Source: Chlorobiaceae bacterium (GTDB lineage: Bacteria > Bacteroidota > Chlorobiia > Chlorobiales > Chlorobiaceae). From it: a DNA stretch of 64,000 nucleotides. The stretch covers positions 62,001-126,000 of the forward strand of contig JAAXWO010000005.1 of the NCBI GenBank assembly GCA_013334965.1, in the 5' to 3' direction. Positions within the stretch are counted from its first letter, which is position 1, and each line of letters begins with the position of its first letter. The notes beneath the pieces were generated by a model that did no database searches, had not been told where the DNA came from, and saw only the letters and a program-made list of their open reading frames with translations. Below, in pieces: positions 1-64,000 of this stretch. The translations under genes were made by a program, and so were the position numbers.

Positions 1-84
1 GTCGAAAGCTTCTGGTGGGCCATGATCGGCTCGATCTGCATCAGCCTGGTCGCCTGGCTTCTCAGCGCCGTCCTGAACGTTTGA
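1..84 (+). CDS. Phage holin family membrane protein (C-terminal end only)
   Basis: The frame is open from the first base and ends with TGA at 82-84, giving 27 residues of a C-terminus. The peptide starts VESFWWAMIGSICIS and is one hydrophobic helix, the typical last transmembrane segment of the small four-helix phage holin family (PF04020) proteins common in bacterial chromosomes. The name is historical; most members are not lysis proteins. The start lies outside the window. It is followed after 27 bases by bchC on the same strand. Function is unknown, and the family call rests on this short hydrophobic tail alone. Confidence 0.55.
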   Translation, partial: VESFWWAMIGSICISLVAWLLSAVLNV

Positions 85-111
85 CAATCCATTAACAGCA
101 ACCGACCTATC

Positions 112-1068
112 ATGCAGGGAGAAGCACAGGCGATCGTCCTCCTCAAAGCGAACAAGCTCAAACTCCAGTCCGTTCGTTACCTTGCCGACAATCCACGGGA
201 CGTACTTGTGAGGACAATAGCCAGCACCATCACGCCGGGTATCGACCGGCTTCTGCTGACGAACAAACCGGTCTCGAACAAGGTTCTCGCCTACCCTGTC
301 ATGACGGGCAGCGAGACCATCGGCCAGGTGCTCAAAACAGGCTCAGGAGTAACAGGCCTTAGAGAGGGCGATTTCGTCTATGCGTTCAAAGGGGACCGCT
401 GGGTCGGCATAGACCCCTATTACGGGTGCCATGCCGAATTGGTGCCGACATCCATGGAGAACCTGCTCCCGCTGGGGCGCGAACCCATTCACCGGGATCT
501 CCTCACGGGGCTCGTCGCCTACGTGATCAGCGCGATGGAAAAAATCCGGCTTGACCCGTCGATGCGGGTGCTTATCCTCGGGCTCGGGTCTGTCGGGCTC
601 ATGGTGTCGGAGTATCTTTTCCATAGAGGTGTCCGCCTCGTAGACGCCCTGGAGAACTTCCCGCTCCGCGGCGAACTTTCTCATGCAGAGAACATCGCCA
701 TAGACATGGCCGACTTTACGCCGGACTTCAACGACCGCTACGACCTGGTGATCGAAGCCACCGGGCGGATCCTGATGGTCGAAAAAGCCATCCGCCTGAT
801 GAAACCCCAGGCAAAAGTCCTGCTGATGGGCAGTTACGACATCCTGGGCTACGACTACAGGCTGATCCAGCACAAGGAACCTGTTATCATCTGCTCGAGC
901 ATCACCACCATGCAAAACCTTGAAGCAGCCAAGGAGCTGCTCGACCGTGAGGTGCTGAATACCGAAAAATTCTTCACGAACGTCTATCCGGTAAACCAGT
1001 ACGAGCTTGCCTACCGGATCGCCCTCGACAGCAAAGAGGCCGTCAAGACGGTTATCAGCTGGATATAA
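112..1068 (+). CDS. bchC: Bacteriochlorophyllide a dehydrogenase BchC
   Basis: Oxidises the C3 1-hydroxyethyl group of the chlorin to the acetyl group during bacteriochlorophyll a synthesis, using NAD(P). The 318-residue length is usual for BchC. The N-terminal half is a GroES-like medium-chain dehydrogenase fold (about residues 25-140, with PVMTGSETIGQV and a YGCHAE segment); the C-terminal half is a Rossmann domain with the nucleotide loop GLGSVGLMVSEY near residue 160. The zinc ligands of ordinary alcohol dehydrogenases are not evident, as expected for this branch. It is the clearest phototrophy marker in the window and points to a green sulfur bacterium. The next gene starts 17 bases downstream, so co-transcription with the ABC transporter is likely. 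No good ribosome-binding site is visible before the ATG. Confidence 0.9.
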   Translation: MQGEAQAIVLLKANKLKLQSVRYLADNPRDVLVRTIASTITPGIDRLLLTNKPVSNKVLAYPVMTGSETIGQVLKTGSGVTGLREGDFVYAFKGDRWVGIDPYYGCHAELVPTSMENLLPLGREPIHRDLLTGLVAYVISAMEKIRLDPSMRVLILGLGSVGLMVSEYLFHRGVRLVDALENFPLRGELSHAENIAIDMADFTPDFNDRYDLVIEATGRILMVEKAIRLMKPQAKVLLMGSYDILGYDYRLIQHKEPVIICSSITTMQNLEAAKELLDREVLNTEKFFTNVYPVNQYELAYRIALDSKEAVKTVISWI

Positions 1069-1085
1069 TCCGGGAACAGCTCTCC

Positions 1086-2621
1086 ATGGCAACAGCAGTA
1101 AGGCTATCCGGCATCACGAAACGTTTCGGAACCCTCAAGGCGAACGACGACGTCAGCCTCTCGATCCGGGCTGGTTCGATCCATGGCCTGGTCGGAGAGA
1201 ACGGCGCCGGAAAAAGCACCCTGTCGAATATCATTTACGGACTCATACGTCCGGACTCGGGAGCCATCGAGATCGATGGCAAAGCGGTTGGCTTCACCTC
1301 AACGCGACAGGCCATAGAAGCCGGAATCGGCATGGTTCATCAGCACTTCATGCTGGTACCGACGCTTACTGTCGCCGAAAACATTATCCTCGGCAGGGAA
1401 AAAAGCAGCTTCCGCCTGCCGATGAAACGCCTCGAACAGGAGATACGGGAACTCGGGCATCGTCACGGCCTTGAAGTCGATCCCTGCGCTCCGGTCTCCA
1501 GCCTGTCGGTGGGAGAGCAGCAGCGCGTCGAAATCCTCAAGCTGCTCTATCGCCAGGCGAGAATACTCATCCTCGACGAACCGACCGCGGTGCTCACCCC
1601 TTCCGAAACCGAGCGGCTGTTCGTCACGTTGCGATCGCTTGCCGCCGAAGGACGCACCATTCTGCTCATAACCCACAAGCTGGACGAAGTGCTCGCCGTT
1701 TCGGACGATGTGAGCGTCATGCGCAAGGGAGCGCTCGTCGGCACGATACCGACCTCGTCGGCCACAAAAGAGGTGCTGGCAAGAATGATGGTCGGACGAA
1801 ACGTGCTGCTGACCACTGAAAATCCATCCCAGGCCGCAGGCTCCCCCGCACTCCGTATTGACCGGCTGGGCTACGTCGCCCGTGATGGCGCCAAAAAGCT
1901 TCAGGACCTGAACCTGACGGTGCACTCAGGTGAAATTTACGGCATGGCAGGCGTCGAAGGCAACGGGCAGGCAGAACTGCTCTCACTCCTTTGGGGCACC
2001 TACGATCGTCAGGCGACAATCGATGGATCTATAACGCTCGACGGCCGCTCCCTCCTCGGAATGAGCCCTGCAGAAATCGCAGGAATGGGGGTGTCGATGA
2101 TCCCTGAAGATCGCCATAAATCTGCGATCATAGCGGATTACGGCATTGAGGAAAACCTCATCTTCGGCCGCCATCGCGAACATGACTTCCATCGCGGTAT
2201 CGGATTCGACCACGAGAAAATCCACCGCAATGCCCTTCAGATGATCGAACGATACGACATCAGGACCGGTTCCGGTTCCAACCCGTCGATAGCCTCCCTG
2301 TCAGGCGGAAACCAGCAGAAAATCGTGCTGGCGCGTGAAATGGAACGCCCCGGCTTAAAGCTGCTGGTGCTGGCCCAACCGACACGCGGCGTCGATATCG
2401 GCGCGATAGAACTTATTCACAGAAGAATCATCGACGCTCGCCAAAGCGGCATGGCCATCCTCCTGATCTCTTCCGAACTCGAAGAGGTCATCGCGCTTTC
2501 ATCACGTATCGGATGCCTCTACAAGGGGGCCATACGGCATGAGTTCCCTGAGGAATCGGTCAGGAACGGCCGCAAGAAAGGGTCCGGTTTCGAAAAAGAG
2601 ATCGGCCTGCATATCACCTGA
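1086..2621 (+). CDS. ABC transporter ATPase, nucleoside/simple-sugar type (two nucleotide-binding domains)
   Basis: A 511-residue tandem ATPase like those of the nucleoside (NupO/YufO) and ribose families. Domain 1 (about 1-240) has Walker A GENGAGKST, signature LSVGEQQRVE and Walker B ILILDEPTAVL. Domain 2 (about 255-500) has the degenerate Walker A of this class (GVEGNGQAE), signature LSGGNQQK and LLVLAQPTRGVD, where the usual Glu of the Walker B region is replaced by Gln. That asymmetry is normal for second domains of this family. It drives import through the permease encoded 14 bases downstream. The substrate cannot be read from the sequence; purine nucleosides are the best guess by family. 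Confidence 0.88.
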   Translation: MATAVRLSGITKRFGTLKANDDVSLSIRAGSIHGLVGENGAGKSTLSNIIYGLIRPDSGAIEIDGKAVGFTSTRQAIEAGIGMVHQHFMLVPTLTVAENIILGREKSSFRLPMKRLEQEIRELGHRHGLEVDPCAPVSSLSVGEQQRVEILKLLYRQARILILDEPTAVLTPSETERLFVTLRSLAAEGRTILLITHKLDEVLAVSDDVSVMRKGALVGTIPTSSATKEVLARMMVGRNVLLTTENPSQAAGSPALRIDRLGYVARDGAKKLQDLNLTVHSGEIYGMAGVEGNGQAELLSLLWGTYDRQATIDGSITLDGRSLLGMSPAEIAGMGVSMIPEDRHKSAIIADYGIEENLIFGRHREHDFHRGIGFDHEKIHRNALQMIERYDIRTGSGSNPSIASLSGGNQQKIVLAREMERPGLKLLVLAQPTRGVDIGAIELIHRRIIDARQSGMAILLISSELEEVIALSSRIGCLYKGAIRHEFPEESVRNGRKKGSGFEKEIGLHIT

Positions 2622-2635
2622 ACCCCCGGCACAGC

Positions 2636-3667
2636 ATGTCCCGTAAAACCCTTGAGCCTTTCGTCCCGACGCTGTCGGTCATTTTTGCCCTTGCAGCCGG
2701 CAGCCTCATTATCGCCGCCACAGGAAGCGATCCTGTCTCGGTCTATGGCAAAATGTTCCGTTCGACTTTCACCACAGGCTACGGAACCGGGCAGGTGATC
2801 TTCAGGGCGACGACGCTCGTCATGACCGGGCTCGCCGTAGCTTTGCCGTTCAAGGTCCGGCTGTTCAACATCGGAGTTGAAGGTCAACTGCTCATGGGAT
2901 CCTTCGCCGCTGCGCTCTGCGGCTCATCCCTCCCCCAGGATACTCCTGCGCTCCTTGCGCTTCCGGCGACACTCCTGTCGGCAATGGTCGCCGGAAGCTT
3001 CTGGGCCTTGATTGCAGGCTGGCTGAAGGTCCGATATGGCGTCAACGAAGTGATTTCGAGCATCATGCTGAATTTCATAGCCATGGGGATCACCGGTTAC
3101 CTGCTCACTACACGTTTCGCAGTACCGTCGACCGTCCATACGCCGACAATCGCTGAGGGCTGCCAACTTCCCGGCTTCGATGCTGTTTCAGGCCTTTCAT
3201 GGCACTCTCCGGCAAACCTTTCAGTTCTGCTCGCGATCTGCGCCACAGTGGGGGCGGCCATCCTGCTCTACGCCACAAGGTACGGGTACGCCATGATCGC
3301 GTCCGGCCTGAGCCCTGAAGCGGCCCGTCACGCAGGTATCAACACCACGGCCCACACCCTTTCGGCCATGGCCCTGGGCGGAGCGATAGCCGGTCTCGGA
3401 GCAGCCAACCTGGTGCTCGGATACAAACACTGGTTCGAAGCCGGACTGACTTCAGGGGCTGGATTCATGGGTATCGCCGTGGCGCTGCTTGCCGGAGCCC
3501 ACCCACTCTGGATCGTTTTTTCTGCGCTGCTTTTCGGATGGCTCGACTACGGAGGGCTTTCAGTAAACACCATGGTGCCGAAAGATATTTTCATGATGGT
3601 TCAGGGGTTAACCATCCTGGCCATCATCGCATTCCCTGCGCTCCTCAGAAACCGGATGAAAAACTAA
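2636..3667 (+). CDS. ABC transporter permease, nucleoside/simple-sugar type
   Basis: A 343-residue integral membrane protein with about 8-10 hydrophobic helices, of the NupP/YufP class in the BPD_transp_2 (LivHM-like) family. The conserved cytoplasmic loop, with GLSPEAARHAGI around residue 225 and the following GGAIAGLGAANLVLG helix, is characteristic. It pairs with the ATPase immediately upstream. In typical operons a second permease and a BMP-family binding lipoprotein accompany these two genes; neither is present here, and the next gene is an unrelated histone-like protein. The missing parts may be encoded elsewhere, or this permease may act as a homodimer. Confidence 0.85.
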   Translation: MSRKTLEPFVPTLSVIFALAAGSLIIAATGSDPVSVYGKMFRSTFTTGYGTGQVIFRATTLVMTGLAVALPFKVRLFNIGVEGQLLMGSFAAALCGSSLPQDTPALLALPATLLSAMVAGSFWALIAGWLKVRYGVNEVISSIMLNFIAMGITGYLLTTRFAVPSTVHTPTIAEGCQLPGFDAVSGLSWHSPANLSVLLAICATVGAAILLYATRYGYAMIASGLSPEAARHAGINTTAHTLSAMALGGAIAGLGAANLVLGYKHWFEAGLTSGAGFMGIAVALLAGAHPLWIVFSALLFGWLDYGGLSVNTMVPKDIFMMVQGLTILAIIAFPALLRNRMKN

Positions 3668-3777
3668 AATGCAGTCATGCTGAAAAATGGAGCAAAACGT
3701 ACACCCAACCGTATAATTTTTTATCTTTAAGACATTAGTATCGACGATAAATTCATCTAGTGAACACCCGGAATACC

Positions 3778-4128
3778 ATGCCAAAAAAATCGACGCCAAA
3801 AGAGGCCGCTGAAAAAGCACCTGCAAAAAAGACGGCAAAGAAGACGGCAAAGAAAGCCGATGCTGTTGTTGAAGCAACACCGGAAGTAAAAGTTAAAGCC
3901 GCGAAAGTGAAGGTTCCTAAAGCAACCGCCGAGAAGAAAACCGCTTCAGAAGAGAAAAAAACGGCAAAAAGCAGTTCGAAATCAAAAAAATCAGCGAAAG
4001 CAGCCGCACCTGAATTTGTCGAAGAGCATGTCAGGGTCGCAGCATATTTCCGTTGGGAAGAGCGCGGCAGACCTGAAGGCGGCCATGAGGATGACTGGAT
4101 AGAAGCGGAGAAACAGTTAAGGAAATAA
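3778..4128 (+). CDS. Histone H1-like lysine/alanine-rich protein with C-terminal DUF2934 domain
   Basis: About 116 residues from ATG 3778; an in-frame GTG at 3760 is also possible, but neither has a strong ribosome-binding site. Residues 1-80 are almost wholly Lys, Ala, Thr, Ser and Glu in KKTAKKTAKK-like runs, resembling eukaryotic H1 tails and bacterial HctA/AlgP-like DNA-binding proteins. The last 35 residues match the small DUF2934 motif (VAAYFRWEERGRPEG followed by DDWIEAE). By composition it should bind nucleic acids. It is monocistronic, with a strong terminator immediately downstream. Whether it condenses DNA or acts on RNA is not known. Confidence 0.8.
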   Translation: MPKKSTPKEAAEKAPAKKTAKKTAKKADAVVEATPEVKVKAAKVKVPKATAEKKTASEEKKTAKSSSKSKKSAKAAAPEFVEEHVRVAAYFRWEERGRPEGGHEDDWIEAEKQLRK

Positions 4129-4152
4129 TCAGGTTACCAGTCTGATAAGCGA

Positions 4153-4185
4153 TTTAAAAAGCCATTCACCGAATGGCTTTTTAAA
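4153..4185 (+). terminator. Rho-independent terminator after the DUF2934 gene
   Basis: A perfect 15-bp inverted repeat (TTTAAAAAGCCATTC and its complement) with a 3-base loop at 4168-4170. The A/T runs on each side of the GC-containing core allow it to terminate on both strands. It lies 24 bases past the stop of the histone-like gene. Confidence 0.88.
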
Positions 4186-4251
4186 TATTCACATTTTCAG
4201 TAAACGGCGCGGGATTATTCTTGATCCTCACCCGATATTCTACGCATACCG

Positions 4252-4419
4252 ATGAAATGGATCAGCTCTATTACAGGAAGCATAAAAATTTTATTTGCAG
4301 GATTATGGCTCGTATTCAGGATCATTCTTGAATATTTCGGACTGATCAGCGACGGCAACGACCGAGCCACCGGCATCAAGGATATGCGTGAAGAGTATAA
4401 AAATTCGAACTACCGCTGA
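4252..4419 (+). CDS. Small hypothetical membrane protein, 55 aa
   Basis: An open frame from ATG 4252 to TGA 4417-4419 encoding 55 residues. It begins MKWISSITGSIKILFAGL and has one hydrophobic helix (about residues 10-32) followed by a polar tail with DGNDRATG and a charged end. It sits alone between a bidirectional terminator and the convergent PASTA gene, whose stop is 19 bases away. The helix-plus-charged-tail pattern and the lack of an overlapping gene favour a real protein, but no clear ribosome-binding site is seen and I do not recognise a family. Confidence 0.5.
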   Translation: MKWISSITGSIKILFAGLWLVFRIILEYFGLISDGNDRATGIKDMREEYKNSNYR

Positions 4420-4438
4420 TCGCTTATGGGGAGTGCCG

Positions 4439-5173
4439 TTATTCGTTTGTGGCAACGGTCATGTCAACCGCCTGGCCGGACTGGGCGAACGAGTTGACCG
4501 ACGGCTTCTGGCTGATGACCGTGTTCGGCACTAGAAGCGCCGAGCGTTCATAGGTGATTTTCCCCAGGACAAGGCCGTTCTGGATGATGATGCTCCTGGC
4601 CTGGTCTATCGACATGCCGAGCAGATCCGGAACGACCACACGTTTCAATCCCGCAGGCTCCTGCTCAATTTTGCCGACAATCAGTGAAATGGCACTGCCT
4701 GTCATCACCGTCACATTCGGTGGCACCGACTGACTGAGGACCCGCCCGTCCTCCTCCGTTTTGGAAACCGCCCTCACCTGCACTCCCGAAACGGTCATAC
4801 CGAGCCTGGCCAGAATCTGGCGAGCCTCCTCTTCGGGACGTCCGGTAAGGTCGGGGATGGCGAAACTGGGTTTATCCGTCCTGTTGACGACAAGGTAGAC
4901 GTTACGTCCGGGCTTGACTGTCGAGGCAGCCGGAGGCACCTGATCGATCACGATATCTGGCTGAACCTCAGGCAGATACCGCACATTGTAACTTTTTACC
5001 GCCTTGAGATTCGCCTTTCCAAGGATTCGCTCGGCCTCCCCGTAAGAGATGTTTTTTACGTTCGGCACGGTGGCCTCACGCCCGCTCGACGTATAGATCG
5101 GAAGCAGGAATTTATCGATGACGACTATGGCGATCAGGGAAAGGATGGCACCGACCCAGACTTTTTTGTTCAT
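4439..5173 (-). CDS. PASTA-domain membrane-anchored protein
   Basis: 244 residues: a short cytoplasmic start, one transmembrane helix (about 5-28) and then three PASTA domains outside the membrane (about 34-98, 99-168 and 178-244). Each has the usual core of a Val-Pro start (VPNVKNISYGEAE, IPDLTGRPEEEAR, VPDLLGMSIDQAR) and a Pro-rich QxP turn. PASTA domains bind peptidoglycan fragments or muropeptide-like ligands. Here they are not joined to a kinase or a penicillin-binding domain, an architecture common in Bacteroidetes/Chlorobi. It lies 40 bases downstream of the polyprenyl synthase gene on the same strand, and undecaprenyl-type lipids also serve wall synthesis, so the two may share an operon. 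Confidence 0.85.
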   Translation of the reverse strand: MNKKVWVGAILSLIAIVVIDKFLLPIYTSSGREATVPNVKNISYGEAERILGKANLKAVKSYNVRYLPEVQPDIVIDQVPPAASTVKPGRNVYLVVNRTDKPSFAIPDLTGRPEEEARQILARLGMTVSGVQVRAVSKTEEDGRVLSQSVPPNVTVMTGSAISLIVGKIEQEPAGLKRVVVPDLLGMSIDQARSIIIQNGLVLGKITYERSALLVPNTVISQKPSVNSFAQSGQAVDMTVATNE

Positions 5174-5213
5174 TTCAGGTAGATAATATGGAGTATGGGC
5201 ATTGATCCGTGGT

Positions 5214-6188
5214 TCAGTGTTGCCGTTTCATGACAAAATCCACGAGTAACTGCATGGATCTTTTGGCGTCGCTCCCGGGTAGATGACTGATCGATTCGAG
5301 CGCCTTGTCGGCAAAGCCCTCCGCGACACGGGCAGCATACTCCAATCCGCCCTTCTGCTTGACGAAATCGATCACTTCGCTGCTCCGGACAGATCGTTTC
5401 TTCGAGCTTTTAAGGATCGTCTTTATCTTGTTCTGCTCCCCTTTATCGGAATGCTGAAGAGCATAAATGAGCGGCAACGTGATCTTCCGGTCTTTGATGT
5501 CGATGCCGAGTTGCTTGCCTGTTTTTTTGGAATCCCCGGTATAGTCAAGCAGGTCGTCCCTGATCTGGAACGCGAGACCAAGAAATTCACCATAGCTCTT
5601 CAGACTCGCGATATCCTGCTCTGAGGTCGTGGAACTCGCCGCCCCGATAGCGCAGGAGGTGGCAATCAGGGAGCCGGTCTTGTCGGCGATGACGCTGATG
5701 TAATCCTCCTCGGTGATATCGAGGCTCCGCGTTTTCTGTATCTGAAGGATCTCACCCTCGCTCATTCGCCTTACCGCCTCTGAAACCAGGTGCAAAGAGC
5801 GATAATCGCTGTTTTCGAGTGAATAGAGCAGACCCTTGGAAAGAAGGTAGTCTCCTATCAGCACCGAAATCTTGTTTTTCCACAAAGCATTGATCGACGG
5901 TATGCCTCGCCTCATCTCGGCGCCGTCGACGACATCGTCATGGATCAGCGTAGCCGAATGAAGGAGTTCGACCATGATTGCGCCCCGGTACGAGACGTCA
6001 CCGACCTGTCCGCATACCTTGGCCGAAAGCAGTACCAGCAGTGGCCTGATCTGCTTGCCCTGCTGTTTCAGGACGTAGCGAGTGACTTTGTCGACCAGGC
6101 TGTTACTGGAGTGCAGCACCGTTTTGTACCGCTCCTGGAAGACTTTCAGCTCTTCCGAAACGGAAGAGGTAACCTCTTTGATATCCAC
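5214..6188 (-). CDS. Trans-polyprenyl diphosphate synthase
   Basis: 324 residues of the polyprenyl synthetase family (PF00348). The first Asp-rich motif is LIHDDVVDGAEMRRG (about residue 85) and the second is FQIRDDLLDYTGD (about 208), both intact, along with the GKQIRPLL segment that binds isopentenyl diphosphate. It condenses isopentenyl diphosphate with allylic diphosphates. Residues before the first Asp motif suggest a medium or long product (octaprenyl or solanesyl, for menaquinone side chains) rather than farnesyl, but chain length cannot be fixed by reading. It probably leads the PASTA gene in a two-gene unit. Confidence 0.85.
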   Translation of the reverse strand: MDIKEVTSSVSEELKVFQERYKTVLHSSNSLVDKVTRYVLKQQGKQIRPLLVLLSAKVCGQVGDVSYRGAIMVELLHSATLIHDDVVDGAEMRRGIPSINALWKNKISVLIGDYLLSKGLLYSLENSDYRSLHLVSEAVRRMSEGEILQIQKTRSLDITEEDYISVIADKTGSLIATSCAIGAASSTTSEQDIASLKSYGEFLGLAFQIRDDLLDYTGDSKKTGKQLGIDIKDRKITLPLIYALQHSDKGEQNKIKTILKSSKKRSVRSSEVIDFVKQKGGLEYAARVAEGFADKALESISHLPGSDAKRSMQLLVDFVMKRQH

Positions 6189-6534
6189 AGATCCTGTTGC
6201 TTATGGGCAGTCCTGTTCAATTGTCCCGCATTCCGTCAGGAACAACAAACGAGGCTGCTTTTATTTATGCCCTGCAGGGTAGGCTTACGTTCAAAATCGT
6301 GAGAAGTTATCGATATTTCCATGATTATAAAAATCACTGCAGGAGCCTCTAAGTTCCCCGCGTTGACAGAGGCCCCTCCAGAGGCGAAAAAACCATTTGC
6401 GCGCAATGGCTATCTTTGTTACTATGAAACGGATTACGGGCTCATTACGCACCTCCTGGCGTACCCGCCCGACATCCCCCTGAAGTTTTCCGAAACCATG
6501 GCTGCCATCACGGCCTCGGCCCCCGTAATTCGAC
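6189..6534. other. Intergenic region between divergent polyprenyl synthase and tatC
   Basis: 346 bases between two diverging genes, expected to hold both promoters. An 86-codon frame on the plus strand (6321-6581) overlaps the start of tatC but has no recognisable protein features and no ribosome-binding site, so I treat it as non-coding. I see no strong hairpin and no repeat. A short palindrome, CCCTGCAGGG, lies near 6271. Confidence 0.5.
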
Positions 6535-7521
6535 ATGAGCAACGAAAGCGAATCAACAATACCGCCGACCGAAGGCAATGAACGCAGTGCAGATTCCGGC
6601 AACGACCTGATGCGGGTACCCGGAGAGACCGGAACACACGAAAAAAAGGAGTCCCCTTCAACTGCAGCCGATCCTGATGAGCATATCATGCCGGCGCCGC
6701 CTGAACCCATTCCTGAGACTGCACCGGAAGGACTCCCTGAAGAAGAATCCGAAGAAACGCCTGACGAGGAGACCGAAACCCAGGGCATGTCATTCATCGA
6801 CCACCTTGAAGAGTTTCGCTGGAGGCTGGTCAGGGGCGCCGTAGCATTCCTTGTTGCCGCCATCGCCTGCGGCTATTATGCAGACTACCTGGTCAACGTG
6901 GTGCTCATCGGCCCTTTGAAACAGAGCGGCCCGAACATCGTACTGCAGAACCTTGTCCCCTACGGTCAGCTTTCGCTCTATTTTCAGGTTGTCTTTTTCT
7001 GCGCCTTTGTCCTCTCCTTCCCTTTCCTCGCATGGCAGATATGGAAATTCGTCGAACCCGGCCTGCATGAAAAAGAGCGAAAGGCGAGCAGGTTCATCAT
7101 CCTGTTCATATCGATCTGCTTTTTTACCGGCATCGCTTTCGGATACTTCGTATTCATGCCTATCTCCCTGAAGTTTTTCGCAGGCTTCGGCTCTCCCCTC
7201 ATCAAGAACAACATCGCTGTCCAGGATTACATAAGCTTCTTCCTCGGCACACTCCTGACGGCAGGTATCGTCTTCGAACTTCCGTTCATATCCTACATCC
7301 TGTCCAAAATCGGATTTCTGACCCCGGCATTCATGCGATTCTACCGCAGACATGCCGTGATCGCCATGCTTGTGACAGCAGCAATCGTGACGCCCTCTAC
7401 CGATATGGTCACGCAGCTCGTCATCGCCGTACCGATGATCATCCTGTATGAAGTGAGCATTTATATTTCAGCAGGAGTTCAGCGGAACAAGAACAGGCAG
7501 CTTTTGCAGGAGCACTCATGA
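6535..7521 (+). CDS. tatC: Sec-independent protein translocase TatC with acidic N-terminal extension
   Basis: 328 residues. The conserved TatC core starts at about residue 85 with MSFIDHLEEFRWRL, the helix-1 motif that binds twin-arginine signals, and continues through six transmembrane helices, including the FVEPGLHEKERK loop and the SYILSKIGFLTP segment. The first 84 residues are low-complexity, rich in Glu, Pro, Ser and Thr, and would lie in the cytoplasm. An internal ATG at 6787 would give a standard-length TatC, with a GAGGAG about 15 bases upstream, so the extension needs proof. No tatA is seen nearby. The stop overlaps the esterase start (ATGA), so the two are translationally coupled. 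Confidence 0.88.
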   Translation: MSNESESTIPPTEGNERSADSGNDLMRVPGETGTHEKKESPSTAADPDEHIMPAPPEPIPETAPEGLPEEESEETPDEETETQGMSFIDHLEEFRWRLVRGAVAFLVAAIACGYYADYLVNVVLIGPLKQSGPNIVLQNLVPYGQLSLYFQVVFFCAFVLSFPFLAWQIWKFVEPGLHEKERKASRFIILFISICFFTGIAFGYFVFMPISLKFFAGFGSPLIKNNIAVQDYISFFLGTLLTAGIVFELPFISYILSKIGFLTPAFMRFYRRHAVIAMLVTAAIVTPSTDMVTQLVIAVPMIILYEVSIYISAGVQRNKNRQLLQEHS

Positions 7522-8540
7522 CTCTTGATGCAGCCTGCCGTCCGAACGTGGTTTACGAAACCGTTGCTGGCACTACGCTGGAAGGCAACGCACTCGGAGA
7601 CCCAGCCGCAAGAAACGTTCCAGTCTATCTTCCGCCCTCCTACGACGGCGAGAAACGGTTTCCGGTAATCTATCTTCTTGCGGGATTTGCATCTACCGGC
7701 ACAAGCTTCCTGAACTTCAGTTTCGGCCGCCCGACGGTCCCCGAAACCGTCGACATGATGATCCGCCGGGGCTTGATGCCGGAGACCATCCTGGTCATGC
7801 CGGACTGCATGACGCGATACGGAGGTTCGCAATACGTCGACTCACCGGCCACAGGCGACTACGAAACCTATCTGACCGAAGAGCTGATCCCCTGGATAGA
7901 CAGCCGATTCAGCACGTTTGCAGAGAGCACGCACCGGGCTGTAGCCGGCAAATCGTCAGGCGGATTCGGCGCTCTCAGGCTCGGCATGCGGCATCCGGAG
8001 CTCTTTTCAGCCGTCGCCTGCCATAGCGGAGACATGGATTTCGAGCTCTGCTACCGGCCGAACTTCCCGAACGCCGCGCGCACCCTTGAAAAATACGGAG
8101 GTAGCGTCACGGCGTTTTTCAGGAACTGGGAGTCGCTCGACAAGAAACCTCGCGGAGAGTTCGCCCTGCTCGACATGATGGCCATGTCGGCAGCGTACTC
8201 GCCCGACCCGTCCAGGCCCGCGCCTGAGAACATGACGCTGCCGTTCGATCCCAGAACCTGCCGACCCGTCCCGGAAGTGTGGGAAAGATGGCAGCAGTTC
8301 GATCCGATCGTCATGATGGACGAGGAGCAATACCGGGATGCCCTCTGTTCGCTCAAACTCCTCTTCCTTGATTGCGGATCGCAGGACGAATACAACCTCC
8401 AGTTCGGCCACCGGCGCTTTTCCGACCTGGCGACAACAGCAGGGATCGCTCACCGGTACGAGGAGTTTCCAGACACCCACGCCGACACGTCTTACCGCTA
8501 CAGGACTTCGCTGCCGCTGTTGGCGTCAGCCATATCATAG
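7518..8540 (+). CDS. Esterase of the alpha/beta-hydrolase (esterase D-like) family
   Basis: 340 residues, putative esterase family PF00756 (esterase D/mycolyltransferase-like). The nucleophile elbow is AGKSSGGFGAL (Ser near residue 141), after a RVPVYLP-type entry strand (NVPVYLPPSYDG) and FPVIYLLAGFAST. A likely catalytic Asp lies in DCGSQDEYNL and the His in FPDTHADTSYRY near the end. No signal peptide is seen, so the enzyme should be cytoplasmic despite its coupling to tatC by an ATGA overlap. Substrates of this family range from S-formylglutathione to siderophore and carbohydrate esters; nothing here decides between them. Confidence 0.8.
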   Translation: MTLDAACRPNVVYETVAGTTLEGNALGDPAARNVPVYLPPSYDGEKRFPVIYLLAGFASTGTSFLNFSFGRPTVPETVDMMIRRGLMPETILVMPDCMTRYGGSQYVDSPATGDYETYLTEELIPWIDSRFSTFAESTHRAVAGKSSGGFGALRLGMRHPELFSAVACHSGDMDFELCYRPNFPNAARTLEKYGGSVTAFFRNWESLDKKPRGEFALLDMMAMSAAYSPDPSRPAPENMTLPFDPRTCRPVPEVWERWQQFDPIVMMDEEQYRDALCSLKLLFLDCGSQDEYNLQFGHRRFSDLATTAGIAHRYEEFPDTHADTSYRYRTSLPLLASAIS

Positions 8541-8570
8541 AAATATCTGTTGATCTGTTCAATTCCCTTC

Positions 8571-8780
8571 TCTCCCCCGGGTTGAAACCCGGGGCAACTG
8601 GAATGTAGGAGGATTGAATGTCCGGAGGGCTGAAGCCCTCCTGAATATGAGAGGTTGAAACCCAGGGCAACTGGAATGTAGGAGGGTTGAATGTCCGGAG
8701 GGCTGAAGCCCTCCTGAATATGAGAGGTTGAAACCCGGGGCAACTGGAATGTAGGAGGGTTGAATGTCCGGAGGGCTGAA
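8571..8780 (+). repeat. 73-bp tandem repeat array (left arm, 2.7 copies)
   Basis: Two full units (8581-8653, 8654-8726) and a partial third (8727-8780) of a 73-bp sequence. Each unit contains a hairpin GAGGGCTGAAGCCCTC and a GTTGAAACCCGGGGC segment; in the outermost copy, the bases at 8573-8596 complete a second hairpin (CCCCGGGTT, GA, AACCCGGGG). The units differ from one another by only a base or two. The same unit occurs in the opposite orientation at 10711-10881, so the arrays face each other across coaE, a lipoprotein gene and sodB. No spacers separate the units, so this is not a CRISPR. Confidence 0.92.
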
Positions 8781-8837
8781 ATCTTCCCTGGTGAAGGAGT
8801 CATTCCATCATGGTTCCTTTGGCCCCGGGTCGATCTG

Positions 8838-9470
8838 TTAATCCGAAGGGATAAGGCTCATCAGGCTTTTATAGACCTGTTCGGTCTGGGTGCGAAGCTC
8901 TTCGAGCGTGCCGTCGTTGAAAATCACGTAATGGGCCCGTTCGATCAGCCTCTCCTGCGGCCATTGCGCCTGCATCCGTTTCCGGACCTCTTCTCGGGTT
9001 CCGATACCCCGCGCCATGGCTCGTTCGACCCTTAAATCATTATCGGCAGCCACCACGATGATGCGATCGAGTTCGCCCTCCATACCCGACTCGAAGATGA
9101 TCGCCGCCTCCTTGCAAAGAATCTTCTTTCCCTCCCGCGTGCAACGCCGCACCTCACGAAGGAACGCTTCACGGACTTTCGGATGAATGAGCCTGTTCAG
9201 GGCCGCCAGCTTTTCGGGATCTGAAAAAACTACAGCGGCAATGGCCTTCCTGTCTATGGAAAGACGCCCGGCCGGGTCTCTCGAGTATACTCCTGAACCG
9301 AAAATCTCCTCGATGCCCAGGATGACCCCAGGGTCCTCCAACTGGAGCTCTCTTGCAACCTTGTCGGCCTCGAATAGCTCACAGCCCATTTGGGCGAGAA
9401 TGGCGCATACCGTACTCTTGCCGCTCCCGATTCCACCGGTCACACCGACCAGCAAAGGTAAATGTTCCAT
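8838..9470 (-). CDS. coaE: Dephospho-CoA kinase
   Basis: Phosphorylates the 3'-hydroxyl of dephospho-CoA, the last step of coenzyme A synthesis. 210 residues, the usual length. The P-loop is GVTGGIGSGKST at residues 9-20, followed by the family marker FEADKVAREL and the LNRLIHPKVREAF segment that helps bind the substrate. The gene ends 58 bases from the left repeat array and begins 6 bases from the stop of the lipoprotein gene on the same strand, so the two form a unit enclosed by the inverted arrays. Confidence 0.93.
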   Translation of the reverse strand: MEHLPLLVGVTGGIGSGKSTVCAILAQMGCELFEADKVARELQLEDPGVILGIEEIFGSGVYSRDPAGRLSIDRKAIAAVVFSDPEKLAALNRLIHPKVREAFLREVRRCTREGKKILCKEAAIIFESGMEGELDRIIVVAADNDLRVERAMARGIGTREEVRKRMQAQWPQERLIERAHYVIFNDGTLEELRTQTEQVYKSLMSLIPSD

Positions 9471-9476
9471 TGCAGC

Positions 9477-9833
9477 CTATCGCCCCCTGGAAAGGTTCTT
9501 GCGGACCTGTTCCAGCACTTTACGCCAGCGTTGAGGATCCTGCGAATAGACTCGAAGCTTCGCATCGAAAGTTTTCTGGTCCATACCGTGCCTTGCGTAT
9601 AACGTATCCAGACCAGCAGAGGTCAATGCCGGTGTAGGGGCCTCCCCCTCTTTCGGAGAGATGCCGGATCGGCTCAGGTAATCGCCGTAGAAAGCTGCGA
9701 AACGAAGGTCCGCCGCATCAAGTTTCGGCTCCCCCTGCAGTCCGCAACCGGCGAGGAAAAGCCCTGACGCGAGCAAAAAAGTGAACCGTTTCAAAACGCC
9801 GCCGAGGCGTCCGGACAAAGGAATATTCATCAT
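9477..9833 (-). CDS. Small lipoprotein, DUF4296-like
   Basis: 118 residues from the ATG at 9833; an upstream in-frame ATG at 9872 and a longer frame to 9956 exist, but the latter would fill the whole divergent promoter region with sodB. A signal sequence ends in the lipobox LAGC (Cys near residue 30), so the protein is a lipoprotein. The mature part ends with LDTLYARHGMDQKTFD and YSQDPQRWRKVLEQV, the pattern of the DUF4296 lipoproteins of Bacteroidetes/Chlorobi, in which a D-x-L-Y-x-x-H-G helix precedes a Y-x-x-x-P-x-x helix. Function is unknown. It is upstream of coaE in the same unit. Confidence 0.65.
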   Translation of the reverse strand: MMNIPLSGRLGGVLKRFTFLLASGLFLAGCGLQGEPKLDAADLRFAAFYGDYLSRSGISPKEGEAPTPALTSAGLDTLYARHGMDQKTFDAKLRVYSQDPQRWRKVLEQVRKNLSRGR

Positions 9834-9964
9834 CAATTTGTTGCCGATCAACTCTTTTGAATTATTTTTCATAACCCCTGAAACTAAAAGGTCAGTAGCC
9901 CGGTTAACGGTTAAAACCTTACTTCCCAACGTAGCCTGTTCAACTTTAAAAATCAAACAACCTT

Positions 9965-10567
9965 ATGTCATACCAGCAACCAGCACTCCCCTACGCCGAC
10001 AACGCCCTCGAACCATACATTTCGGCACAGACCATCGGGTTTCATTACGGCAAGCACCACGCGACCTACATCAAAAACTACAACGGCCTTGTAGAAGGAA
10101 CCCCATTCGAGACCAAGAGCATCGAAGAGGTGATCTGCGAAACAGCTGCCGATTCTGCAAAAGTCGGCGTTTTCAACAACGGTGCTCAGGCCTGGAACCA
10201 CTCCTTCTACTGGAACTGCCTTACCCCGAACGGCGGAGGCGAACCATCCGGAGAGATCGCTGACAAGATCGTCGCAGACTTCGGTAGCGTAGACAAGTTC
10301 AAGGATGAGCTGAAGAACGCTGCAGCAACCCAGTTCGGCAGCGGTTGGGCATGGCTCGTGCTCGACAACGGAACGCTCAAGGTAGTCAAAACAGGTAACG
10401 CACAGACCCCTCTGGCCAGCGGCCAGACACCACTGCTCTGCGTGGACGTCTGGGAACACGCTTACTACCTCGACTACCAGAACAGACGCCCAGACCACGT
10501 CGCTGCGGTTATCGACCACCTCCTCAACTGGAAGTTCGCCAACGACAACTACCTTGCCGCGAAATAA
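9965..10567 (+). CDS. sodB: Superoxide dismutase, iron type
   Basis: Dismutates superoxide to peroxide and oxygen in the cytoplasm. 200 residues with the metal ligands in place: His in FHYGKHHATYI (near 27), His in QAWNHSFYW (near 79), Asp and His in DVWEHAYYLDYQN (about 160-164). The second-shell pattern FNNGAQAWNHSFYW, with Gln in the N-terminal domain, is the Fe-SOD form. It protects an otherwise anaerobic phototroph from oxygen exposure. It is divergent from the lipoprotein-coaE pair and has its own terminator directly downstream. Confidence 0.93.
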   Translation: MSYQQPALPYADNALEPYISAQTIGFHYGKHHATYIKNYNGLVEGTPFETKSIEEVICETAADSAKVGVFNNGAQAWNHSFYWNCLTPNGGGEPSGEIADKIVADFGSVDKFKDELKNAAATQFGSGWAWLVLDNGTLKVVKTGNAQTPLASGQTPLLCVDVWEHAYYLDYQNRRPDHVAAVIDHLLNWKFANDNYLAAK

Positions 10568-10586
10568 GCGACAGACGACGACAATC

Positions 10587-10617
10587 GGAAAAGGCCCCAG
10601 ACCATGGGGCCTTTTCC
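10587..10617 (+). terminator. Rho-independent terminator of sodB
   Basis: A perfect 13-bp stem (GGAAAAGGCCCCA and its complement) with a 5-base loop at 10600-10604, starting 20 bases after the sodB stop. The right arm ends in CCTTTTCC followed by ATTT. Confidence 0.9.
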
Positions 10618-10659
10618 ATTTCCTGCCAAAAATCTGCTCAGACCGTTCACGGCTCTCAT

Positions 10660-10881
10660 TCTCTCACGAGGAATTCAGCCCTCGGGACACGCTGGCCTCC
10701 TGCATTCCTGTTGCCCCGGGTTTCAACCTCCCATATTCAGGAGGGCTTCAGCCCTCCGGACATTCAAAGCTCTTACATTCCTGTTGCCCCGGGTTTCAAC
10801 CTCCCATATTCAGGAGGGCTTCAGCCCTCCGGACATTCAAAGCTCTTACATTCCTGTTGCCCCGGGTTTCAACCCGGGGGA
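10660..10881 (-). repeat. 73-bp tandem repeat array (right arm, inverted relative to the left arm)
   Basis: Units begin at 10711, 10784 and 10857, exactly 73 bases apart, and carry the reverse complement of the unit in the left array, including the hairpins GAGGGCTTCAGCCCTC and, at the outer edge, CCCGGGTTTCAACCCGGG (10861-10878). A decayed partial unit precedes them from about 10670 (GGAATTCAGCCCTCGGGACA). The outer end, AACCCGGGGGAGA, mirrors the outer start of the left array. The interval 10618-10888 holds nothing else that I can see; frames through the repeats are artefacts. Confidence 0.92.
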
Positions 10882-10888
10882 GAATGAA

Positions 10889-11743
10889 TCATAACCAGGG
10901 CATGCGTTCCACCTCGTCAAGGTTCACCGTTTTGGCCTTCGATGACCTCCTGAAATTGATGGTGAATCCGGGAGGATTGATGGCACGTTCATCATAGACT
11001 ACCCTGAGGCTTCTTGATCCTTCAATTTCATTATCCCGGAAAAGGGTCATGTCGATCTCTTTTGGTGTCATCAGCTGTCCGGTCCCTGCCGGCTGCATCT
11101 GGTAACCGGCGAACCGGAACTCCAGGGTTTTCCTGCCTGACATATCAAAGAAGGTGATTCCTTCAAGAACTTTCGAAGCCTGGTCTACGACCATCTCCTT
11201 CGTTCCGTTTCCAGACCTTACCGTAAACCCGACTTTCCCGCCTCCCTGCCGGACAGACTCAATGGCGCTGACAGGCTCTGGCATGTCGGCCATACCGAAA
11301 AGCGTCTCAGTCAACTGGCCGAACCCGGCCTTCACCCCGATGATCTTCCCGAGATTCTCGCCGTTATTCCTGCCAACCAGCATCCTGTTGTTCAGCATGT
11401 CGTGAACGAACAGGGAATCCGGACGGATCAGCATATCAGCCACAGGCCAACCGAAAATCCCGGCCGTTACGATAAGCCTGGCATCCCTCGATTTTTGAAC
11501 CTGAACCGTACAATAGGCCTTCGCGTTGCGATTCGGAGTCTTTAGGTAAAGATCGGCATACCCGTCCAGCGCATTGACCATGCCTGCGCCGACGGAGGCG
11601 TCGCGGTAAAGACGCTTCAGCTCCTGCGACAGTTCAACCCTGTTGGTCGCAGGAAGTGGCGCCCTGGTTATCGTTTCGACCTGAGCGCAACCTGCGACAG
11701 CAAGCAGCGCGAAGAGGCATAAACCCCAGATACCTTTTTTCAT
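10889..11743 (-). CDS. DUF4292-like lipoprotein
   Basis: 284 residues from the ATG at 11743, which has GGAG at a spacing of 6 bases; a GTG at 11758 is less likely. The signal sequence ends with the lipobox VAGC (Cys at about residue 19). The mature protein has the features of the Bacteroidetes/Chlorobi DUF4292 family (distantly LolA/LolB-like): a YADLYLKTP strand, a middle DSLFVHDMLNNRMLVG segment, and a C-terminal region ending in PPGFTINFRRSSKAKTVNL. Such proteins are predicted outer-membrane or periplasmic lipid-handling lipoproteins, but no function is proven. It stands alone, convergent with the right repeat array. Confidence 0.75.
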   Translation of the reverse strand: MKKGIWGLCLFALLAVAGCAQVETITRAPLPATNRVELSQELKRLYRDASVGAGMVNALDGYADLYLKTPNRNAKAYCTVQVQKSRDARLIVTAGIFGWPVADMLIRPDSLFVHDMLNNRMLVGRNNGENLGKIIGVKAGFGQLTETLFGMADMPEPVSAIESVRQGGGKVGFTVRSGNGTKEMVVDQASKVLEGITFFDMSGRKTLEFRFAGYQMQPAGTGQLMTPKEIDMTLFRDNEIEGSRSLRVVYDERAINPPGFTINFRRSSKAKTVNLDEVERMPWL

Positions 11744-11907
11744 CAACATCTCCTTCACTTATTCATCGTTTACACACAAGCCGTTCATCCCTCAACAAGC
11801 AATATCCATTTGCACAATCTACAGTCAAAATGGGGTTGATAGTTCTGAAATGTTATTTTAAATCAAATCCGACCTACATCAAACAAGAAACCTGGAGTTT
11901 TTGATTA

Positions 11908-13092
11908 ATGCGATCACTGTACCTCAAACCAAAAGAGCACAAACGGCTGCTTACCGGCCACCTGTGGGTTTTCAGCAACGAGCTCAGGGAGGTACCCCGC
12001 GACATCGCCGCAGGCGAAACCGTCCGGCTCTTCACTCATGATGAACGCCTTCTCGGCACAGGGTTCTTCAACCCGCAGTCGCTGATCGCCTTCCGTCTTC
12101 TGACAAGGAACGAAGAGCAGCCCGACAGGAACTTCTTCAAAAGAAAAATCCTTGAAGCCCTCACCCTACGCGAAAAGGTCTACCCTGCTACGGAAACCAA
12201 CGCCTGGCGACTCGTGCATGGAGAATCCGACGGTCTTCCCGGACTTGTCATCGACAGATTTGACCGGGCTTTCGTCATACAGTCCTTCTCGGCAGGCATG
12301 GACAGGCACCTTCCGATCATCACGGAAGTCATCAAGGAGCTGTTCTCGCCCAAAGCGATCGTGCTGAGAAACGAATCCCCGCTCAGGGAGCTCGAAGGGC
12401 TTCCGCTTTTCAAGGAGATGATCCTTGGAGGCCAGGACGACGCGTACCAGGTCATCAATGATGACGGGGTAAGCTACAGGATCAACATCATGGAAGGACA
12501 GAAAACCGGATTTTTCCTCGACCAGCGTGAAAACAGGCGCATGATAAGGAAATATTCGGATGACGCCGACGTGCTGGATGTCTACACCAACGATGGCGGG
12601 TTCGCGCTCAACGCCATGCTGGCAGGAGCAAAATCGACCACCATGGTCGATATCTCGCAGGAAGCCTTGCAGAGAGCAGAGCAGAACGCCCGGATGAACA
12701 ATTTCGGTAACTTCTCCATCGTCGCCTCCGACGCTTTCGAAGCCCTGTCCAAACTCCATCAGGAGAACCGCAGCTTCGACCTTGTTATCCTTGATCCTCC
12801 CAGCTTCACCAAAAGCCGCAAAACAGTGCCGACAGCACTGAAAGCCTATACGAAGCTCAATCGTCTCGGGCTCCAGCTCGTCAGAAACGAAGGGTTCCTG
12901 GCAACGGCATCGTGCTCGCACCACGTATCTGAAGAGGATTTCCTCGCCACAGTGCACCTTGGAGCAATGCATGCGGGCAAACACCTCCGGCTGATCTGCC
13001 GGAACTCGCAGCCGCCGGACCATCCGGTCCTGCTTTCGATGCCCGAAACCAGTTACCTCAAGTTCGCCTGCTTCTATGTGACGAACCTTTGA
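11908..13092 (+). CDS. rlmI: 23S rRNA (cytosine-C5) methyltransferase, RlmI family
   Basis: 394 residues of the class I SAM-dependent methyltransferase family COG1092. An N-terminal PUA-type domain (residues 1-75, [20 protein letters not shown]) precedes a central domain and the catalytic domain, with the SAM-binding segment [18 protein letters not shown] (about 217-235) and motif [14 protein letters not shown] (about 292-303). The family methylates cytosine in 23S rRNA (C1962 in E. coli). GGAG lies 12 bases before the ATG. The gene is followed by a large hairpin at 13115-13155. Confidence 0.85.
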
Positions 13093-13114
13093 GCACACTC
13101 TCTCCGTTTTGACG

Positions 13115-13155
13115 CTCCTCGTCCCGACAAAAGTCTCCCCTGTCAGGACGAGGAG
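13115..13155 (+). other. Long imperfect hairpin downstream of the rRNA methyltransferase gene
   Basis: Arms 13115-13129 (CTCCTCGTCCCGACA) and 13141-13155 pair over 15 positions with one mismatch around an 11-base loop. No T-run follows, so it is not a classic terminator; it may protect the 3' end of the upstream mRNA or mark a rho-dependent end. It starts 22 bases after the stop codon. The rest of 13156-13340 is AT-richer, with no gene visible. Confidence 0.6.
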
Positions 13156-13346
13156 TATCCTCCGCCATCGTCAGCCACCTCAATTGCTGGCGATAACCGC
13201 TCCATCTAAAGCAATAAACACGTTCAGATAAACTTCTGCCATAAATACGTTTACGCATACATCACGTTTTCGCGTATTTCTAAACATACTCTCACGTCAA
13301 CTACTCGCGCACATATTGAAAAGCGAAAATTCTTTACTGCAAATAC

Positions 13347-13374
13347 TTGCTGATATTGTTTTTTGATGTATATT
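13347..13374 (+). promoter_or_regulatory. Candidate sigma-70-type promoter for a small RNA
   Basis: TTGCTG (13347-13352), 16 bases, TATATT (13369-13374), predicting a start near 13381. It lies immediately upstream of a structured stretch ending in a terminator, with no gene in between. Based only on consensus matching. Confidence 0.45.
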
Positions 13375-13380
13375 TAAAAC

Positions 13381-13463
13381 GAGTAAGTCGTTCTCAACGC
13401 CCGTTGATTACGAATCTTACATGTGCAGCATGACGTATAGGGGTACGGCGTGCTGCTTTTTTT
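13381..13463 (+). ncRNA. Candidate structured small RNA with intrinsic terminator
   Basis: About 83 bases with no open frame. The first stem-loop is GTAAG(13383-13387)/CTTAC(13416-13420), then CGT/ACG, then CAAC(13395-13398)/GTTG(13403-13406) closing a GCCC loop. The second is a 13-bp stem (13425-13437 with 13444-13456; one G-T pair and one mismatch) with loop TAGGGG, followed by seven T residues. A consensus promoter precedes it. It does not look like tmRNA, 6S, SRP RNA or a tRNA. The T-run overlaps the stop of the convergent nucleotidase gene, so it could instead be a long 3' UTR terminator. Confidence 0.5.
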
Positions 13464-14040
13464 ATGCCCGAAAAGCCCGCACCAGATCATAAACCTCTTT
13501 CCATGAAGCAGCTCGCGGAGCATCGATATGCCTGTTGGTGCTATTGCTGAAGCAGATGGTATAAAGCCCTTTCTCACGAAGCTCGAGCACATTAGATGGT
13601 GTATCTTCCACGTAAACGTCTGCGCCGACCTGGGACTTCTCTTTCATGAAACAGAGATCCCAGTAAGGAATGCCGTGACTGTCAAGCCAGTTGACTGTCT
13701 GCTGCACTGCTGCTGCATGAAAGTAGTGAACAAACAGGCGATGGGTTATGATGCGTATCCGGTAACCGTCGTCAGAAAGCATACGCAGGTATTTCCTGGC
13801 TCCCGGCACCATCTCCATGCTGCTGAAAAGCTCACGTTGCGTCACGGCAAACCTGTGCAGGCTGTCATAATGGTTCCTGTCCACGATCCCCCACTCTGCG
13901 AGACCGTATGATACTTCAACCGGAAGCTCTTCAATCGGCTTTTCGAACCACTCTGCGGCAATCTGGCGCATGCGTCCGTAAAAATCTGCGCATACCCCGT
14001 CAAGGTCTACGCCGATGACGATATCGCTGTTTTCTGGCAT
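13462..14040 (-). CDS. 5'(3')-deoxyribonucleotidase-like HAD hydrolase
   Basis: 192 residues, NT5C family within the HAD superfamily. Motif I is [12 protein letters not shown] at residues 9-20, with both catalytic Asp residues; motif II is IRIITHR (about 95-101), and a motif III/IV region, [18 protein letters not shown], lies near 140-157. The family dephosphorylates (deoxy)nucleoside monophosphates; some bacterial members have unknown substrates. It is 32 bases downstream of the thioredoxin-like gene on the same strand and convergent with the candidate small RNA. Confidence 0.75.
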
Positions 14041-14072
14041 TGCACAACCTGCTTTGAATGGGTTTCGTACTT

Positions 14073-14876
14073 TCAGAACGCACGGTCGAACGACCTGCGA
14101 TGCTTCATGGTAATTTCGTGCTCTTCACCGAGCAGCCTGAATATTGCGATACAGGCAAGCCTGGAGCCGTCGTCATCGTAATACCGGTTTTCCCGCAGCA
14201 CTCCGATGAAGCGTTCCAGTGCGCCGTCAAGGTCTCCATTGCGAAGGCTCGCGATCGCCCTGACATAAGCATCCTTCGAGACATCGTCAGGCAACCCGGT
14301 TTCGGAGCGCATCAGCAGCGCCGCAAGGGTACGGACCGCTGCGCCGAGATCGGCGTATTCACGATCACCCTCAAGCGATTCGGAAAGGGCGAGAGCCTCC
14401 GCAGGACGGTAAAAAAGGATCAACCTGATCAGCATGGCTGTTGCCGGGCTGTTCTGCGGCTCTTTCGTCACTATCCCTTCCAGAATGGCGACGGCTTCAG
14501 ACTCGTTTCCCGCTGCTGCAGCAGAAGCCGCACGATCCATATCTGCGGCATAGGGACTCGGAAGAGCTTTTTTTAGCCACTGCTCTATCTGATATTCGGA
14601 AAGGGCTCCCGTAAAGCCGTCGATCACGGAACCATTATGGAAAAGCCTGACGTCAGGTATGCTCCGTACTCCATATTGCGATGCAATTCCGGGAAAAGCT
14701 TCGGTGTTCACCTTCACAAGAACCCATCGGTCTCCTGCACGTTCTGCAAGACGCTCAAGCACCGGAGCAAGAGCCCGGCATGGCTCACACCATTCAGCCC
14801 AGAAATCGACAAGAACCGGAATGGTGGAGCTTTGTTCTATGACCTGGGTTTGAAAATCGAATGGGATGTTCTGCAT
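14073..14876 (-). CDS. Thioredoxin-fold co-chaperone of the CnoX/YbbN family
   Basis: 267 residues: an N-terminal thioredoxin domain (1-105) with the active site [14 protein letters not shown] and cis-Pro loop SIPDVRLF, then TPR-like helical repeats (about 120-230) and a C-terminal segment typical of YbbN. E. coli CnoX has lost redox activity (SxxC), whereas this copy keeps CxxC, as in several other phyla, so it may act both as holdase and oxidoreductase handing substrates to GroEL. Co-oriented with the nucleotidase gene downstream. Confidence 0.85.
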
Positions 14877-14984
14877 TGCGCTCCAATAAGTTGATGATTC
14901 AGGGCAGCAGCCATCAACCGCAGATCAATCGAAAGGGGCAAGAGGATGGCAACGTTGTAATGAAACTCTTTTCGCGCTCAAAAC

Positions 14985-15012
14985 GAAACCCTGTTCCCGG
15001 GAACAGGGTTTC
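14985..15012 (-). terminator. Palindromic hairpin terminating the small coiled-coil gene
   Basis: A perfect 28-base palindrome (GAAACCCTGTTCCC and its complement), giving a stem with a tight loop. On the minus strand it is followed by GTTTTGAG and sits 50 bases after the stop of the 59-aa gene, so it most likely ends that transcript. Confidence 0.75.
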
Positions 15013-15062
15013 ACAGTAACCGGCAGACCAATGCACGATGAAGAGTACCTGAACCCTAAGGA

Positions 15063-15242
15063 TCAGCCCTGCTGTTTCAGTTCAGAAGAGGCTTTCCTGA
15101 TGTAACTGGTGGCATCTTCAAGATGCTTCAGGGCCTGTCGGATTTCGTAATCGTCATCTACATCGGCTCTTGCCCGTTCGAGCCGTTTACGTGCATCATC
15201 GACTGCATCGACGGCAAGCTGGAGCGCTGAAACTGCAGACAT
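15063..15242 (-). CDS. Small helical protein, 59 aa, unknown function
   Basis: ATG at 15242 with a strong ribosome-binding site (GGGGAG six bases upstream) and TGA at 15063-15065. The product starts MSAVSALQLAVDAVDDARK and is entirely helical by composition, with alternating Asp/Glu and Arg/Lys and regularly spaced Leu, Val and Ala, suggesting a coiled coil or a two-helix hairpin. It has its own terminator. The strong initiation signal argues that this is a real gene; the family is not recognised. Confidence 0.72.
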   Translation of the reverse strand: MSAVSALQLAVDAVDDARKRLERARADVDDDYEIRQALKHLEDATSYIRKASSELKQQG

Positions 15243-15405
15243 GATATCTCCCCTGGTAGATAGAGGTTGAAAAAAAGCCCTTACCCGAACGATAATTTAC
15301 AGAACAGTAATCCATCGATGCAATGGCAAGTCCTCGCTTAGTTGTAATCGAGGAACAGATAGAAAATAGTTCAGCGTTACTATATTCACAGTATACCCAT
15401 GACAC

Positions 15406-15421
15406 AATCGAACGTTCGATT
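15406..15421. promoter_or_regulatory. Perfect 16-bp palindrome, candidate operator of the DUF2141-ydbH operon
   Basis: AATCGAACGTTCGATT lies 18 bases before the ATG of the DUF2141 gene. A TATATT at 15381-15386 could be a -10 element, placing the palindrome just past the transcription start, a usual site for repressors. No regulator gene is adjacent. Confidence 0.5.
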
Positions 15422-15439
15422 ACTCATTAAACAATTGAA

Positions 15440-15913
15440 ATGAAAAAAACGATTTCAACCCTTGGGTTGCTCACTGCACTTACAGGAACCGCCTTTGCCC
15501 AGGAAGATCTCGCCAATTCTGGTTGCATAACGGTAAACATCGATAACCTGCGCAGTTCGGACGGAAAAGTCGGTGTGGCCCTGTTCAAGGTTAAAGAGGG
15601 GTTCCCTGACAAAACAGAACGAGCCCTCGAAGGCAAAAGCATCGCAGCCGGAGACCATTGCATCGTCATGTTCGAAAACGTTCCTTATGGCACGTATGCA
15701 GTAAGCGTGCTGCATGACGAAAACGGCAATGGAAAAATGGATAAAACCTTCATCGGCATTCCAAAGGAGGGGTTCGGAACATCGAACAACCCGAAAATCA
15801 GAATGGGTCCGCCTTCGTTCTCGGAATCAAAGTTTGAACTCGGCAAAGGTGAGGTCACCCTCACGATCAGCATGAATTATCTGAATCAACGCTCAATCCA
15901 GAAACCGCAATGA
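15440..15913 (+). CDS. DUF2141 periplasmic protein
   Basis: 157 residues with a signal peptide cleaved after TGTAFAQ (about residue 21). The mature protein is a DUF2141 beta-sandwich: CITVNIDNLRSSDGKVGVAL, a middle ENVPYGTYAVSVLHDENGNGKMD (strand plus acidic loop that looks calcium-binding), then GIPKEGFGTSNN and a closing strand. The function of the family is unproven. Its stop overlaps the start of the ynbE-like gene (ATGA), so the two proteins are made together, linking this family to the envelope lipid-transport proteins that follow. It is the first gene of the unit 15440-18644. Confidence 0.85.
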   Translation: MKKTISTLGLLTALTGTAFAQEDLANSGCITVNIDNLRSSDGKVGVALFKVKEGFPDKTERALEGKSIAAGDHCIVMFENVPYGTYAVSVLHDENGNGKMDKTFIGIPKEGFGTSNNPKIRMGPPSFSESKFELGKGEVTLTISMNYLNQRSIQKPQ

Positions 15914-16134
15914 GCCGCAATAACCGATACAATAAAAAGGCCTTGGCACATACCCTGCCGGCAGCCGCAATGATCGCCGGTCTCGTGATGGGGGGATGCA
16001 GCCCTACCGTAAAGATCGAGGCTCCGGACAAACCGATCACGATCAATATGAACATCAAAATCGATCATGAAATCAGGGTCAAGGTGGACAAGGATCTCGA
16101 CTCTCTGATGGAAACCAAAAAAGGTCTATTCTGA
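15910..16134 (+). CDS. ynbE: YnbE-family outer-membrane lipoprotein
   Basis: 74 residues. The lipobox VMGGC gives a lipidated Cys near residue 30. The mature part carries the YnbE signature: PITINMNIKIDHEIRVKVD, then KDLDSLMETKKGLF at the end. In E. coli YnbE is a small outer-membrane lipoprotein that joins the C-terminus of the inner-membrane AsmA-like protein YdbH by strand addition, completing a bridge for phospholipid movement to the outer membrane. It overlaps the DUF2141 gene by 4 bases, and ydbL and ydbH follow directly, which supports the assignment strongly. Confidence 0.88.
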   Translation: MSRNNRYNKKALAHTLPAAAMIAGLVMGGCSPTVKIEAPDKPITINMNIKIDHEIRVKVDKDLDSLMETKKGLF

Positions 16135-16151
16135 CACGGAGAAAACAAACC

Positions 16152-16505
16152 ATGATAAGCATACTTACAAAAAGGGGACGTCGCCTGGCTGTTGCCGCCA
16201 TCGCATTTATGGCCTCTACCGTTTCATTGCCTGCGTTCGCGATCGACCTGGATAGCGCAAGAGCGAAAGGAGTCGTAGGCGAGACGGACAGCGGCTACCT
16301 TGCAGTTCCGCCAGAGGGCGGTACGGAAGGACAGGAACTGATCGGTACGGTCAACGCCCAGAGAAAAATCGAATACACAAAAGTCGCTTCGCAGAACAAA
16401 ATCACTCCTGATGCGGTCGGCCGGATGATGTTCGATAAAATATACCTGCGCATCCCTGCCGGAACATGGGTGCAGAAGGAGGGGAAATGGTTGAAGAAAC
16501 AGTAG
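16152..16505 (+). CDS. ydbL: YdbL-family periplasmic protein (DUF1318)
   Basis: 117 residues with a signal peptide (cleavage near SLPAFA). The mature protein has the DUF1318 pattern: IDLDSARAKGVVGETDSGYL, then VNAQRKIEYTKVASQNKI, and an ending with IPAGTWVQKEGKWLKK. In E. coli YdbL is a periplasmic chaperone-like factor that assists the YdbH-YnbE complex. The gene is 17 bases after ynbE and 30 before ydbH. The order here (ynbE-ydbL-ydbH) differs from the E. coli order (ydbH-ynbE-ydbL). Confidence 0.87.
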   Translation: MISILTKRGRRLAVAAIAFMASTVSLPAFAIDLDSARAKGVVGETDSGYLAVPPEGGTEGQELIGTVNAQRKIEYTKVASQNKITPDAVGRMMFDKIYLRIPAGTWVQKEGKWLKKQ

Positions 16506-16535
16506 CCCCAGGCCGTCGAAAAGCCCTGTAAGAAA

Positions 16536-18644
16536 GTGAAATGGCCACTTCGCATCCTGTTCATCCTGCTCCTGTCGGTTGTCGCAACCGCAGCAGGGGC
16601 ATGGTTTGCGTTCCCATGGTATGCGCAAGCGCTGATTGACCGGGCCATCGGTCAGGATATATCCCTGAAGGTACATGACCTTGGCCGTCCTGGAACAGAC
16701 GGCCTGAAATTCGGGCGTGTCGATGCAGTCTTTACCACGAAACCCGACACATGCACCGGCATCGCATCAACCTTCAGGGGCACAGTCTACAACGGCTCAA
16801 TCTCCTGGCGGCGCATTCCTGGAGCCGCTTCGTTTCTTGCTGGAGTAGAGCTCAAGGCTGATTCGCTTAAGGTTTTGCAGGAACCTGCCGGCATCACCCT
16901 CTCAGATCGAAATCCATCCATAAAGGCTCATGTTCAGATCGGCAGGAGATCATGGCTCATCCCGGATTTCGTCCCGGAATCCGTTGACTACAGCATCGAG
17001 GATGCCGTCGCTGAAAACGGGACCCTCTCGCTCGCCGGAGTCTCATACAAGGTCCATCTGACGAAAAACGGGAACTGGATTCAGCAACCCTCAAGATTCA
17101 AGGCCCTGTCGCTCTTTTCGGCCGGGGCAAAAACACCGCTCACCGGAATGGAGGCGACCGTCGGCATGGAGAGAACACCCGACAAACCCTGTGCGCTCAT
17201 CTTCTCGGACTGCTCCCTGTCAATGGCAGGCCTCAGGGCGTCAACTCCGCTCATCGAGTACTGCCTGAAAAAGCGGCGGACAAGCTTTACGCTGAACATC
17301 GATACCCTTCAGCTCGACAGTATGGCGGCAACAACCGGCCTCCAGAAGTCCAACCCAGGATTCACGGGCAACCTGAGCGGATCGATACCGATCGAATATG
17401 TCGACTCTACCGTTCGCATCAGAAACGGCATCGTCAAATCCGGGAAGGGTACCCGCCTGACATTCAGGAAAACCGATGGCAGACCCTCAGCATCCTTCGA
17501 CGCGTCGCAGGCCAGTAATGGCTCAGCGATGATCGGCAACCTCAATGCCGTCGTCTCCCTTGCAGGCAACGACAGGCAATCGACCTCCGTTACTCTCAAG
17601 GAATTTTCCATGAAGCTGTTCGGCGGATCGGTCACTGCTCTCAACGTTTCAAGCCCTGCTCCCGGCAGAAACTCATTTACACTCAGATTGACCGACCTGC
17701 CGATCCTGGATCGAATCCGCCTTCACGAGGACTTCAAGGCTTCGATGAAAGGCTCGATAAGCGGAACCGTTCCGATATCGATCGACACCAAGGGGATGAC
17801 GATCAGCAATGCCCACATAAACTCGAAAGGCGGCGGCACCATCCGCCAGTCTTTGCCTTTATCAAAATTGGACGCCGAATCCGCTTTTCGCCCGGCAACG
17901 CAAGAGGTTTCATGGAGTTTCAGCGAACCTTCGATTGTTCTGAACCTTGATTCCGGAGGAAAGACAAGCATCGGATTTCACCTTCGAAGCCTGGGTCGCA
18001 AGACCGGCGACGGCGAGCTGATGCTCACCAATCCCGAAGGGACGATCGGATTGATGGAACATCGCAACAACCCGTCGACGATTTCGCTCTCGAAGTTTTC
18101 ATCCGGTCTTATGAGCGGATCGCTCGCCATCGATCATGTCGACTATGACCTGAAGTCAAGGCATGCTGAAACCGTTCTGCTCCTCAACGGCATTCCATTG
18201 CAGAAGTTGCTTGAGCTTCAGGGCACGGAAAAAATCCATGCGACGGGCAACCTGCGCGGCCGGATACCGGTAGTCATGGACGGCGCCGGATTCCGGATCC
18301 CTGATGGCGGCATGAATGCGGAAAAGACCGGACAGATCATCTACTCATCAACTCCTGAAGAGAGATCCGTGGCCAACCCCGGGATGCGAATCACCTACGA
18401 AGCCCTCGGCAACTTCTTCTATTCCGAGCTGGTTTCATCCATCACCATGTCACCAGACGGAAACTCCCTTATCACGTTACAGATCAAAGGCCACAATCCC
18501 GACTTCCAGAACGGCCGACCGGTTAACCTCAACCTGAACATTGAACAGAACCTTCTGGAGCTGATGCGAAGCCTTTCAATCGCTTCGGGCATTGAGCAGC
18601 AGATCCTCGAAAAGGCGACCAGAGCCGGGAAGAAGCAGAAATAA
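16536..18644 (+). CDS. ydbH: YdbH-like AsmA-family intermembrane lipid-transport protein
   Basis: 702 residues from a GTG start, shorter than E. coli YdbH (879). One N-terminal inner-membrane helix (residues 6-28, LRILFILLLSVVATAAGAW) is followed by a long repetitive beta-strand region, as expected of the AsmA/TamB-like groove that carries lipids across the periplasm. The C-terminal part (about 600-690), with GNFFYSELVSSITMSPDGN and ending FQNGRPVNLNLNIEQNLLELM, matches the conserved YdbH C-terminus that meets YnbE. It is the last gene of the four-gene operon. Recognition depends on the neighbours as much as on sequence, because the middle is poorly conserved. Confidence 0.82.
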   Translation: MKWPLRILFILLLSVVATAAGAWFAFPWYAQALIDRAIGQDISLKVHDLGRPGTDGLKFGRVDAVFTTKPDTCTGIASTFRGTVYNGSISWRRIPGAASFLAGVELKADSLKVLQEPAGITLSDRNPSIKAHVQIGRRSWLIPDFVPESVDYSIEDAVAENGTLSLAGVSYKVHLTKNGNWIQQPSRFKALSLFSAGAKTPLTGMEATVGMERTPDKPCALIFSDCSLSMAGLRASTPLIEYCLKKRRTSFTLNIDTLQLDSMAATTGLQKSNPGFTGNLSGSIPIEYVDSTVRIRNGIVKSGKGTRLTFRKTDGRPSASFDASQASNGSAMIGNLNAVVSLAGNDRQSTSVTLKEFSMKLFGGSVTALNVSSPAPGRNSFTLRLTDLPILDRIRLHEDFKASMKGSISGTVPISIDTKGMTISNAHINSKGGGTIRQSLPLSKLDAESAFRPATQEVSWSFSEPSIVLNLDSGGKTSIGFHLRSLGRKTGDGELMLTNPEGTIGLMEHRNNPSTISLSKFSSGLMSGSLAIDHVDYDLKSRHAETVLLLNGIPLQKLLELQGTEKIHATGNLRGRIPVVMDGAGFRIPDGGMNAEKTGQIIYSSTPEERSVANPGMRITYEALGNFFYSELVSSITMSPDGNSLITLQIKGHNPDFQNGRPVNLNLNIEQNLLELMRSLSIASGIEQQILEKATRAGKKQK

Positions 18645-18743
18645 TCCCCACCCGGGCCGCTCACACCCCGTTTTCCTTCGCAATTGTAACATCACCGCGT
18701 CATTCCTACATATCCGTACCATTCTCCGCCCCCGAAAGAGCAG

Positions 18744-18771
18744 TTGCAAACTCGTTATAATTCCTTATTAT
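18744..18771 (+). promoter_or_regulatory. Candidate promoter of the repeat protein
   Basis: TTGCAA (18744-18749), 16 bases, TATTAT (18766-18771), predicting a leader of about 90 bases before the ATG at 18868. The 223-base gap after ydbH contains no other structure that I can see. Confidence 0.45.
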
Positions 18772-18867
18772 ATCTAGCCTTATGCACCATAGAAGCATAT
18801 TGGCACGTTTATTGCAGCTATAACAGAAAACTGGAAGCTTCACCCACGATATAAAAAAGGACAAATC

Positions 18868-19800
18868 ATGACCAGTTTCATCACCACATATAGTGAACTT
18901 GAAGGCATAGAATTCCGGACACTCTACTCGAACGGCAAAACCGACGGATGCCTCGTCAGCAGTGAAAACATCATCCGCACACCATACGGGGACCTGACGC
19001 CTCAGTACGAAGCCGAAGATATGGGGCGCCGACCTGTCAAGCCGCTCTATTTCCATAAAAACGGTGCGATAAAATCGATGGCCCTGCAGACGCAGACCAG
19101 GGTCCGCACTCCGGTCGGGTGCATCCCCGCTGAACTGGTTACATTTCACGAATCAGAAAGCATCAAGCGAATCTTCCCGCTCGACGGCAAGCTCACCGGA
19201 TTCTGGACGGCAAAGAACGAGTTCGAGCTGGCAGAAGCCATAACGATCGAATCACCGCTGGGAACTCTCTGCGCCAAATTCATCGCTTTGCAGTTCTATG
19301 AAAGCGGTGCATTGAAAAGTGTGACATTATGGCCCGGCGAGTTCCTGTCGATCTCCACTCCTTCAGGGAAACTCAGGGTTCGTACAGGCATCGCATTCTA
19401 TGAAAACGGAAGGATACGGTCGCTTGAACCCGCAGGAGTCGTCAAGGTGGAGACTCCGGCAGGGACCATGACCGCCTACGACAATGATCCCCAGGGAATT
19501 CACGGCGACCTGAACTCGCTTGAATTCGCTCCCGACGGCTCGGTCATGGCCCTCAAAACCACTTCGGAGGAGATTCTCGTCATCGATCAATCTGGCAACA
19601 GTCACCGGTTCGCACCCGGCCTGAAGGACAATCCGTGCGGAACTGAGCGCAAGGTGATCATTCCGATGAAGGTGCGCTTCAGCTCAGGCAGGATCATATT
19701 CGACGATCATCAGGAGTCGTTCAACCTTGCTCAATGTTCAGTCACGGTCAGCCAGTACGACAGGAAAACCGACGATCCGGCCTACTCCTGCGCAGTCTGA
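18868..19800 (+). CDS. Internally repetitive protein with MORN/YwqK-like motifs, unknown function
   Basis: 310 residues, no signal peptide. Five repeats of about 40-50 residues alternate two motifs: a TPxG motif (IRTPYGDL, VRTPVGCI, IESPLGTL, ISTPSGKL, VETPAGTM) and an F-x-x-x-G-x-[IL]-[KR]-S motif (YFHKNGAIKSM, TFHESESIKRI, QFYESGALKSV, AFYENGRIRSL, EFAPDGSVMAL). The second resembles the MORN-variant repeats of YwqK-type proteins. The fold should be a repetitive beta-sheet. A candidate promoter lies about 100 bases upstream. The gene overlaps the convergent flavoprotein gene by 19 bases. I do not know its function. Confidence 0.75.
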   Translation: MTSFITTYSELEGIEFRTLYSNGKTDGCLVSSENIIRTPYGDLTPQYEAEDMGRRPVKPLYFHKNGAIKSMALQTQTRVRTPVGCIPAELVTFHESESIKRIFPLDGKLTGFWTAKNEFELAEAITIESPLGTLCAKFIALQFYESGALKSVTLWPGEFLSISTPSGKLRVRTGIAFYENGRIRSLEPAGVVKVETPAGTMTAYDNDPQGIHGDLNSLEFAPDGSVMALKTTSEEILVIDQSGNSHRFAPGLKDNPCGTERKVIIPMKVRFSSGRIIFDDHQESFNLAQCSVTVSQYDRKTDDPAYSCAV

Positions 19801-21215
19801 GGAGATTTGGCTTCGAGAAGGTTCAGTGTGGCATGCATACCGGCTGTCCAGCCGGTTGAAAATGCCGCCTGAAGGTTGAATCCGCCAACCTCGCCGGCGT
19901 AATCGAGCATCTCGCCGCAGCAGTAGAGACGAGGGTGAAGCCGGGACTCCATGCTTTTGGGATCTATCTCTGAGAGCGATACCCCCCCGGCAGAAACCTC
20001 AGCCTTGTCGAGGGGAACCTTACGGACATTACCGAGGGGCATGCGCTTCAGGATGGAAACGAGGGCCCGTCGCTGCTCTCTCGTCAACCCGCTCATAACC
20101 TGACCGTCGGCGATTTCAGCAAGTCGCATGATCTCAACGGCAAATGCGTTCGGGATGGTTGACGCAGGCGCAGTTGCTTCGGCATCTGCAGTAAGGCGCC
20201 CGGGGGCAAGCGGGCAGCGCTGCAGGAAGGTCCGTACCATCTGGGAGCCGTGCCGTGCTGCATGGTCGAGCACGAACGCTGAAATGGCCGCTTCGTCATG
20301 GCCCGGGAAGAGGTCGACCATGATCCGAACCGCTCCTCTGCCTGAAGCGAGAAATTCCGCGACAGAGCGGGACAGGGACAGGCAGGCAGGACCTGAAACA
20401 CCTCTATGGCTGATGAGCACATCTCCTCTCTTCGCATCGGAATCGCTTCCCGATTCAACGACAAGCTCGATGCCGCGTAATGAAACTCCCACAAGTTCGG
20501 TTTTCGGCGCTACCGTAAAAAATATCGGAGCGAGCGCCGGCATGGTCTGGGCTGCGCGGTGTCCCGCAGCTGCCGCCAGCCTGATCCCGTCACCGGTAGT
20601 ACCTGCCGAGCCCCATGAGGCGCCGCCTGCCGCAAGAATCACCGAATCGGCATTGAAGGAAGAGGAGCCCGCCCGCACCGTAAATCCCTGACTTGAAATA
20701 TCGAGCCCATCGACCCTCGTGCCGGTGATGATCTCAGCAGAAGAATCCGTGACCATGCGACGAAAGGCATCCAGCACATCCCCGGCCCGACCCGAAGCAG
20801 GAAACACCCGGCCGTCCTCTCTTGTAACGGTCGTGACACCGTAACGGCCAAGAAGGGCAAGCAGATCGCCATTCGTGAAGCGGTAAACGGAATGGCGAAC
20901 AAAACGCTGTTCGCTTTTCCTGAGGAATCCCTTCTCCAGCAACTGGTCGACCGGCCCATCGTGCGTTATGTTGCAGTGGCCGCCTCCGGATATGGCGATC
21001 TTCGCCCCAGGCCGGGAATTGCGTTCCAGAAGAACGATGCGGAACCGGTCATCCGCGACGCCGAGACTCCTTGCCGTGCGTCGTGCAGATATTGCAGCAA
21101 GCATCCCCGATGCCCCGGCGCCCACGATCAGAAGAACGGACGATGCGATGAGGGCCCCTGGCCTCTTTTTTTTCGACTGCAGTTCATTTGCAATGCCAGC
21201 TCTTTTATTGTTCAC
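19782..21215 (-). CDS. HI0933/BaiN-family FAD-dependent oxidoreductase
   Basis: 477 residues from a GTG, though the true start may be up to about 20 codons later. The FAD-binding Rossmann motif is VGAGASGMLAAISARR (about 33-48), followed by the family marker KIAISGGGHCNITH (about 73-86) and VILAAGGASWGSAGTTGDG near 190. The C-terminal NEVGGFNLQ-like region (YAGEVGGFNLQAAFSTGW) closes the FAD site. Members include bile-acid reductase BaiN and uncharacterised flavoproteins found in most bacteria; the substrate here is unknown. It overlaps the repeat protein gene tail to tail. Confidence 0.85.
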   Translation of the reverse strand: MNNKRAGIANELQSKKKRPGALIASSVLLIVGAGASGMLAAISARRTARSLGVADDRFRIVLLERNSRPGAKIAISGGGHCNITHDGPVDQLLEKGFLRKSEQRFVRHSVYRFTNGDLLALLGRYGVTTVTREDGRVFPASGRAGDVLDAFRRMVTDSSAEIITGTRVDGLDISSQGFTVRAGSSSFNADSVILAAGGASWGSAGTTGDGIRLAAAAGHRAAQTMPALAPIFFTVAPKTELVGVSLRGIELVVESGSDSDAKRGDVLISHRGVSGPACLSLSRSVAEFLASGRGAVRIMVDLFPGHDEAAISAFVLDHAARHGSQMVRTFLQRCPLAPGRLTADAEATAPASTIPNAFAVEIMRLAEIADGQVMSGLTREQRRALVSILKRMPLGNVRKVPLDKAEVSAGGVSLSEIDPKSMESRLHPRLYCCGEMLDYAGEVGGFNLQAAFSTGWTAGMHATLNLLEAKSPQTAQE

Positions 21216-21376
21216 AACTTCACCCCGTACATACTATTTTTTATGAACCATCCATTTGCTATCAGGGCTTCTGGCTTTTCAACCGTTCGTGGCAATTGAC
21301 ACATCGAGCATACTGAAAGCTCCAAAATATCCATATACAATCGTCCCGCCATCAAAAAACGGTATAAAGCTGAATA

Positions 21377-21805
21377 TCAAGGGTTCGATTTTTCTTCACT
21401 ACTGCTGAACATGGCTGAAACCATCACTTTTGCTGCATGTATAAAGTCGCCCACAGCTCCCGGGAGATCGCCTGCGCCTATTTTAGCTGTTCCGCGTCCG
21501 GTGTAGGAGCCGGCGGATTTCGGATCAAGCTCAATAGCGTTCGTGAAATCAGCAATAGCTCCCGCCTTGTCTCCGGTGGCAAGTTTTACGGCGCCGCGAC
21601 CAGCATATGCCTTGGCAAATTTCGGGTCGTTCCGGATCGCTTTTGAAAATTCCGCAATCGAACCCTGGACAGCTTCTTTGCCGACTTTTTCTCCAGTACT
21701 CAAGACAATGTTCCTTGAATTTTCAGGAGCATTCTCACACCCCCATACAGAAGCGAGCATAAGGGTAATCATCAATCCAAAGAACAGGTGAGAAATAGTT
21801 TTCAC
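21377..21805 (-). CDS. Small TPR-repeat protein, probably secreted or a lipoprotein
   Basis: 142 residues. The N-terminal hydrophobic segment (MKTISHLFFGLMITLMLASV) ends at a Cys in VWGCENAP, a weak lipobox. Two to three TPR units follow: AIRNDPKFAKAYAGRGAVKL, AIELDPKSAGSYTGRGTAKI and a partial third. Such proteins are scaffolds; the partner is unknown. The 160-base gap to the flavoprotein gene shows nothing notable. Confidence 0.75.
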   Translation of the reverse strand: MKTISHLFFGLMITLMLASVWGCENAPENSRNIVLSTGEKVGKEAVQGSIAEFSKAIRNDPKFAKAYAGRGAVKLATGDKAGAIADFTNAIELDPKSAGSYTGRGTAKIGAGDLPGAVGDFIHAAKVMVSAMFSSSEEKSNP

Positions 21806-21991
21806 GGTAACCTCGATTTGAATTTATTCGACAAAATACAGCATGAGTGTCATAGAATACATTGTTGAAGTCAGTTTTCTCTGATCAATCGCGGCTATCA
21901 ACTGAATCGCTCAACCCAAAAGTAGAGTTTCCGGCATAATCATGTCTGTCATGGTGGCATTGCCTCTCCTCAGTCCACCGCCCATAGGGGT

Positions 21992-22303
21992 TTGCATCCT
22001 GTTCCATGCATCATCTATCTTGCCGCAACCGGTCAATTCCGCATCGCTGTCGGGCTACGGCTGTTCCTGGCTAAGGTAGTTCACCCGATAGGCAACGTCC
22101 TTCGCCCTCTCCTGGCAGGTAGGGATCCGCAGATGCACGAACGGCCTTATTTTTATCGGAGCGCCGGGAGGATCGGCTTGTCCGGGGTTTACGGAATAAT
22201 CATGGGGGCGATCATCGCAGCACTCTTCACGACTGCATGGGAGATGTACGGGGAAGTCTTCAACACCAGTCTGACAGTGATCAAAGAAAATAATCGGACG
22301 TAA
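21992..22303 (+). CDS. Small membrane protein, doubtful start
   Basis: A 103-residue frame whose only convincing part is the C-terminal half from ATG 22133 (MHERPYFYRSAGR), which encodes one transmembrane helix (GVYGIIMGAIIAALFTT) and a polar end. AGGG lies upstream of that internal ATG. The first 47 residues have no clear features. The 186 bases on its left (21806-21991) are AT-rich and hold no recognisable element other than likely promoter sequence for the TPR gene. Treat as tentative. Confidence 0.35.
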   Translation: MHPVPCIIYLAATGQFRIAVGLRLFLAKVVHPIGNVLRPLLAGRDPQMHERPYFYRSAGRIGLSGVYGIIMGAIIAALFTTAWEMYGEVFNTSLTVIKENNRT

Positions 22304-22350
22304 CATCTCTCGTGAACTTGATCCATCACGGAAGCCCAAGTTTATGCGAA

Positions 22351-22382
22351 TCGGCATAACTCTTATTTAAGTATATACTTAA
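22351..22382 (+). promoter_or_regulatory. Candidate promoter with overlapping palindromic operator for the TauE/SafE gene
   Basis: TCGGCA (22351-22356), 17 bases, TATACT (22374-22379) form a plausible promoter. The -10 element lies inside a perfect 16-bp palindrome, TTAAGTATATACTTAA (22367-22382), the size and position of a repressor site. The leader to the transporter would be about 200 bases. Confidence 0.5.
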
Positions 22383-22524
22383 CCGGACACGAACAAACCT
22401 TTGGCTGAACACGGCGCTTTTATCCCTCTATATTTTTCCCTTTACCAGTCATTTCGACAGCCCATATATTTGTTCTTTCCATGAAAAAAGGAACTATTTT
22501 CATCGGTTGTTAAGGCAGTAAGCC

Positions 22525-22587
22525 ATGCGTCTTTCTGAAAATCCTCAGGAAGCCCGTTTTATCCAGGCATTTCCATTGTTTGCATGA
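22525..22587 (+). CDS. Possible 20-aa leader peptide coupled to the TauE/SafE gene
   Basis: ATG 22525 to TGA 22585-22587 encodes a 20-residue peptide starting MRLSENPQEARF. The stop overlaps the transporter start as ATGA, the arrangement of translational coupling. There is no strong ribosome-binding site, so the frame could be chance. Confidence 0.3.
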   Translation: MRLSENPQEARFIQAFPLFA

Positions 22588-23357
22588 TTCATATATTGTT
22601 TTTCTTAACTGCTTTTCTGTCAGAAATCGCAGGAACAATTGGCGGGTTCGGCTCATCTGTATTCTTTGTTCCCCTTGCTGGGCTGTTTTTCAATATTCAT
22701 ACCGTTCTGGCTCTGACAAGCATTCTGCATGTGTTCAGCAATACATCAAAACTGATCATCTTTCGCAAGAATATTGATCTTCAGCTATTCCTTCTTATTG
22801 GCATCCCAAGTATGGTATTTGTTATCTTTGGCGCTTATCTGAGCACAAAAATTGACACAAAATACGTCGAACTGGCAATGAGCGTCTTCCTGATTGCTTT
22901 CAGTGTGCTGCTTTACATATTTCCTGACATGTCATTGACTCCCGATAAGCCCAATGCCATTGCTGGAGGAGGTTTGGCCGGTTTTTTAGCTGGCCTTATC
23001 GGGACGGGCGGCGCTATAAGAGGGCTTACCCTGACTGCATTCAACCTTGAAAAAGGAATGTTCGTCGCTACATCCGCAGCTATCGACTTTGGGGTTGATG
23101 TCAGCCGATTGGGAATATATCTGAATCACAGTTTCCTTGAAAGGGATTACTACTGGTATATTCCTGTCTTGATTCTTGTTGCCATATCCGGCTCATATAT
23201 CGGTAAGCTGCTGCTCAAAAATATTTCACAGAAATATTTCAGGAAAATCGTATTGATCTTCATATTTCTGATCGGCGTCACTACACTGCTTCAATTTTCT
23301 GATAAACAAAAAAACCAATCCATCCCGGTCTCCATGCAGGTAAGTGATATGAACTGA
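22584..23357 (+). CDS. TauE/SafE (TSUP) family membrane transporter
   Basis: 257 residues with about eight hydrophobic helices and the TSUP hallmarks: GTIGGFGSSVFFVPL near the start and a matching second half with GLAGFLAGLIGTGGAIRGL near 130. The family exports sulfite, sulfoacetate and similar anions, or handles sulfur for persulfide detoxification, plausible in a sulfur-oxidising phototroph. The DNA is visibly richer in A and T than the genes on both sides, with more ATT, AAA and TTT codons, suggesting later acquisition. It stands alone between two minus-strand units. Confidence 0.85.
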   Translation: MIHILFFLTAFLSEIAGTIGGFGSSVFFVPLAGLFFNIHTVLALTSILHVFSNTSKLIIFRKNIDLQLFLLIGIPSMVFVIFGAYLSTKIDTKYVELAMSVFLIAFSVLLYIFPDMSLTPDKPNAIAGGGLAGFLAGLIGTGGAIRGLTLTAFNLEKGMFVATSAAIDFGVDVSRLGIYLNHSFLERDYYWYIPVLILVAISGSYIGKLLLKNISQKYFRKIVLIFIFLIGVTTLLQFSDKQKNQSIPVSMQVSDMN

Positions 23358-23438
23358 AAAAAGAACTGACCCTGCTGCAATATTTCAATACAGGAATTCA
23401 TTCATTTGACCATGACCTGAAAAATCGGTGGGAACTGC

Positions 23439-24608
23439 TCATTTCTGCTGGGCAGTAACCCGTACTCCGTCCCTCAGTTCGTTCGCCGGATGCAGAACGA
23501 CCCTATCCCCCTCCCTGAGCCCACCGGTCACCTCTGCATCGTAAACACCCCGCAAACCAGTAGTTACCTTGCGTTCCCGGGCACGATTACCATCAATCAC
23601 AAAAACCCGCCATCCCTCTTGTCCCCTGAAAAGGCTACTGACAGGAACCCTGAGCACACTGGCTGCCTCCTGGAGCACAATGGTCGCCTGCACCCGGAAG
23701 TTGTCTCCAAGACGCGGTTCAGGGCTATCGAGATGAGCGATGATATTGACCCGTTTCTCTTCGATTCCCAAGGCTGAAACCTTCGTGAAAGCGGCGGGCT
23801 CTTTCCTGACAACCCTGGCATGCAGGGGAACCGGGTCTCCCCACTGTTCGATTCTCACCTTCTGGCCTGGCATAACCTTGACGGCATCCGAAGAGAGCAC
23901 GTCGATGACGATCTCAATCGAGCCGGGATCGCCGATATCGAACAGAGGCGTTCCTGCAGGGACAACTTTCTCGCTCTTCTCGTGGATCCTGAGTACCCGG
24001 CCATCCGCCGGAGAGATCACCTGAAACGGTTTACCCGACAAGGCCACGTCGATACGCGACTGGGCGGCCTCCATCTGATGGGCTGCGGCCTGGACGGACG
24101 ATACCGAGGCCAGCCGTTCTTTTTCAAGCACCTCGGCCTCGTTGCGAGCCAGCTCCCAGTTCTCCCTTGAAATGGCCCCCTCCCGATAGAGATTGTCGTA
24201 GCGTTCCATCCGCAGCCGGGATTGCGCGAGATTGACCGAAACCTGGCGTCCCCTTGCATCGGCTGCCCTGAAGTTCGCGCGTGCTGAAGCCGCCAGGGCA
24301 GCCCCCTCGCTGTAGTCCCGCGTATTGAGAGATGGAGGAAGGATCGCTCCCACAGCAACACCTTGCCGCACCTGGTCTCCCTCTTCAAGTCCGCTCCTCA
24401 TGAAACGACCCGGGACCGGGGCAGAAACCGTGAAGCGCTCAAGCACCCTGGTGATGCCTTCGTCTTCGAGCGTCACCTGGAGAGGGCCTCTACTGACCTT
24501 CCCGGCATCGACAGGCAACGGGGCTGGCCTGAGGAGGAGCAGGAGAAGCGCAATGAGCAGCAGAAGGCCGCAGCCTGCGATGATCTGGATTCTTGATGGA
24601 GGTTTCAT
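23439..24608 (-). CDS. HlyD-family periplasmic adaptor of an ABC exporter
   Basis: 389 residues. One N-terminal helix (about 8-27) anchors it in the inner membrane. A barrel-sandwich (biotinyl-lipoyl-like) hybrid follows, a coiled-coil hairpin at about 100-190 (AASARANFRAADARGRQ through EAEVLEKERL), then the second lipoyl half (VISPADGRVLRIHEKSE) and a beta-barrel. This is the MacA/HlyD adaptor architecture. The gene starts one base after the permease stop (TGACATG) and ends the operon LolD-type ATPase, FtsX-type permease, adaptor. No outer-membrane TolC gene is adjacent. Confidence 0.85.
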   Translation of the reverse strand: MKPPSRIQIIAGCGLLLLIALLLLLLRPAPLPVDAGKVSRGPLQVTLEDEGITRVLERFTVSAPVPGRFMRSGLEEGDQVRQGVAVGAILPPSLNTRDYSEGAALAASARANFRAADARGRQVSVNLAQSRLRMERYDNLYREGAISRENWELARNEAEVLEKERLASVSSVQAAAHQMEAAQSRIDVALSGKPFQVISPADGRVLRIHEKSEKVVPAGTPLFDIGDPGSIEIVIDVLSSDAVKVMPGQKVRIEQWGDPVPLHARVVRKEPAAFTKVSALGIEEKRVNIIAHLDSPEPRLGDNFRVQATIVLQEAASVLRVPVSSLFRGQEGWRVFVIDGNRARERKVTTGLRGVYDAEVTGGLREGDRVVLHPANELRDGVRVTAQQK

Positions 24609-24609
24609 G

Positions 24610-26973
24610 TCATTCCCTTGTTTTCAATACGGCAATCAGGTCCAGCGTAACCAGCCTGCGCCTGACGGCGAAGCCGGAAAACACCGCCACGATAAAAAGT
24701 ACGCCCAGCGCAAAAAGAAAATTGGTCGTGCTGAATGCCAGCGGAAGCCGGTATAGTTCAGAGCTGAGCGCGAAAGAAAGCAACGCCGAGAGAGCGATGC
24801 CGATCAGGAACCCGAGCGGAACTGCTGCGACGCAGAATAGAGCCTGCTCGCCGAGCAGGATAAACGCTATTTCTGCCTTCGTCATTCCCAGCACCCTCAG
24901 GCTCGACAGCTCCCTTGCCCTCTCGGAAAGCGAGATGCGCGCACCGTTGTAGACGACGGCGAAGGCCAGCACGCAGGCGAATGAGGTCAGTATGAAGGTC
25001 GATGTGGTCATGCTTTCAGCGATCAGTTCGTCAAAACTCTGGCGAAGAGCCTTGAGCATCATGATGCCGGAAACGCCGGGCATATGCTTGAAGCTCCGGT
25101 AGAGCGACTCTTCCCGGTTTTTGTCGATCCTCAGGTTGGCCGCGTTCAATGCCCCGCCGTCCCCTGCAAGTCGATCGAGTTCGTCCAGGCGCATGTAGGC
25201 GGAAAGACCGAGGATTTCATCGATGGTGCCGGCCACTGCAACATCCGCGGATCGCCGGGCACCCTGCAGCAACTCTACGCGCAACCGGTCACCAGGCTTC
25301 ACTCCCAGAAGATCGGCAAGGGTGGTCGTGAGCAGGATTCCCGACTCGGGAAGCCTCTGGCGATGGGTGTCCTTGTCGACGAGCCTCTGAAGGACTGATT
25401 CGGGCTGGAGGCCCCGTATCGCCTGGCGCCTCATCCTGTGCCCGAAAACGAGGCGGGCGGGCTCTTCCCGGTAATACTCATGTTCGAGCACACCCTCCAG
25501 CGATGCGATGGCATAAGCAGTGGAGGGGGGCATCGGCGTATTGAAGATGACCGTCACGTCCTCCCGGTGCTTTTCGCTGAACTCAACCGCGGACATTCGG
25601 TCTACGGCGTCATAGGTATAGCGGCCGGCGATAAGGATCGCTACCGACAATGCAATCATGGTCACGGAAACGGCCGATTTCCAGGGTCGGCGTTCGATGT
25701 TGCGCACGATGATCCTCACCGGAACAGAAAAGCGGCGGCCGAATCCTGTGCGATCAAGCACTCCCGGCCGGTAGAGCGGAGGCGCTTCAGGCCGCATCGC
25801 CTCGGCCGGCGGGAGCAGCACTGCCCGGCGCACGGCAGCAAGCGCTCCGACCATCGCCGCCACCACGCTCAGCAAAACCGCCACCACGGCGTTTTCGGGA
25901 CGGAAGACGTAAACCAGCTCGGCAAAATTGTAGAACTCGCCGTAGATCTTTACGAGCCCTATACCGATCCATACTCCCAGCGCGGTCCCCATCACGGCAC
26001 CGACAGCCGTCGGCACCATGGCGAAGCCGAGAAAATGGAGGGCGATCTGCAGGTTGGAATACCCCATTGCCTTCAGGACGGCGATCTGGTCACGCTGGGT
26101 GCTGACCAGCCGCTGCAGCACGATGTTGAGCAGGAACACCGCGACCAGGAGAAAGATGGCGGGCAGGACCGTGATCTGCGTGCCGAGCTGTTTGATCTCA
26201 TCCGAGATGAAACGGTCCGACAGCTGTTCGCTCCGTCCGTAAGCCCCGAGCGAACCGTACCGGGCAAACATCTGGTCAAGCCTCATGATCACATCCTTTT
26301 CCGAAGCCCCGTGTGAAAGCGTCAGAGAGAGGTCGTTGAACGCGCCGCTCATATTGAGGGCAGACTCCAGCGACTTGCGGCTCATCCAGAAAACCCCGAA
26401 CCTGCGCTTGTCAGGAAAAAATGCACCCGGCTGCACTTCGTAGATATATTCCGGCGACAACCCGGAACCCACGACCCTCAACTCCTTCCATCTCCCGTTG
26501 ATCACCGCGCCTATCCGTGCTCCCGGCTTCAGGGAGTTCGCTCCGAGAAAAGGCTTGCTTGCCACCACCTCGTCGCTCGCATACGGCTCGATCCCACGAC
26601 CGGTCGCGATAAACACGCCGTTCAGCAGAGGCTCGCCCCGTTCAGGAATCGAAATCAGGCGAGCCGTCGCCGGTTCGTCCAGTCCAGGAACATCAATGGT
26701 GACATCGGTCACGATCCTGGTGCTCACCGATGCGACGCCGGGAATGCGGCCCACTGCCCCGGCAAGGAACTCGGGAGCACGCTTGACCTGCATGAAAACA
26801 TCGCCGAACCGGTACCTGCCGTAATAGTTCGTCCGTGATGCCTCAAGCGAATACTTCACGCTGGTCATCGATACGAAAACCGCGATACCGCAGGCCACGA
26901 CCGCCGATACTGCCAGCATCTGACCTTTAAGGTGCAGAAGGTCCCGGAACAGTTTTCGGACGAGGGGTTTCAT
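24610..26973 (-). CDS. FtsX/MacB-type ABC transporter permease with two FtsX domains
   Basis: 787 residues from ATG 26973, just after the ATPase stop at 26981; a longer frame to 27126 would run into the ATPase gene. Layout: helix 1 (about 20-40), a large periplasmic domain, FtsX domain 1 (about 265-390, with RDQIAVLKAMGYSNLQIALH), a second helix/periplasmic unit, then FtsX domain 2 (about 660-780, with ARELSSLRVLGMTKAEIAFIL). This ten-helix-class permease moves lipids, lipoproteins or peptides rather than importing nutrients. With an adaptor downstream it probably exports an amphiphile. Confidence 0.82.
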   Translation of the reverse strand: MKPLVRKLFRDLLHLKGQMLAVSAVVACGIAVFVSMTSVKYSLEASRTNYYGRYRFGDVFMQVKRAPEFLAGAVGRIPGVASVSTRIVTDVTIDVPGLDEPATARLISIPERGEPLLNGVFIATGRGIEPYASDEVVASKPFLGANSLKPGARIGAVINGRWKELRVVGSGLSPEYIYEVQPGAFFPDKRRFGVFWMSRKSLESALNMSGAFNDLSLTLSHGASEKDVIMRLDQMFARYGSLGAYGRSEQLSDRFISDEIKQLGTQITVLPAIFLLVAVFLLNIVLQRLVSTQRDQIAVLKAMGYSNLQIALHFLGFAMVPTAVGAVMGTALGVWIGIGLVKIYGEFYNFAELVYVFRPENAVVAVLLSVVAAMVGALAAVRRAVLLPPAEAMRPEAPPLYRPGVLDRTGFGRRFSVPVRIIVRNIERRPWKSAVSVTMIALSVAILIAGRYTYDAVDRMSAVEFSEKHREDVTVIFNTPMPPSTAYAIASLEGVLEHEYYREEPARLVFGHRMRRQAIRGLQPESVLQRLVDKDTHRQRLPESGILLTTTLADLLGVKPGDRLRVELLQGARRSADVAVAGTIDEILGLSAYMRLDELDRLAGDGGALNAANLRIDKNREESLYRSFKHMPGVSGIMMLKALRQSFDELIAESMTTSTFILTSFACVLAFAVVYNGARISLSERARELSSLRVLGMTKAEIAFILLGEQALFCVAAVPLGFLIGIALSALLSFALSSELYRLPLAFSTTNFLFALGVLFIVAVFSGFAVRRRLVTLDLIAVLKTRE

Positions 26974-26980
26974 CGGGAGT

Positions 26981-27703
26981 TTACCATGAGAGTTCCGATG
27001 GGGATATCTTCGTGACGTTTCGCCGGTCTTCTGCGACCTCTCCGCTGCGCAGGGTGATGACCCGGTCTGCCATGCCTGCGATCGATACGTTATGGGTGAT
27101 GACGAGGGTCGTCGTACCAAGCTCACGGTTTATCCGTTCGATGACCTCAAGGACCAGCTTTCCGGTCTTGTAGTCGAGGGCTCCGGTCGGCTCATCGCAA
27201 AGCAGCAGCTCGGGACGCTTGGCCACCGCACGGGCGATCGCCACTCTCTGCTGCTCGCCACCGGAGAGCTGTGCAGGGAAATGGTTCATCCGGTCAGCGA
27301 GACCGACAAGCCCCAGCGCATCTGCTGCAGACATCGGAGCATCGGCGATTTCGGTGACCAGCTGGACGTTTTCGAGCGCAGTCAGGCTCGAAATCAGGTT
27401 GTAGAACTGGAACACGAAACCGATGGAGCGGCGACGGAACGAGGTCAGTTCTGCCTCCGATGCCGCAGTCAACTCCTTGCCCCTGAAGGTGAGCCGTCCT
27501 TCAGTCGGAACGTCAAGGCCGCCGATGATGTTCAGCAAGGTCGACTTCCCGCTGCCGGACGCGCCGAGCAGCACCACCAGTTCACCGCTGTAAAAATCGA
27601 GGCTGACGTTTTTAAGTGCTGTAACAGGCACCTCTCCCATCCTGTAGATCTTTGATATCGCCTCGATCTTCAGTACCGGTTGACCGTCAATAAACGTCAT
27701 CAT
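26981..27703 (-). CDS. ABC exporter ATPase, LolD/MacB type
   Basis: 240 residues with Walker [10 protein letters not shown] (about residue 41), the Q-loop [19 protein letters not shown], signature [14 protein letters not shown] and Walker [13 protein letters not shown]. The FYNL...LTALENV pattern is characteristic of the LolD/MacB/FtsE class, which powers mechanotransmission permeases. It is the first gene of the leftward unit ATPase-permease-adaptor. Its promoter must lie in 27704-27972, shared with the divergent SET gene. Confidence 0.88.
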
Positions 27704-27972
27704 ACCCCGCCCCCTGCCAGGCCGTCCGCTGTAAAATGAAGGATTTCAGATCTTGTTTCATGATACCACATGATCTTTTTACAATACATTACATGATAAC
27801 CTCATGAAAGCGTAATTCATTTCATTGCAGCCATTAAGAATGCGTTTCGCCAGGGGTCAGGGCCTCCGGGCACAGAAATGGGAATGTGCGTTCATCCAGA
27901 GCCCCGGAGACGGGATTCAGGCCCGATATTCGTATTTTCGCTTACTGTGTCTCCATTCAAGAAGTGAACCCC
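27704..27972. promoter_or_regulatory. Divergent promoter region with repeated CATGAT motifs
   Basis: The gap between the exporter operon and the SET gene contains an inverted pair TTTCATGA (27756-27763) and TCATGAAA (27802-27809), and ACATGAT twice between them. These could be regulator sites for both directions. The frame leading into the SET gene extends upstream to 27886 but has no initiation signal there. Confidence 0.35.
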
Positions 27973-28458
27973 ATGCCTGCACCAAACATCTATCTGGCCG
28001 TATCGATCGCTCTTGCCTCAGGAGTGGCGATCGGCATCCCCATCGGCATGCTGTCAAGAAACAAGAAGCCAAAAGTCAGACGCGGCCTCGTCGGTATCGA
28101 CGCATCGCCGGTCAGCGGACGCGGAGCATTTGCCCTCAGGTCGATCAGGGAGGGAGAGATCATCGAACAATGCCCTGCGCTCGAGGTGACCGACCGCGAT
28201 GTTGGCGGAGAACTGGTCAACTACGTGTTTTACGGAAGCGCGGAGGACAGGCGGCTCGTCGTCATGGGTTACGGCATGCTCTTCAACCACTCCTCCCAAC
28301 CGAACGTCGCCTACTATCGCCAGGAGGCAACGACCGGAGCTGAACTGGTCATCTACGCGCTTCGCGATATCAGCAAAGGCGAGGAGCTGTTCTATAACTA
28401 CGGAGACGAGTGGTGGAGCACCAGGGGACAAGGGAGCCAGACGGGAACAAATTCCTAA
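27973..28458 (+). CDS. Membrane-anchored SET-domain protein, putative lysine methyltransferase
   Basis: 161 residues from ATG 27973. Residues 3-26 form a hydrophobic helix (IYLAVSIALASGVAIGIPIG); the rest is a compact SET domain with all core motifs: GRGAFALRSIREGEIIE (about 52-68), the SAM/knot motif GMLFNHSSQPNVAYY (about 103-117) and ISKGEELFYNYGDEWW near 140. These are the residues that bind SAM and form the pseudoknot. Free-standing bacterial SET proteins methylate ribosomal or other proteins, or have unknown targets; a membrane-anchored form is uncommon. It overlaps the stop of the convergent alcohol dehydrogenase by 4 bases. Confidence 0.8.
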   Translation: MPAPNIYLAVSIALASGVAIGIPIGMLSRNKKPKVRRGLVGIDASPVSGRGAFALRSIREGEIIEQCPALEVTDRDVGGELVNYVFYGSAEDRRLVVMGYGMLFNHSSQPNVAYYRQEATTGAELVIYALRDISKGEELFYNYGDEWWSTRGQGSQTGTNS

Positions 28459-29645
28459 AGCCTTGCGGAAAGGATTCTCTTCATCGCATCCGAACCGAGT
28501 TTGACGGCATTGCTCCTGCTGCGAGTAACGGCGAGGATGCCGTCGAAGTCCGCTTCCCTGACCCCGAACTCCCCGAGCCGTGGAAACCCGAGCATTGACT
28601 GCAACTCTTCAAGCCTTGCCACAAGACGGTCACACCCGTCGCTGACGCTGCCGGAAGGTTGGCCGCCAAGTATTTCGCCCACTTTCGCAAATTTGACAAG
28701 GGCAGGATGATCGGCCCCGATCTGACGAAGCTGCAGGATGTTCTCCCTTGTGGATTCAGCAAGAAGGGTCGCACAGAGCGTCCCGTGGGGTATATCGAAC
28801 AGGCCGCCGACCGATGAAGCGAAGCCATGAACTATGCCAAGCCCTGCATTGACGAGCGCCATGCCCGACATAAGGGCGGCATAGGCCATCTCAGCGCGGA
28901 CAGAGACATCCCCTGCCCCATCCTGGCATGCCCTCACGAAAGAACGGCTGAAATGTTCCAGGCCGCTGAGGGCTACCGCGTCGGTATAAGGATTTGCGAA
29001 TGGTGAAAGATATGCCTCCATGAGCTGGGTGAAGGCATCCATGCCTGAAGCTGCCGTAAGGGATGGCGAAGCCGTGAGCATAAGTTCCGGATCGACTATG
29101 GCGACATCCGGAACGAACGCGGGATGGCGCAGTGAGCGTTTATACCCTCCAAGGCCGACCCTGCTGATGACGGCATTATTGGTAACTTCGCTCCCTGTTC
29201 CCGAAGTGGTCGGCACGGCGATGAACGGCACCTTGCGCCCGTCATGCACCATAACCCCCTCCTGCCCCTCGATGAAGCGTTCGACGGAGTGGTGCTGCAG
29301 CAGCATGGCCGACACGGCCTTTCCTGCGTCCATGACGCTACCTCCGCCGACAGCGGCGACGACGTCGAAATTCTTCAGGCGACCCAGACTGACGGCCCGG
29401 TCGATCAGTTCCGGCGAAGGTTCGCTATCGACCTTGAGATGCGTGCAGTTTATTCCGTTACGGCTGAACTCGTCGAACAGCGACGCAAGCTTTACGGAAC
29501 GCTGCATGGTCTGAGTTCCGGTGACCAGTAAAAGGTTTCTGCCGTAAGCGGAACATGAGGTTACCAGCTCAGACAACCTGCCCGGGCCGAAATGGATTCG
29601 AGGCAGCGGAAGCAGGAAAAAATCGGTACGCCCGTCAGTCGACAC
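28455..29645 (-). CDS. Iron-containing (type III) alcohol dehydrogenase
   Basis: 396 residues. The nucleotide-binding region has VAAVGGGSVMDAGKAVS (about 97-113); metal ligands are expected in SGMDAFTQLMEAYLS (Asp) and in GIVHGFASSVGGLFDIPHG (two His, near 270-285). It interconverts alcohols and aldehydes or ketones using NAD(P) and Fe2+. Its start overlaps the end of the DUF134 gene by 11 bases, so the two are co-expressed; the DUF134 protein may regulate it. The substrate is not deducible. Confidence 0.87.
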   Translation of the reverse strand: MSTDGRTDFFLLPLPRIHFGPGRLSELVTSCSAYGRNLLLVTGTQTMQRSVKLASLFDEFSRNGINCTHLKVDSEPSPELIDRAVSLGRLKNFDVVAAVGGGSVMDAGKAVSAMLLQHHSVERFIEGQEGVMVHDGRKVPFIAVPTTSGTGSEVTNNAVISRVGLGGYKRSLRHPAFVPDVAIVDPELMLTASPSLTAASGMDAFTQLMEAYLSPFANPYTDAVALSGLEHFSRSFVRACQDGAGDVSVRAEMAYAALMSGMALVNAGLGIVHGFASSVGGLFDIPHGTLCATLLAESTRENILQLRQIGADHPALVKFAKVGEILGGQPSGSVSDGCDRLVARLEELQSMLGFPRLGEFGVREADFDGILAVTRSRSNAVKLGSDAMKRILSARL

Positions 29646-30102
29646 TGCTGAACCTCCCTTTGCGGATCAACGGCTTGCTGCAATTGGGACAGCTCTCGAT
29701 CCTGCAGGGGACGCCGTTCACATGAGGCTGTTCGTAACCGCAGTAGAGGCATACGCAGGTTGCTGGGGCGTCAGGCTCTTCGCAGGAACAATTCTTGTCG
29801 ATATTGCCGCCTTCGATACAGATCGTCTTGCCTTCGACAAGGGCTTCGGCAACCTTGCTTCTCGCAGACTTTATGATACGACCGAAGGTCTGGCGTGATA
29901 CGTTCATCTTTTCGGCGGCGTCTGCATGATACATTCCAAGCTGGTCGGCAAGACGAATGGATTCCACTTCATCGAACGACAGCACGACATTCTGCTGCCT
30001 TGAAGGAGAGACGCCTTCAGGAAGGAAACAGGTCACCTTGGGAAGGCCTTCGACAGAGCGGCAATTAACCGGTCTGCCTGCACGGGAGTTTTTCATATTC
30101 AA
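29635..30102 (-). CDS. DUF134 helix-turn-helix protein with C-terminal zinc ribbon
   Basis: 155 residues. Residues 1-100 form the DUF134 domain, a sigma-factor-like HTH: LSFDEVESIRLADQLGM, then AAEKMNVSRQTFGRIIKSAR. A short Cys cluster (NCSCEEPDAPATC) and a C-terminal zinc-ribbon pattern (CVCLYCGYEQ ... CRIESCPNCSKPLI) follow. Most DUF134 proteins end after the HTH, so the ribbon is an addition that may sense metal or redox state. It is upstream of and overlaps the iron alcohol dehydrogenase gene. Confidence 0.8.
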   Translation of the reverse strand: MNMKNSRAGRPVNCRSVEGLPKVTCFLPEGVSPSRQQNVVLSFDEVESIRLADQLGMYHADAAEKMNVSRQTFGRIIKSARSKVAEALVEGKTICIEGGNIDKNCSCEEPDAPATCVCLYCGYEQPHVNGVPCRIESCPNCSKPLIRKGRFSSVD

Positions 30103-30206
30103 CCGATATCATTTCCTGCATGCCTCCCCACGACAGGGAGGCTCACGGTAAAAAAAACCGATGTATCCTGGACAACGCAGGCATCAACGACTGCTACAGA
30201 AAGATA

Positions 30207-30614
30207 TCACGCGACCACGGTTTGAGTCCTGACCTCGAACACCGGAGGCTCCATGATATGTTTTTTGACTGCACAGAGATTGGCGGCGCTGATGACGGCA
30301 TCCTTGTATTTCTCGGGAAAATCAGGGGGAAGTTCAATCGTAATGGTGATCTTGCCGACGCCCCTGCCCGACTCTTTCGCCTCGTGGCTCTGGACGATCC
30401 TGATCCCGTCGGTCGGAATATCCCTGCTCTGGCAGAAAGAAAGTACGAAAATGCCTGCACAAGTGCCGATCGATGCGAGAAAAAGGGTGAAAGGCTCAGG
30501 AGCCGACCCTTCACCACCGGCATAGACCCCCTGGTCTGTTTTTATGGTAAATCCGTTGAAATCAGCGTTGACCTTTTTGCCGCCGCCAAAAGATACGATC
30601 ATATCTCTGCTCAT
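30207..30614 (-). CDS. OsmC-family protein
   Basis: 135 residues, OsmC/Ohr fold. The two redox Cys are present: in LASIGTCAGIFVLSF (about 52) and in SAANLCAVKKHI (about 112). The first Cys lies in the TCAGIF pattern of YhfA-like OsmC proteins rather than Ohr. The family reduces organic hydroperoxides or has unassigned thiol roles. It is monocistronic, with no partner in the adjoining genes. A small GC hairpin (GCCTCCC/GGGAGGC, 30122-30142) lies between it and the DUF134 gene. Confidence 0.85.
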   Translation of the reverse strand: MSRDMIVSFGGGKKVNADFNGFTIKTDQGVYAGGEGSAPEPFTLFLASIGTCAGIFVLSFCQSRDIPTDGIRIVQSHEAKESGRGVGKITITIELPPDFPEKYKDAVISAANLCAVKKHIMEPPVFEVRTQTVVA

Positions 30615-30727
30615 GGAACTGAAAATTTATTGCCTGGAAAAAAACTGAACCAGGCAAATTATAAGCATATGCCCATAAACAAACAAGATTATTCTGAACC
30701 GAGCGGGGCGCGGTCAGCCCGTTTACC

Positions 30728-31492
30728 TTAAAGCTGGCCGGATAACGGATATTTACAGATCAGTACCGCGATTATCCACACGACGACCTCGGTCGATTCG
30801 CTGCAGGCACCAAGCACATCGCCGGTGACGCCGCGAATTTTCCGCCAGCTCAATAACCCAACGGCTGATGCAGAGCCAACGGCGCCGGCCATCAGGAAAC
30901 CTGCTTTAAAGGGGTCGAAATGCACCAGCGGCATGAGCAGGATGAGGGCAGACAAGAGAGCGACGACGAGATGAGAGATGCCCGCTCCCTCGACGAAAGC
31001 GGTGGCTGTTCCCCCCTCAGCCCTGGCGTATGGAAGGCGTTCAGCCAGCAACACCTGTGACATCCTGGCAAGCATCACTCCGGCGGCGATCATACCGAAA
31101 GCTCCGTGGCGAACCAGTTCGAGCAGGCAGACCCATTTGAAGAGCGTCACCACAATCAGGGCCAGGGCTCCGAAAGAGCCTACGTTCGGGTCTTTCATGA
31201 TTCGGAGAGACGCCTCCCTGTCACGACCGCCGAAGAAGCCGTCGGCAAGGTCGGCAAGGCCGTCGGCGTGCAACCCCCGCGTCAGGATGCCACCGGAGGC
31301 GAGGGCCAGCAACGCAGCCAGTTCTAACCACCCGGCAGCCGCTCCTGCCATTGCGGGTAGTGCCTGGAGCGCTCCGACCAGAAGACCGACGAGCGGGAAC
31401 CAGTAAAGCGATGCGCTGAACCGTTCAGCATCCCTCCCCGGAACAGGCAGGATCGTAAGGGTCCTGATGGCTGTCACCAATCCGCCACTCAT
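30728..31492 (-). CDS. cobS: Adenosylcobinamide-GDP ribazoletransferase (cobalamin synthase)
   Basis: Joins adenosylcobinamide-GDP to alpha-ribazole (phosphate) in the membrane, the last assembly step of adenosylcobalamin. 254 residues from ATG 31492, one base after the stop of the alpha/beta hydrolase gene. Markers: TILPVPGRD at the start, FPLVGLLVGALQ, GLHADGLADLADGFFGGRDREASLRIMKDPNVGSFG (a run of acidic metal-binding residues near 65-100, spelled here only as the family hallmark segment GLHADGLADLADG), and several hydrophobic helices. It is the last gene of the riboswitch-controlled operon. Confidence 0.9.
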   Translation of the reverse strand: MSGGLVTAIRTLTILPVPGRDAERFSASLYWFPLVGLLVGALQALPAMAGAAAGWLELAALLALASGGILTRGLHADGLADLADGFFGGRDREASLRIMKDPNVGSFGALALIVVTLFKWVCLLELVRHGAFGMIAAGVMLARMSQVLLAERLPYARAEGGTATAFVEGAGISHLVVALLSALILLMPLVHFDPFKAGFLMAGAVGSASAVGLLSWRKIRGVTGDVLGACSESTEVVVWIIAVLICKYPLSGQL

Positions 31493-31493
31493 A

Positions 31494-32381
31494 TCAGCCG
31501 ATCCTCCTGACGAACGCCTGCACACCCCGTGCGAAAGCTTCGGGGGCCTCCTCCTGGGGCAAATGTGCGCAGTCCGGAATCACCAGCAGCTCAGCTCCGG
31601 GAAGCTCACGGGCAAGCCGGAAACTCTCCTCTGTTTTGACCGTCAGGTCGTGCTCCCCGGTAACGACGAGCGAAGGGAGGCTGAGCGTTTTCAGTCGCTC
31701 GTCAAGCCTGAGATGGTGGGTTTCCAGGAAGAGCTCCCAGAATCCCCGTGACCAGTCGCCGATCATCAGGTCGCCACGAAAGGCGGCAAGCGTTTCGTCA
31801 GACAATCGCTCCTTCACATGCCAGAACCCACGGATATTCTTATCGAAAAGCTTTGTAATAAGCGATTTCATCAACCTGGAAAACAGCGGGGTCATGGCTT
31901 TCATCAAGGGCTTCATGAACGCCGGCACCTCGCTGGTAGCGTACCCGCTGTAAATCATCGCGCCTGCAAGCACGATGCCCCTGACCCTTGCAGGATGCCG
32001 CAGGGCGGTCAGGAGCGCCAGCGTGCCGCCTGTTGAGTTGCCGACAAGCACCGCCCTGTCGATTCCCAGCATACCCATCAGGTTGACGATCAGATCGCTC
32101 TGCGCTTCGGGGCTGTAACGCGCCTCGTTGTTTTTAGACGGCACAGGCCTCGATGTCAGCCCGAACGCCGGACGGTCGAAAGCAAGCACCGTAGACTCTT
32201 CCGAAAGCGGTCGCATGACCTTGCTCCAGGAGCGGATGCTCAGGAAGCTGCCGTGAAGCAGCACGATGAACGGCGGCTTTCCGGTGCCCAGCATCCTGTA
32301 GTGCACCCTGAACCCTCCGCAGTCGATGAAACGGCTGTCGGCATAGGAGCGTCGCTTCGTTTCGATCTCAAAAGTATCCAT
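31494..32381 (-). CDS. Alpha/beta hydrolase inside the cobamide operon
   Basis: 295 residues of the alpha/beta-hydrolase superfamily. The oxyanion region is VLLHGSFLSIRSW (about 42-54), the nucleophile elbow LVGNSTGGTLAL (Ser near 118), a likely Asp in TGEHDLTVK and the His in DCAHLPQEEAPEAF. A lid rich in Met and Phe (about 150-200) suggests a hydrophobic substrate. It sits between cobT (4 bases away) and cobS (1 base), so it belongs to the operon, yet no alpha/beta hydrolase is an established step in cobamide assembly. It could equally be a bystander acting on pigment or lipid esters. Confidence 0.8.
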   Translation of the reverse strand: MDTFEIETKRRSYADSRFIDCGGFRVHYRMLGTGKPPFIVLLHGSFLSIRSWSKVMRPLSEESTVLAFDRPAFGLTSRPVPSKNNEARYSPEAQSDLIVNLMGMLGIDRAVLVGNSTGGTLALLTALRHPARVRGIVLAGAMIYSGYATSEVPAFMKPLMKAMTPLFSRLMKSLITKLFDKNIRGFWHVKERLSDETLAAFRGDLMIGDWSRGFWELFLETHHLRLDERLKTLSLPSLVVTGEHDLTVKTEESFRLARELPGAELLVIPDCAHLPQEEAPEAFARGVQAFVRRIG

Positions 32382-32385
32382 GGTA

Positions 32386-33447
32386 TCAGCTGTTTTTTCC
32401 AGAAACGCTGGCCGAACTGAAGGTGGCCATTTCGTGGTAGATTTTCAGTGAAGCCTCGATCACCTGCATCGCCAGCGCTGCACCGGTTCCCTCGCCCAGA
32501 CGGAGGTCGAGTTCGAGGATCGGCACCGCGCCGAGGCTCTTCATGACCGCCCGATGCCCCTGCTCATTGGAGAGGTGGCTGAAAAAGAGGTAATCGCTGA
32601 CCTTACAGGAGAGCTTCATGGCTGCAACCGCCGCCGAAGAGGAGATGAATCCGTCCACGACGACGGGTATGCCTGCCGAAGCTGCGCCAAGGATGAGGCC
32701 GGTGATCCCCGCGATCTCAAATCCGCCGAGAGCCGCCAGCGTCTCAAGAGGGGTCGAGGTGTTCAGGCGGTTCACTTCGAGCGCCCTCCGGATGACCGAA
32801 ACCTTGTGCGCGACCCCATTCTCATCAAGGCCGGTGCCCCGTCCGGTGATCGATTCCACAGGAAGTCCGAGCAGGGACGCATACAATGCCGTGGCCGGGG
32901 TGGTGTTGGCGATACCGAGTTCACCTGTCGCCAGCAGGTGGTATCCCTGCTGCCTGGCTTCACGGGCGAGCATCGCCCCGGTCATGATGGCCTGAAGCGT
33001 TTCGTCGACAGACATGGCAGGCCCCTGGGCCATGTTCGAAGAGCCGTAACGGACCTTGCATCGGCGAAGCATGGGATGGCCGGCAAAATCGTGGTTCACC
33101 CCCATGTCGACCACTTCGAGATCGGCGCCTGCATGACGGGAGAGCACGTTGATGGCCGCGCCGCCGCCGAGCATGTTGTAGACCATCTGGGGCGTCACCT
33201 CCGCCGGGAATGCAGAGACCCCTTCAGCAGCCACACCGTGGTCGGCAGCGAAGCAGAACACCTTCTTTTTCGTAAGCACAGGTTCGACCGTAGCTGTCGC
33301 AAGGGCATATTTCATGACGATATCTTCAAGTCGCCCGAGACTGCCTTGCGGTTTGGTAAGATCGTCGAGTCGGGCTTGAACTGCCGCCGTCAGTGACATA
33401 TCTACAGGCCTGATCGAAGAGAGCAGCTCTTGAAAACGGTTGATCAT
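32386..33447 (-). CDS. cobT: Nicotinate-nucleotide-dimethylbenzimidazole phosphoribosyltransferase
   Basis: Activates the lower-ligand base to alpha-ribazole phosphate using nicotinate mononucleotide. 353 residues, the usual length. Visible markers are [15 protein letters not shown] (about 28-42), [16 protein letters not shown] (about 71-86), the [14 protein letters not shown] segment, and the C-terminal [13 protein letters not shown] with the catalytic Glu. It is followed after 4 bases by the alpha/beta hydrolase gene. Confidence 0.93.
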
Positions 33448-33465
33448 TGAGAATCGGATTGAAAG

Positions 33466-33984
33466 TTAATGCTGTTTCAGAACTAGAGGCAGGCCGCTGC
33501 AGAGCAGGTAGGCCCGGGTTGAGCATTCGGCGACCCGTCGATTCAGCGTACCCGCAAGGTCACGAAATGTCCTGGCCATGGCGTTTTCAGGCACGATGCC
33601 CAGGCCGACCTCGTTGGATACAAGAATGATATCGCAGGGCGGCGACTTCAGCACGTCGAGCAGGGCTTCGATCCTGTCGTTGATCGACCCCTCGTCGCCG
33701 AGATGGTGCATCATGTTGCCGAGCCAGACGGTCAGGCAGTCGACGAGCACGACGCCGCCGACAGGCGCATCCCGGATCGCCCTGTCGATAAAGAGAGGCT
33801 CCTCAACGGTCGTGAATGCCTCCCCCCGTTCGTCCTGGTGGCGCCCGATACGGTCGCGCATTTCGTCGTCGAAAGCCTCGGCGGTAGCAAGGAACGTCCG
33901 AGGATGATAGGGTTCGGCAAGCCGAAGGGCGTAACTGCTTTTGCCGCTTCTCGCCCCGCCGGTCACATAGATCACTTCATGCAT
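33466..33984 (-). CDS. cobU: Adenosylcobinamide kinase/guanylyltransferase
   Basis: 172 residues from ATG 33984; the frame continues 19 codons upstream without a better start. The P-loop is VTGGARSGKSSYAL at residues 6-19; the GTP/catalytic region has HQDERGEAFTTVEEP, and VDCLTVWLGNMM and ILVSNEVGLGIVPEN are family hallmarks. It phosphorylates adenosylcobinamide and then transfers GMP to give AdoCbi-GDP, the substrate of CobS. It lies between cbiR and cobT. Confidence 0.92.
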   Translation of the reverse strand: MHEVIYVTGGARSGKSSYALRLAEPYHPRTFLATAEAFDDEMRDRIGRHQDERGEAFTTVEEPLFIDRAIRDAPVGGVVLVDCLTVWLGNMMHHLGDEGSINDRIEALLDVLKSPPCDIILVSNEVGLGIVPENAMARTFRDLAGTLNRRVAECSTRAYLLCSGLPLVLKQH

Positions 33985-34047
33985 GGAAAAAATGGAACAT
34001 TTCAGGGTCGATCGACCAGTTGGGAAAACAGACCGGGACACATCGCT

Positions 34048-34839
34048 TCACGACGAAAACCGTTCGAGAACCCGGCATGAGGTAATGAAATCCTGTTCAG
34101 AGAATATTTCAAGGGTAAAAACCTTCGGTTCGCCGCCTGCCGCCCGAAGTGCCCCGACGACAAGGTCAAGGGCTTCCGGACGCATGAAGGCGAGCGAATT
34201 GTGGTCCCGTCCCTCTTTCGTGCCGTGCATGTGCAGCACCCTGGTTCGGGCAAGGTAACGCTCCAGGTATTGGGCTGTCGGAAAACCATAGAATTCGAGG
34301 TGCCCGACATCAAGCGTCACCGAAAATCCGGCATCCTCGACGACAGGCCAGACGATCTCGAACGGGTAGTCCAGGTTTTCGGCGCAGAACATCGACGCCG
34401 GAACGCCGCAACCGTCGAGCAACATGCCTGCAGAGTCATGCAGGGCATCCACGAACCGTTTCAGCCCTTCGCTGGAAAACCCTTTGATATCGACGCGGGG
34501 ACCAGCCTCGAAGTGCATGACGTACGCTGATTTCGGCAGGTCGCGTGTCAGGTCGATTATCCTGCGGCACTTGCCGACCGATCGTTCCCGCTCATCCCTG
34601 TCACCGTTACCGAGATAGACATCGAGCGGCAGATGGACCGAATAGGTCAGCCCGTGCTCCCCTGCCATTTCGGCGAGCAGCGCAATGTCACTCTTTGAAG
34701 GAAGGTTGCTGAACTCGTCTGACTCGAACAGCACCAGTTCGATGTCATCCACCTTGTCGCAAAGGTAACGCACATTGGGAATGATATCGTCCGGCACGAT
34801 GTAGGAAGAGGTGCCGAGCCTGAAAGGGTAGTTGTTCAT
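34048..34839 (-). CDS. cbiR: Cobamide remodelling phosphodiesterase CbiR (TIM-barrel, AP-endonuclease-like)
   Basis: 263 residues of the xylose-isomerase-like/AP endonuclease superfamily. The N-terminus YPFRLGTSSYIVPDDI and the segment VDDIELVLFESDE are typical of CbiR, described from Akkermansia muciniphila, which cuts the phosphodiester of imported cobamides so that the lower ligand can be replaced. Likely metal ligands include YSVHLPLD, YVMHFEAGP, TLDVGHLEFYG and LHMHGTKEGRDHN. Its place between the importer genes and cobU/T/S fits salvage: uptake, hydrolysis, rebuilding. Assignment is by pattern and context. Confidence 0.85.
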   Translation of the reverse strand: MNNYPFRLGTSSYIVPDDIIPNVRYLCDKVDDIELVLFESDEFSNLPSKSDIALLAEMAGEHGLTYSVHLPLDVYLGNGDRDERERSVGKCRRIIDLTRDLPKSAYVMHFEAGPRVDIKGFSSEGLKRFVDALHDSAGMLLDGCGVPASMFCAENLDYPFEIVWPVVEDAGFSVTLDVGHLEFYGFPTAQYLERYLARTRVLHMHGTKEGRDHNSLAFMRPEALDLVVGALRAAGGEPKVFTLEIFSEQDFITSCRVLERFSS

Positions 34840-34840
34840 A

Positions 34841-36118
34841 TCAAGCCTTATCCTGCTGCATGGGGGCCTCGGGCTTCAGCCGGGCCATCAGTTCATGAAT
34901 ACCCGACCACTCATGCGCTCCTGCCGTCCGTAACCGGAGCGCCGTCGCGGCGGCGGCCCTGTCGACCGTGTAGTCCCTTGCGTCGATGCCTGCGGCTATC
35001 CAGACCGGCTTGCCTGCCTTGAGCGCTTCGGCTGCGAGCTCCAGGTTGACCAGGTTGCCAGACCCGAAAGGCACCACACCGACGATGACGCCGTCTGCCT
35101 CGCCGACCATCCGCCGGGCCTCTTCGACAGCCTCCGGGCCGACAGGCGAAAAGGGCTGTTCGAGCACGCAAGGGATGTCGAGCGCACGGGCGGCTTCGGC
35201 ATCCGAATCGAGGCGGTTGAGCACCCCGGCCGTAACGTCGAACCCTTCGATCAGGAGACGCCGGAAAAGTTCGATGCCCGAACCTCCGCCGCTGATCACG
35301 TGCAGGCGCTTCTGGACAGGAGAGCGACGAAGCGCCATATCGAGCGCGCCAGTCACCACGGGGTTGCCCGAGTATGGATCCTTGCGAACGCGAAGCTCGC
35401 AGTCGTAGACCCGGCTGAGCAGCTCCTCACGCATGACTTCGCCCGGCGAGCCGTTGCTCACGAGGCGACCCCGTTCCATCAGCATCAGCCTGTCGGCGAT
35501 CTGGGCGGCGAGGTTCAGGTCGTGGCTGACGAGCAGCACCGTGATCTTCTGTTCACGGTTGATGTTCATCAGGATCCTGAGCACCTCCTGGCTGTGGTTG
35601 ATGTCGAGGTGTGCGATCGATTCGTCGAGCATGATGATCCGCGGCTCCTGGGCCAGGGCCATGGCCAGCGCCGCACGCTGCTGCTCGCCAGCGCTGAGTT
35701 CGTTGAACAGCCGGTCCTTCAGGTCGAACACGTTCGTATAGATCATCGCCCTCTCGGCGCTGTCGTAATCACTGGAATCGGGGCCTCCCCATCCCCCCCG
35801 GGAACTGCGGCCGATCATGACGATCTCGGCCACCGTAAAGGCCATCGGGGATTCGAGCTTCTGCGGCACCACGCCGATGAGCGATGCACGCTCGCGGGGC
35901 TTGAGCGAAAAGACATCGCGCCCGAACAGCTCCACGGAACCCTTCGAAGGCCTGATCAGGCCGGTGGCCGTCTTGAGCATGGTGCTCTTGCCTGAACCGT
36001 TCGGCCCGATAACCGAGACGAACTCCCCTTCGGCGATGCTGAAATCAACGCCCTGCAGCACCGGTCGCGCCTTGTATCCGGCGGAAACGCCCCTGAAGAC
36101 GAGCGCAGGCCTGTTCAT
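34841..36118 (-). CDS. btuD: Corrinoid ABC importer ATPase fused to a C-terminal Rossmann-like domain
   Basis: 425 residues from ATG 36118. Residues 1-260 are a FecE/BtuD-type ATPase: Walker A GPNGSGKST, Q-loop VVPQKLESPMAFTV, signature LSAGEQQRAALAMA, Walker B IIMLDESIAHLD (Ser replaces the usual Pro). After a linker with ALRRSPVQKRLHVIS, residues about 275-420 form a separate alpha/beta domain with a glycine-rich loop ISGGGSGIELFRRLL, VTAGVLNRLDSDAE, ADGVIVGVVPFGSGN and GKPVWIAAGID. This looks like a nucleotide- or corrinoid-binding Rossmann fold. The extra domain is not part of classical BtuD. Confidence 0.87.
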   Translation of the reverse strand: MNRPALVFRGVSAGYKARPVLQGVDFSIAEGEFVSVIGPNGSGKSTMLKTATGLIRPSKGSVELFGRDVFSLKPRERASLIGVVPQKLESPMAFTVAEIVMIGRSSRGGWGGPDSSDYDSAERAMIYTNVFDLKDRLFNELSAGEQQRAALAMALAQEPRIIMLDESIAHLDINHSQEVLRILMNINREQKITVLLVSHDLNLAAQIADRLMLMERGRLVSNGSPGEVMREELLSRVYDCELRVRKDPYSGNPVVTGALDMALRRSPVQKRLHVISGGGSGIELFRRLLIEGFDVTAGVLNRLDSDAEAARALDIPCVLEQPFSPVGPEAVEEARRMVGEADGVIVGVVPFGSGNLVNLELAAEALKAGKPVWIAAGIDARDYTVDRAAAATALRLRTAGAHEWSGIHELMARLKPEAPMQQDKA

Positions 36119-36119
36119 G

Positions 36120-37166
36120 TCAGTCGGTCCATGCATATTTCATTTTCCTGCGCAGCACGATGAGGAAAAAAGGTCCGCCAGCGAGCGCCGTAACGACTCC
36201 GACGGGGATTTCGATCGGGGGCATGACGCTCCGTGCCAGGGAGTCGCACAGCACCAGGAAAGTGCCTCCGCCGATGGCCGAGGCGGGCACGAGCCAGCGG
36301 TGGTCAGGGCCGAAGAGCGCCCGCATGACATGCGGAACGATCAGGCCCACGAAGCCGATCATCCCCCCCATGGAGACCGCAGTGGCCGCAAGCAGCGTGG
36401 CAAGAAGGAGACTGGACATCGTCACGAATCCCGCATTGACCCCCTGGTAATGGGCCATCTCCCGGCCAAGCGTCAGGAGGTTCAGGGCTGGAGCGAGCAC
36501 CCAGAGAGCGACAATCGCAGAGGTAATGATCACCAGCGACACGAACTGTTCCGCCCATGAGCCGGGCTGCAGGTTGCCGAGCATCCACCACACCACCGTA
36601 TGCATGCCCTCGATGTCGGCCGTCGAAACGAGAAACATGATGACGCTGGAGCAGATGGCGCTGACGATCACCCCGCTCAGAATGAGGCTGTACACCGATG
36701 GGATCCCGCCCTGGTTCGCTATGCCATAGACGGCCATGAGGGTGAGCACGGCAAAGAAAAAGGCCGTCAGCGGCAGGCCGACTGCACCCAGGAGGCCGCC
36801 GCCGACCAGTATGCTGAGGGCTGCCCCAAGGCCTGCCCCTCCGCTTACCCCGAGGACGTAGGGTTCTGCCAGCGGGTTGCGCAGGATCGCCTGGAACACG
36901 GTACCCGAGGTCGAGAGGGCCGCGCCGACCATCATCCCCATGAAAAAGCGGCCGAGCCGCAGAGAGAAGATCGCCTGGCCTGAAGAGGTCGCCATATCGG
37001 GAAGGCCAATGCCGGAGGGACCGAGCAGCAGCGAAACGCAGAGCAGGAGCGGCACGGAAACCACGAAAAGAAGCGCCCGGTTCCGGTTCGGCGAAACCTT
37101 CACAGGAAAAGGGCGGCAACCGTCGCCGTCGGGTCTGGTGGCCTTTGAATCTGAAGGCAGGCTCAC
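36120..37166 (-). CDS. btuC: Corrinoid ABC importer permease, FecCD/BtuC family
   Basis: 348 residues with an N-terminal polar stretch, then about ten helices. Family segments: LRLGRFFMGMMVGAALSTSG (about 90-109), NPLAEPYVLGVSGGAGLGAA (about 118-137), and near the end GFVGLIVPHVMRALFGPDHR, which contacts the ATPase. The start overlaps the cobO stop by 4 bases (ATGA). Context (btuB, btuF, btuD and the riboswitch) makes cobalamin the substrate rather than iron-siderophore. Confidence 0.9.
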   Translation of the reverse strand: MSLPSDSKATRPDGDGCRPFPVKVSPNRNRALLFVVSVPLLLCVSLLLGPSGIGLPDMATSSGQAIFSLRLGRFFMGMMVGAALSTSGTVFQAILRNPLAEPYVLGVSGGAGLGAALSILVGGGLLGAVGLPLTAFFFAVLTLMAVYGIANQGGIPSVYSLILSGVIVSAICSSVIMFLVSTADIEGMHTVVWWMLGNLQPGSWAEQFVSLVIITSAIVALWVLAPALNLLTLGREMAHYQGVNAGFVTMSSLLLATLLAATAVSMGGMIGFVGLIVPHVMRALFGPDHRWLVPASAIGGGTFLVLCDSLARSVMPPIEIPVGVVTALAGGPFFLIVLRRKMKYAWTD

Positions 37167-37690
37167 TCCTCGACCCCGGCCTGTGAGAGAAGCCCCTGTT
37201 CGTAACCGTGCTTGACCATGCGCATCTCGGTGACCGTATCGGCGATGTCGATAAGCTCCTGGGGAGCGTTGCGTCCTGTGAGGACGATGATCTTGCCTTC
37301 CGGGGCCGTACGAATGGCTTCAAGGAGAGGTTCGAGAGGAATCAGCTCTTGCGACAGGGCGAAGCACACCTCGTCGAGCAGCACGAAATCGTACTCGTCG
37401 GATCGCAAGGCTTCAAGCGCCTCCTCGAATCCGATGCCAGCCGCCTTTATGTGGGACTCCATGAGGGGACTCGATTTGTCGGTGGGAAGGAAACCTTTCC
37501 CGTAATGGTCCCAGGTCACATTGTCGAAACGCGAAAAGAAGAGCATTTCGCCGACTCCGTCCTGGGCCTTGACGAACTGGATGACCCTTGCGGACATGTC
37601 GTGGCCGAGCGCGCGGGCGAGCATGCCGAACGAGGCGGTGCTTTTACCCTTGCCGTTACCTGTAAAAAGAAGGACCCGTTTCTGTTTCAT
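37163..37690 (-). CDS. cobO: Cob(I)yrinic acid a,c-diamide adenosyltransferase
   Basis: 175 residues, CobO/BtuR family. The P-loop is FTGNGKGKSTASFGM at residues 9-23, typical of this group, with RVIQFVKAQ and DFVLLDEVCFAL (Walker B-like) following, and VVLTGRNAP-type ending (IIVLTGRNAPQEL). It transfers the adenosyl group from ATP to Co(I), needed for synthesis and for salvage of imported corrinoids. The 142-base gap to cobQ upstream has no visible structure. Confidence 0.93.
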   Translation of the reverse strand: MKQKRVLLFTGNGKGKSTASFGMLARALGHDMSARVIQFVKAQDGVGEMLFFSRFDNVTWDHYGKGFLPTDKSSPLMESHIKAAGIGFEEALEALRSDEYDFVLLDEVCFALSQELIPLEPLLEAIRTAPEGKIIVLTGRNAPQELIDIADTVTEMRMVKHGYEQGLLSQAGVEE

Positions 37691-37832
37691 GGCGTCATTT
37701 TGTTGTTGCTGTATGCCTCAGGAGGGTAAACAGGAATCACCCTGAACATCTCCCCTGCGGCTGATATCGTCAAATAAAATACATGCTGCCGGGCCAACGG
37801 CAAAACAGCATATCGTCACCTCGCAGCACTCT

Positions 37833-39332
37833 TCAGGATGCGACCGGCTGGATGCCTGCAATCCGGAACAGGGCCTCGAGATCGAGGCTTTCCCTGAAAT
37901 GCGAGGCGAGCCGGTCGAACACATCCGCGCCGCCTCCCGTCTCCCCGGCGGGCAACCGGTAGCTGCTGTCGAGCTGCCGCAGGAACCATGCCCGCACGCC
38001 GGGCTCGTCGAAAAATCCGTGAAAATAGGTTCCCATGACGCGCCCGTCGTCGCTCCGCGCCCCGTCGAGTCCGTCTGACGGAGTACCGTTCCTTTCAGTG
38101 ACTTCGACCATCCCCTGCGTTCCGGGCACAACATCCGTCCGGCCCATATGGATCTCGTAACCACGAACACGCAAAGGGGTCCCGAAAATCATGCCGCAGG
38201 TGTTGCTCAGCTCCTTTTCACGTTCGAGCACCGTCTCAGCCGGCAACATGCCCAGCGCCCTGCTTGTACCGGGAGCGCCTTCGACGCCATGCGGGTCGGC
38301 GATCGACTCGCCAAGCATCTGGTAACCACCGCAAAGACCGATGATCACCCCTCCGTTCGCCCTGAATGCCTCGATATGCTCACGCCATCCCATCGAAAGC
38401 ATCCATTCGAGATCGCCCCGGACATTCTTCGAACCCGGCAGCACCAGAGCCCGATAGGCATCGAGCGGCTTCGGGCGGTGCAGGTAATGCAGCTCCACCG
38501 AAGGGTCCTGCTCAAGCGGCGCAAGGTCGGTGAAGTTGGAGATATGCGGAAAATAGATCGCCGCGACGCCGATCTTCTCCGGGGAAGGAGCGTGCTTCGG
38601 ATCGACCGCCGAGGAGAGCGGCACCGCATCTTCAGCGTCTATGGAAAACTCCCGGAAATAGGGAATCACGCCGAGCACCGGCACCCCGGTCATCGTTTCG
38701 AGAATCTTCACTCCATCTTCGAACAGCGACCTGTCGCCCCTGAACCTGTTCACGATCACTCCCTTGACCAGTGCACGATCCTCCGGGGGAATGACCGCCA
38801 GCGTACCGGCGACCTGGGCAAAGACTCCGCCACGATCAATGTCGGCAACGAGGATAACCGATGCGTCCGCTTTACGGGCCGTCCTGAAATTGACGAAATC
38901 GCGATCGTAAAGGTTCATCTCTGCGCACGAGCCGGCCCCCTCGATGACGATCATCGCATGCAGTCCCATCAGTCGTTCGAGGCTTTCGAACGCAGCCGTC
39001 GACCAGCGTGTGGTGTCACCGAAATACTCCTTTGCCGTCCTGTCCGAACAGACCTTGCCCTGCAGCACCACCTGGGCGCCGGTATCGGTGTTGGGTTTGA
39101 GAAGCACCGGGTTCATGTCTGAATGCGGCACCACCCTGGCAGCCTGGGCCTGTACGATCTGCGCACGCCCCATTTCGTCACCCGCAAGCGTCACGCCCGA
39201 GTTGTTCGACATGTTCTGTGCCTTGAACGGAGCGACGTCGATGCCTGCATTGCTGAAAATGCGGCATAACGCAGTCGCGACGATGCTCTTGCCGACGTCC
39301 GATGCTGTGCCGAGCACGGCGATATTGTTCAT
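37833..39332 (-). CDS. cobQ: Cobyric acid synthase
   Basis: Amidates four side chains of adenosylcobyrinic acid a,c-diamide with glutamine and ATP. 499 residues from ATG 39332, which has AGGA eight bases upstream; a longer frame to 39404 exists. N-terminal dethiobiotin-synthase-like domain with P-loop [17 protein letters not shown] and [21 protein letters not shown]-terminal glutamine amidotransferase with the nucleophile Cys in [15 protein letters not shown] (about 330-344) and the His in [10 protein letters not shown]. It lies 75 bases downstream of btuB in the riboswitch operon. Confidence 0.93.
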
Positions 39333-39407
39333 CACGTTTTCCTTTTTCATGTAAAAGGGCTGCCGGGCAGTCCGCGATACCGGACCGCCCGAAACAGTCT
39401 GCAAGGT

Positions 39408-41330
39408 TCAGAGCGTAACTTTCACACCGGCATAAGCTGACCTGCCGGGAGTGGCGTAGCTCCAGGCCTCCTCGTAATAACGGTCGAACAGGTTGTCGAT
39501 CCTGCCGTAGAGTTCGACGTTGTCGGCAACTTTGTAAGAGCCAGACAGATTGACGACTACATAGCTGTCAAGGTTCCCGACCGGATTGCCATCCTTGTCG
39601 TAAGCGTAAGGAGTCTCCCTTCTCTGACCGACCAACTGCATGGCGGTGCTGACCCTGGCCCGGGAGTTGATATGCCAGGTTCCCAGCAGCGAGGCTTTGT
39701 TGGCGGGACGTCGTATCATCGTGTTTCCGTCAGGATCCTCTCCATGCATCCATGTGTAGTTTGCCGCCACGAAAAAGGCTTTGGATGGAGACCATTCCGC
39801 GAAGCTTTCGATGCCATGGGTACGGGTGATGCCGACCACCTGCTGGTATTTGTTCGTCAGCCACTCGTAATCGATGCGATTGTCGAAGTCGTTGTGAAAC
39901 CATGTCGCCCCGGCCCTCAGGGTTGACGTCAAACGATGCTCGATACCGGCGTCCCAACCTTCGCTGGTTTCAGGATTGAGGCTTGCGTTACCGTAAAAGG
40001 AGTAAAGTTCGTAGAGCGACGGAGCCCTGAATCCGGTTCCGTAGCTGGCCTTGAAGGTGGTGTCGCCGAATGTTGCGGACGGGGCAATACGCCAGGTTGA
40101 GTGGTTGCCGAAGGTCTCGTTGTCGTCGTTTCGTATGGCGCTGACGACCTTGATGCCGCCGAACGAGAGCTGATCCTGCAGAAATGCGCTGTTCATCCCG
40201 ACATGACGGTCGAGCGTCGAGGCATAGAAACCGTATGAGTCATTGTCGGCATGCTCCCGCTGATAGCTGATTCCGGCTGTAAGGGTATGGTTGGAAGCGA
40301 AGGAAAGATCACCCTGCCATCCCACCTCGTACAGGTAGCCCTTGTTGATGTTGGTCCTGAATGCCTCGTTGTCGTAGATATCGCGCCGCTGGTTGGAGAA
40401 GTTGTAATACACGGTCGAGAACAGCGGTTCAGTCAATACCTTCATTGCGACTCGACCGGTCAGCTGGTGCGTTTCGGTATGGTTCAGTTTAAGGCCGTTC
40501 GGGTTTGCGTCCTCCCGGTCTCCGGCATATCCCGCCCAGAGATAGTCATCGAGGCTGACCGACGAGTCAGAGAAGCGGAGAATGGTCTCAAGGTTGACGT
40601 TTTTGCTGAATGCGTAGCCAAGGTTCGTCGAAAAGAGGGCGTTTTCATAGCCATCCTTTTCATCGGTGTTGCCGTTATGCGGAATCCTGTCGTTGCGGTC
40701 GTCTGCTACCGAGAAACCATCGGACCTCAGGCGTGAAGCCGCAAAAGAGTAGGTCAGCCTGTCGACCTTGCCGTTCGCTGCCGCGTATGCCTTCCATGTC
40801 CCGAAAGAACCGCCTTCCACGCCTGCAAGTGCGCGCATCCGGTCCCCTCCCTTACGGGTGATGATGTTGATGACGCCTGCCATGGCATTACTCCCGTAAA
40901 GCACGCTGACCGGGCCTCGCACCACCTCGATACGCTCTATGTTGTCGATGGTGAGGTTCGCCAGGTCGGGGGTCCTGTTGGCGGAACTCGGATCGTTTAC
41001 CGGCACGCCGTCGATGAGCACCAGCGTACTGCGTGAATCCGCTCCCCTCATGAAAACCGTCGCGTTGGTGCCGAGACCTCCTGTTGAAACGACGTCAAGG
41101 CCCGTCGTACCCTTGATGAGCTCTTCCACCGTCTGCTGGCCCGAGTTTTCAATGTCTCTGGATGTGATGACCGTGACCGAGCTTCCTCCGGCATCGCTGA
41201 TCCTGTTGAGGGTCTTGGTCGCGGAAACGACGACCTCCTGACCGATATAGCCTTTTGACGTCTCTTCCGCCTGCAGCCCCTTGCTGCAAAGCATTGCGGC
41301 CATCAGAATGGCTAGTTTTTTCCTGTTCAT
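39408..41330 (-). CDS. btuB: TonB-dependent cobalamin receptor BtuB
   Basis: 640 residues. The signal peptide ends near LQAEETS. A TonB-box-like stretch (GQEVVVSATKT) and the plug domain follow (about 40-160, with VTVITSRDIENSGQQTVEELI, STLVLIDGVPVNDPS and IERIEVVRGPVSVLYGSNAM). A 22-strand barrel region follows and ends in a C-terminal strand YAGVKVTL. The downstream cob genes and the cobalamin riboswitch upstream identify the ligand. It is the first gene of the operon and is separated from the riboswitch by a 245-base structured leader. Confidence 0.9.
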   Translation of the reverse strand: MNRKKLAILMAAMLCSKGLQAEETSKGYIGQEVVVSATKTLNRISDAGGSSVTVITSRDIENSGQQTVEELIKGTTGLDVVSTGGLGTNATVFMRGADSRSTLVLIDGVPVNDPSSANRTPDLANLTIDNIERIEVVRGPVSVLYGSNAMAGVINIITRKGGDRMRALAGVEGGSFGTWKAYAAANGKVDRLTYSFAASRLRSDGFSVADDRNDRIPHNGNTDEKDGYENALFSTNLGYAFSKNVNLETILRFSDSSVSLDDYLWAGYAGDREDANPNGLKLNHTETHQLTGRVAMKVLTEPLFSTVYYNFSNQRRDIYDNEAFRTNINKGYLYEVGWQGDLSFASNHTLTAGISYQREHADNDSYGFYASTLDRHVGMNSAFLQDQLSFGGIKVVSAIRNDDNETFGNHSTWRIAPSATFGDTTFKASYGTGFRAPSLYELYSFYGNASLNPETSEGWDAGIEHRLTSTLRAGATWFHNDFDNRIDYEWLTNKYQQVVGITRTHGIESFAEWSPSKAFFVAANYTWMHGEDPDGNTMIRRPANKASLLGTWHINSRARVSTAMQLVGQRRETPYAYDKDGNPVGNLDSYVVVNLSGSYKVADNVELYGRIDNLFDRYYEEAWSYATPGRSAYAGVKVTL

Positions 41331-41575
41331 GCTGTTGTCCTGTGTTGAATTGATAAATACATCAACAGACAGGGGTTAACCATAGAGGCAGTGTGCGCAC
41401 TGACGGAATACACCTTGATACATGACGTTTCAAACGAGCTGGCAGCAGCTGTCGGAGAGCGATAATCAGCCCTGGCTTTGCCGGGCTCGATCAGAAATTC
41501 TGTCAGAAATCACTGGGATGACCGAAATATACGCCTTTGCCTGACTATAACCCGTAGTCGTGTCACTGAGCAAAG
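41331..41575 (-). promoter_or_regulatory. Structured leader between riboswitch and btuB (probable expression platform)
   Basis: Directly after the aptamer, the minus-strand RNA can form a hairpin CTTTGC/GCAAAG enclosing GACTA/TAGTC (41535-41575), and further on a strong hairpin AGCCC-GGC, AAA, GCC-A-GGGCT (41468-41487). Neither is followed by a T-run, so control may be by sequestering the btuB start or by rho rather than by an intrinsic terminator. GGAC lies shortly before the ATG. Confidence 0.5.
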
Positions 41576-41784
41576 AGCTAACTGGCAGGTCTCCTGACTA
41601 TGCGGCCAATGTGGTGCAGCCTTCCCACCCCGTCCCTGGAGGACCTGGGCAGTGACTTGCATCGACTGCTGCGTTCTGGCATGTGGCCATGCCTGTCAGC
41701 GGCAGCTTGCCGTGTACAGTTGCGGGTACAGTGTACGAATCTCACGTACTTCCCTATTCTCCGGCTTTCAAGCCGGCACCAGCT
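41576..41784 (-). promoter_or_regulatory. Cobalamin riboswitch aptamer
   Basis: On the minus strand the conserved blocks appear in order: GGTGCC and the P2 hairpin GCCGGCTTGAAAGCCGG, AGAATAGGGAAGTACGTGAG, CACTGTACCCGCAACTGTA, the peripheral stems with GCCACATGCCAG, and the closing AGTCAGGAGACCTGCC (41584-41599). The ends AGCTGG (41779-41784) and CCAGTTAGCT (41576-41585) pair as P1. Binding of adenosylcobalamin or another cobamide should reduce expression of btuB and the genes behind it. Confidence 0.96.
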
Positions 41785-41852
41785 ATCATGTGAAAGAACA
41801 TCTTTCTTTGCGGCACATAAATAACGAATTCCATCAAAAAAAACAATGGCCG

Positions 41853-42320
41853 TCAATCGATACGGCCAAGAATTTCCCCTGTCTTTCGACGCCGGTACTC
41901 GAACACTTCGTCGAGGCGACGGCCGACGATCAGCGCATCGACCAGGTCTCCGAAGCCCTCCATCGGCAAACGGTACTCAACAATATCGGTCATCTCCACA
42001 CCACCTTCTATCGCCCGGAACTCGTGGCGGTGATTCCACTGCTCGTAAGGCCCTTCGAGCTGGCGATCCTCAAAGGAATCCGGTTTCGATACCCTGACTA
42101 TCTCCGTCGTCCATTGTACAGGAAGCATCATGAACGGGTAAAGGATATAGGAGAGGATCATGCCTTCATGGATCGGCTTGTCACCACTTCCGGCAGTAAC
42201 CCTGAACATCATCTCCGGTGGGGTAATCCGGGCGAGGTTGGCCGGTATCGAAAAAAAATCCCAGGCTTTATCTATGGAAACGGGCAGCTTCTGTACCCAC
42301 ATTTTTTTATGCAGACTCAT
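41853..42320 (-). CDS. SRPBCC/START-like domain protein
   Basis: 155 residues from ATG 42320 (the frame extends to 42485 without features). It has the polyketide-cyclase/coenzyme-Q-binding (SRPBCC) helix-grip pattern: LPVSIDKAWDFFSIPANLARITPP at the start (family marker: ISIDKAWDFF), then GPYEQWNHRHEF and VEMTDIVEYRLP, with a long C-terminal helix. A lipid or quinone ligand is likely but undefined. It ends 68 bases upstream of the riboswitch and may supply read-through transcription toward it. Confidence 0.75.
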   Translation of the reverse strand: MSLHKKMWVQKLPVSIDKAWDFFSIPANLARITPPEMMFRVTAGSGDKPIHEGMILSYILYPFMMLPVQWTTEIVRVSKPDSFEDRQLEGPYEQWNHRHEFRAIEGGVEMTDIVEYRLPMEGFGDLVDALIVGRRLDEVFEYRRRKTGEILGRID

Positions 42321-42478
42321 CGAAATAAACTCTTCGTTACCTATTTGGGCAGGTTCACAACAAATAACCCTGCTACCAATAGAACGCGGAAACGGCTCAA
42401 AAAGTATCCCTTTGGCTCTTTTGCTGCTGCTGTTTACCTTTGACCATCGCAGGCATCCGCAAATCCGACCCCCGTACC

Positions 42479-42889
42479 ATGGCAAAAGCGACCGTAGCAG
42501 CCGTCGTCACCCCCGATACCGGCAACCCCAGAACCGTCCTGCTCACCAGGCGGAACGTATCTCCGTTCTTGGGCTTATGGTGCCTGCCGGGTGGCCATGT
42601 CGACGACTTCGAAACCGTAGCCGATGCGGTCCGTCGCGAAGTGTTTGAAGAGACCGGCCTCAATTTCATACCCGAAGAGTGCCTCGGCTGGTTTGAGGAG
42701 ATCTTTCCCGAGCACCGGTTCCACGCCGTGGCGTTGGTTTTCCGCGGACCGGGCGAAGGCACGCTGAAGCATCAGCCCGACGAGGTTTCGGAAATAGCGT
42801 GGTTCGCTCTCGAAAAAGCGCTGACCATGAACCTCGCATTCAATCACAACCTTGTGCTCCAAAACTATGCCCGTTCGCTCGCCCCATAA
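42479..42889 (+). CDS. Nudix hydrolase
   Basis: 136 residues from ATG 42479 (a TTG at 42440 is possible). The Nudix box is complete: [18 protein letters not shown] followed by FEETGL, with the Glu residues that bind metal. Near the start [17 protein letters not shown] is the usual preceding strand. It hydrolyses a nucleoside diphosphate linked to another group; the substrate is unknown. It overlaps the start of btuF by 23 bases, so both are probably translated from one mRNA. Confidence 0.85.
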
Positions 42890-43766
42890 CCCTGCATCAA
42901 TCCCTCTTGTGTGCGTCGTCCTTCTCCTGTCGATGCTTGCCGGATGCACACGGCAGCCATCCAGGAAAACGGAAGACTCCGACCACCCCCGCCGCATCGT
43001 CAGCCTGGCGCCGAGCGTTACCGAGATGCTCTACGCGATCGGGGCCGGCGAGTTGCTTGTCGGAAGGACGAGCGCATGTGACTGGCCGGAAGAAGCGAAA
43101 AAAGTGCCTGTGATCGGCTCATTCGGTCACCCTTCGCTCGAGGTGCTCGCTGCGGCTCAACCTGACCTGGTGATCGACGTCGATCTTGCCGACGAACAGA
43201 TCGGCAGAAAGATTGCCGCGATGAACATCCGACGCGAACCGATCCAGTGCAGGAGGCCCGAAGATGTCCCGCCGGCGCTCAGGAAGCTCGGGGTCCTGAC
43301 CGGTCATACCCGACAGGCTGACAGCCTCGCCGGAGTGATCGAAAAAGGGCTCGCGTCGTTCCGGAAAGAGGCTGAACTCAGAACGAACAAAACGGGCATA
43401 TACCTCGAAATCTGGAACGATCCGCTCTGGACGGGCGGCAGGCACAGCTTCACCTCCAGCATGATTGCCTATGCCGGAGGCCGCAACATTGGTGATGCGG
43501 TCGACAAGGAGTATTTCGAAATCTCTCCCGAATGGGTCATCCGCCAGAATCCCGATGTAATTGCCTGCATGTACATGTCGAAAAAAAGTCCTGCAAGTGA
43601 GATCGTCGGGAGCCGGCCCGGCTGGTCGGGAATCAATGCGGTAAAATACGGCCGTGTCTATGGGGATTTCGACAACAACATCTACCTTAGACCAGGGCCA
43701 AGGGTACTCGAAGGAATTGCGAGCCTTAAATCCCTTCTGGAGAGTCCTGTTCCAGTCTCCAGGTAA
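42867..43766 (+). CDS. btuF: Corrinoid ABC importer substrate-binding lipoprotein
   Basis: 299 residues from ATG 42867. The lipobox LAGC puts the lipidated Cys near residue 25. Type III (helical backbone) binding-protein features: [20 protein letters not shown] (about 42-61), then [20 protein letters not shown] and PDLVI, and the C-lobe [11 protein letters not shown] and [14 protein letters not shown]. The sequence SACDWP is typical of cobalamin-binding BtuF. It completes the importer encoded by btuC and btuD in the leftward operon, but lies outside the riboswitch unit and may be expressed independently of it. Confidence 0.88.
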
Positions 43767-43947
43767 CAGAAGCCGGATTCAGCGTCCATGCAATCCTCCG
43801 GGAACAGAGATCCGGGGATTCGATCCTCGGGGGCTCCATAACCTGCAGGTGGAAATTAAACGGGATTTAAAGCATGGTTCCAACAGGGCTGCCGCCTGAT
43901 CAGAAGGTCGGCGGCAGGAGACTCAACCATCAGAAACAGGCACCTCC
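43767..43947. other. Intergenic region after btuF
   Basis: 181 bases. An 8-bp GC hairpin CTGCCGCC/GGCGGCAG occurs near 43889-43917, without a T-run, and may act as a rho-type end or an RNA-stability element. No gene is seen. Confidence 0.4.
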
Positions 43948-44361
43948 ATGAAAACCGACAACAACGATCAGGCCTCAAAAAGACGGCTCGAAGAAAACAT
44001 CTGCGTTCATATCTTCTCGGTGTCGGCTGCCATGGTCGGAGTATGCCTGACGGTGATCGGCATTATCCGTGTAGTGATCAAAACCCAGGGCGCGACTACG
44101 ATCGCGGACGATCTCCTTGCCATGAATGCGCTGCTTTTTCTCATTTCCTGCATCTTGTCCTATTGGGCGATGCGCAGGCAAGGGCTGGCCCAAATGCATA
44201 AAATCGAGCGTGTGGCCGACATTACCTTCATTTGTGCCCTGATATTCATGGTGGTGATCTGCGTAATCATCACCTACGAGATCTCTTACCACGATTCCAT
44301 GCCAATGCTGCATCAAAGCCTGCGGAGATTTTCCCTCATGCAACCGCTGACGTTCGCCTGA
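43948..44361 (+). CDS. Conserved four-helix membrane protein, unknown function
   Basis: 137 residues. After a charged start (KRRLEENICVHIFSVSAAMVG) there are four or so hydrophobic segments (about 22-44, 58-76, 92-112 and the end of the last region). The motif LEENICVHIFSVSAAMVGVC occurs in a widespread bacterial family of small membrane proteins with no assigned role, and there is a positively charged loop MRRQGLAQMHKIERVAD between helices. It stands alone upstream of the MFS gene. Confidence 0.72.
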   Translation: MKTDNNDQASKRRLEENICVHIFSVSAAMVGVCLTVIGIIRVVIKTQGATTIADDLLAMNALLFLISCILSYWAMRRQGLAQMHKIERVADITFICALIFMVVICVIITYEISYHDSMPMLHQSLRRFSLMQPLTFA

Positions 44362-44514
44362 TCCCGGCCTCGAAATTGATCCATCGATCCGGACGGACAA
44401 GGCAAACAGACAGATAGTAAGCACGAGGCTTCATTATATTGGCACTCCGTTTCGTCATGGCAGGCGATTTTTGTATTTTGGGGCTTTTCCGCTTCATCCA
44501 ACGGCTTGCCTTTC

Positions 44515-45789
44515 ATGAAAAAATCACCGCTGTCTCCGCTGGTCATCCTGTTCATGACTGTACTGCTCGACCTGATCGGCTTCGGCATCGTGCTGCCGCT
44601 GCTGCCGACCTATGCGAAACAGCTCGGAGCGTCACCCTTCATGATCGGCCTGATAGCCGCGATCTATTCATCGATGCAGTTCATCTTTTCACCGATCTGG
44701 GGAAAGTTGAGCGACAAGATCGGACGACGGCCGGTAATGCTATCGAGCATCTTCCTGGCTTCGATCTCCTACATTTTCCTGTCTCAGGCAGCCTCTATTC
44801 CTTTGCTGATACTGGCCCGATCGATGTCCGGCATCGGCTCGGCGAACATCTCGGCCGCCCAGGCGTCGATAACCGACCTGACCGATTCAAAAAGCCGTTC
44901 CGGAGCCATGGGCATGCTCGGCGCTGCATTCGGCATCGGCTTCATCATTGGCCCGGTCATCGGCGGCGTCCTGATGACGAACTACGGCATCTCGATGGTG
45001 GGCATCGTGGCCGCAGTACTCAACAGCTTCAATTTCATCCTCGCACTCTTTTTCCTGACCGAATCGAACACTCATGCGGTCAGCATCGCTTCACTGTTTA
45101 AACGGGGCTCCAGAACCCTCCATGCCGACAACTCACTGATCGCATCCCTTAAAAGAAAAGGCACAGCCTACTCGGAGACGCTCCAGTCGGCCTTCAGTTC
45201 GAGGCCTGTGGCCCTCATGATGATCCTCAATTTCATCTATTCGCTGGCCATCGTGAACATGCAGGTATCAGCCATCCTGCTATGGAGCGATTTTTACCAT
45301 GCCACGGAACAGCAGATCGGTTACCTGTTCGCTTTCGTCGGATTCATTTCGGTCATTATCCAGGGGGGGATGCTCCCGAAGATCGGCAAGAAGTTCGGTG
45401 AGCACAAACTGATGCTGTTCGGCCATATCACCTCGTTTATCGGCGTATTTTTCGTCCCGTTCGTGCCACAGCACTCCCTTTTTTCGATCGGCCTGATCAT
45501 CCTCTTCTTCTTTGCGATCGGCACGAGCCTGGTCAACCCCCTCATCATATCCATGATCTCCCTCTACAGCTACAAACAGAAGCAGGGACAGATCATGGGG
45601 TTCGCCCAGGCCATCAACGCCCTTGCCCGCATCCTGGGGCCATTCAGCGGAAGCATCCTTTACGGCGTCGACCATCATTTTCCCTATGTCCTGGCTGGTG
45701 CGCTGACCATCCTCGGAACCGTCATTTCGTTACGACTGTTCAAATACGAGATCGAAGCGCTCGAACCCACGCCGGCGATAACCGAATAG
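44515..45789 (+). CDS. Major facilitator superfamily transporter, TetA-like
   Basis: 424 residues from ATG 44515 (a TTG at 44506 is less likely). Twelve helices with the MFS motif [15 protein letters not shown] between helices 2 and 3 (about 60-73) and the [16 protein letters not shown] start typical of TetA/DHA1 drug antiporters; [19 protein letters not shown] is motif C of drug:H+ antiporters. A multidrug or metabolite exporter is likely; the substrate is undefined. The Gfo/Idh/MocA gene follows 33 bases later. Confidence 0.85.
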
Positions 45790-45822
45790 TTGCAAAACTT
45801 CAGCAATGACAAGGAGTAGATC

Positions 45823-46857
45823 ATGCGTATAGGCGTTGCAGGCGTCGGCAAGCTCGGCGAGTACCATACCGGCATTCTGAAGGATATCGCATCCTCAGTA
45901 CAGGATGTCGAATTTTCCGGTGTGTTCGACATGAGCCGGGAACGGCTGGAGGAGATTGGCCGCAAATATTCTGTCCGTTGCTTTTCCTCCCTGGAGGAGA
46001 TGGCCGCGTCGTGCGATGCGGTCGTGATCGCCACGACCACAAGCTCACACTTCGAGATCGCCCGCCAACTGCTGAAAGCAGGCTTGAGCCTGTTCATCGA
46101 GAAACCGATCACGACGACCCTTGAAGAGGCTGACGACCTGATCCGTCTCGAACATGAAAAAGGGCTTACCATCCAGGTTGGCCATATCGAGCGCTTCAAC
46201 CCGGCGTTGCTGGCTGTAGAGCCCTATGTCGGCGAACCGATGTACATCCAGGCTGAGCGGCTCAGCGGTTTTTCGAAGCGGGTAACCGACGTCTCCGTCG
46301 TGCTCGATCTCATGATCCACGACATCGATCTCGTATTGTCGCTGATCAGGTCCGACATCAAGAGCATCGCGGCCTCAGGTGTCAAGGTCTTCTCGAACGA
46401 GTTGGACATGGCAACGGCGAGAATCGAGTTTGAAAACGGCGCCATCGCCAACGTGACGGCAAGCCGGCTGAGCAGGAGCCGGATGCGCAAGCTCCGTTTC
46501 TTCAGCAGGAACCCGAAATGTTATGCATCCATGGACTTCACCAACGGCAAGTCAGAGGTGTTCCGCCTGGTGAAACAGGATCAGCTTTCGTCGAAAAACC
46601 CGATAAAGAATTTCGCATCGAAAAAAATCCTCGAACAGTTCGGCGAGATACAGGGCTCCCTGAAAGATCTGGTGCTCGATTACGTGAGCCCCGACGTCCC
46701 GAAAGTCAACGCTCTCAAGCTTGAACTGGAGCATTTCATCGACGCTCTCCGAAACGGGAGGCCTGCCGTCGTCACCTCCGCAGACGGACGCAGGGCCCTG
46801 ATGGTGGCAGACCGCATCACTGAAGAGATACGGAAAAACACTGCCGACCTTGACTGA
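45823..46857 (+). CDS. Gfo/Idh/MocA-family oxidoreductase
   Basis: 344 residues with a strong AGGAG before the ATG. N-terminal Rossmann fold with GVAGVGKLGEYHTGIL (about 4-19) and the EKPITTTLEEAD motif (about 93-104; catalytic Lys of EKP), then QVGHIERFNPALLAV and the C-terminal alpha/beta domain with VVLDLMIHDIDLVLSL (catalytic His/Asp region). The QVGHIERFNP subgroup often occurs with lipid A (lpx) genes, where some members oxidise UDP-GlcNAc (GnnA type). No lpx gene is present here, so the substrate remains open. Confidence 0.85.
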   Translation: MRIGVAGVGKLGEYHTGILKDIASSVQDVEFSGVFDMSRERLEEIGRKYSVRCFSSLEEMAASCDAVVIATTTSSHFEIARQLLKAGLSLFIEKPITTTLEEADDLIRLEHEKGLTIQVGHIERFNPALLAVEPYVGEPMYIQAERLSGFSKRVTDVSVVLDLMIHDIDLVLSLIRSDIKSIAASGVKVFSNELDMATARIEFENGAIANVTASRLSRSRMRKLRFFSRNPKCYASMDFTNGKSEVFRLVKQDQLSSKNPIKNFASKKILEQFGEIQGSLKDLVLDYVSPDVPKVNALKLELEHFIDALRNGRPAVVTSADGRRALMVADRITEEIRKNTADLD

Positions 46858-46867
46858 ATCCTTCCAG

Positions 46868-48322
46868 ATGAATAGCGAGTCTGATCCCATGCTGACGTTC
46901 GAACACGAAGACATTCCCGAGTCCATTTACCGTATCGGCGACCTTGCTGACGAAGAGGGACTGCCCTGCTACCTGGTCGGCGGCTATGTGCGCGACCTCT
47001 ACATGAAGAGGCCGTGTACCGATATCGACATCATGGTGATCGGCGATCCTGTGCCCTTCGCCCGAAAAATCGTCGAGCGGCTTGGCGGCAGGCATTTCGT
47101 GCTGTTCGAACGCTTCCGTACGGCTCAGCTTGAATTGGGCGATGGAAACGGCGGCAATTTCAAGCTTGAGATCGTCGGCGCCCGAAAGGAGAGCTATAAT
47201 CCGGAATCCCGTAAACCGATCACGAGCATCGGTACGATAGAGGACGACCTCTCAAGGCGTGACTTCACCATCAACGCCCTCGCGCTGAGCCTGAACGTCG
47301 CTGATCGCGACAACGTCGTCGACCTGTTTGACGGGATGCTCCACATCCGCCAGGGTCTGCTCAAGACCCCGCTCGACCCCGAAAAAACCTTTTCGGACGA
47401 CCCGCTCAGAATGATGCGAGCAGCAAGGTTCGCATGCCAGCTGGAGTTCAGGCTCGACAGACAGACTCTGGATGCGATGAGCGCAATGAACAGCCGCATC
47501 CAGATCGTTTCGCGGGAACGGGTCAGCAACGAATTCCTGAAAATCATGCAGTGCCGCAAGCCCTCGATCGGCCTTGAGATACTTCACTCGACAGGGCTCC
47601 TGAAAGAGATCATCCCCGAACTGGCCGCCATGGCGGGCATCGAACAGGTCGACGGACTCGGCCACAAGGACACGCTGTTCCACACCTTCCAGGTGGTGGA
47701 CAACCTCTCGACCCATTCCGACAAGCTCTGGCTCAGGATCAGCGCACTTTTCCACGACATAGCCAAGCCGATAACCAAGCGTTTCAGCCAGGGAACCGGC
47801 TGGACCTTCCACGGGCACGAAGCGGTAGGAGTCAAGGTGGTATCCAGGATCTTCAAATCGATGAAATGGCCCCTTGAGCCCATGGAATACGTTCAGAAGA
47901 TGGTCCGGCTGCATCATCGCCCCATTCCGCTCTCCAAGGAGGAGATCTCGGACTCTGCCATTCGTCGGCTCATGTTCGAGGCGGGTGCGGACCTGGAGGA
48001 CCTGATGTCCCTGTGCCGTGCCGACGTGACCAGCAAAAACCCGCGCAAGGTGCAGCGGATCATGCAGAATTTCAACAACGTCGAAGAGAAGATCGCCGAG
48101 GTTGGAGAGAAGGACCTGCTCGCCAGATGGCGACCCCCGGTAAGCGGAAACGACATCATGGAGATGCTCCAGCTTTCCGAAGGACGGATGGTCGGCATCA
48201 TCAAATCGCGTATGGAAAACGCGATCATCGACGGCCTTATCCCATACGACCGCCAGGCTGCGCTCGATTACGTGATGGAGATATACCGTGAACTGCAGGA
48301 CGAAATCGCGAAAAAGCCCTGA
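46868..48322 (+). CDS. CCA-adding tRNA nucleotidyltransferase with HD domain
   Basis: 484 residues from ATG 46868; a TTG at 46850 would overlap the previous gene. Class II nucleotidyltransferase head: [23 protein letters not shown] (marker GGYVRD and DIDIMV, about 36-58), [11 protein letters not shown] and the RNA-binding [12 protein letters not shown] segment. The C-terminal half carries an HD phosphohydrolase domain ([21 protein letters not shown]). It builds or repairs the CCA end of tRNAs; specialised A- or CC-adding forms cannot be excluded. Followed by a weak stem with a T7 tract at 48321-48352. Confidence 0.88.
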
Positions 48323-48352
48323 CCGGCCCAGCCTTCGCCTTTCGGTTTTTTT
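48321..48352 (+). terminator. Possible weak terminator after the CCA-adding enzyme gene
   Basis: ACCG (48322-48325) can pair with CGGT (48343-48346), followed by a run of T residues to 48352. The stem is short, so only partial termination is expected. Confidence 0.35.
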
Positions 48353-48423
48353 CTCACCTGCACCGGATTATATTACGCTCATATTTTGTTAACCATGCTT
48401 TTTCAACCATAAGTTATCCGACC

Positions 48424-49728
48424 TTGATACCACGTTACTCGCCGAAGGACATCTCGGCAATCTGGACAGACGATGCGAAGTTTGAACGCTGGCTGCAGCT
48501 TGAAATCGCGGCAGTCGAAGCCCGTATGGAAGCCGGTCTCGTCCCGGCCGATGCCCTTTCGACCATCAGGGAAAAGGCAAAGTTCAACGTGGAGGAGATC
48601 CTGGTCATCGAGCGTGAAACCAAACATGACGTCATCGCCTTCCTGACCAACGTCGCAGGCTACGTCGGACCTGACTCCAGGTACATCCACGAAGGACTGA
48701 CCTCTTCAGACGTTGTAGACACCTGCCTTGCCATGCAGATGCGCGATGCCGGCAAAATCATCGTCAAGGAGATCGAGTCGCTCATCGAAGTGATCGCCAG
48801 ACGTGCCGTTGAACACAAGTATACGCTGCAGATGGGCCGTACTCACGGCATCCATGCAGAGCCGACGACCTTCGGGCTCAAACTGCTGCTCTGGCACGAG
48901 GAGATGAAAAGAAACCTCGAGCGCATGAAACGCGCCCAGGAGATCATTTCCGTGGGTAAGATTTCCGGCGCAGTCGGCACCTACCAGCACCTATCGCCAG
49001 ACATCGAGGCCGCCGTCTGCAAAAAACTCGAACTCACGCCCTCCTCCATTTCGACCCAGATCCTGCAGCGCGACCGGCACGCGGAATATGCGACCACCCT
49101 GGCGATAATCGCCTCGTCGATCGAAAAGTTCTCCGTCGAGCTTCGCCACCTGCAGCGCACCGAAGTCCGTGAGACCGAAGAGTTTTTCAGCAAGGGGCAG
49201 AAAGGCAGCTCGGCAATGCCGCACAAGCGCAACCCGATCACCTTCGAACGCCTGACCGGCCTTGCAAGGGTCGTACGCTCCAACTCGATAGCAGCCATGG
49301 AGAACGTGGCGCTCTGGCACGAACGCGACATTTCGCACTCTTCCGTCGAACGCGTCATCATGCCCGACTCGACGATCGCCGTGGTGTACATGCTTCGCAC
49401 CTTCAGTGAGGCCATCGAAACCCTGCTGGTCTATCCGGAGAGGATGGAGCAGAACTTCGATACCTCTTACGGCCTGACCCTCTCCCAGACACTGCTGCTC
49501 GCACTGACCGGCAAGGGGCTCACCCGCGAAGACGCCTACCGCCTGGTTCAGCGCAACGCCATGAAGAGCTGGGAAGAGAAGGTCCAGCTCAAGGAACTCG
49601 TGCTTCAGGACGAGGAGATCCTCGCACACATCCCTGAAAGCGAAATCGCCATGCTGTTCAGCCCTGCGACCACCCAGCAGAAACTGAAGAAAAGCGTCGA
49701 CACCATCTTCAGTCGCAACGGACTCTGA
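48424..49728 (+). CDS. purB: Adenylosuccinate lyase
   Basis: 434 residues from a TTG start; no in-frame ATG precedes it before a stop, and the N-terminus [20 protein letters not shown] is that of full-length PurB. It cleaves adenylosuccinate and SAICAR in purine synthesis. Markers: [14 protein letters not shown] (about 82-95), [15 protein letters not shown] with the catalytic His (about 138-152), and the fumarase-superfamily signature [11 protein letters not shown] (about 260-270). It is followed by a strong terminator. Confidence 0.93.
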
Positions 49729-49749
49729 GGCTGCAAAAGCCACACTTCA

Positions 49750-49780
49750 CGAAAAAAGCGGCAAAATGCCGCTTTTTTCG
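49750..49780 (+). terminator. Rho-independent terminator of purB
   Basis: A perfect 14-bp stem (CGAAAAAAGCGGCA and its complement) with loop AAA at 49764-49766 and a T-rich right arm. It may also serve the convergent pgi gene from the other side. Confidence 0.9.
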
Positions 49781-49851
49781 TTTCTATTCGAAATAATCCC
49801 TTTTGGCCCTTGGGTCTTTTACCTTTTCTCCTTTTAACCCCAGCCTTCTTC

Positions 49852-51534
49852 CTAATCGAACATCGAAAGCTGCGGATCACCCTTAAGTGGCTGGCTGGCC
49901 TTGAACTCGCGATACCGGTTGATCAGTGCGTTCGTCGAAGCATCATGGCTTCCTATCGCCTTCCCTGCGTCCAGTTCAGGCAAAATCACTTTAGCCAGCT
50001 GCTTGCCAAGCTCCACGCCCCACTGGTCGAATGAATTGATGTCCCATACGACCCCTTGAACGAACACCTTGTGCTCATAAAGGGCGATAAGGCTGCCGAG
50101 GATAAAGGGATTAAGTTCGTCGAGCACGATGGTGTTGGTCGGACGGTTGCCGGGAAACACCTTGTGCGGAAGAAGCATTCTCAGCTCGAGCCCTTCGTAG
50201 CCGGCCGCTTCGAGTTCGGCGCGCGCCTCCGCCTCGCTTTTACCGCACATAAGGGCCTCAGTCTGCGCAAAACAGTTGGCGACGAGCATGTCGTGATGCG
50301 GGCCGATAGGGTTCTGGGTTTTAAGCGCGACGATGAAATCAGCAGGAACAATCCCGGGGCCCTGATGCAGCAGTTGGAAAAATGCGTGCTGGGCGTTGGT
50401 GCCGGGTTCACCCCAGATCACCGGGCCGGTGGCATAGTCGGTTTCCCTGCCTACCCTGTCGACCCGTTTGCCGTTGCTTTCCATGTCAAGCTGCTGCAGA
50501 TAGGCAGGAAAACGATGCAGATACTGGTCATAGGGTATAATGGCATGCGAACGGGCATCGAGGAAGTTGTTGTACCAGATCCCCAGCATGGCCATAATGA
50601 CCGGCATGTTCTCCTCAAATGGGGCGTTCTGGAAGTGCTCATCCATGGCATTTGCCCCGGCAAGCAACTCGCTGAAGCGGTCAAACCCGAGATAGAGCGC
50701 AATGGATAGCCCGATGGCCGACCAGAGCGAATAGCGCCCCCCGACCCAGTCCCAGAAACGGAACATATTTTCGGCATCGATCCCGAACTCCTCGACCTGC
50801 TTCCTGTTCGTGGACACCGCAACGAAATGGCTGGCCACATGCGCCCGATCAACCGCCCCGGTGAGGAACCAATCCCTGGCGCTCATCGCGTTGGTCAGGG
50901 TCTCCTGCGTCGTGAAGGTCTTCGAGGCTACGATGAAAAGGGTCGTCTCGGGTTTGAGGCCCCTGAGGGTCTCGGCAAGATGCGAACCGTCGATATTCGA
51001 CACGAAATGAACGCGAAGGCTACCGTGCGCGAAAGGTTTGAGAGCCTCTGTCACCATGTATGGGCCGAGATCGGAGCCGCCGATACCGATATTGACGACA
51101 TCGGTCATCCGCTTTCCGGAATAACCTCTCCACTCCCCGGATATCACCTTTCCACAAAATGATTTCATCTGATCGAGGACGGACGAGACCTCCGCAGAAA
51201 CATCATCGCCATCGATCACCATGCTGTATCCCGGAGGACGCCGAAGCGCAGTATGCAGCACTGATCGCCGTTCGGTGAAATTGATCACTTCACCACCGAA
51301 CATCTGCCTGCGCTTCTTTTCGAGACCCGTACTCCGTGCGAGGTCAAGGAGAAGTTCCATGGTACGCGCCGTTATCCTGTTTTTCGAATAGTCGAGGTGA
51401 ATACCCGGCGATGAAACGGAAAAACGGATATTACGATCCTGCTCAGTCCTGAACAGATCGCTGATTGCGGTTTTCTCGATATCATGATGGTGCGATACCA
51501 GGGCGCTCCATTCGGCACTGCGGGAAAGATCCAT
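49852..51534 (-). CDS. pgi: Glucose-6-phosphate isomerase
   Basis: 560 residues from ATG 51534, which aligns with the start of E. coli Pgi (549); a frame to 51564 exists. It interconverts glucose-6-P and fructose-6-P, here mainly for gluconeogenesis and glycogen synthesis. Markers: [14 protein letters not shown] (about 155-168), [15 protein letters not shown], the PGI signature [15 protein letters not shown] and [18 protein letters not shown] with the catalytic His, and [20 protein letters not shown] at the C-terminus. Convergent with purB. Confidence 0.94.
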
Positions 51535-51581
51535 GTTCTGGAAGAAAGTTAGAGGTGGAATCAAGAGTTAACCGGGGTAAA

Positions 51582-52001
51582 CTAAAAGGGAATATAATGC
51601 AATGACAGGACACTCCCGTCGGAACTCGTCCCGATATCGATGCTCTCGGCAAAATGCCGGATAATCCTGAGTCCCCTGCCGTTCAAGGCAGACGATTCGT
51701 CATCATCGGCGGGAGTGTCGAGCTTTTTCAGGTCGAAACCTTTTCCGCAATCAGCCACATCTACCTGCAGGGATCGTCCGGAAACCGATTGCCGGCAACG
51801 GAAAACGACCGAAACCGGACCATCAGGGCACTCCTTGTTGCCGTGCAGCACAGCGTTGACAAACGCCTCGTGCACGGCGAGTTCAAGAACCGGGATAAAC
51901 TTCTCGCTGTATCCTTCGATCCTGCAGACCGTGTTTACGCACCCCCTCAACTCCCCGCAACGGGTGATGCTGCCACAAAAAGCGATGCGGTAAATATTCA
52001 T
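51582..52001 (-). CDS. Anti-sigma-factor-type serine kinase (RsbW/SpoIIAB-like ATPase)
   Basis: 139 residues from ATG 52001. It has the HATPase_c_2 fold: N-box ELAVHEAFVNAVLHGN (about 42-57), G1 box VDVADCGKGFD, and G2 GRGLRIIRHFAES (about 110-122). Such kinases bind sigma factors or phosphorylate STAS-domain antagonists in partner-switching circuits. No antagonist or phosphatase gene is next to it. It ends 47 bases upstream of pgi on the same strand. Confidence 0.82.
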   Translation of the reverse strand: MNIYRIAFCGSITRCGELRGCVNTVCRIEGYSEKFIPVLELAVHEAFVNAVLHGNKECPDGPVSVVFRCRQSVSGRSLQVDVADCGKGFDLKKLDTPADDDESSALNGRGLRIIRHFAESIDIGTSSDGSVLSLHYIPF

Positions 52002-52315
52002 CGGCCCCTGCCGCCCTGTTGAAACGTTTAACCCAGTCCTGACAATGTATGCACAGGCAGGCTTCGGCACAAATGCCCCAAAAAAGCCATGGCGCTTATT
52101 TATTTAAGTCCTATACCTCTTTTTATTAATTAATTCTTACTTTTTTGTATTTTTATATTAGATTTTTATATTTACCAGTAATTCTCATTAAGAGAATACA
52201 ACGGCACGCCAAACAGCAATCCCGAAATCAGGTCAAGATGGATTGACTGGCGTGATAACCAAAATGTTTTTTCTTAAAAGCACGCATAACAACACAACAA
52301 AAGGAGTAAACCTCA
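52002..52315. promoter_or_regulatory. AT-rich divergent promoter region upstream of the barrel protein
   Basis: 314 bases with no gene. 52100-52180 is strikingly T-rich. An inverted repeat ATTCTC-ATTAA-GAGAAT (52181-52197) may be an operator for the strongly expressed-looking barrel gene, whose ATG (52316) has a near-ideal AGGAG. No convincing -35/-10 pair stands out because of the AT content. Confidence 0.45.
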
Positions 52316-53005
52316 ATGAAAAAATCAGCGAAACTTCTGACCCTTGCCGTAGCGTTGATCGCAGGATTCGGCACAAGCACTGCGCAGGCTGCCGATGGCG
52401 GGTTCAAGATAGGGGCGGATCTGGTAAGCAGCTATGTATGGAGAGGCACTGAATACGGCAACTCGCCTGCCGTACAGCCTGCTGTTTCCTATACCATTCC
52501 TGGCACAGGCGGTATCGTCGTCGGCCTCTGGGGCTCATACGCGATCAACGGCAACTCTGACCGTTACAAGGAAGTCGACGCATCCATCACCTTCCCTGCC
52601 GGACCGCTGAGCTTCACGGCTACAAACTACAATGTGCTGCCGAACTATTCGAACCTGGCCAAATCGAAAACATTCAACTTCGACAAGGACGGACCGAACG
52701 TGGTGGAAGTAAGCGCAGCATATGCTTCGGGCAATCTCGCACTTCTTGCCGCGATCAACGTTGCAGGCAAAGACACCGACAATGCAAAATACTGTGAAGC
52801 AAGCTACAAGTTCTACGACAAGGACGGATACAGCGCCAAGGGTGTAGCCGGAATGGGCAACAAGAACTTCTATGGCGACGGATCAAGCGACAAATTTGTC
52901 CTCGTCAACACCGGCATCTCTGTCTCCAAGGACAGGTACACCGCTGCCTATGTGTACAACCCGAACACCGAAGCATCTAGCCTGGTGTTCATGGCATCGT
53001 TCTGA
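52316..53005 (+). CDS. Outer-membrane beta-barrel protein, TorF-like putative porin
   Basis: 229 residues with a signal peptide cleaved after STAQA (about residue 25). The mature protein alternates hydrophobic and polar residues in amphipathic strands (ADLVSSYVWRGTEYG, PAVQPAVSYTIPGTGGIVVG, and so on) and ends with aromatic Phe (SSLVFMASF), as outer-membrane barrels do. The opening SSYVWRG pattern is typical of the TorF/gcw_chp family of putative porins. The substrate is unknown. It has a strong AGGAG, an AT-rich promoter region and a strong terminator: the signals of an abundant monocistronic protein. Confidence 0.82.
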   Translation: MKKSAKLLTLAVALIAGFGTSTAQAADGGFKIGADLVSSYVWRGTEYGNSPAVQPAVSYTIPGTGGIVVGLWGSYAINGNSDRYKEVDASITFPAGPLSFTATNYNVLPNYSNLAKSKTFNFDKDGPNVVEVSAAYASGNLALLAAINVAGKDTDNAKYCEASYKFYDKDGYSAKGVAGMGNKNFYGDGSSDKFVLVNTGISVSKDRYTAAYVYNPNTEASSLVFMASF

Positions 53006-53041
53006 TCGTGTGGAAGTTCTTTTCGAAGTTGGGTTGAAGAC

Positions 53042-53080
53042 AAAACGAAAAAGGAGCTCGATGAGCTCCTTTTTCGTTTT
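53042..53080 (+). terminator. Strong rho-independent terminator after the barrel gene
   Basis: A perfect 18-bp stem (AAAACGAAAAAGGAGCTC and its complement) with loop GAT at 53060-53062, ending in CTTTTTCGTTTT. It probably works on both strands, as the convergent GNAT gene ends 23 bases away. Confidence 0.93.
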
Positions 53081-53102
53081 ATGCGCGTCAAGGGCGATAT
53101 GA

Positions 53103-54236
53103 TCAGATTGCCCTTTCGTAGATCACATACTCTTTATAAGGCTTTCCACCGATAACCTGCGCAAGCTTGCTCATCGCGTCGTTCGACTTGAGCACCCAGC
53201 TCATTTCGCTCGCGAAAACGCCGTGCTTTCCTCCGTAATCTGCGATCTGGGTGTTCATGATGCTGTCGATACCCTTGTTCCGGTATTCGGGCAGAACTCC
53301 CATCACTATGGTCCTTACCATGCTGATATTGCGTTTGTACCAGAGATACTTGACGAGTCCCCATGGGGTGAACGGGTTTCCGTTGACGTGCTTGAGCGCC
53401 TGGTTGATGTCGGGCAGCGAGAGCGAAAATCCGATCGTCTTGCCCTCCCGGTTCTCGACAAAATAGATATAATGGGGATTTGCAATCGGTTTGAGGCTCT
53501 TGGCGAGAAAATCGAACTCCTTGTCGGTCATGGGTACGAATCCCCAGTTCTTCTCCCAGGCCCCGTTGTAGATGTCCCTCATTTTCTCGATTTCGTTATC
53601 GAAATTCTTCATGTCGAGAATACGGATGGATAGTCCCTCCCGTTTCATGACATGCTGCGAAATGCGACGCAGACGCTCGATATCTATCATTTTCTGGTCG
53701 ATATACCATGCGAGCAACTCCTGGGCGACCTTGTGACCGCTTTTCAGGCACAGATCGTTGTAGTAGGGAGGATTGTAGAGCATCAGGAACACCGGCGGAC
53801 TGTCGTACCCGCGAACGAGCATACCGCACTGATCGTTCATGGATGGGCTCACCGGCCCCCTCATGGCATCGAGTCCCTTGCTTTTCAGCCAGATCGAAGC
53901 AGCATCGAACAGTGCGTTGGCCACCATCTGATCGTTCAGACACTCGAAAAAGCCCCAGAAACCTACTTTGTCAGCATGAATCTCGTTATGCCGCCTGTTC
54001 TGGATAGCGGCGATCGTACCTGCCATAACGCCGTCCTTCCAGGCGGTAAACATTGCGAGGTCAGCGTGATCGTAGAGCGGATAACTTTGGGTATCGAGCG
54101 TTTTCATGTAATCGGAAATCACCGGAGGCACCCAGTTACGGTTCAGTTCAGGGTCGTTCCGATAGACCTTCCAGGCAAACCTGATGAACTGTTTCCGCTC
54201 ATGCGTGGTGGTGACACGTCTGATTTCGATGCTCAT
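53103..54236 (-). CDS. GNAT-fold protein of the YghO type
   Basis: 377 residues from ATG 54236. Two acyltransferase-like halves: the N-terminal part has RFAWKVYRNDPELNRNWVPP and RGPVSPSMNDQCGMLVRGYD; the C-terminal GNAT core has MVRTIVMGVLPEYRNKGID (the acetyl-CoA loop, about 305-323) and closes with KLAQVIGGKPYKEYVIYER. Such long GNAT-like proteins occur in many Bacteroidetes, Chlorobi and Deltaproteobacteria, related to peptidyl or sphingolipid-type acyl transfer in some cases. The substrate is unknown. Alone on its strand between strong terminators. Confidence 0.75.
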   Translation of the reverse strand: MSIEIRRVTTTHERKQFIRFAWKVYRNDPELNRNWVPPVISDYMKTLDTQSYPLYDHADLAMFTAWKDGVMAGTIAAIQNRRHNEIHADKVGFWGFFECLNDQMVANALFDAASIWLKSKGLDAMRGPVSPSMNDQCGMLVRGYDSPPVFLMLYNPPYYNDLCLKSGHKVAQELLAWYIDQKMIDIERLRRISQHVMKREGLSIRILDMKNFDNEIEKMRDIYNGAWEKNWGFVPMTDKEFDFLAKSLKPIANPHYIYFVENREGKTIGFSLSLPDINQALKHVNGNPFTPWGLVKYLWYKRNISMVRTIVMGVLPEYRNKGIDSIMNTQIADYGGKHGVFASEMSWVLKSNDAMSKLAQVIGGKPYKEYVIYERAI

Positions 54237-54324
54237 GATGGCCAATTGTTTGTGATGGGTGATTCGAGAAAAAAGAATCCCCTTCTCGAAGGGGAACCCA
54301 AAGCCGGAAGTTCCGACCTATGCC

Positions 54325-54528
54325 TTATTCGAAAGCATTCCCGGGTTTCAGGCCCAAAGACTTCAAAACATAAACCATGGGGCAGAATCCGGTGAATGCG
54401 CTCTGAAAAAGGTTCAATCCTACGAAGCCGGTAAACCAGAGCCAGTTCTGGTTATGATATATGGAGAGCAGAACGCTGCCCAAGACGAACACCCCGGCAA
54501 CGGCAAAAACAACGCGATCGATATTCAT
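54325..54528 (-). CDS. DUF2892 inner-membrane protein
   Basis: 67 residues with two helices ([16 protein letters not shown] and [19 protein letters not shown]) and the DUF2892 signature [17 protein letters not shown]. The Cys-Pro near residue 49 is conserved in this family, which is often attached to rhodanese domains (YgaP) or lies beside sulfur-handling genes. Its role is unknown. It is 53 bases downstream of the DAHP synthase gene. Confidence 0.82.
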
Positions 54529-54581
54529 GTCCCTGCTGAAAGATTATAGTTGAAAGTATCTGTGATGGGCCGAGGCCATGC

Positions 54582-55637
54582 CTACGAGCGTAAACTGCGC
54601 ATAAAGTCGGCGCCGCCCCGAAGCATCCTGTCAGTCTCGTCCCACGAAACACACTCATCGGTGATCGACACACCGTACCTGAGGGTGCCGGGATCAACCG
54701 GAAACGGCTGGCTTCCGGAACATATATTGCTTTCGATCATCACCCCGGCAATACTCCTGTTCCCACTCTTTTTCTGATCGAGAATGTCCTCCCAGACCTT
54801 GATCTGATTCTCGAATTTCTTGCCTGAGTTGGCGTGGCTGCAATCAACGATGAGATACCTGGCGAGCTCTGCTTTTTCGAGCTGTATTTCTGCGGTCCTG
54901 ATACTTTCAGCGTCGTAGTTCGGACGGTCAGCCCCCCCGCGAAGCACAAGGTGACCATAGGGGTTTCCCTTGGTTGTTATGACGCTGCTGTGGCCCTCCT
55001 GATCGATGCCCAGGAAACTGTGCTGGTGCATGGCCGAACGGATGGCATCTACAGCCACCTGAAGACGTCCGTCAGTCGAATTCTTGAATCCTACCGGCAT
55101 CGACAGGCCGCTGGCCATCTGCCGGTGGGTCTGGGACTCGATGGTACGGGCTCCGATTGCGGCCCAGCTGATCAGGTCTGCAACGTACTGGGGAGAAATC
55201 GGATCAAGGAATTCAGTCCCCGTCGGCAGTCCCATCTCGTTGATTTCGATCAGAAGCTTGCGGGCATGGTACAATCCGTGCTCGATATCATACGTATCGT
55301 TCAGGTGCGGGTCGTTGATGAACCCTTTCCAGCCGATGGTGGTCCTCGGTTTCTCGAAATAGACGCGCATGATGATGCAGAAACGATCCTCAAGCTCCTT
55401 GCGGAGCGAGACCAGTTTCATGGCATAGTCCCTGGCCGCCTTCATGTCGTGAATGGAACATGGGCCGACAATGACAAGCATCCTGCTGTCCCTGCCGGTC
55501 AGGATGTCCTCAACCTCACGACGGGCGCTGCATACGGTATCCGCGATATGCTCCGTGACGGGCAGCTTTGCCTTAAGGGCTCGCGGTGAACTCAAAGTGA
55601 TAATTCGTGAAACTCTTAAATCCTGTAACTGTTGCAT
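54582..55637 (-). CDS. 3-Deoxy-7-phosphoheptulonate synthase, class I
   Basis: 351 residues, AroF/AroG/AroH type. It joins phosphoenolpyruvate and erythrose-4-P at the head of the shikimate pathway. Markers: [19 protein letters not shown] (about 54-72), [22 protein letters not shown] (shown in part; marker [13 protein letters not shown]), [20 protein letters not shown] and [10 protein letters not shown] with metal ligands. The feedback type (Phe, Tyr or Trp) cannot be told from the sequence. Monocistronic or with DUF2892 downstream. Confidence 0.92.
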
Positions 55638-55751
55638 TCGTTTTACTGAAAATAATCGTCAATAATTTCTGGTTTGCCCTAAAGATAAGAAAACAACCAT
55701 AATAATGGGACTGGTGACCTATTAATTCCCTGCTCTCACTTACAGCCATAA

Positions 55752-55787
55752 AACAGGAGAACCTGCCGTCCGGCAGGTTCTCCTGTT
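55752..55787 (-). terminator. Rho-independent terminator of the ArsA-family gene
   Basis: A 17-bp stem (AACAGGAGAACCTGCCG and its complement) with a 2-base loop at 55769-55770; on the minus strand it ends in GTTTTATGG. It lies 34 bases after the stop at 55822. Confidence 0.85.
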
Positions 55788-55821
55788 CCTACATACTGGT
55801 ATGACTATGGACGGAAACCTC

Positions 55822-57012
55822 TCACTCGCCCTTGCTGAAATCGATAGAGAGCCAGCCCTGATCGAACGAGGCGCCGGTTGACTCGAGGCCTGCGATGAAA
55901 ATCGGGAGAGCCACGATCTTCTGGTAATCGCCGATACGGATGGTCAGATCATCGCCAAGCTTGAGAATCTTGGGTTCGAGACCCATGTCTTCCATGAAGG
56001 GCAACTTGACGCGAACCGTGTAATGGCCGTCGGAAACCTTGATGATGTTGATCGGGTCCTCCTTGAAGAAGATATCAAGGGGATTTTCGTCTCCATAGAC
56101 CTTCTCGCCGACCCTCCGAAGCATGTCGATACCGACGACTTCGTTGTCGAACAACGGCACTTCTGCGATCGGGATCGGAGCAAAAGCATCCCTGATCTGG
56201 TCGATGTATTTCTGCTGGATCGCACGCCATTTCTGGAAGTACGGGTCAGGGCTCTCGTCAGGCATGACGCGGTTGATGGTGATCCTGTCGACGGTAATAC
56301 CGTAAAGGTTCAGGTAGGTCAATGCGCGCATCGACTCCTTGATGACCATCTTCTCAGGGTTCATCACCAGACGCATGGTGGTCTTGGTGCCGTCTGCGAG
56401 CAACTCGATGATGCCTTCGGTTGAAGAGAACAGGTTGTCGACCTTTTCGTAGACCTCTTCAGGTGCGACGAAATCGTCAAGCTTCTTGACCCTCTTGGAC
56501 AGGGGGCGAATCATCGGCTTGACCATGTATTTCTCGACGTTGCGGATAAATTTGATGAACCAGCCGAAGGTTTCGGGCAGCGAAAGCAGCCTGAGGGTTT
56601 CGCCGGTCGGAGCGCAGTCGACGACCAGGAGATCGAAATCTTTCTGCTCTTCGTTGTAGCGTTTGATATAGGAAAGCGAGAAAAGCTCTTCCATACCGGG
56701 AAGAACACCCATCTCTTCAGCGTAAACACCTTCGATTCCTCGTGACGCCATAAGGTGCGCGAAGTGCTCCCTGACTACATCCCAGTTGAGGTTCAGATCG
56801 CCGAAAACGCTGACCTCCTGACCCCAGAGGTTTTCAGTGATCTTTACCGGCGACGGGCCAAGCTCCACATCGAGCGAGTCACCGAGGCTATGTGCCGGAT
56901 CAGTCGACATAATGAGGGTTTTATACCCCATATCTGCTGCTTTCAGGGCCGTCGCTGCCGCAACTGAGGTCTTGCCGACGCCTCCCTTACCGGTGAAAAT
57001 GATATTACGCAT
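55822..57012 (-). CDS. ArsA/Get3-family ATPase
   Basis: 396 residues. Deviant Walker [20 protein letters not shown] at 8-26, switch [14 protein letters not shown], and switch [20 protein letters not shown]. The C-terminal 80 residues form a small beta domain ([18 protein letters not shown] and [15 protein letters not shown]) resembling an Hsp20/alpha-crystallin-like domain, which is common in ArsA homologues of green sulfur bacteria. The arsenite-binding Cys cluster of true ArsA pumps is absent and no arsB is near, so a chaperone or tail-anchored-protein role is more likely than arsenic export. Confidence 0.85.
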
Positions 57013-57223
57013 ACGTGTTGTTGTACCTTTTGTATAGGTGGTTGAAAAAACTATCCGTATCGCCGAATTCCAGGTCTTCCGGTGCGTTCGAATATGAAAC
57101 GCTTAAGATAAGAAAATTCTTCGTTGATATGAAAAACAACTATGAAAGTCGCGCTGTATATCACTGAAAACTGCCACAAAAAAAACTGCATAATCACACC
57201 ACCCGGAACATCGCCCGATCCGC

Positions 57224-58729
57224 TCATTTTTTGCGATGGCTTGCCTTGACGGCCTTGCCTTTGGCTGCCTTGCCTTTGGCTGATTTGATCTTGACCGCCT
57301 TGCGACCCTTACCTGCCTTTACGGCGCTGACTTTCGCCGAACCTTTCTTGCCCTTGATTTTGGAAACAGCGCCCTTTGAGGCTGACCGGGAACTCACCGC
57401 CTTGAAGATGACAAGCTTCTGGCCGGGTTTCAGTTTGGCGCTTTTCAGGTCGTTCCAGTCAATAAGCTGACTGACTGCACAACCATATTTCCTGGCAACT
57501 CCGGCGATCGTTTCGCCTTTCCTGACCAGGTGGGTTTTACGGCTGCGGGAGCTCTCCGTCGGACCTTCCATGTTCCGCACCATGGCGTAGAGACGCTGTT
57601 TCTCGGCGACCTGTTCGGCATGATAGGCATAGATTTCCTGCTCTTTCTGGACGAAAGGCTGGATATATTTTTTGGGCAGGCGAAGCATGTTGGGCGTCGT
57701 GACCGGAGCGGGAATCAACCCGACCTTGTACTGCGGGTTAAGGAATTTGAGATCCTCAAGGGGGACGCCGATGGTTTCCTGTACCTGTTCGAAAGACAAC
57801 GGTGCGTTGACCGGGACCCTGTCGGTATCCGAATAGAGGTACCCTGGCTCTGCAGGTTTTATGTTGTGCTCGCGGTAATAGTTCATCACGTAGGTGACAG
57901 CGATGAATGCCGGCACATACCCGCGGGTTTCCTGCGGAAGATATGGCCAGATAGTCCAGTAATCCCTTGCGCCTCCAGAGGCCCTGATGGCCTTCTGAAC
58001 ATTGCCGGCGCCGGCGTTGTAGGCCGCAAGCACCAAGAACCAGTCTCCGAACATGCCATAAAGGTCCTGCAGGTGCTCGCAGGCGGCAATCGTCGCCTTG
58101 TTGGGATCGTAACGGTCCTCTATGAACGATGAGGACTGAAGGCCATACATCTTTCCGGTTCCGCTCATGAACTGCCATAACCCGCGCGCGCCGGCATGGG
58201 AAACCGCCGTGGGGTTCAGCGCAGACTCGACAACGGCGAGGTATTTCATTTCAGCGGGAATGTTGTACTCGCGGAGCTTGTCTTCGAAGAGCGGGAAATA
58301 GACCTTGGTCAGGCCAAGAACCTTGGAGACCATCTTACGCTTGTCCACTGCGTAGACACGGATGAATCCCTTTACGTGCGGATTGTAGACGAGCTTGAAC
58401 TGGCTTTTTTTACCAAGTTCCGCTATTCGCGATGCGTAGATCGAATCACTGAACTGCGGAACGAACTGCCTGGGATAAATGTCTCCCAGGAGGGACTCTG
58501 ACGGAGAAAACCGGCTATCCTGAAAATAGGTGGTATTTACGAGGCTGTCGAGCATCTCTGACACGCCTGACTGCTTCGGGATCGGCGCATTTTCCTGTTC
58601 TGCGCCATACCCAACGCAGGAAAATGCGGCAACCTGCAAAAACAGGGAGAGAGAAAAAAGCCTGAACGTTGACAAAATCTTCACAAGCTGGGCAAGGTTA
58701 ACAGTGAGATTGCATGAGCATGCTCCCAT
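57224..58729 (-). CDS. MltD-like lytic transglycosylase with LysM domain and lysine-rich tail
   Basis: 501 residues. A hydrophobic signal segment spans about 20-40 (the start may be the GTG near 58681 instead). The SLT domain (about 150-260) has the catalytic Glu in [20 protein letters not shown] and the motifs [17 protein letters not shown] and [17 protein letters not shown] LysM domain follows at about 400-446 ([28 protein letters not shown]). The last 55 residues are Lys/Ala/Gly/Ser-rich ([17 protein letters not shown]), an unusual addition that could bind wall polymers or lipopolysaccharide. It cleaves peptidoglycan to 1,6-anhydro products. Confidence 0.87.
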
Positions 58730-58811
58730 TCTTCAAAAATGTGACAGCTTGAACATAACCAGACCGTGCGATTAATACAAAAACTGCCCGTTTATCAACG
58801 CCCAGCCTGAC

Positions 58812-58842
58812 TTTGCCGACCGGCAAAATCCCGTGGGATTTT
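58812..58842 (-). terminator. Two adjacent hairpins downstream of truA
   Basis: TTTGCCG/CGGCAAA (58812-58827, loop AC) overlaps AAAATCCC/GGGATTTT (58825-58842, loop GT), so only one can form at a time. On the minus strand they follow the truA stop at 58887 and give a short T-run after the second stem, a plausible terminator. The rest of 58730-58886 holds nothing else visible. Confidence 0.55.
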
Positions 58843-58886
58843 CTGAAAGAGCGGTTTTCATCAAAAAGACAGACCCAGAACGCAGT

Positions 58887-59657
58887 TCAATTTTCCGGTA
58901 TACCGATCGGTTTACAATCCGCCGTGCCGTAGGAGACTTTCCAGAGAAAAAGACCTGCGGGATCGACGGGAACAAGATGGTGCGAACGCACACCTCCCAT
59001 AAGCATCATCGAAAACCCTTCCTCAGCCATACGCCCCAGACCGGTTTCGACCATACCTGAAACCAGATATCGCACCATGCTCCGGAGAAAACGGTTTGCC
59101 GTGATCCTGAATACATGGTACCGTCCCCAGCGATACCATACGGCGGAGGTGACCGTACACTCGCACCCCTCCTGCTGTGGATCTTCTTTCGAAAAAGCGG
59201 AAAAGTCGTGAGTTCCCGAAAGAGAGGAGGCGATCCTGTTCATGATTTCAGGATCAGGGCGTCCATGACAGCAACCGGCAAAACGTCCGTCGATAGCCGA
59301 CGGCGTTTCGATCATGAAATAGCGGTACTCCCGCAACACGGCGCTGAACCGTGAATGAAACTCCTGACCTACCTGCCTCATACCGATGATCCTTATCGAT
59401 CCGGGCAGAAGAGAGTTGGCCGAATGCAGGAGACGCCCAATCTCCAGGTTCGATCCGGTTGTGAAATTGGCAGTCTGGCCCCGGGCATGGACTCCCTTGT
59501 CGGTCCGTCCCGCCCCGTAGATCCTGACATCCTCCTGCACTATCCGGCCGAGAACCGACTCGATGGTACCCTGGACGGTGGGAATAGAACCCGCCTGCCG
59601 CTGCCAGCCTGAAAAGTCTGTTCCGTCATACTCGATATCCAGCCTGATATTTTTCAT
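58887..59657 (-). CDS. truA: tRNA pseudouridine(38-40) synthase
   Basis: 256 residues. The catalytic Asp is in [14 protein letters not shown] (about 48-61), with [16 protein letters not shown] at the start and [14 protein letters not shown] near the end, all TruA markers. It isomerises uridines 38-40 in the anticodon arm. It is divergent from the GH13-like gene, with start codons only 27 bases apart (59657 and 59685), so their promoters must overlap the coding regions. Confidence 0.92.
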
Positions 59658-59684
59658 GAACCCTTGCCTGACTTTGGGGATGCC

Positions 59685-61706
59685 ATGTTAGATCGCCATT
59701 ATTTATATTGGTTTACAGATTATAATTATCTTTCTCGTTTTCATCCTGAAAATCCGGTAAAAAGCTTGACGACACCATCCCTCGACATCCTTCTCGAATC
59801 CCTCGGCACGGCAGGACGCCGTAAGTCATCGCCCAATTACGCAGTCCCGAACCTGTGGCGCAGCGAAAAAACCGGCATATCGACGGTAGATCCTGCCAGG
59901 TATTACAGCGACATCGTCACTGAAATTTTGGCATCTCCACGTGAAGATAAACATCGGATACGCAGAAGCGCATCGGAATGGAGCGGCGACGCCACGGTCT
60001 ACAACCTGTTCGTCAGGTTTGCCAACGCGTTCGACCATGACCGTGACGGAAAAATCGGCCTGGAGCCATTGCCCTGCGGATTCAGGGAGACAGGCACCCT
60101 GCTCAAGGCGATCGCGATGCTGCCCTACATCAGGCGTCTCGGCGCCAACACCGTCTATCTCCTTCCGCTGACCAGCATCGGCATGGTGAACAGGAAAGGA
60201 GCTCTCGGCTCCCCGTACGCCATAAAAAACCCTTACATCCTCGATCCTGTGCTGGGCGAACCTGCGCTCGACCTGCCGACCGAGACCCAGTTAAAGGCAT
60301 TTGTTGAGGCGGCCCACCTCATGGGCATGAGGGTCGTGTTCGAATATGTGTTCAGAACGGCCTCCATCGACAGCGACTGGGTTCCTGACCATCCGGACTG
60401 GTTCTACTGGATCCGCAGGAACAACGGCGATATGCCTTACGGAGCTCCGGGGTTCAACCACGACACGCTGGCGGAAATTTATGAAAAAGTGGACAAGCAC
60501 GACCTGCGCGCCCTTCCCGAGCCTGACGAAACCTACCGGAAGCAATTCGTGTCGCCTCCCGGGAGAGTCTCGCTCCGCGACGGCGCCTATGAAGGCCAGG
60601 ACAAAGACGGAAGCCCATGCGTGGTGGCAAGCGCTTTCTCGGACTGGCCTCCGGACGATCGCCAGCCACCATGGACAGATGTGGCTTACCTGAAGATGCA
60701 CGACGATCCCCGTTTCAACTACATCTCCTACAACACCATCAGGATGTACGACGAGTCGCTCGACAGGCCCGAGTCGAAAAACGAAGCGCTCTGGGAGGAG
60801 ATTTCCGGCATCATTCCGTGGTACAGGGAGCAATATGGAATCGACGGGGCAATGATCGACATGGGCCATGCACTCCCCCCGGCGCTCAAGGCGGCGATCG
60901 TATCAAAAGCAAGGATCGGCCAGCCTGATTTCGCCTTCTGGGACGAGAATTTCGATCCTTCGCCCCAGTTGAAGGAAGAGGGATTCAACGCCGTGTTCGG
61001 ATCTCTCCCGTTCGTGATCCACGACGTCCAGTACATCAAGGGACTCCTGAATTTCCTGAACAGGAACGGTGTTGCAATTCCATTTTTCGCGACAGGGGAA
61101 AACCACAACACGCCAAGGGTCTGCCACAACCTCGCAGGCCAGGAGGCCGGACGACGCCGGTCGCTGTTCCTCTTCACCCTCGGGGCCATCCTGCCGGCAA
61201 TGCCCTTCATACACTCGGGAATGGAGATCTGCGAATGGCATCCGGTCAACCTCGGCCTGAACTTCACCGACGAGGATCGCCTGCGCTTTCCGTCTGAATC
61301 CCTGCCGCTGTTCAGCGCAGGGGCGTGCGACTGGGAAAACGCCAACGGCCTTGAACCGCTCTGCGCTGATATCCGCAAAATCCTCGACATCAGGAATCGC
61401 TACATAGAACTGATCCGGTGCGGTGACCAGGGTTCGATCATACAACCATACATCTCCGATCCTGCCCTGTTGACCGTCATGAGGAAATCAGGGGGAAAAA
61501 CCATTATTTTTGCCGGCAACAGCAACATGAATGACCGGATATCCGGGACGATGGAGTTCGACCAGCCAGAGATGGTTCTCCAGGAACTCATCAGCGGAGG
61601 TTCACTCCCGGTCGTCGATCACAAAACCATTCTCGATTTCGCCCCGGGCCAATGCTTCCTTTTCGAACTGCCCGAAGCTCCCGAAGTATCTCAGGCAAAC
61701 AGTTGA
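59685..61706 (+). CDS. Divergent GH13-family (alpha-amylase superfamily) protein with altered active-site positions
   Basis: 673 residues from ATG 59685 (an earlier ATG at 59664 is possible). The beta/alpha barrel spans about 90-560: [15 protein letters not shown] (strand 2), [14 protein letters not shown], a region-I-like strand [13 protein letters not shown], a region-II-like [16 protein letters not shown], a region-III-like [10 protein letters not shown], a region-IV-like [11 protein letters not shown] and HSGMEI. Compared with active GH13 enzymes the Arg two residues before the nucleophile Asp is Met, region I lacks the Asn-His, and the transition-state Asp after His in region IV is Asn. 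[12 protein letters not shown] recalls GlgE-like members. It may be non-hydrolytic or substrate-restricted. Confidence 0.78.
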
Positions 61707-61748
61707 AACTCTTTTTTGTTCCATTAAACCAGTAAATAAAAAACAATC

Positions 61749-62660
61749 ATGTCACTCCTTATCATCGGATCCCTCGCTTTCGACGATATCGAAACCCCTT
61801 TCGGCCGCTCGGACAACACCCTTGGCGGCTCATCAACCTACATCGCCCTGTCAGCGAGCTATTTCACCGATCCGATAAGGATGGTCGGCGTCGTCGGCTC
61901 CGATTTCAATGAAAGCCATTTCGGGCTGCTCCATTCGAAAAATATCGATACCAAAGGAATCAAGGTGGTCGAAGAGGGCAAAACCTTCCGTTGGGCCGGT
62001 CGCTACCATTACGACATGAACACGAGGGACACCCTCGATACCCAGCTCAACGTCTTCGCGAGCTTCGACCCGAACATCCCGCATCAGTACCGTGAATCGA
62101 AGTTCATCTGCCTGGGCAACATCGATCCTGAACTCCAGATCAAGGTGCTGGACCAGATATCAAAACCTGAGCTGGTCATCTGCGACACGATGAACTTCTG
62201 GATCGAAGGCAAGCCCGAAGAGCTGAAGAAGGTCCTGGAACGGGTTGACATCTTCATCATCAATGACAGCGAAGCCCGCCTGCTCAGCGGCGACCCGAAC
62301 CTGGTGAGAACGGCCCGGATCATCCGCAACATGGGCCCCAAGACCCTGATCATCAAAAAAGGCGAGCACGGCGCACTGCTGTTCACGGACAACGGCATCT
62401 TCGCAGCGCCTGCCTACCCGCTCGAATCGATCTTCGATCCGACCGGCGCCGGAGACACCTTCGCGGGTGGATTCATCGGCCATCTGGCACGCTGCGGCAC
62501 CATCAACGAAGCTGAAATGAGGAAAGCCGTACTGTACGGAAGCGCCATGGCGAGCTTCTGCGTCGAGAAGTTCGGCACCGACAGGATCAACGACCTCGAC
62601 CTGCTCGAAATCGAAGACCGTTACCAGAGCTTCCTTGACCTGTCACGTATCGAAGCATAA
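61749..62660 (+). CDS. PfkB-family carbohydrate (or nucleoside) kinase
   Basis: 303 residues of the ribokinase/PfkB family. N-terminal GSLAFDDIETPFGRSDNTLGGSS carries the substrate-binding Gly-Gly (marker NTLGGSSTYIALSASYF), and the C-terminal signature DPTGAGDTFAGGFIGHLA contains the catalytic Asp (about 244-261). IINDSEARLLSG is the usual central motif. The sugar or nucleoside is unknown. Short start-up spacing (42 bases) after the GH13-like gene suggests joint transcription. Followed by a hairpin terminator. Confidence 0.85.
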   Translation: MSLLIIGSLAFDDIETPFGRSDNTLGGSSTYIALSASYFTDPIRMVGVVGSDFNESHFGLLHSKNIDTKGIKVVEEGKTFRWAGRYHYDMNTRDTLDTQLNVFASFDPNIPHQYRESKFICLGNIDPELQIKVLDQISKPELVICDTMNFWIEGKPEELKKVLERVDIFIINDSEARLLSGDPNLVRTARIIRNMGPKTLIIKKGEHGALLFTDNGIFAAPAYPLESIFDPTGAGDTFAGGFIGHLARCGTINEAEMRKAVLYGSAMASFCVEKFGTDRINDLDLLEIEDRYQSFLDLSRIEA

Positions 62661-62689
62661 AGCAAACACGTAGTTCTGTTGTGCGTTTT

Positions 62690-62750
62690 CCCGGCAAACC
62701 GACACCCGGCGGACACTGATGTCCCCGCGTTGCGGTTTGTCGGGTTTCTT
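62690..62750 (+). terminator. Branched hairpin terminator after the PfkB kinase gene
   Basis: An outer stem CCCGGCAAACCG (62690-62701) with CGGTTTGTCGGG (62733-62744), one mismatch, encloses an inner hairpin GGACA-CTGA-TGTCC (62711-62724), followed by TTTCTTTG. It is 29 bases past the stop. Confidence 0.72.
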
Positions 62751-62848
62751 TGGCGACATAACGCCCGGAAAGATCCCTGCGTCCTCATTTTTTCGCCTTA
62801 ACGCCCATATTCAAGAGCATACAACAACAACGCTTCAATGGCTTAACC

Positions 62849-64000
62849 ATGGCTCAACTAACCCTTCTGGACCTTGCGTTCATTGCCGGTTATCTGCTGC
62901 TCACCCTTTTCATAGGCCTCTATTTCTCCTCAAGGGCCTCGGAAAACGTCGGAGAATTCTTCCTCTCCGGACGACAGCTCCCCTGGTGGATCGCGGGCAC
63001 CGGAATGGTCGCCACGACCTTTGCCGCAGACACGCCTCTTGCCGTAGCGGGTTTCGTGGCCAGGAACGGCATTGCCGGAAACTGGGTCTGGTGGACCTTC
63101 GTTTCGGGCGGCATGCTGACAGTGTTCTTCTTCGCAAGGCTCTGGCGACGCGCCAATATCCTGACGGACCTTGAGTTCATCGAATTGAGGTACAGCGGCC
63201 GTGCAGCCACCTTCCTGAGGGGGTTCAAGGCGGTCTATTTCGGATTGTTCATCAACGCGGTCATCATCGGCTGGGTCAACCTGGCGATGTTCAAGATCAT
63301 CAAGATCATGATACCCGGGATCAATCCGGAACTGACGATCGTGGGGCTGGTCATCTTCACGGCCATCTATTCGGGGATGTCCGGTCTTTGGGGCGTCTCG
63401 ATCACCGACGCCGTGCAGTTCATCATCGCCATGGCAGGCTGCATCATCCTTGCCGTGCTTGCAGTGAACTCACCGGTCGTCGTCGCTGCTGGAGGGCTGA
63501 AAAATGCGCTTCCGGGGTGGATGTTCGACTTTTTCCCCTCATGGTCCGATACAGCAGGTTCAAGCATGACGTCAGGCGCGTTCGCCATGCCCTTCACCTC
63601 CTTTGCCGCCATGGCTTTCGTGCAGTGGTGGTCCTCGTGGTATCCCGGCGCCGAACCCGGCGGAGGTGGATATGTGGCACAACGGATGATGAGCGCCAAG
63701 GACGAGAAACACTCGCTGCTCGCGACCCTCTGGTTCACCATCGCCCATTACTGCGTGAGGCCATGGCCATGGATCATCGTCGGACTGGTCAGCCTGGTGA
63801 TGTTCCCCGGCCTTCCGGCGAACCAGAAAGAGGACGGCTTCGTGCATGTCATGAACGCCGTGCTTCCTCCCGGCCTGAAAGGGCTGTTGATCGCCGCCTT
63901 CCTGGCGGCCTACATGTCGACGCTCTCCACACACCTCAACTGGGGCACGAGCTACCTGATCAACGACTTCTACAAGCGCTTTTTCAAACCGGAGGCCGAA
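62849..64000 (+). CDS. Sodium:solute symporter family protein (3' end beyond the window)
   Basis: 384 residues are present from ATG 62849; the frame is still open at the last base. SSF-family features: FIGLYFSSRASENVGEFFLSGRQLPWW near the start (marker FFLSGRQLPWWIAG), ATTFAADTPLAVAGF (the Na+-site region on helix 1-2), and FFLGYMST-like LAAYMSTLSTHLNWGTSYLINDFYKRF at the right end (marker AAYMSTLSTHLNWG). Large hydrophobic helices throughout. The solute is unknown; the preceding GH13-like and kinase genes make a sugar worth considering, but that is only context. Confidence 0.87.
   Translation, partial: MAQLTLLDLAFIAGYLLLTLFIGLYFSSRASENVGEFFLSGRQLPWWIAGTGMVATTFAADTPLAVAGFVARNGIAGNWVWWTFVSGGMLTVFFFARLWRRANILTDLEFIELRYSGRAATFLRGFKAVYFGLFINAVIIGWVNLAMFKIIKIMIPGINPELTIVGLVIFTAIYSGMSGLWGVSITDAVQFIIAMAGCIILAVLAVNSPVVVAAGGLKNALPGWMFDFFPSWSDTAGSSMTSGAFAMPFTSFAAMAFVQWWSSWYPGAEPGGGGYVAQRMMSAKDEKHSLLATLWFTIAHYCVRPWPWIIVGLVSLVMFPGLPANQKEDGFVHVMNAVLPPGLKGLLIAAFLAAYMSTLSTHLNWGTSYLINDFYKRFFKPEAE

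Follow-up and report, generated by a model that had tools for sequence, protein, structure and literature searches.

We analysed a window of 64,000 nucleotides from a member of the Chlorobiaceae, in which an RlmI-like methyltransferase gene and an opposing 5'-nucleotidase gene enclose a short element composed of promoter-like hexamers, two hairpins and a terminal run of T, whose coordinates are collected in Table 1. Several other features were recorded in the same DNA. Right behind the rlmI-like gene, at 13115-13155, lies a strong 15-nt inverted repeat (93%) with no T-run, which may serve as a protein site or a weak terminator. Further off are a perfect tandem repeat at 10703-10874 (73-base unit, 2.4 copies, 100% identity) and, on the minus strand at 41567-41798, a cobalamin riboswitch scoring 83.3 bits.

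Table 1. Features of the element and its neighbouring genes (positions in the window)
Feature	Position	Strand	Remarks
RlmI-like SAM methyltransferase gene (PUA_3 + Methyltrans_SAM), upstream neighbour	11908-13092	+	
-35-like element, TTGCTG	13347-13352	+	TTG invariant in 14/14 homologues
-10-like element, TATATT	13369-13374	+	invariant in 14/14; spacer of 16 in 14/14
Proposed RNA, ~83 nt	13381-13463	+	5' end deduced from the distance to the promoter
Hairpin 1	13383-13420	+	helices in register round GCCC loop 13399-13402; apex ACGCCCGT invariant in 14/14
Linker, ATGT	13421-13424	+	within TTACATGTGCAGCATGA, a stretch invariant in 14/14
Hairpin 2, also the terminator stem	13425-13456	+	loop TAGGGG; GGGG 13440-13443 invariant in 14/14
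Terminator arms	13425-13437 and 13444-13456	+	12 pairs, one of them G-U, plus one A-G mismatch
T7 tail, intrinsic terminator	13457-13463	+	seven T invariant in 14/14
NT5C-type 5'-nucleotidase gene (HAD), opposing neighbour	13462-14040	-	RNA ends at its stop codon

The first-pass annotation had read this stretch as a candidate new small RNA, with a promoter match, a stem-loop of helices in register and a 13-bp terminator stem followed by T7, all in gene-free DNA. All of these parts were found at the positions given: the register of the helices in hairpin 1 was confirmed and the T7 is there, although 13 bp was slightly generous for a terminator stem that includes a mismatch. The stretch is free of genes except for its last 2 bases, where the T-run overlaps the nucleotidase stop codon; the same overlap of 2 bases is seen in carrier locus L015, and a gap separates the T-run from the nucleotidase gene in L016 and L023. 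The promoter match exists but is weak in the window alone: the first hexamer, TTGCTG, matches at 3 of 6 positions, and a generic scan of 12600-14400 returned 0 promoters and 0 terminators, a blank explained by that hexamer and by the mismatch in the terminator stem. It is conservation in relatives that makes the promoter credible, since both hexamers recur there as listed in Table 1 and the distance of 7 bases from TATATT to AGTA is kept in 14/14 homologues.

The distribution of the element was established by a DNA-level search across 86 family genomes, which found it in 14 of 21 Chlorobaculum genomes and in 0 of 65 genomes of the other genus. One strong copy is present per carrier genome (n = 14), and among the named carriers are Chlorobaculum parvum, C. 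thiosulfatiphilum and Chlorobaculum sp. 24CR. A covariance model built from the 14 homologues (R1) recovered the same 14 in a search of 98 genomes and found none in the 12 other genomes of the class, under the stricter filters of the larger R1 searches, by which weak matches can be lost. Over the family genomes, R1 returned the 14 known copies and eight weak extras at E 0.03-0.32. Three of these extras (L059-L061, in G018, G016 and G007) have the appearance of plain terminators once the sequence is read, and three others (L062, L064 and L065) overlap the element itself on the reverse strand, as judged on coordinates. The plasmid search gave no match to the element.

Conservation across the 14 homologues follows the outline of the proposed RNA. 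Besides the invariant stretches of Table 1, AGGGGTACG is identical in all 14 alignment rows. With columns counted without gaps from the -10 (n = 14), mean identity is 56% between the -10 and the start, 77% in the spacer and 84% in the first 40 RNA columns; it is 56% in the 27 columns just upstream of the promoter. Standard pairing holds in 98.5% of the cells of the 28 consensus pairs, and pairing falls to 18-46% when partners are slid as a control. Changes on both sides of a pair affect three pairs and six cells (A-U to G-C twice, C-G to U-A once), so that the compensatory changes which the first-pass annotation had proposed to look for in the GTAAG/CTTAC and CAAC/GTTG helices were found: the former varies to GTAAA/TTTAC and GTAGA/TTTAC, the inner helix to TGAC/GTTA. 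Among 500 shuffles, the observed value was reached once for the percentage paired, once for cells changed on both sides and five times for the covariation score, as against 57 times for the count of doubly changed pairs and 418 times for the number of pair types. Covariation is thus real but modest, because the sequence itself barely varies. The predicted fold is moreover better than that of 200 out of 200 dinucleotide shuffles, with z of -3.7 for 90 nt and -4.6 for the 83 nt of 13381-13463 (-4.58), and folding of six of the 13 homologues gave z from -4.0 to -7.9.

Such fixity bears on the reading that the element has no RNA product of its own and merely separates the convergent rlmI-like and nucleotidase genes as a conserved terminator or insulator. 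The terminator hairpin is conserved nearly letter for letter, 9 of its 13 pairs never varying, which is more than a mere terminator needs: a stem suffices for that role, yet across 14 species the letters of the loops and most of those in the stems never change, a fixed -35/-10 pair stands just upstream, and paired changes occur in the first hairpin. The element does end in a T-run and lies downstream of the rlmI-like gene, between the convergent pair, in the window and in six of nine named carrier loci; the same convergent pair nevertheless occurs without it in the Chlorobium-type loci L029-L032, L034 and L035. We therefore regard a terminator or insulator as unlikely.

The neighbours suggest two further readings, for which the counts cover the window and nine named carriers and leave out G001, G002, G015 and G019. 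An sRNA released from the 3' UTR of the rlmI-like mRNA would agree with the position of the element, which follows that gene on the same strand at a distance of about 290 bases, but the element has a conserved promoter of its own and the linkage is not constant, the rlmI-like gene not being found in the fetched flank of three of the nine loci (L015, L026 and L028, of which L028 is short); we hold this origin to be quite improbable. In the window and all nine named loci, the end of the element lies no more than about 40 bases from the 3' end of the nucleotidase gene, as would suit a regulator acting in cis by antisense pairing with the opposing mRNA. The T-run, however, overlaps the stop codon by no more than 2 bases in the window and L015 and falls short of the gene in L016 and L023, pairing in cis needs no fixed loops, and the likeness to an RNA located elsewhere, described below, would be chance, all of which makes this a very improbable role. 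A small peptide read from the ATG at 13421 could draw on the invariance of ATGTGCAGCATG in 14/14 homologues, but in nine of 14 its frame stops after MCSMM, in the other five it runs on, with letters that differ, to the end of the sequence read, and such a product is hardly to be expected.

Taken from sequence comparison, the element is thus probably the gene of a conserved regulatory-type RNA of about 83 nt in the Chlorobaculum branch of the green sulfur bacteria. Its conserved structure, compensatory changes, promoter and intrinsic terminator would place it among the independent intergenic sRNAs. Conservation in 14 homologues and the kept helices support the first-pass proposal of a new sRNA, and so does the lack of any family match in Rfam, in a gathering-score scan of the window; only chance hits were returned for the element with all families at E up to 10 and for carrier loci L013 and L004 with the limit set at 5. 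The first-pass annotation had likewise recognised no housekeeping small RNA in it.

The nearest known RNA by taxon is Chlorobi-1 (RF01696), which Rfam types as an sRNA gene and which is listed in a table of Weinberg et al. 2010 (PMC2864571). It occurs in 36 of the 86 family genomes, including 30 of 65 of the other genus, and within Chlorobaculum it was found in six of seven genomes without the element and in 0 of 14 with it (E up to 0.001). G012 and, in the other genus, 35 of 65 genomes show neither RNA, and the family as a whole can thus do without the function. Both RNAs have two hairpins in the same order and an intrinsic terminator at the end, and among the genomes searched both are confined above the cut-off to this family.

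The likeness between them resides in the loops. The majority loops of Chlorobi-1 are ACGCC[CA]GU and GUAAUGGGGGAC, and those of the element, in the same order, are the C-rich apex ACGCCCGU and the second loop GUA[AU]AGGGGUAC, with AGGGGU as the G-rich loop of hairpin 2. At the DNA level, the apex is ACGCCCGT or ACGCCAGT in Chlorobi-1 and ACGCCCGT in the element, while the second loop is TGTAATGGGGGAC in most Chlorobi-1 copies, TGTA[AT]AGGGGTAC in the element and CGTATAGGGGTAC in the window itself. The apex is therefore identical, and the second loop agrees nearly, at 10 of 12 positions in the majority form of the element (9 of 14 copies) and at 9 of 12 in the window. A pattern uniting both loop forms with 8-38 bases between them occurs at 57 places in the 98 genomes, namely the 14 element copies (one per carrier) and 43 places within RF01696 matches, and having been drawn to include both RNAs it shows rarity, not independence; its reverse has 0 matches in the same genomes. 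Permutation of the element consensus, in which the fold and the base composition of its paired and of its unpaired positions were preserved, reached the observed loop similarity in 43 of 200,000 trials (5,280 for the apex alone, 204 for loop 2 alone), as a single post hoc comparison with the consensus.

The two RNAs differ in most other respects. Their stems have little sequence in common, and hairpin 1 of the element is long and made of several helices, unlike that of Chlorobi-1. Chlorobi-1 has a separate terminator hairpin after hairpin 2, whereas hairpin 2 of the element is itself the terminator and no third hairpin follows. The element is a single strong copy near the nucleotidase gene, whereas Chlorobi-1 gives 1-5 matches per genome and lies beside mdh where checked, and the sigma-70-type promoter TTG-16-TATATT of the element contrasts with a -24/-12 promoter of sigma-54 type in Chlorobi-1.

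Specifically, TGGCAC-N5-TTGC is the -24/-12 signature of sigma-54, and it stands just upstream of 31 of 35 Chlorobi-1 copies with at least 8 of 10 matches, a level reached by 0.5% of shuffled upstream sequences; the 35 copies come from 15 loci (L067-L081) and are part of those held by the 36 genomes. All four copies that fail the motif are in Chlorobaculum genomes (L067-L069). This sigma-54-type motif, which is not part of Rfam's definition of Chlorobi-1, is found upstream of 0 of the 14 element copies. Loss of the sigma-54 gene, rpoN, as the cause of the promoter difference was ruled out by its presence in 81 of 86 family genomes and 13 of 14 carriers; it is in two pieces in G017 and was not found in G009, an assembly 88% complete. 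As a separate observation, rpoN lies on the contig of the element, some 18-20 kb off, in G000, G002, G004, G005, G015 and G019 (in G000 at G000:C9:57201-57677, about 18 kb away), probably through plain synteny.

Taken together, these data raise the question whether the element is a true derivative of Chlorobi-1, that is, a copy which moved, lost its sigma-54 promoter and its separate terminator, and turned hairpin 2 into a terminator while the original copies were lost. The nearly common loops in the same order speak for such an origin, as does the mutually exclusive distribution within the genus; that exclusion nonetheless fits one change on the tree and so has little statistical weight, a single change explaining ten carriers in the nucleotidase gene tree (25 rows; support 65/82). 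The sites held by Chlorobi-1 also favour it. Chlorobi-1 adjoins mdh in G018, G024 and G029 by Pfam match and coordinates and in G011 (L068) by eye, and in L068 and L070 its other flank is an agmatine-deiminase-type gene that by eye is a homologue of the one in L122 (PAD_porph family). The agmatine-deiminase-type gene and mdh are still found facing each other in the genome of the window (L122) and in G019 (L117), and the interval gives no Chlorobi-1 match. Several Chlorobi-1 copies stand in tandem next to mdh in L067, L068, L070 and L073.

The covariance models are less favourable to this descent. The element does not attain the RF01696 gathering score of 50 bits, which we used as the threshold of Chlorobi-1 membership. 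A model of the two-hairpin core of Chlorobi-1 from 35 copies (R2), run unfiltered over the 14 carrier loci, gave 26 matches, of which 12 fell on the element (12 of 14 loci) at E 0.93-4.4 and were outscored by unrelated matches at E 0.15 and 0.29; in the window itself, 0 of 7 R2 matches fall on the element. Conversely, R1 gave 16 matches over 14 Chlorobi-1 loci at E 0.35-7.6. Fifteen of these lie on Chlorobi-1 elements or their terminators, which is a point for descent, but they do so at E 0.37-7.6, the top-scoring match lies elsewhere, and they may be due to the terminator form that both RNAs share. The models thus match in both directions at chance level and the likeness is confined to the loops, and since no covariance-model match rises above chance, the element is not filed as Chlorobi-1. 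Moreover, the stems share little, no intermediate form was seen, and the nine Chlorobi-1 copies of the genus (three genomes) carry GCAA (seven) or GCCA (two) at the apex and in no case GCCC. Common descent of the two RNAs is possible; the full course of relocation and loss set out above we would entertain as a tentative alternative.

The reading that we prefer, with somewhat more belief than doubt, is that of an independently transcribed, lineage-specific, trans-acting sRNA whose loops work without Hfq and which possibly replaces Chlorobi-1. Transcription would start near 13381 from the sigma-70-type promoter, and the RNA is predicted to fold into the long hairpin with its C-rich apex and the G-rich-loop hairpin that would end transcription. 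The two invariant loops would be the working parts and may act in trans, either by binding a protein or by pairing with mRNAs through loop-initiated (kissing) contacts; that both are near-identical to those of Chlorobi-1 suggests the same kind of partner. The RNA would then take the place of Chlorobi-1 in a lineage that lost it. It may replace Chlorobi-1, and would work as the latter probably does.

Hfq (PF17209) was found in 0 of 21 Chlorobaculum genomes, so such an sRNA would act without it, and stable hairpin-loop sRNAs can work without Hfq. The Hfq-dependent intergenic sRNAs of Proteobacteria have their own promoter, hairpins, an intrinsic terminator with a U-run and invariant unpaired stretches; the element resembles them in promoter, hairpins, terminator and invariant unpaired stretches and differs in that no Hfq was found in its genus. 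Loop-seeded sRNAs of Gram-positive bacteria have short conserved G- or C-rich kissing loops and stable hairpins and need no Hfq, and the element is like them in its loops and hairpins.

Partners for the loops were considered within and outside the RNA. The GCCC and GGGG loops could kiss within the RNA (-6.9 kcal/mol for the isolated loops); covariation offers no test of it because both motifs are invariant in the 14 homologues, and the idea is weakened by the occurrence of GCCA or GCAA as the Chlorobi-1 apex loop. With an assumed 16S tail, the G-rich loop is predicted to pair only weakly with the anti-Shine-Dalgarno sequence, at -6.1 or -7.5 for three homologues and at -8.4 for Chlorobi-1. The search for targets by full complementarity to the loop yielded none: beyond the gene itself, an exact complement of its entire length was found only once each in G000, G019 and G018; in G000 it lies within an unrelated 387-aa open frame and in G019 on the strand opposite a 273-aa frame that encodes a different protein.

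A broader scenario, which we put forward with reservation as possible rather than probable, is the rewiring of a regulon: the sigma-54-driven and often multicopy Chlorobi-1 would have been replaced by a single sigma-70-driven RNA elsewhere in the genome, with only the target-contacting loops kept. The same guarded standing applies to its placement in the ancestor of this Chlorobaculum branch, where promoter, stems, terminator, copy number and site would all have changed.

A differential RNA-seq study of C. tepidum has reportedly been published. Hardly any literature on sRNAs of green sulfur bacteria was found, and the literature searched, beyond whose reach much work on C. tepidum lies, holds no description of the element RNA; nor is there a mention of it in the available parts of PMC9029176 and PMC12316311. 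For Chlorobi-1, the accessible part of PMC2864571, the sole paper found that names the RNA of RF01696, yielded no role. The element is very probably a new sRNA gene, with no whole-RNA counterpart in Rfam. With so little literature and with no Hfq found in the genus, a conserved sRNA here would be a clean test case for Hfq-free regulation. The common loops are the parts to mutate in both the element RNA and Chlorobi-1, and the sigma-54-type promoters provide a regulatory lead for the latter. If the rewiring is true, the loops would be the functional core of both RNAs, and control would have shifted from an activator-dependent to a housekeeping promoter.

Follow-up and report, generated by a model that had tools for sequence, protein, structure and literature searches.

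A predicted YdbH–YnbE–YdbL-type lipid bridge with permuted gene order in Chlorobiaceae and its neighbour DUF2141, probably not a subunit

Known AsmA-like lipid bridges

In E. coli, YdbH and YnbE form an intermembrane bridge, as reported by Kumar, Davis and Ruiz 2024 and cited in PMC12977461. TamB and YhdP are other AsmA-like lipid bridges (PMC8593681); they have the general class in common with the YdbH bridge, but the families and the outer-membrane partners differ. The E. coli genes are ordered ydbH-ynbE-ydbL, and the 4-base overlap that precedes ynbE is formed with ydbH and strongly couples the translation of the two (PMC6728339). Documented here is a bridge of the YdbH-YnbE-YdbL kind that has a permuted gene order and is confined, within its phylum, to a single family of green sulfur bacteria, the Chlorobiaceae, where it is often found behind a gene of the DUF2141 family.

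The locus

The window, which is the whole stretch of 64,000 nucleotides analysed, contains the following features (window coordinates).

15440..15913, + strand: DUF2141 protein gene (157 aa; Sec-type signal sequence; HDENGNGKMD loop; orthologue group A of Chlorobiaceae; PF09912)
15910..15913, + strand: ATGA overlap of the DUF2141 stop and the ynbE start, present in 7 of 27 linked loci
15910..16134, + strand: ynbE (74 aa; outer-membrane lipoprotein, lipobox VMGGC; PF13617)
16152..16505, + strand: ydbL (117 aa; DUF1318 periplasmic chaperone-like protein; PF07027; match to PDB 28oj)
16536..18644, + strand: ydbH (702 aa; GTG start; AsmA-like bridge protein; PF11739)

An earlier note on this DNA had described the ATGA overlap, gaps of 17 and 30 bases before ydbL and ydbH, and no gene intervening, all of which is borne out by the open reading frames, four contiguous genes on the + strand. 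The start given in that note, 15406, lies 34 bases upstream of the DUF2141 ATG at 15440. The four-gene arrangement is not a product of chance, since the identical order recurs in 27 loci of the family (28 if one locus split between contig ends is counted).

Like the ydbH-ynbE-ydbL cluster of E. coli, the locus brings together the three families on one strand, with tight spacing and a 4-base overlap before ynbE. However, the order here is ynbE-ydbL-ydbH, a difference that the earlier note had rightly pointed out, the overlap is with DUF2141 rather than ydbH, YdbH has 702 residues as opposed to 879 in E. coli, and the lineage lies outside the Pseudomonadota. Elsewhere in the window, a lipoprotein gene on the - strand (10889-11758) has a weak match to LolB1 (NF053559, 19.5 bits; cut-off 50). 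Beyond ydbH, at 18868-19800, lies the gene for a 310-aa protein with short repeats and no clear family, which stays at the locus in both genera surveyed, with or without the trio.

Identity of the trio proteins

All three products score far above the curated Pfam cut-offs: YnbE with 67.1 bits for PF13617 (cut-off 25.8), YdbL with 84.3 for PF07027 (cut-off 27) and YdbH with 274.5 for PF11739 (cut-off 26.3). The conserved core of YnbE can be aligned with its E. coli, Azospirillum and Sphingomonas counterparts, and the lipobox cysteine is invariant in all four. For YdbL there is a match to a solved structure whose chain bears the same name (PDB 28oj, E 1e-12). YdbH was modelled from 51 sequences; in the model, residues 3-24 form a membrane helix and the body is rich in beta-strands, the C-terminal part being confident and the middle uncertain. 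The Pfam matches, the 28oj match and this model confirm the YnbE-YdbL-YdbH module as genuine, and the locus has the marks of such a bridge, namely an AsmA-like YdbH with an N-terminal membrane helix, a lipoprotein cysteine in YnbE and a clustered YdbL (DUF1318).

By homology, we infer that the trio is a known kind of intermembrane lipid bridge. The first helix of YdbH would anchor it in the inner membrane and lipid would move along its beta-strand groove. At the outer membrane the bridge would be completed by YnbE, with YdbL assisting in assembly. When the YdbH model was compared with the PDB, LptD-like matches were also returned; these were weak (TM under 0.2) and were discarded. The length of YdbH, presumed to reach across the periplasm, varies more than 2-fold, with open frames of about 400-620 residues in some Alphaproteobacteria (L130, L138, L141, L173, L176) and about 1150 residues in others (L187, L188, L137).

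The DUF2141 protein

The first gene of the locus encodes a clear member of the DUF2141 family, with 131.7 bits for PF09912 (curated Pfam cut-off 24.4) and the HDENxNxxxD loop in alignment. The acidic, calcium-like loop to which attention had been drawn earlier is real (HDENGNGKMD) but not special to this copy, being a signature common to the DUF2141 family as a whole. By its sequence, this family-wide HDENxNxxxD-type loop resembles calcium-binding loops. A search of solved structures with the single sequence and with a 17-sequence profile found no credible relative. A model made from three sequences was poor (pLDDT 58), and with it Foldseek returned only weak beta-sandwich matches, including transthyretin-like ones, all with E above 0.001. 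No DUF2141 relatives were found in viral contigs; one match lies in a phage record.

Survey of the Chlorobiaceae

The family survey covered 61 genomes from two genera of Chlorobiaceae. DUF2141 was found in 60 of these and YnbE in 51, and the order ynbE-ydbL-ydbH holds in every family locus where the contig permits reading. DUF2141 is directly upstream of the trio in 27 loci, a count that is likely 28, since in G031 one contig ends at DUF2141 and another at the trio. L215, another Chlorobiaceae locus, has this four-gene order as well. The DUF2141 gene at the linked locus belongs to one orthologous clade, A (tree with 61 rows, support 90), and has a fixed position. This orthologue is present in 49 of the 51 trio genomes, the exceptions being G030 and G045, versus all ten of the trio-less genomes, including G038, which is 77% complete (Fisher p = 1).

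Mapping the linkage onto the trio tree requires three changes of state. The trio sits elsewhere as a unit, with DUF2141 left behind, in one clade of 12 genomes and one of 10, and in G030, by a single event on the trio tree, DUF2141 alone was lost and the trio is still in place. The relocated trios occupy several different contexts. In the window's own genus, DUF2141 is still at the old site after the departure of the trio, and about 275 bases separate it from the 310-aa gene that now follows. Both genera probably inherited the linked state from their common ancestor. Upstream of the linked locus, many members of both genera have methyltransferase, nucleotidase and thioredoxin-like genes, and the 310-aa gene and a gene for an FAD enzyme lie downstream in both. 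Wherever the contig of a linked locus is long enough, the 310-aa gene comes next, and thus the adjacency of DUF2141 and ynbE is no better conserved than adjacency to genes without an evident link.

In four loci (L089, L091, L099, L105), the relocated trio adjoins genes that look by eye like arsenic-resistance genes (ACR3- and ArsC-like), suggesting movement with a resistance cassette. One genome, G270 (L123), has two YnbE copies on separate contigs.

Is DUF2141 part of the bridge?

The earlier note had proposed that DUF2141 is a fourth component in this lineage; as a dedicated part of the YdbH bridge it could be, for example, a periplasmic lipid loader or stabiliser. Adjacency in both genera and in 28 of the 51 trio genomes, with operon spacing and a linked state that looks ancestral, is what such a component would be expected to leave. 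However, a subunit should be present or absent together with its bridge and should move with it, and DUF2141 does neither: the orthologue is retained by every genome that lacks the trio, the trio persists without it in two genomes, and two clades have relocated the trio and left DUF2141 in place. Outside the family the trio is common without any DUF2141, with none found by whole-genome searches in 31 of 50 trio-bearing genomes. The survey of DUF2141 beside ynbE that the earlier note had suggested as a check therefore goes against its own proposal, and we regard a dedicated fourth component as very unlikely. For a tightly overlapping neighbour suspected of being a subunit, the comparison gives a clean answer, namely that DUF2141 is not needed.

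The reading we prefer, and hold to be highly probable, is that the trio is a lipid bridge of the YdbH-YnbE kind and that DUF2141 is a separate secreted envelope protein which shares its transcript but is not a subunit. Since the gene is an old neighbour that genomes retain with the trio or without it, it probably does not encode a part of the bridge. DUF2141 would then be a beta-rich secreted protein belonging to the core gene set of the family. Three points can be raised against treating it as a passenger: the linkage survives in more than half of the trio genomes, which is longer than a neutral neighbour might be expected to last, the protein of an unlinked gene can still act on the bridge, and operon-like spacing persists in 27 loci, so that co-expression with the bridge was either tolerated or favoured. 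DUF2141 is presumably co-transcribed with the trio. This genome also encodes one TamB, a possible reason why ten genomes can do without the trio.

The ATGA overlap and translation

The 4-base overlap of DUF2141 and ynbE is ordinary spacing and is not conserved. It is restricted to the minority of linked loci given above; in the remaining linked loci, 6 to 52 bases separate the DUF2141 stop from the earliest possible ynbE start. Overlaps are also formed by paralogues of DUF2141 within the family: in G017, G021 and G025 they share 4 bases with aspS (named by eye), and in G018 the overlap is with a carotenoid-isomerase-like gene. Taken together with the overlap of ydbH and ynbE in E. coli, this most simply means that ynbE is accustomed to translation behind a neighbour, and that DUF2141 took that place in Chlorobiaceae. 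By analogy with ydbH in E. coli, ribosomes that reach the DUF2141 stop codon may pass on to ynbE.

Origin of the module

For comparison, 80 YnbE loci were collected by scanning named genomes. Outside the Chlorobiaceae, every readable trio had the order ydbH-ynbE-ydbL (78 loci, including E. coli and plasmid records), and ynbE-ydbL-ydbH is unique to Chlorobiaceae among the loci compared. Only one trio outside the family, L179, has DUF2141 within 6 kb; it was rejected as an independent linkage because opposite-strand genes lie in between. Among 296 genomes sampled from 139 genera of the phylum, YnbE was found in two genera, both Chlorobiaceae, and was absent from the 137 others, as it was from the remaining families of the order; within the class it is likewise confined to Chlorobiaceae. 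In a quick tree of the three trio proteins, the Chlorobiaceae form one clade (support 100) on a long stem, placed in the same half of the tree as Gammaproteobacteria, Zetaproteobacteria and Nitrospira.

The single deep clade on a long stem could reflect vertical inheritance from an ancestor of the phylum, with loss everywhere except in Chlorobiaceae. This is an improbable history, as the absence of the trio from so many sampled genera and from the rest of the order would require many losses. The distribution within the phylum and the unique gene order make one ancient acquisition followed by rearrangement likelier than inheritance and, on these sequence comparisons, the economical account. The stem lineage of the Chlorobiaceae would have acquired the module once, the likely donor having been gammaproteobacterium- or Nitrospira-like, and the module would have been rearranged to ynbE-ydbL-ydbH immediately downstream of a DUF2141 gene that was already present. 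The differing gene order had been taken earlier to indicate an old, separately arranged module rather than a recent transfer. The module is indeed old within the family, but an ancient transfer is favoured by its absence from 137 genera and by its placement in the tree, and we do not accept a permuted gene order as an argument against transfer as such.

DUF2141 and lipid genes

DUF2141 genes can be found in a variety of neighbourhoods. The second DUF2141 of this genome (L112, 8292-10362, G000:C6) lies just behind a CrtISO/CrtD-like FAD enzyme, which matches TIGR02730 with 163.7 bits, below the cut-off of 586.9, and the same pair occurs in G010, G016, G018, G026 and G028. In Sphingomonadales, DUF2141 copies linked to crtG have been described (PMC5989583) that have the Pfam family and the loop signature in common with the window copy; these adjoin carotenoid genes, whereas the window copy adjoins ynbE. 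In the case of five alphaproteobacterial loci (L285, L292, L294, L295, L136), DUF2141 adjoins LptF/LptG-type permeases and genes that are lipid-related or N-acyltransferase-like, a layout that resembles the sphingolipid cluster of PMC11324152, to which Caulobacter CC_1157 belongs.

Such neighbours hint at a lipid theme around an uncharacterised family and raise the idea that DUF2141 is a general periplasmic protein that handles lipids or isoprenoids for several envelope lipid routes, the YdbH bridge included. In favour of this are the CrtISO/CrtD-like enzyme beside it in this genome and its relatives, the crtG genes of Sphingomonadales, crtI and carotenoid oxygenase genes beside it on plasmids, and, in Alphaproteobacteria, the nearby LptF/LptG-type permeases and phospholipid or fatty-acid enzymes. 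However, other copies adjoin aspS, glpK, moaA/MOSC and cobalamin genes (named by eye), the lipid neighbours are a lead only, and the family offers neither a solved relative nor a confident model. We consider a general lipid-handling role unlikely. Similarly doubtful is the suggestion that DUF2141 is a general chaperone or carrier in the periplasm which supplies several lipid routes of the outer membrane with very apolar lipids (carotenoids, sphingolipids, phospholipids). If it were such a carrier, the Chlorobiaceae locus would represent DUF2141 co-expressed with a lipid bridge and not a fixed part of one.
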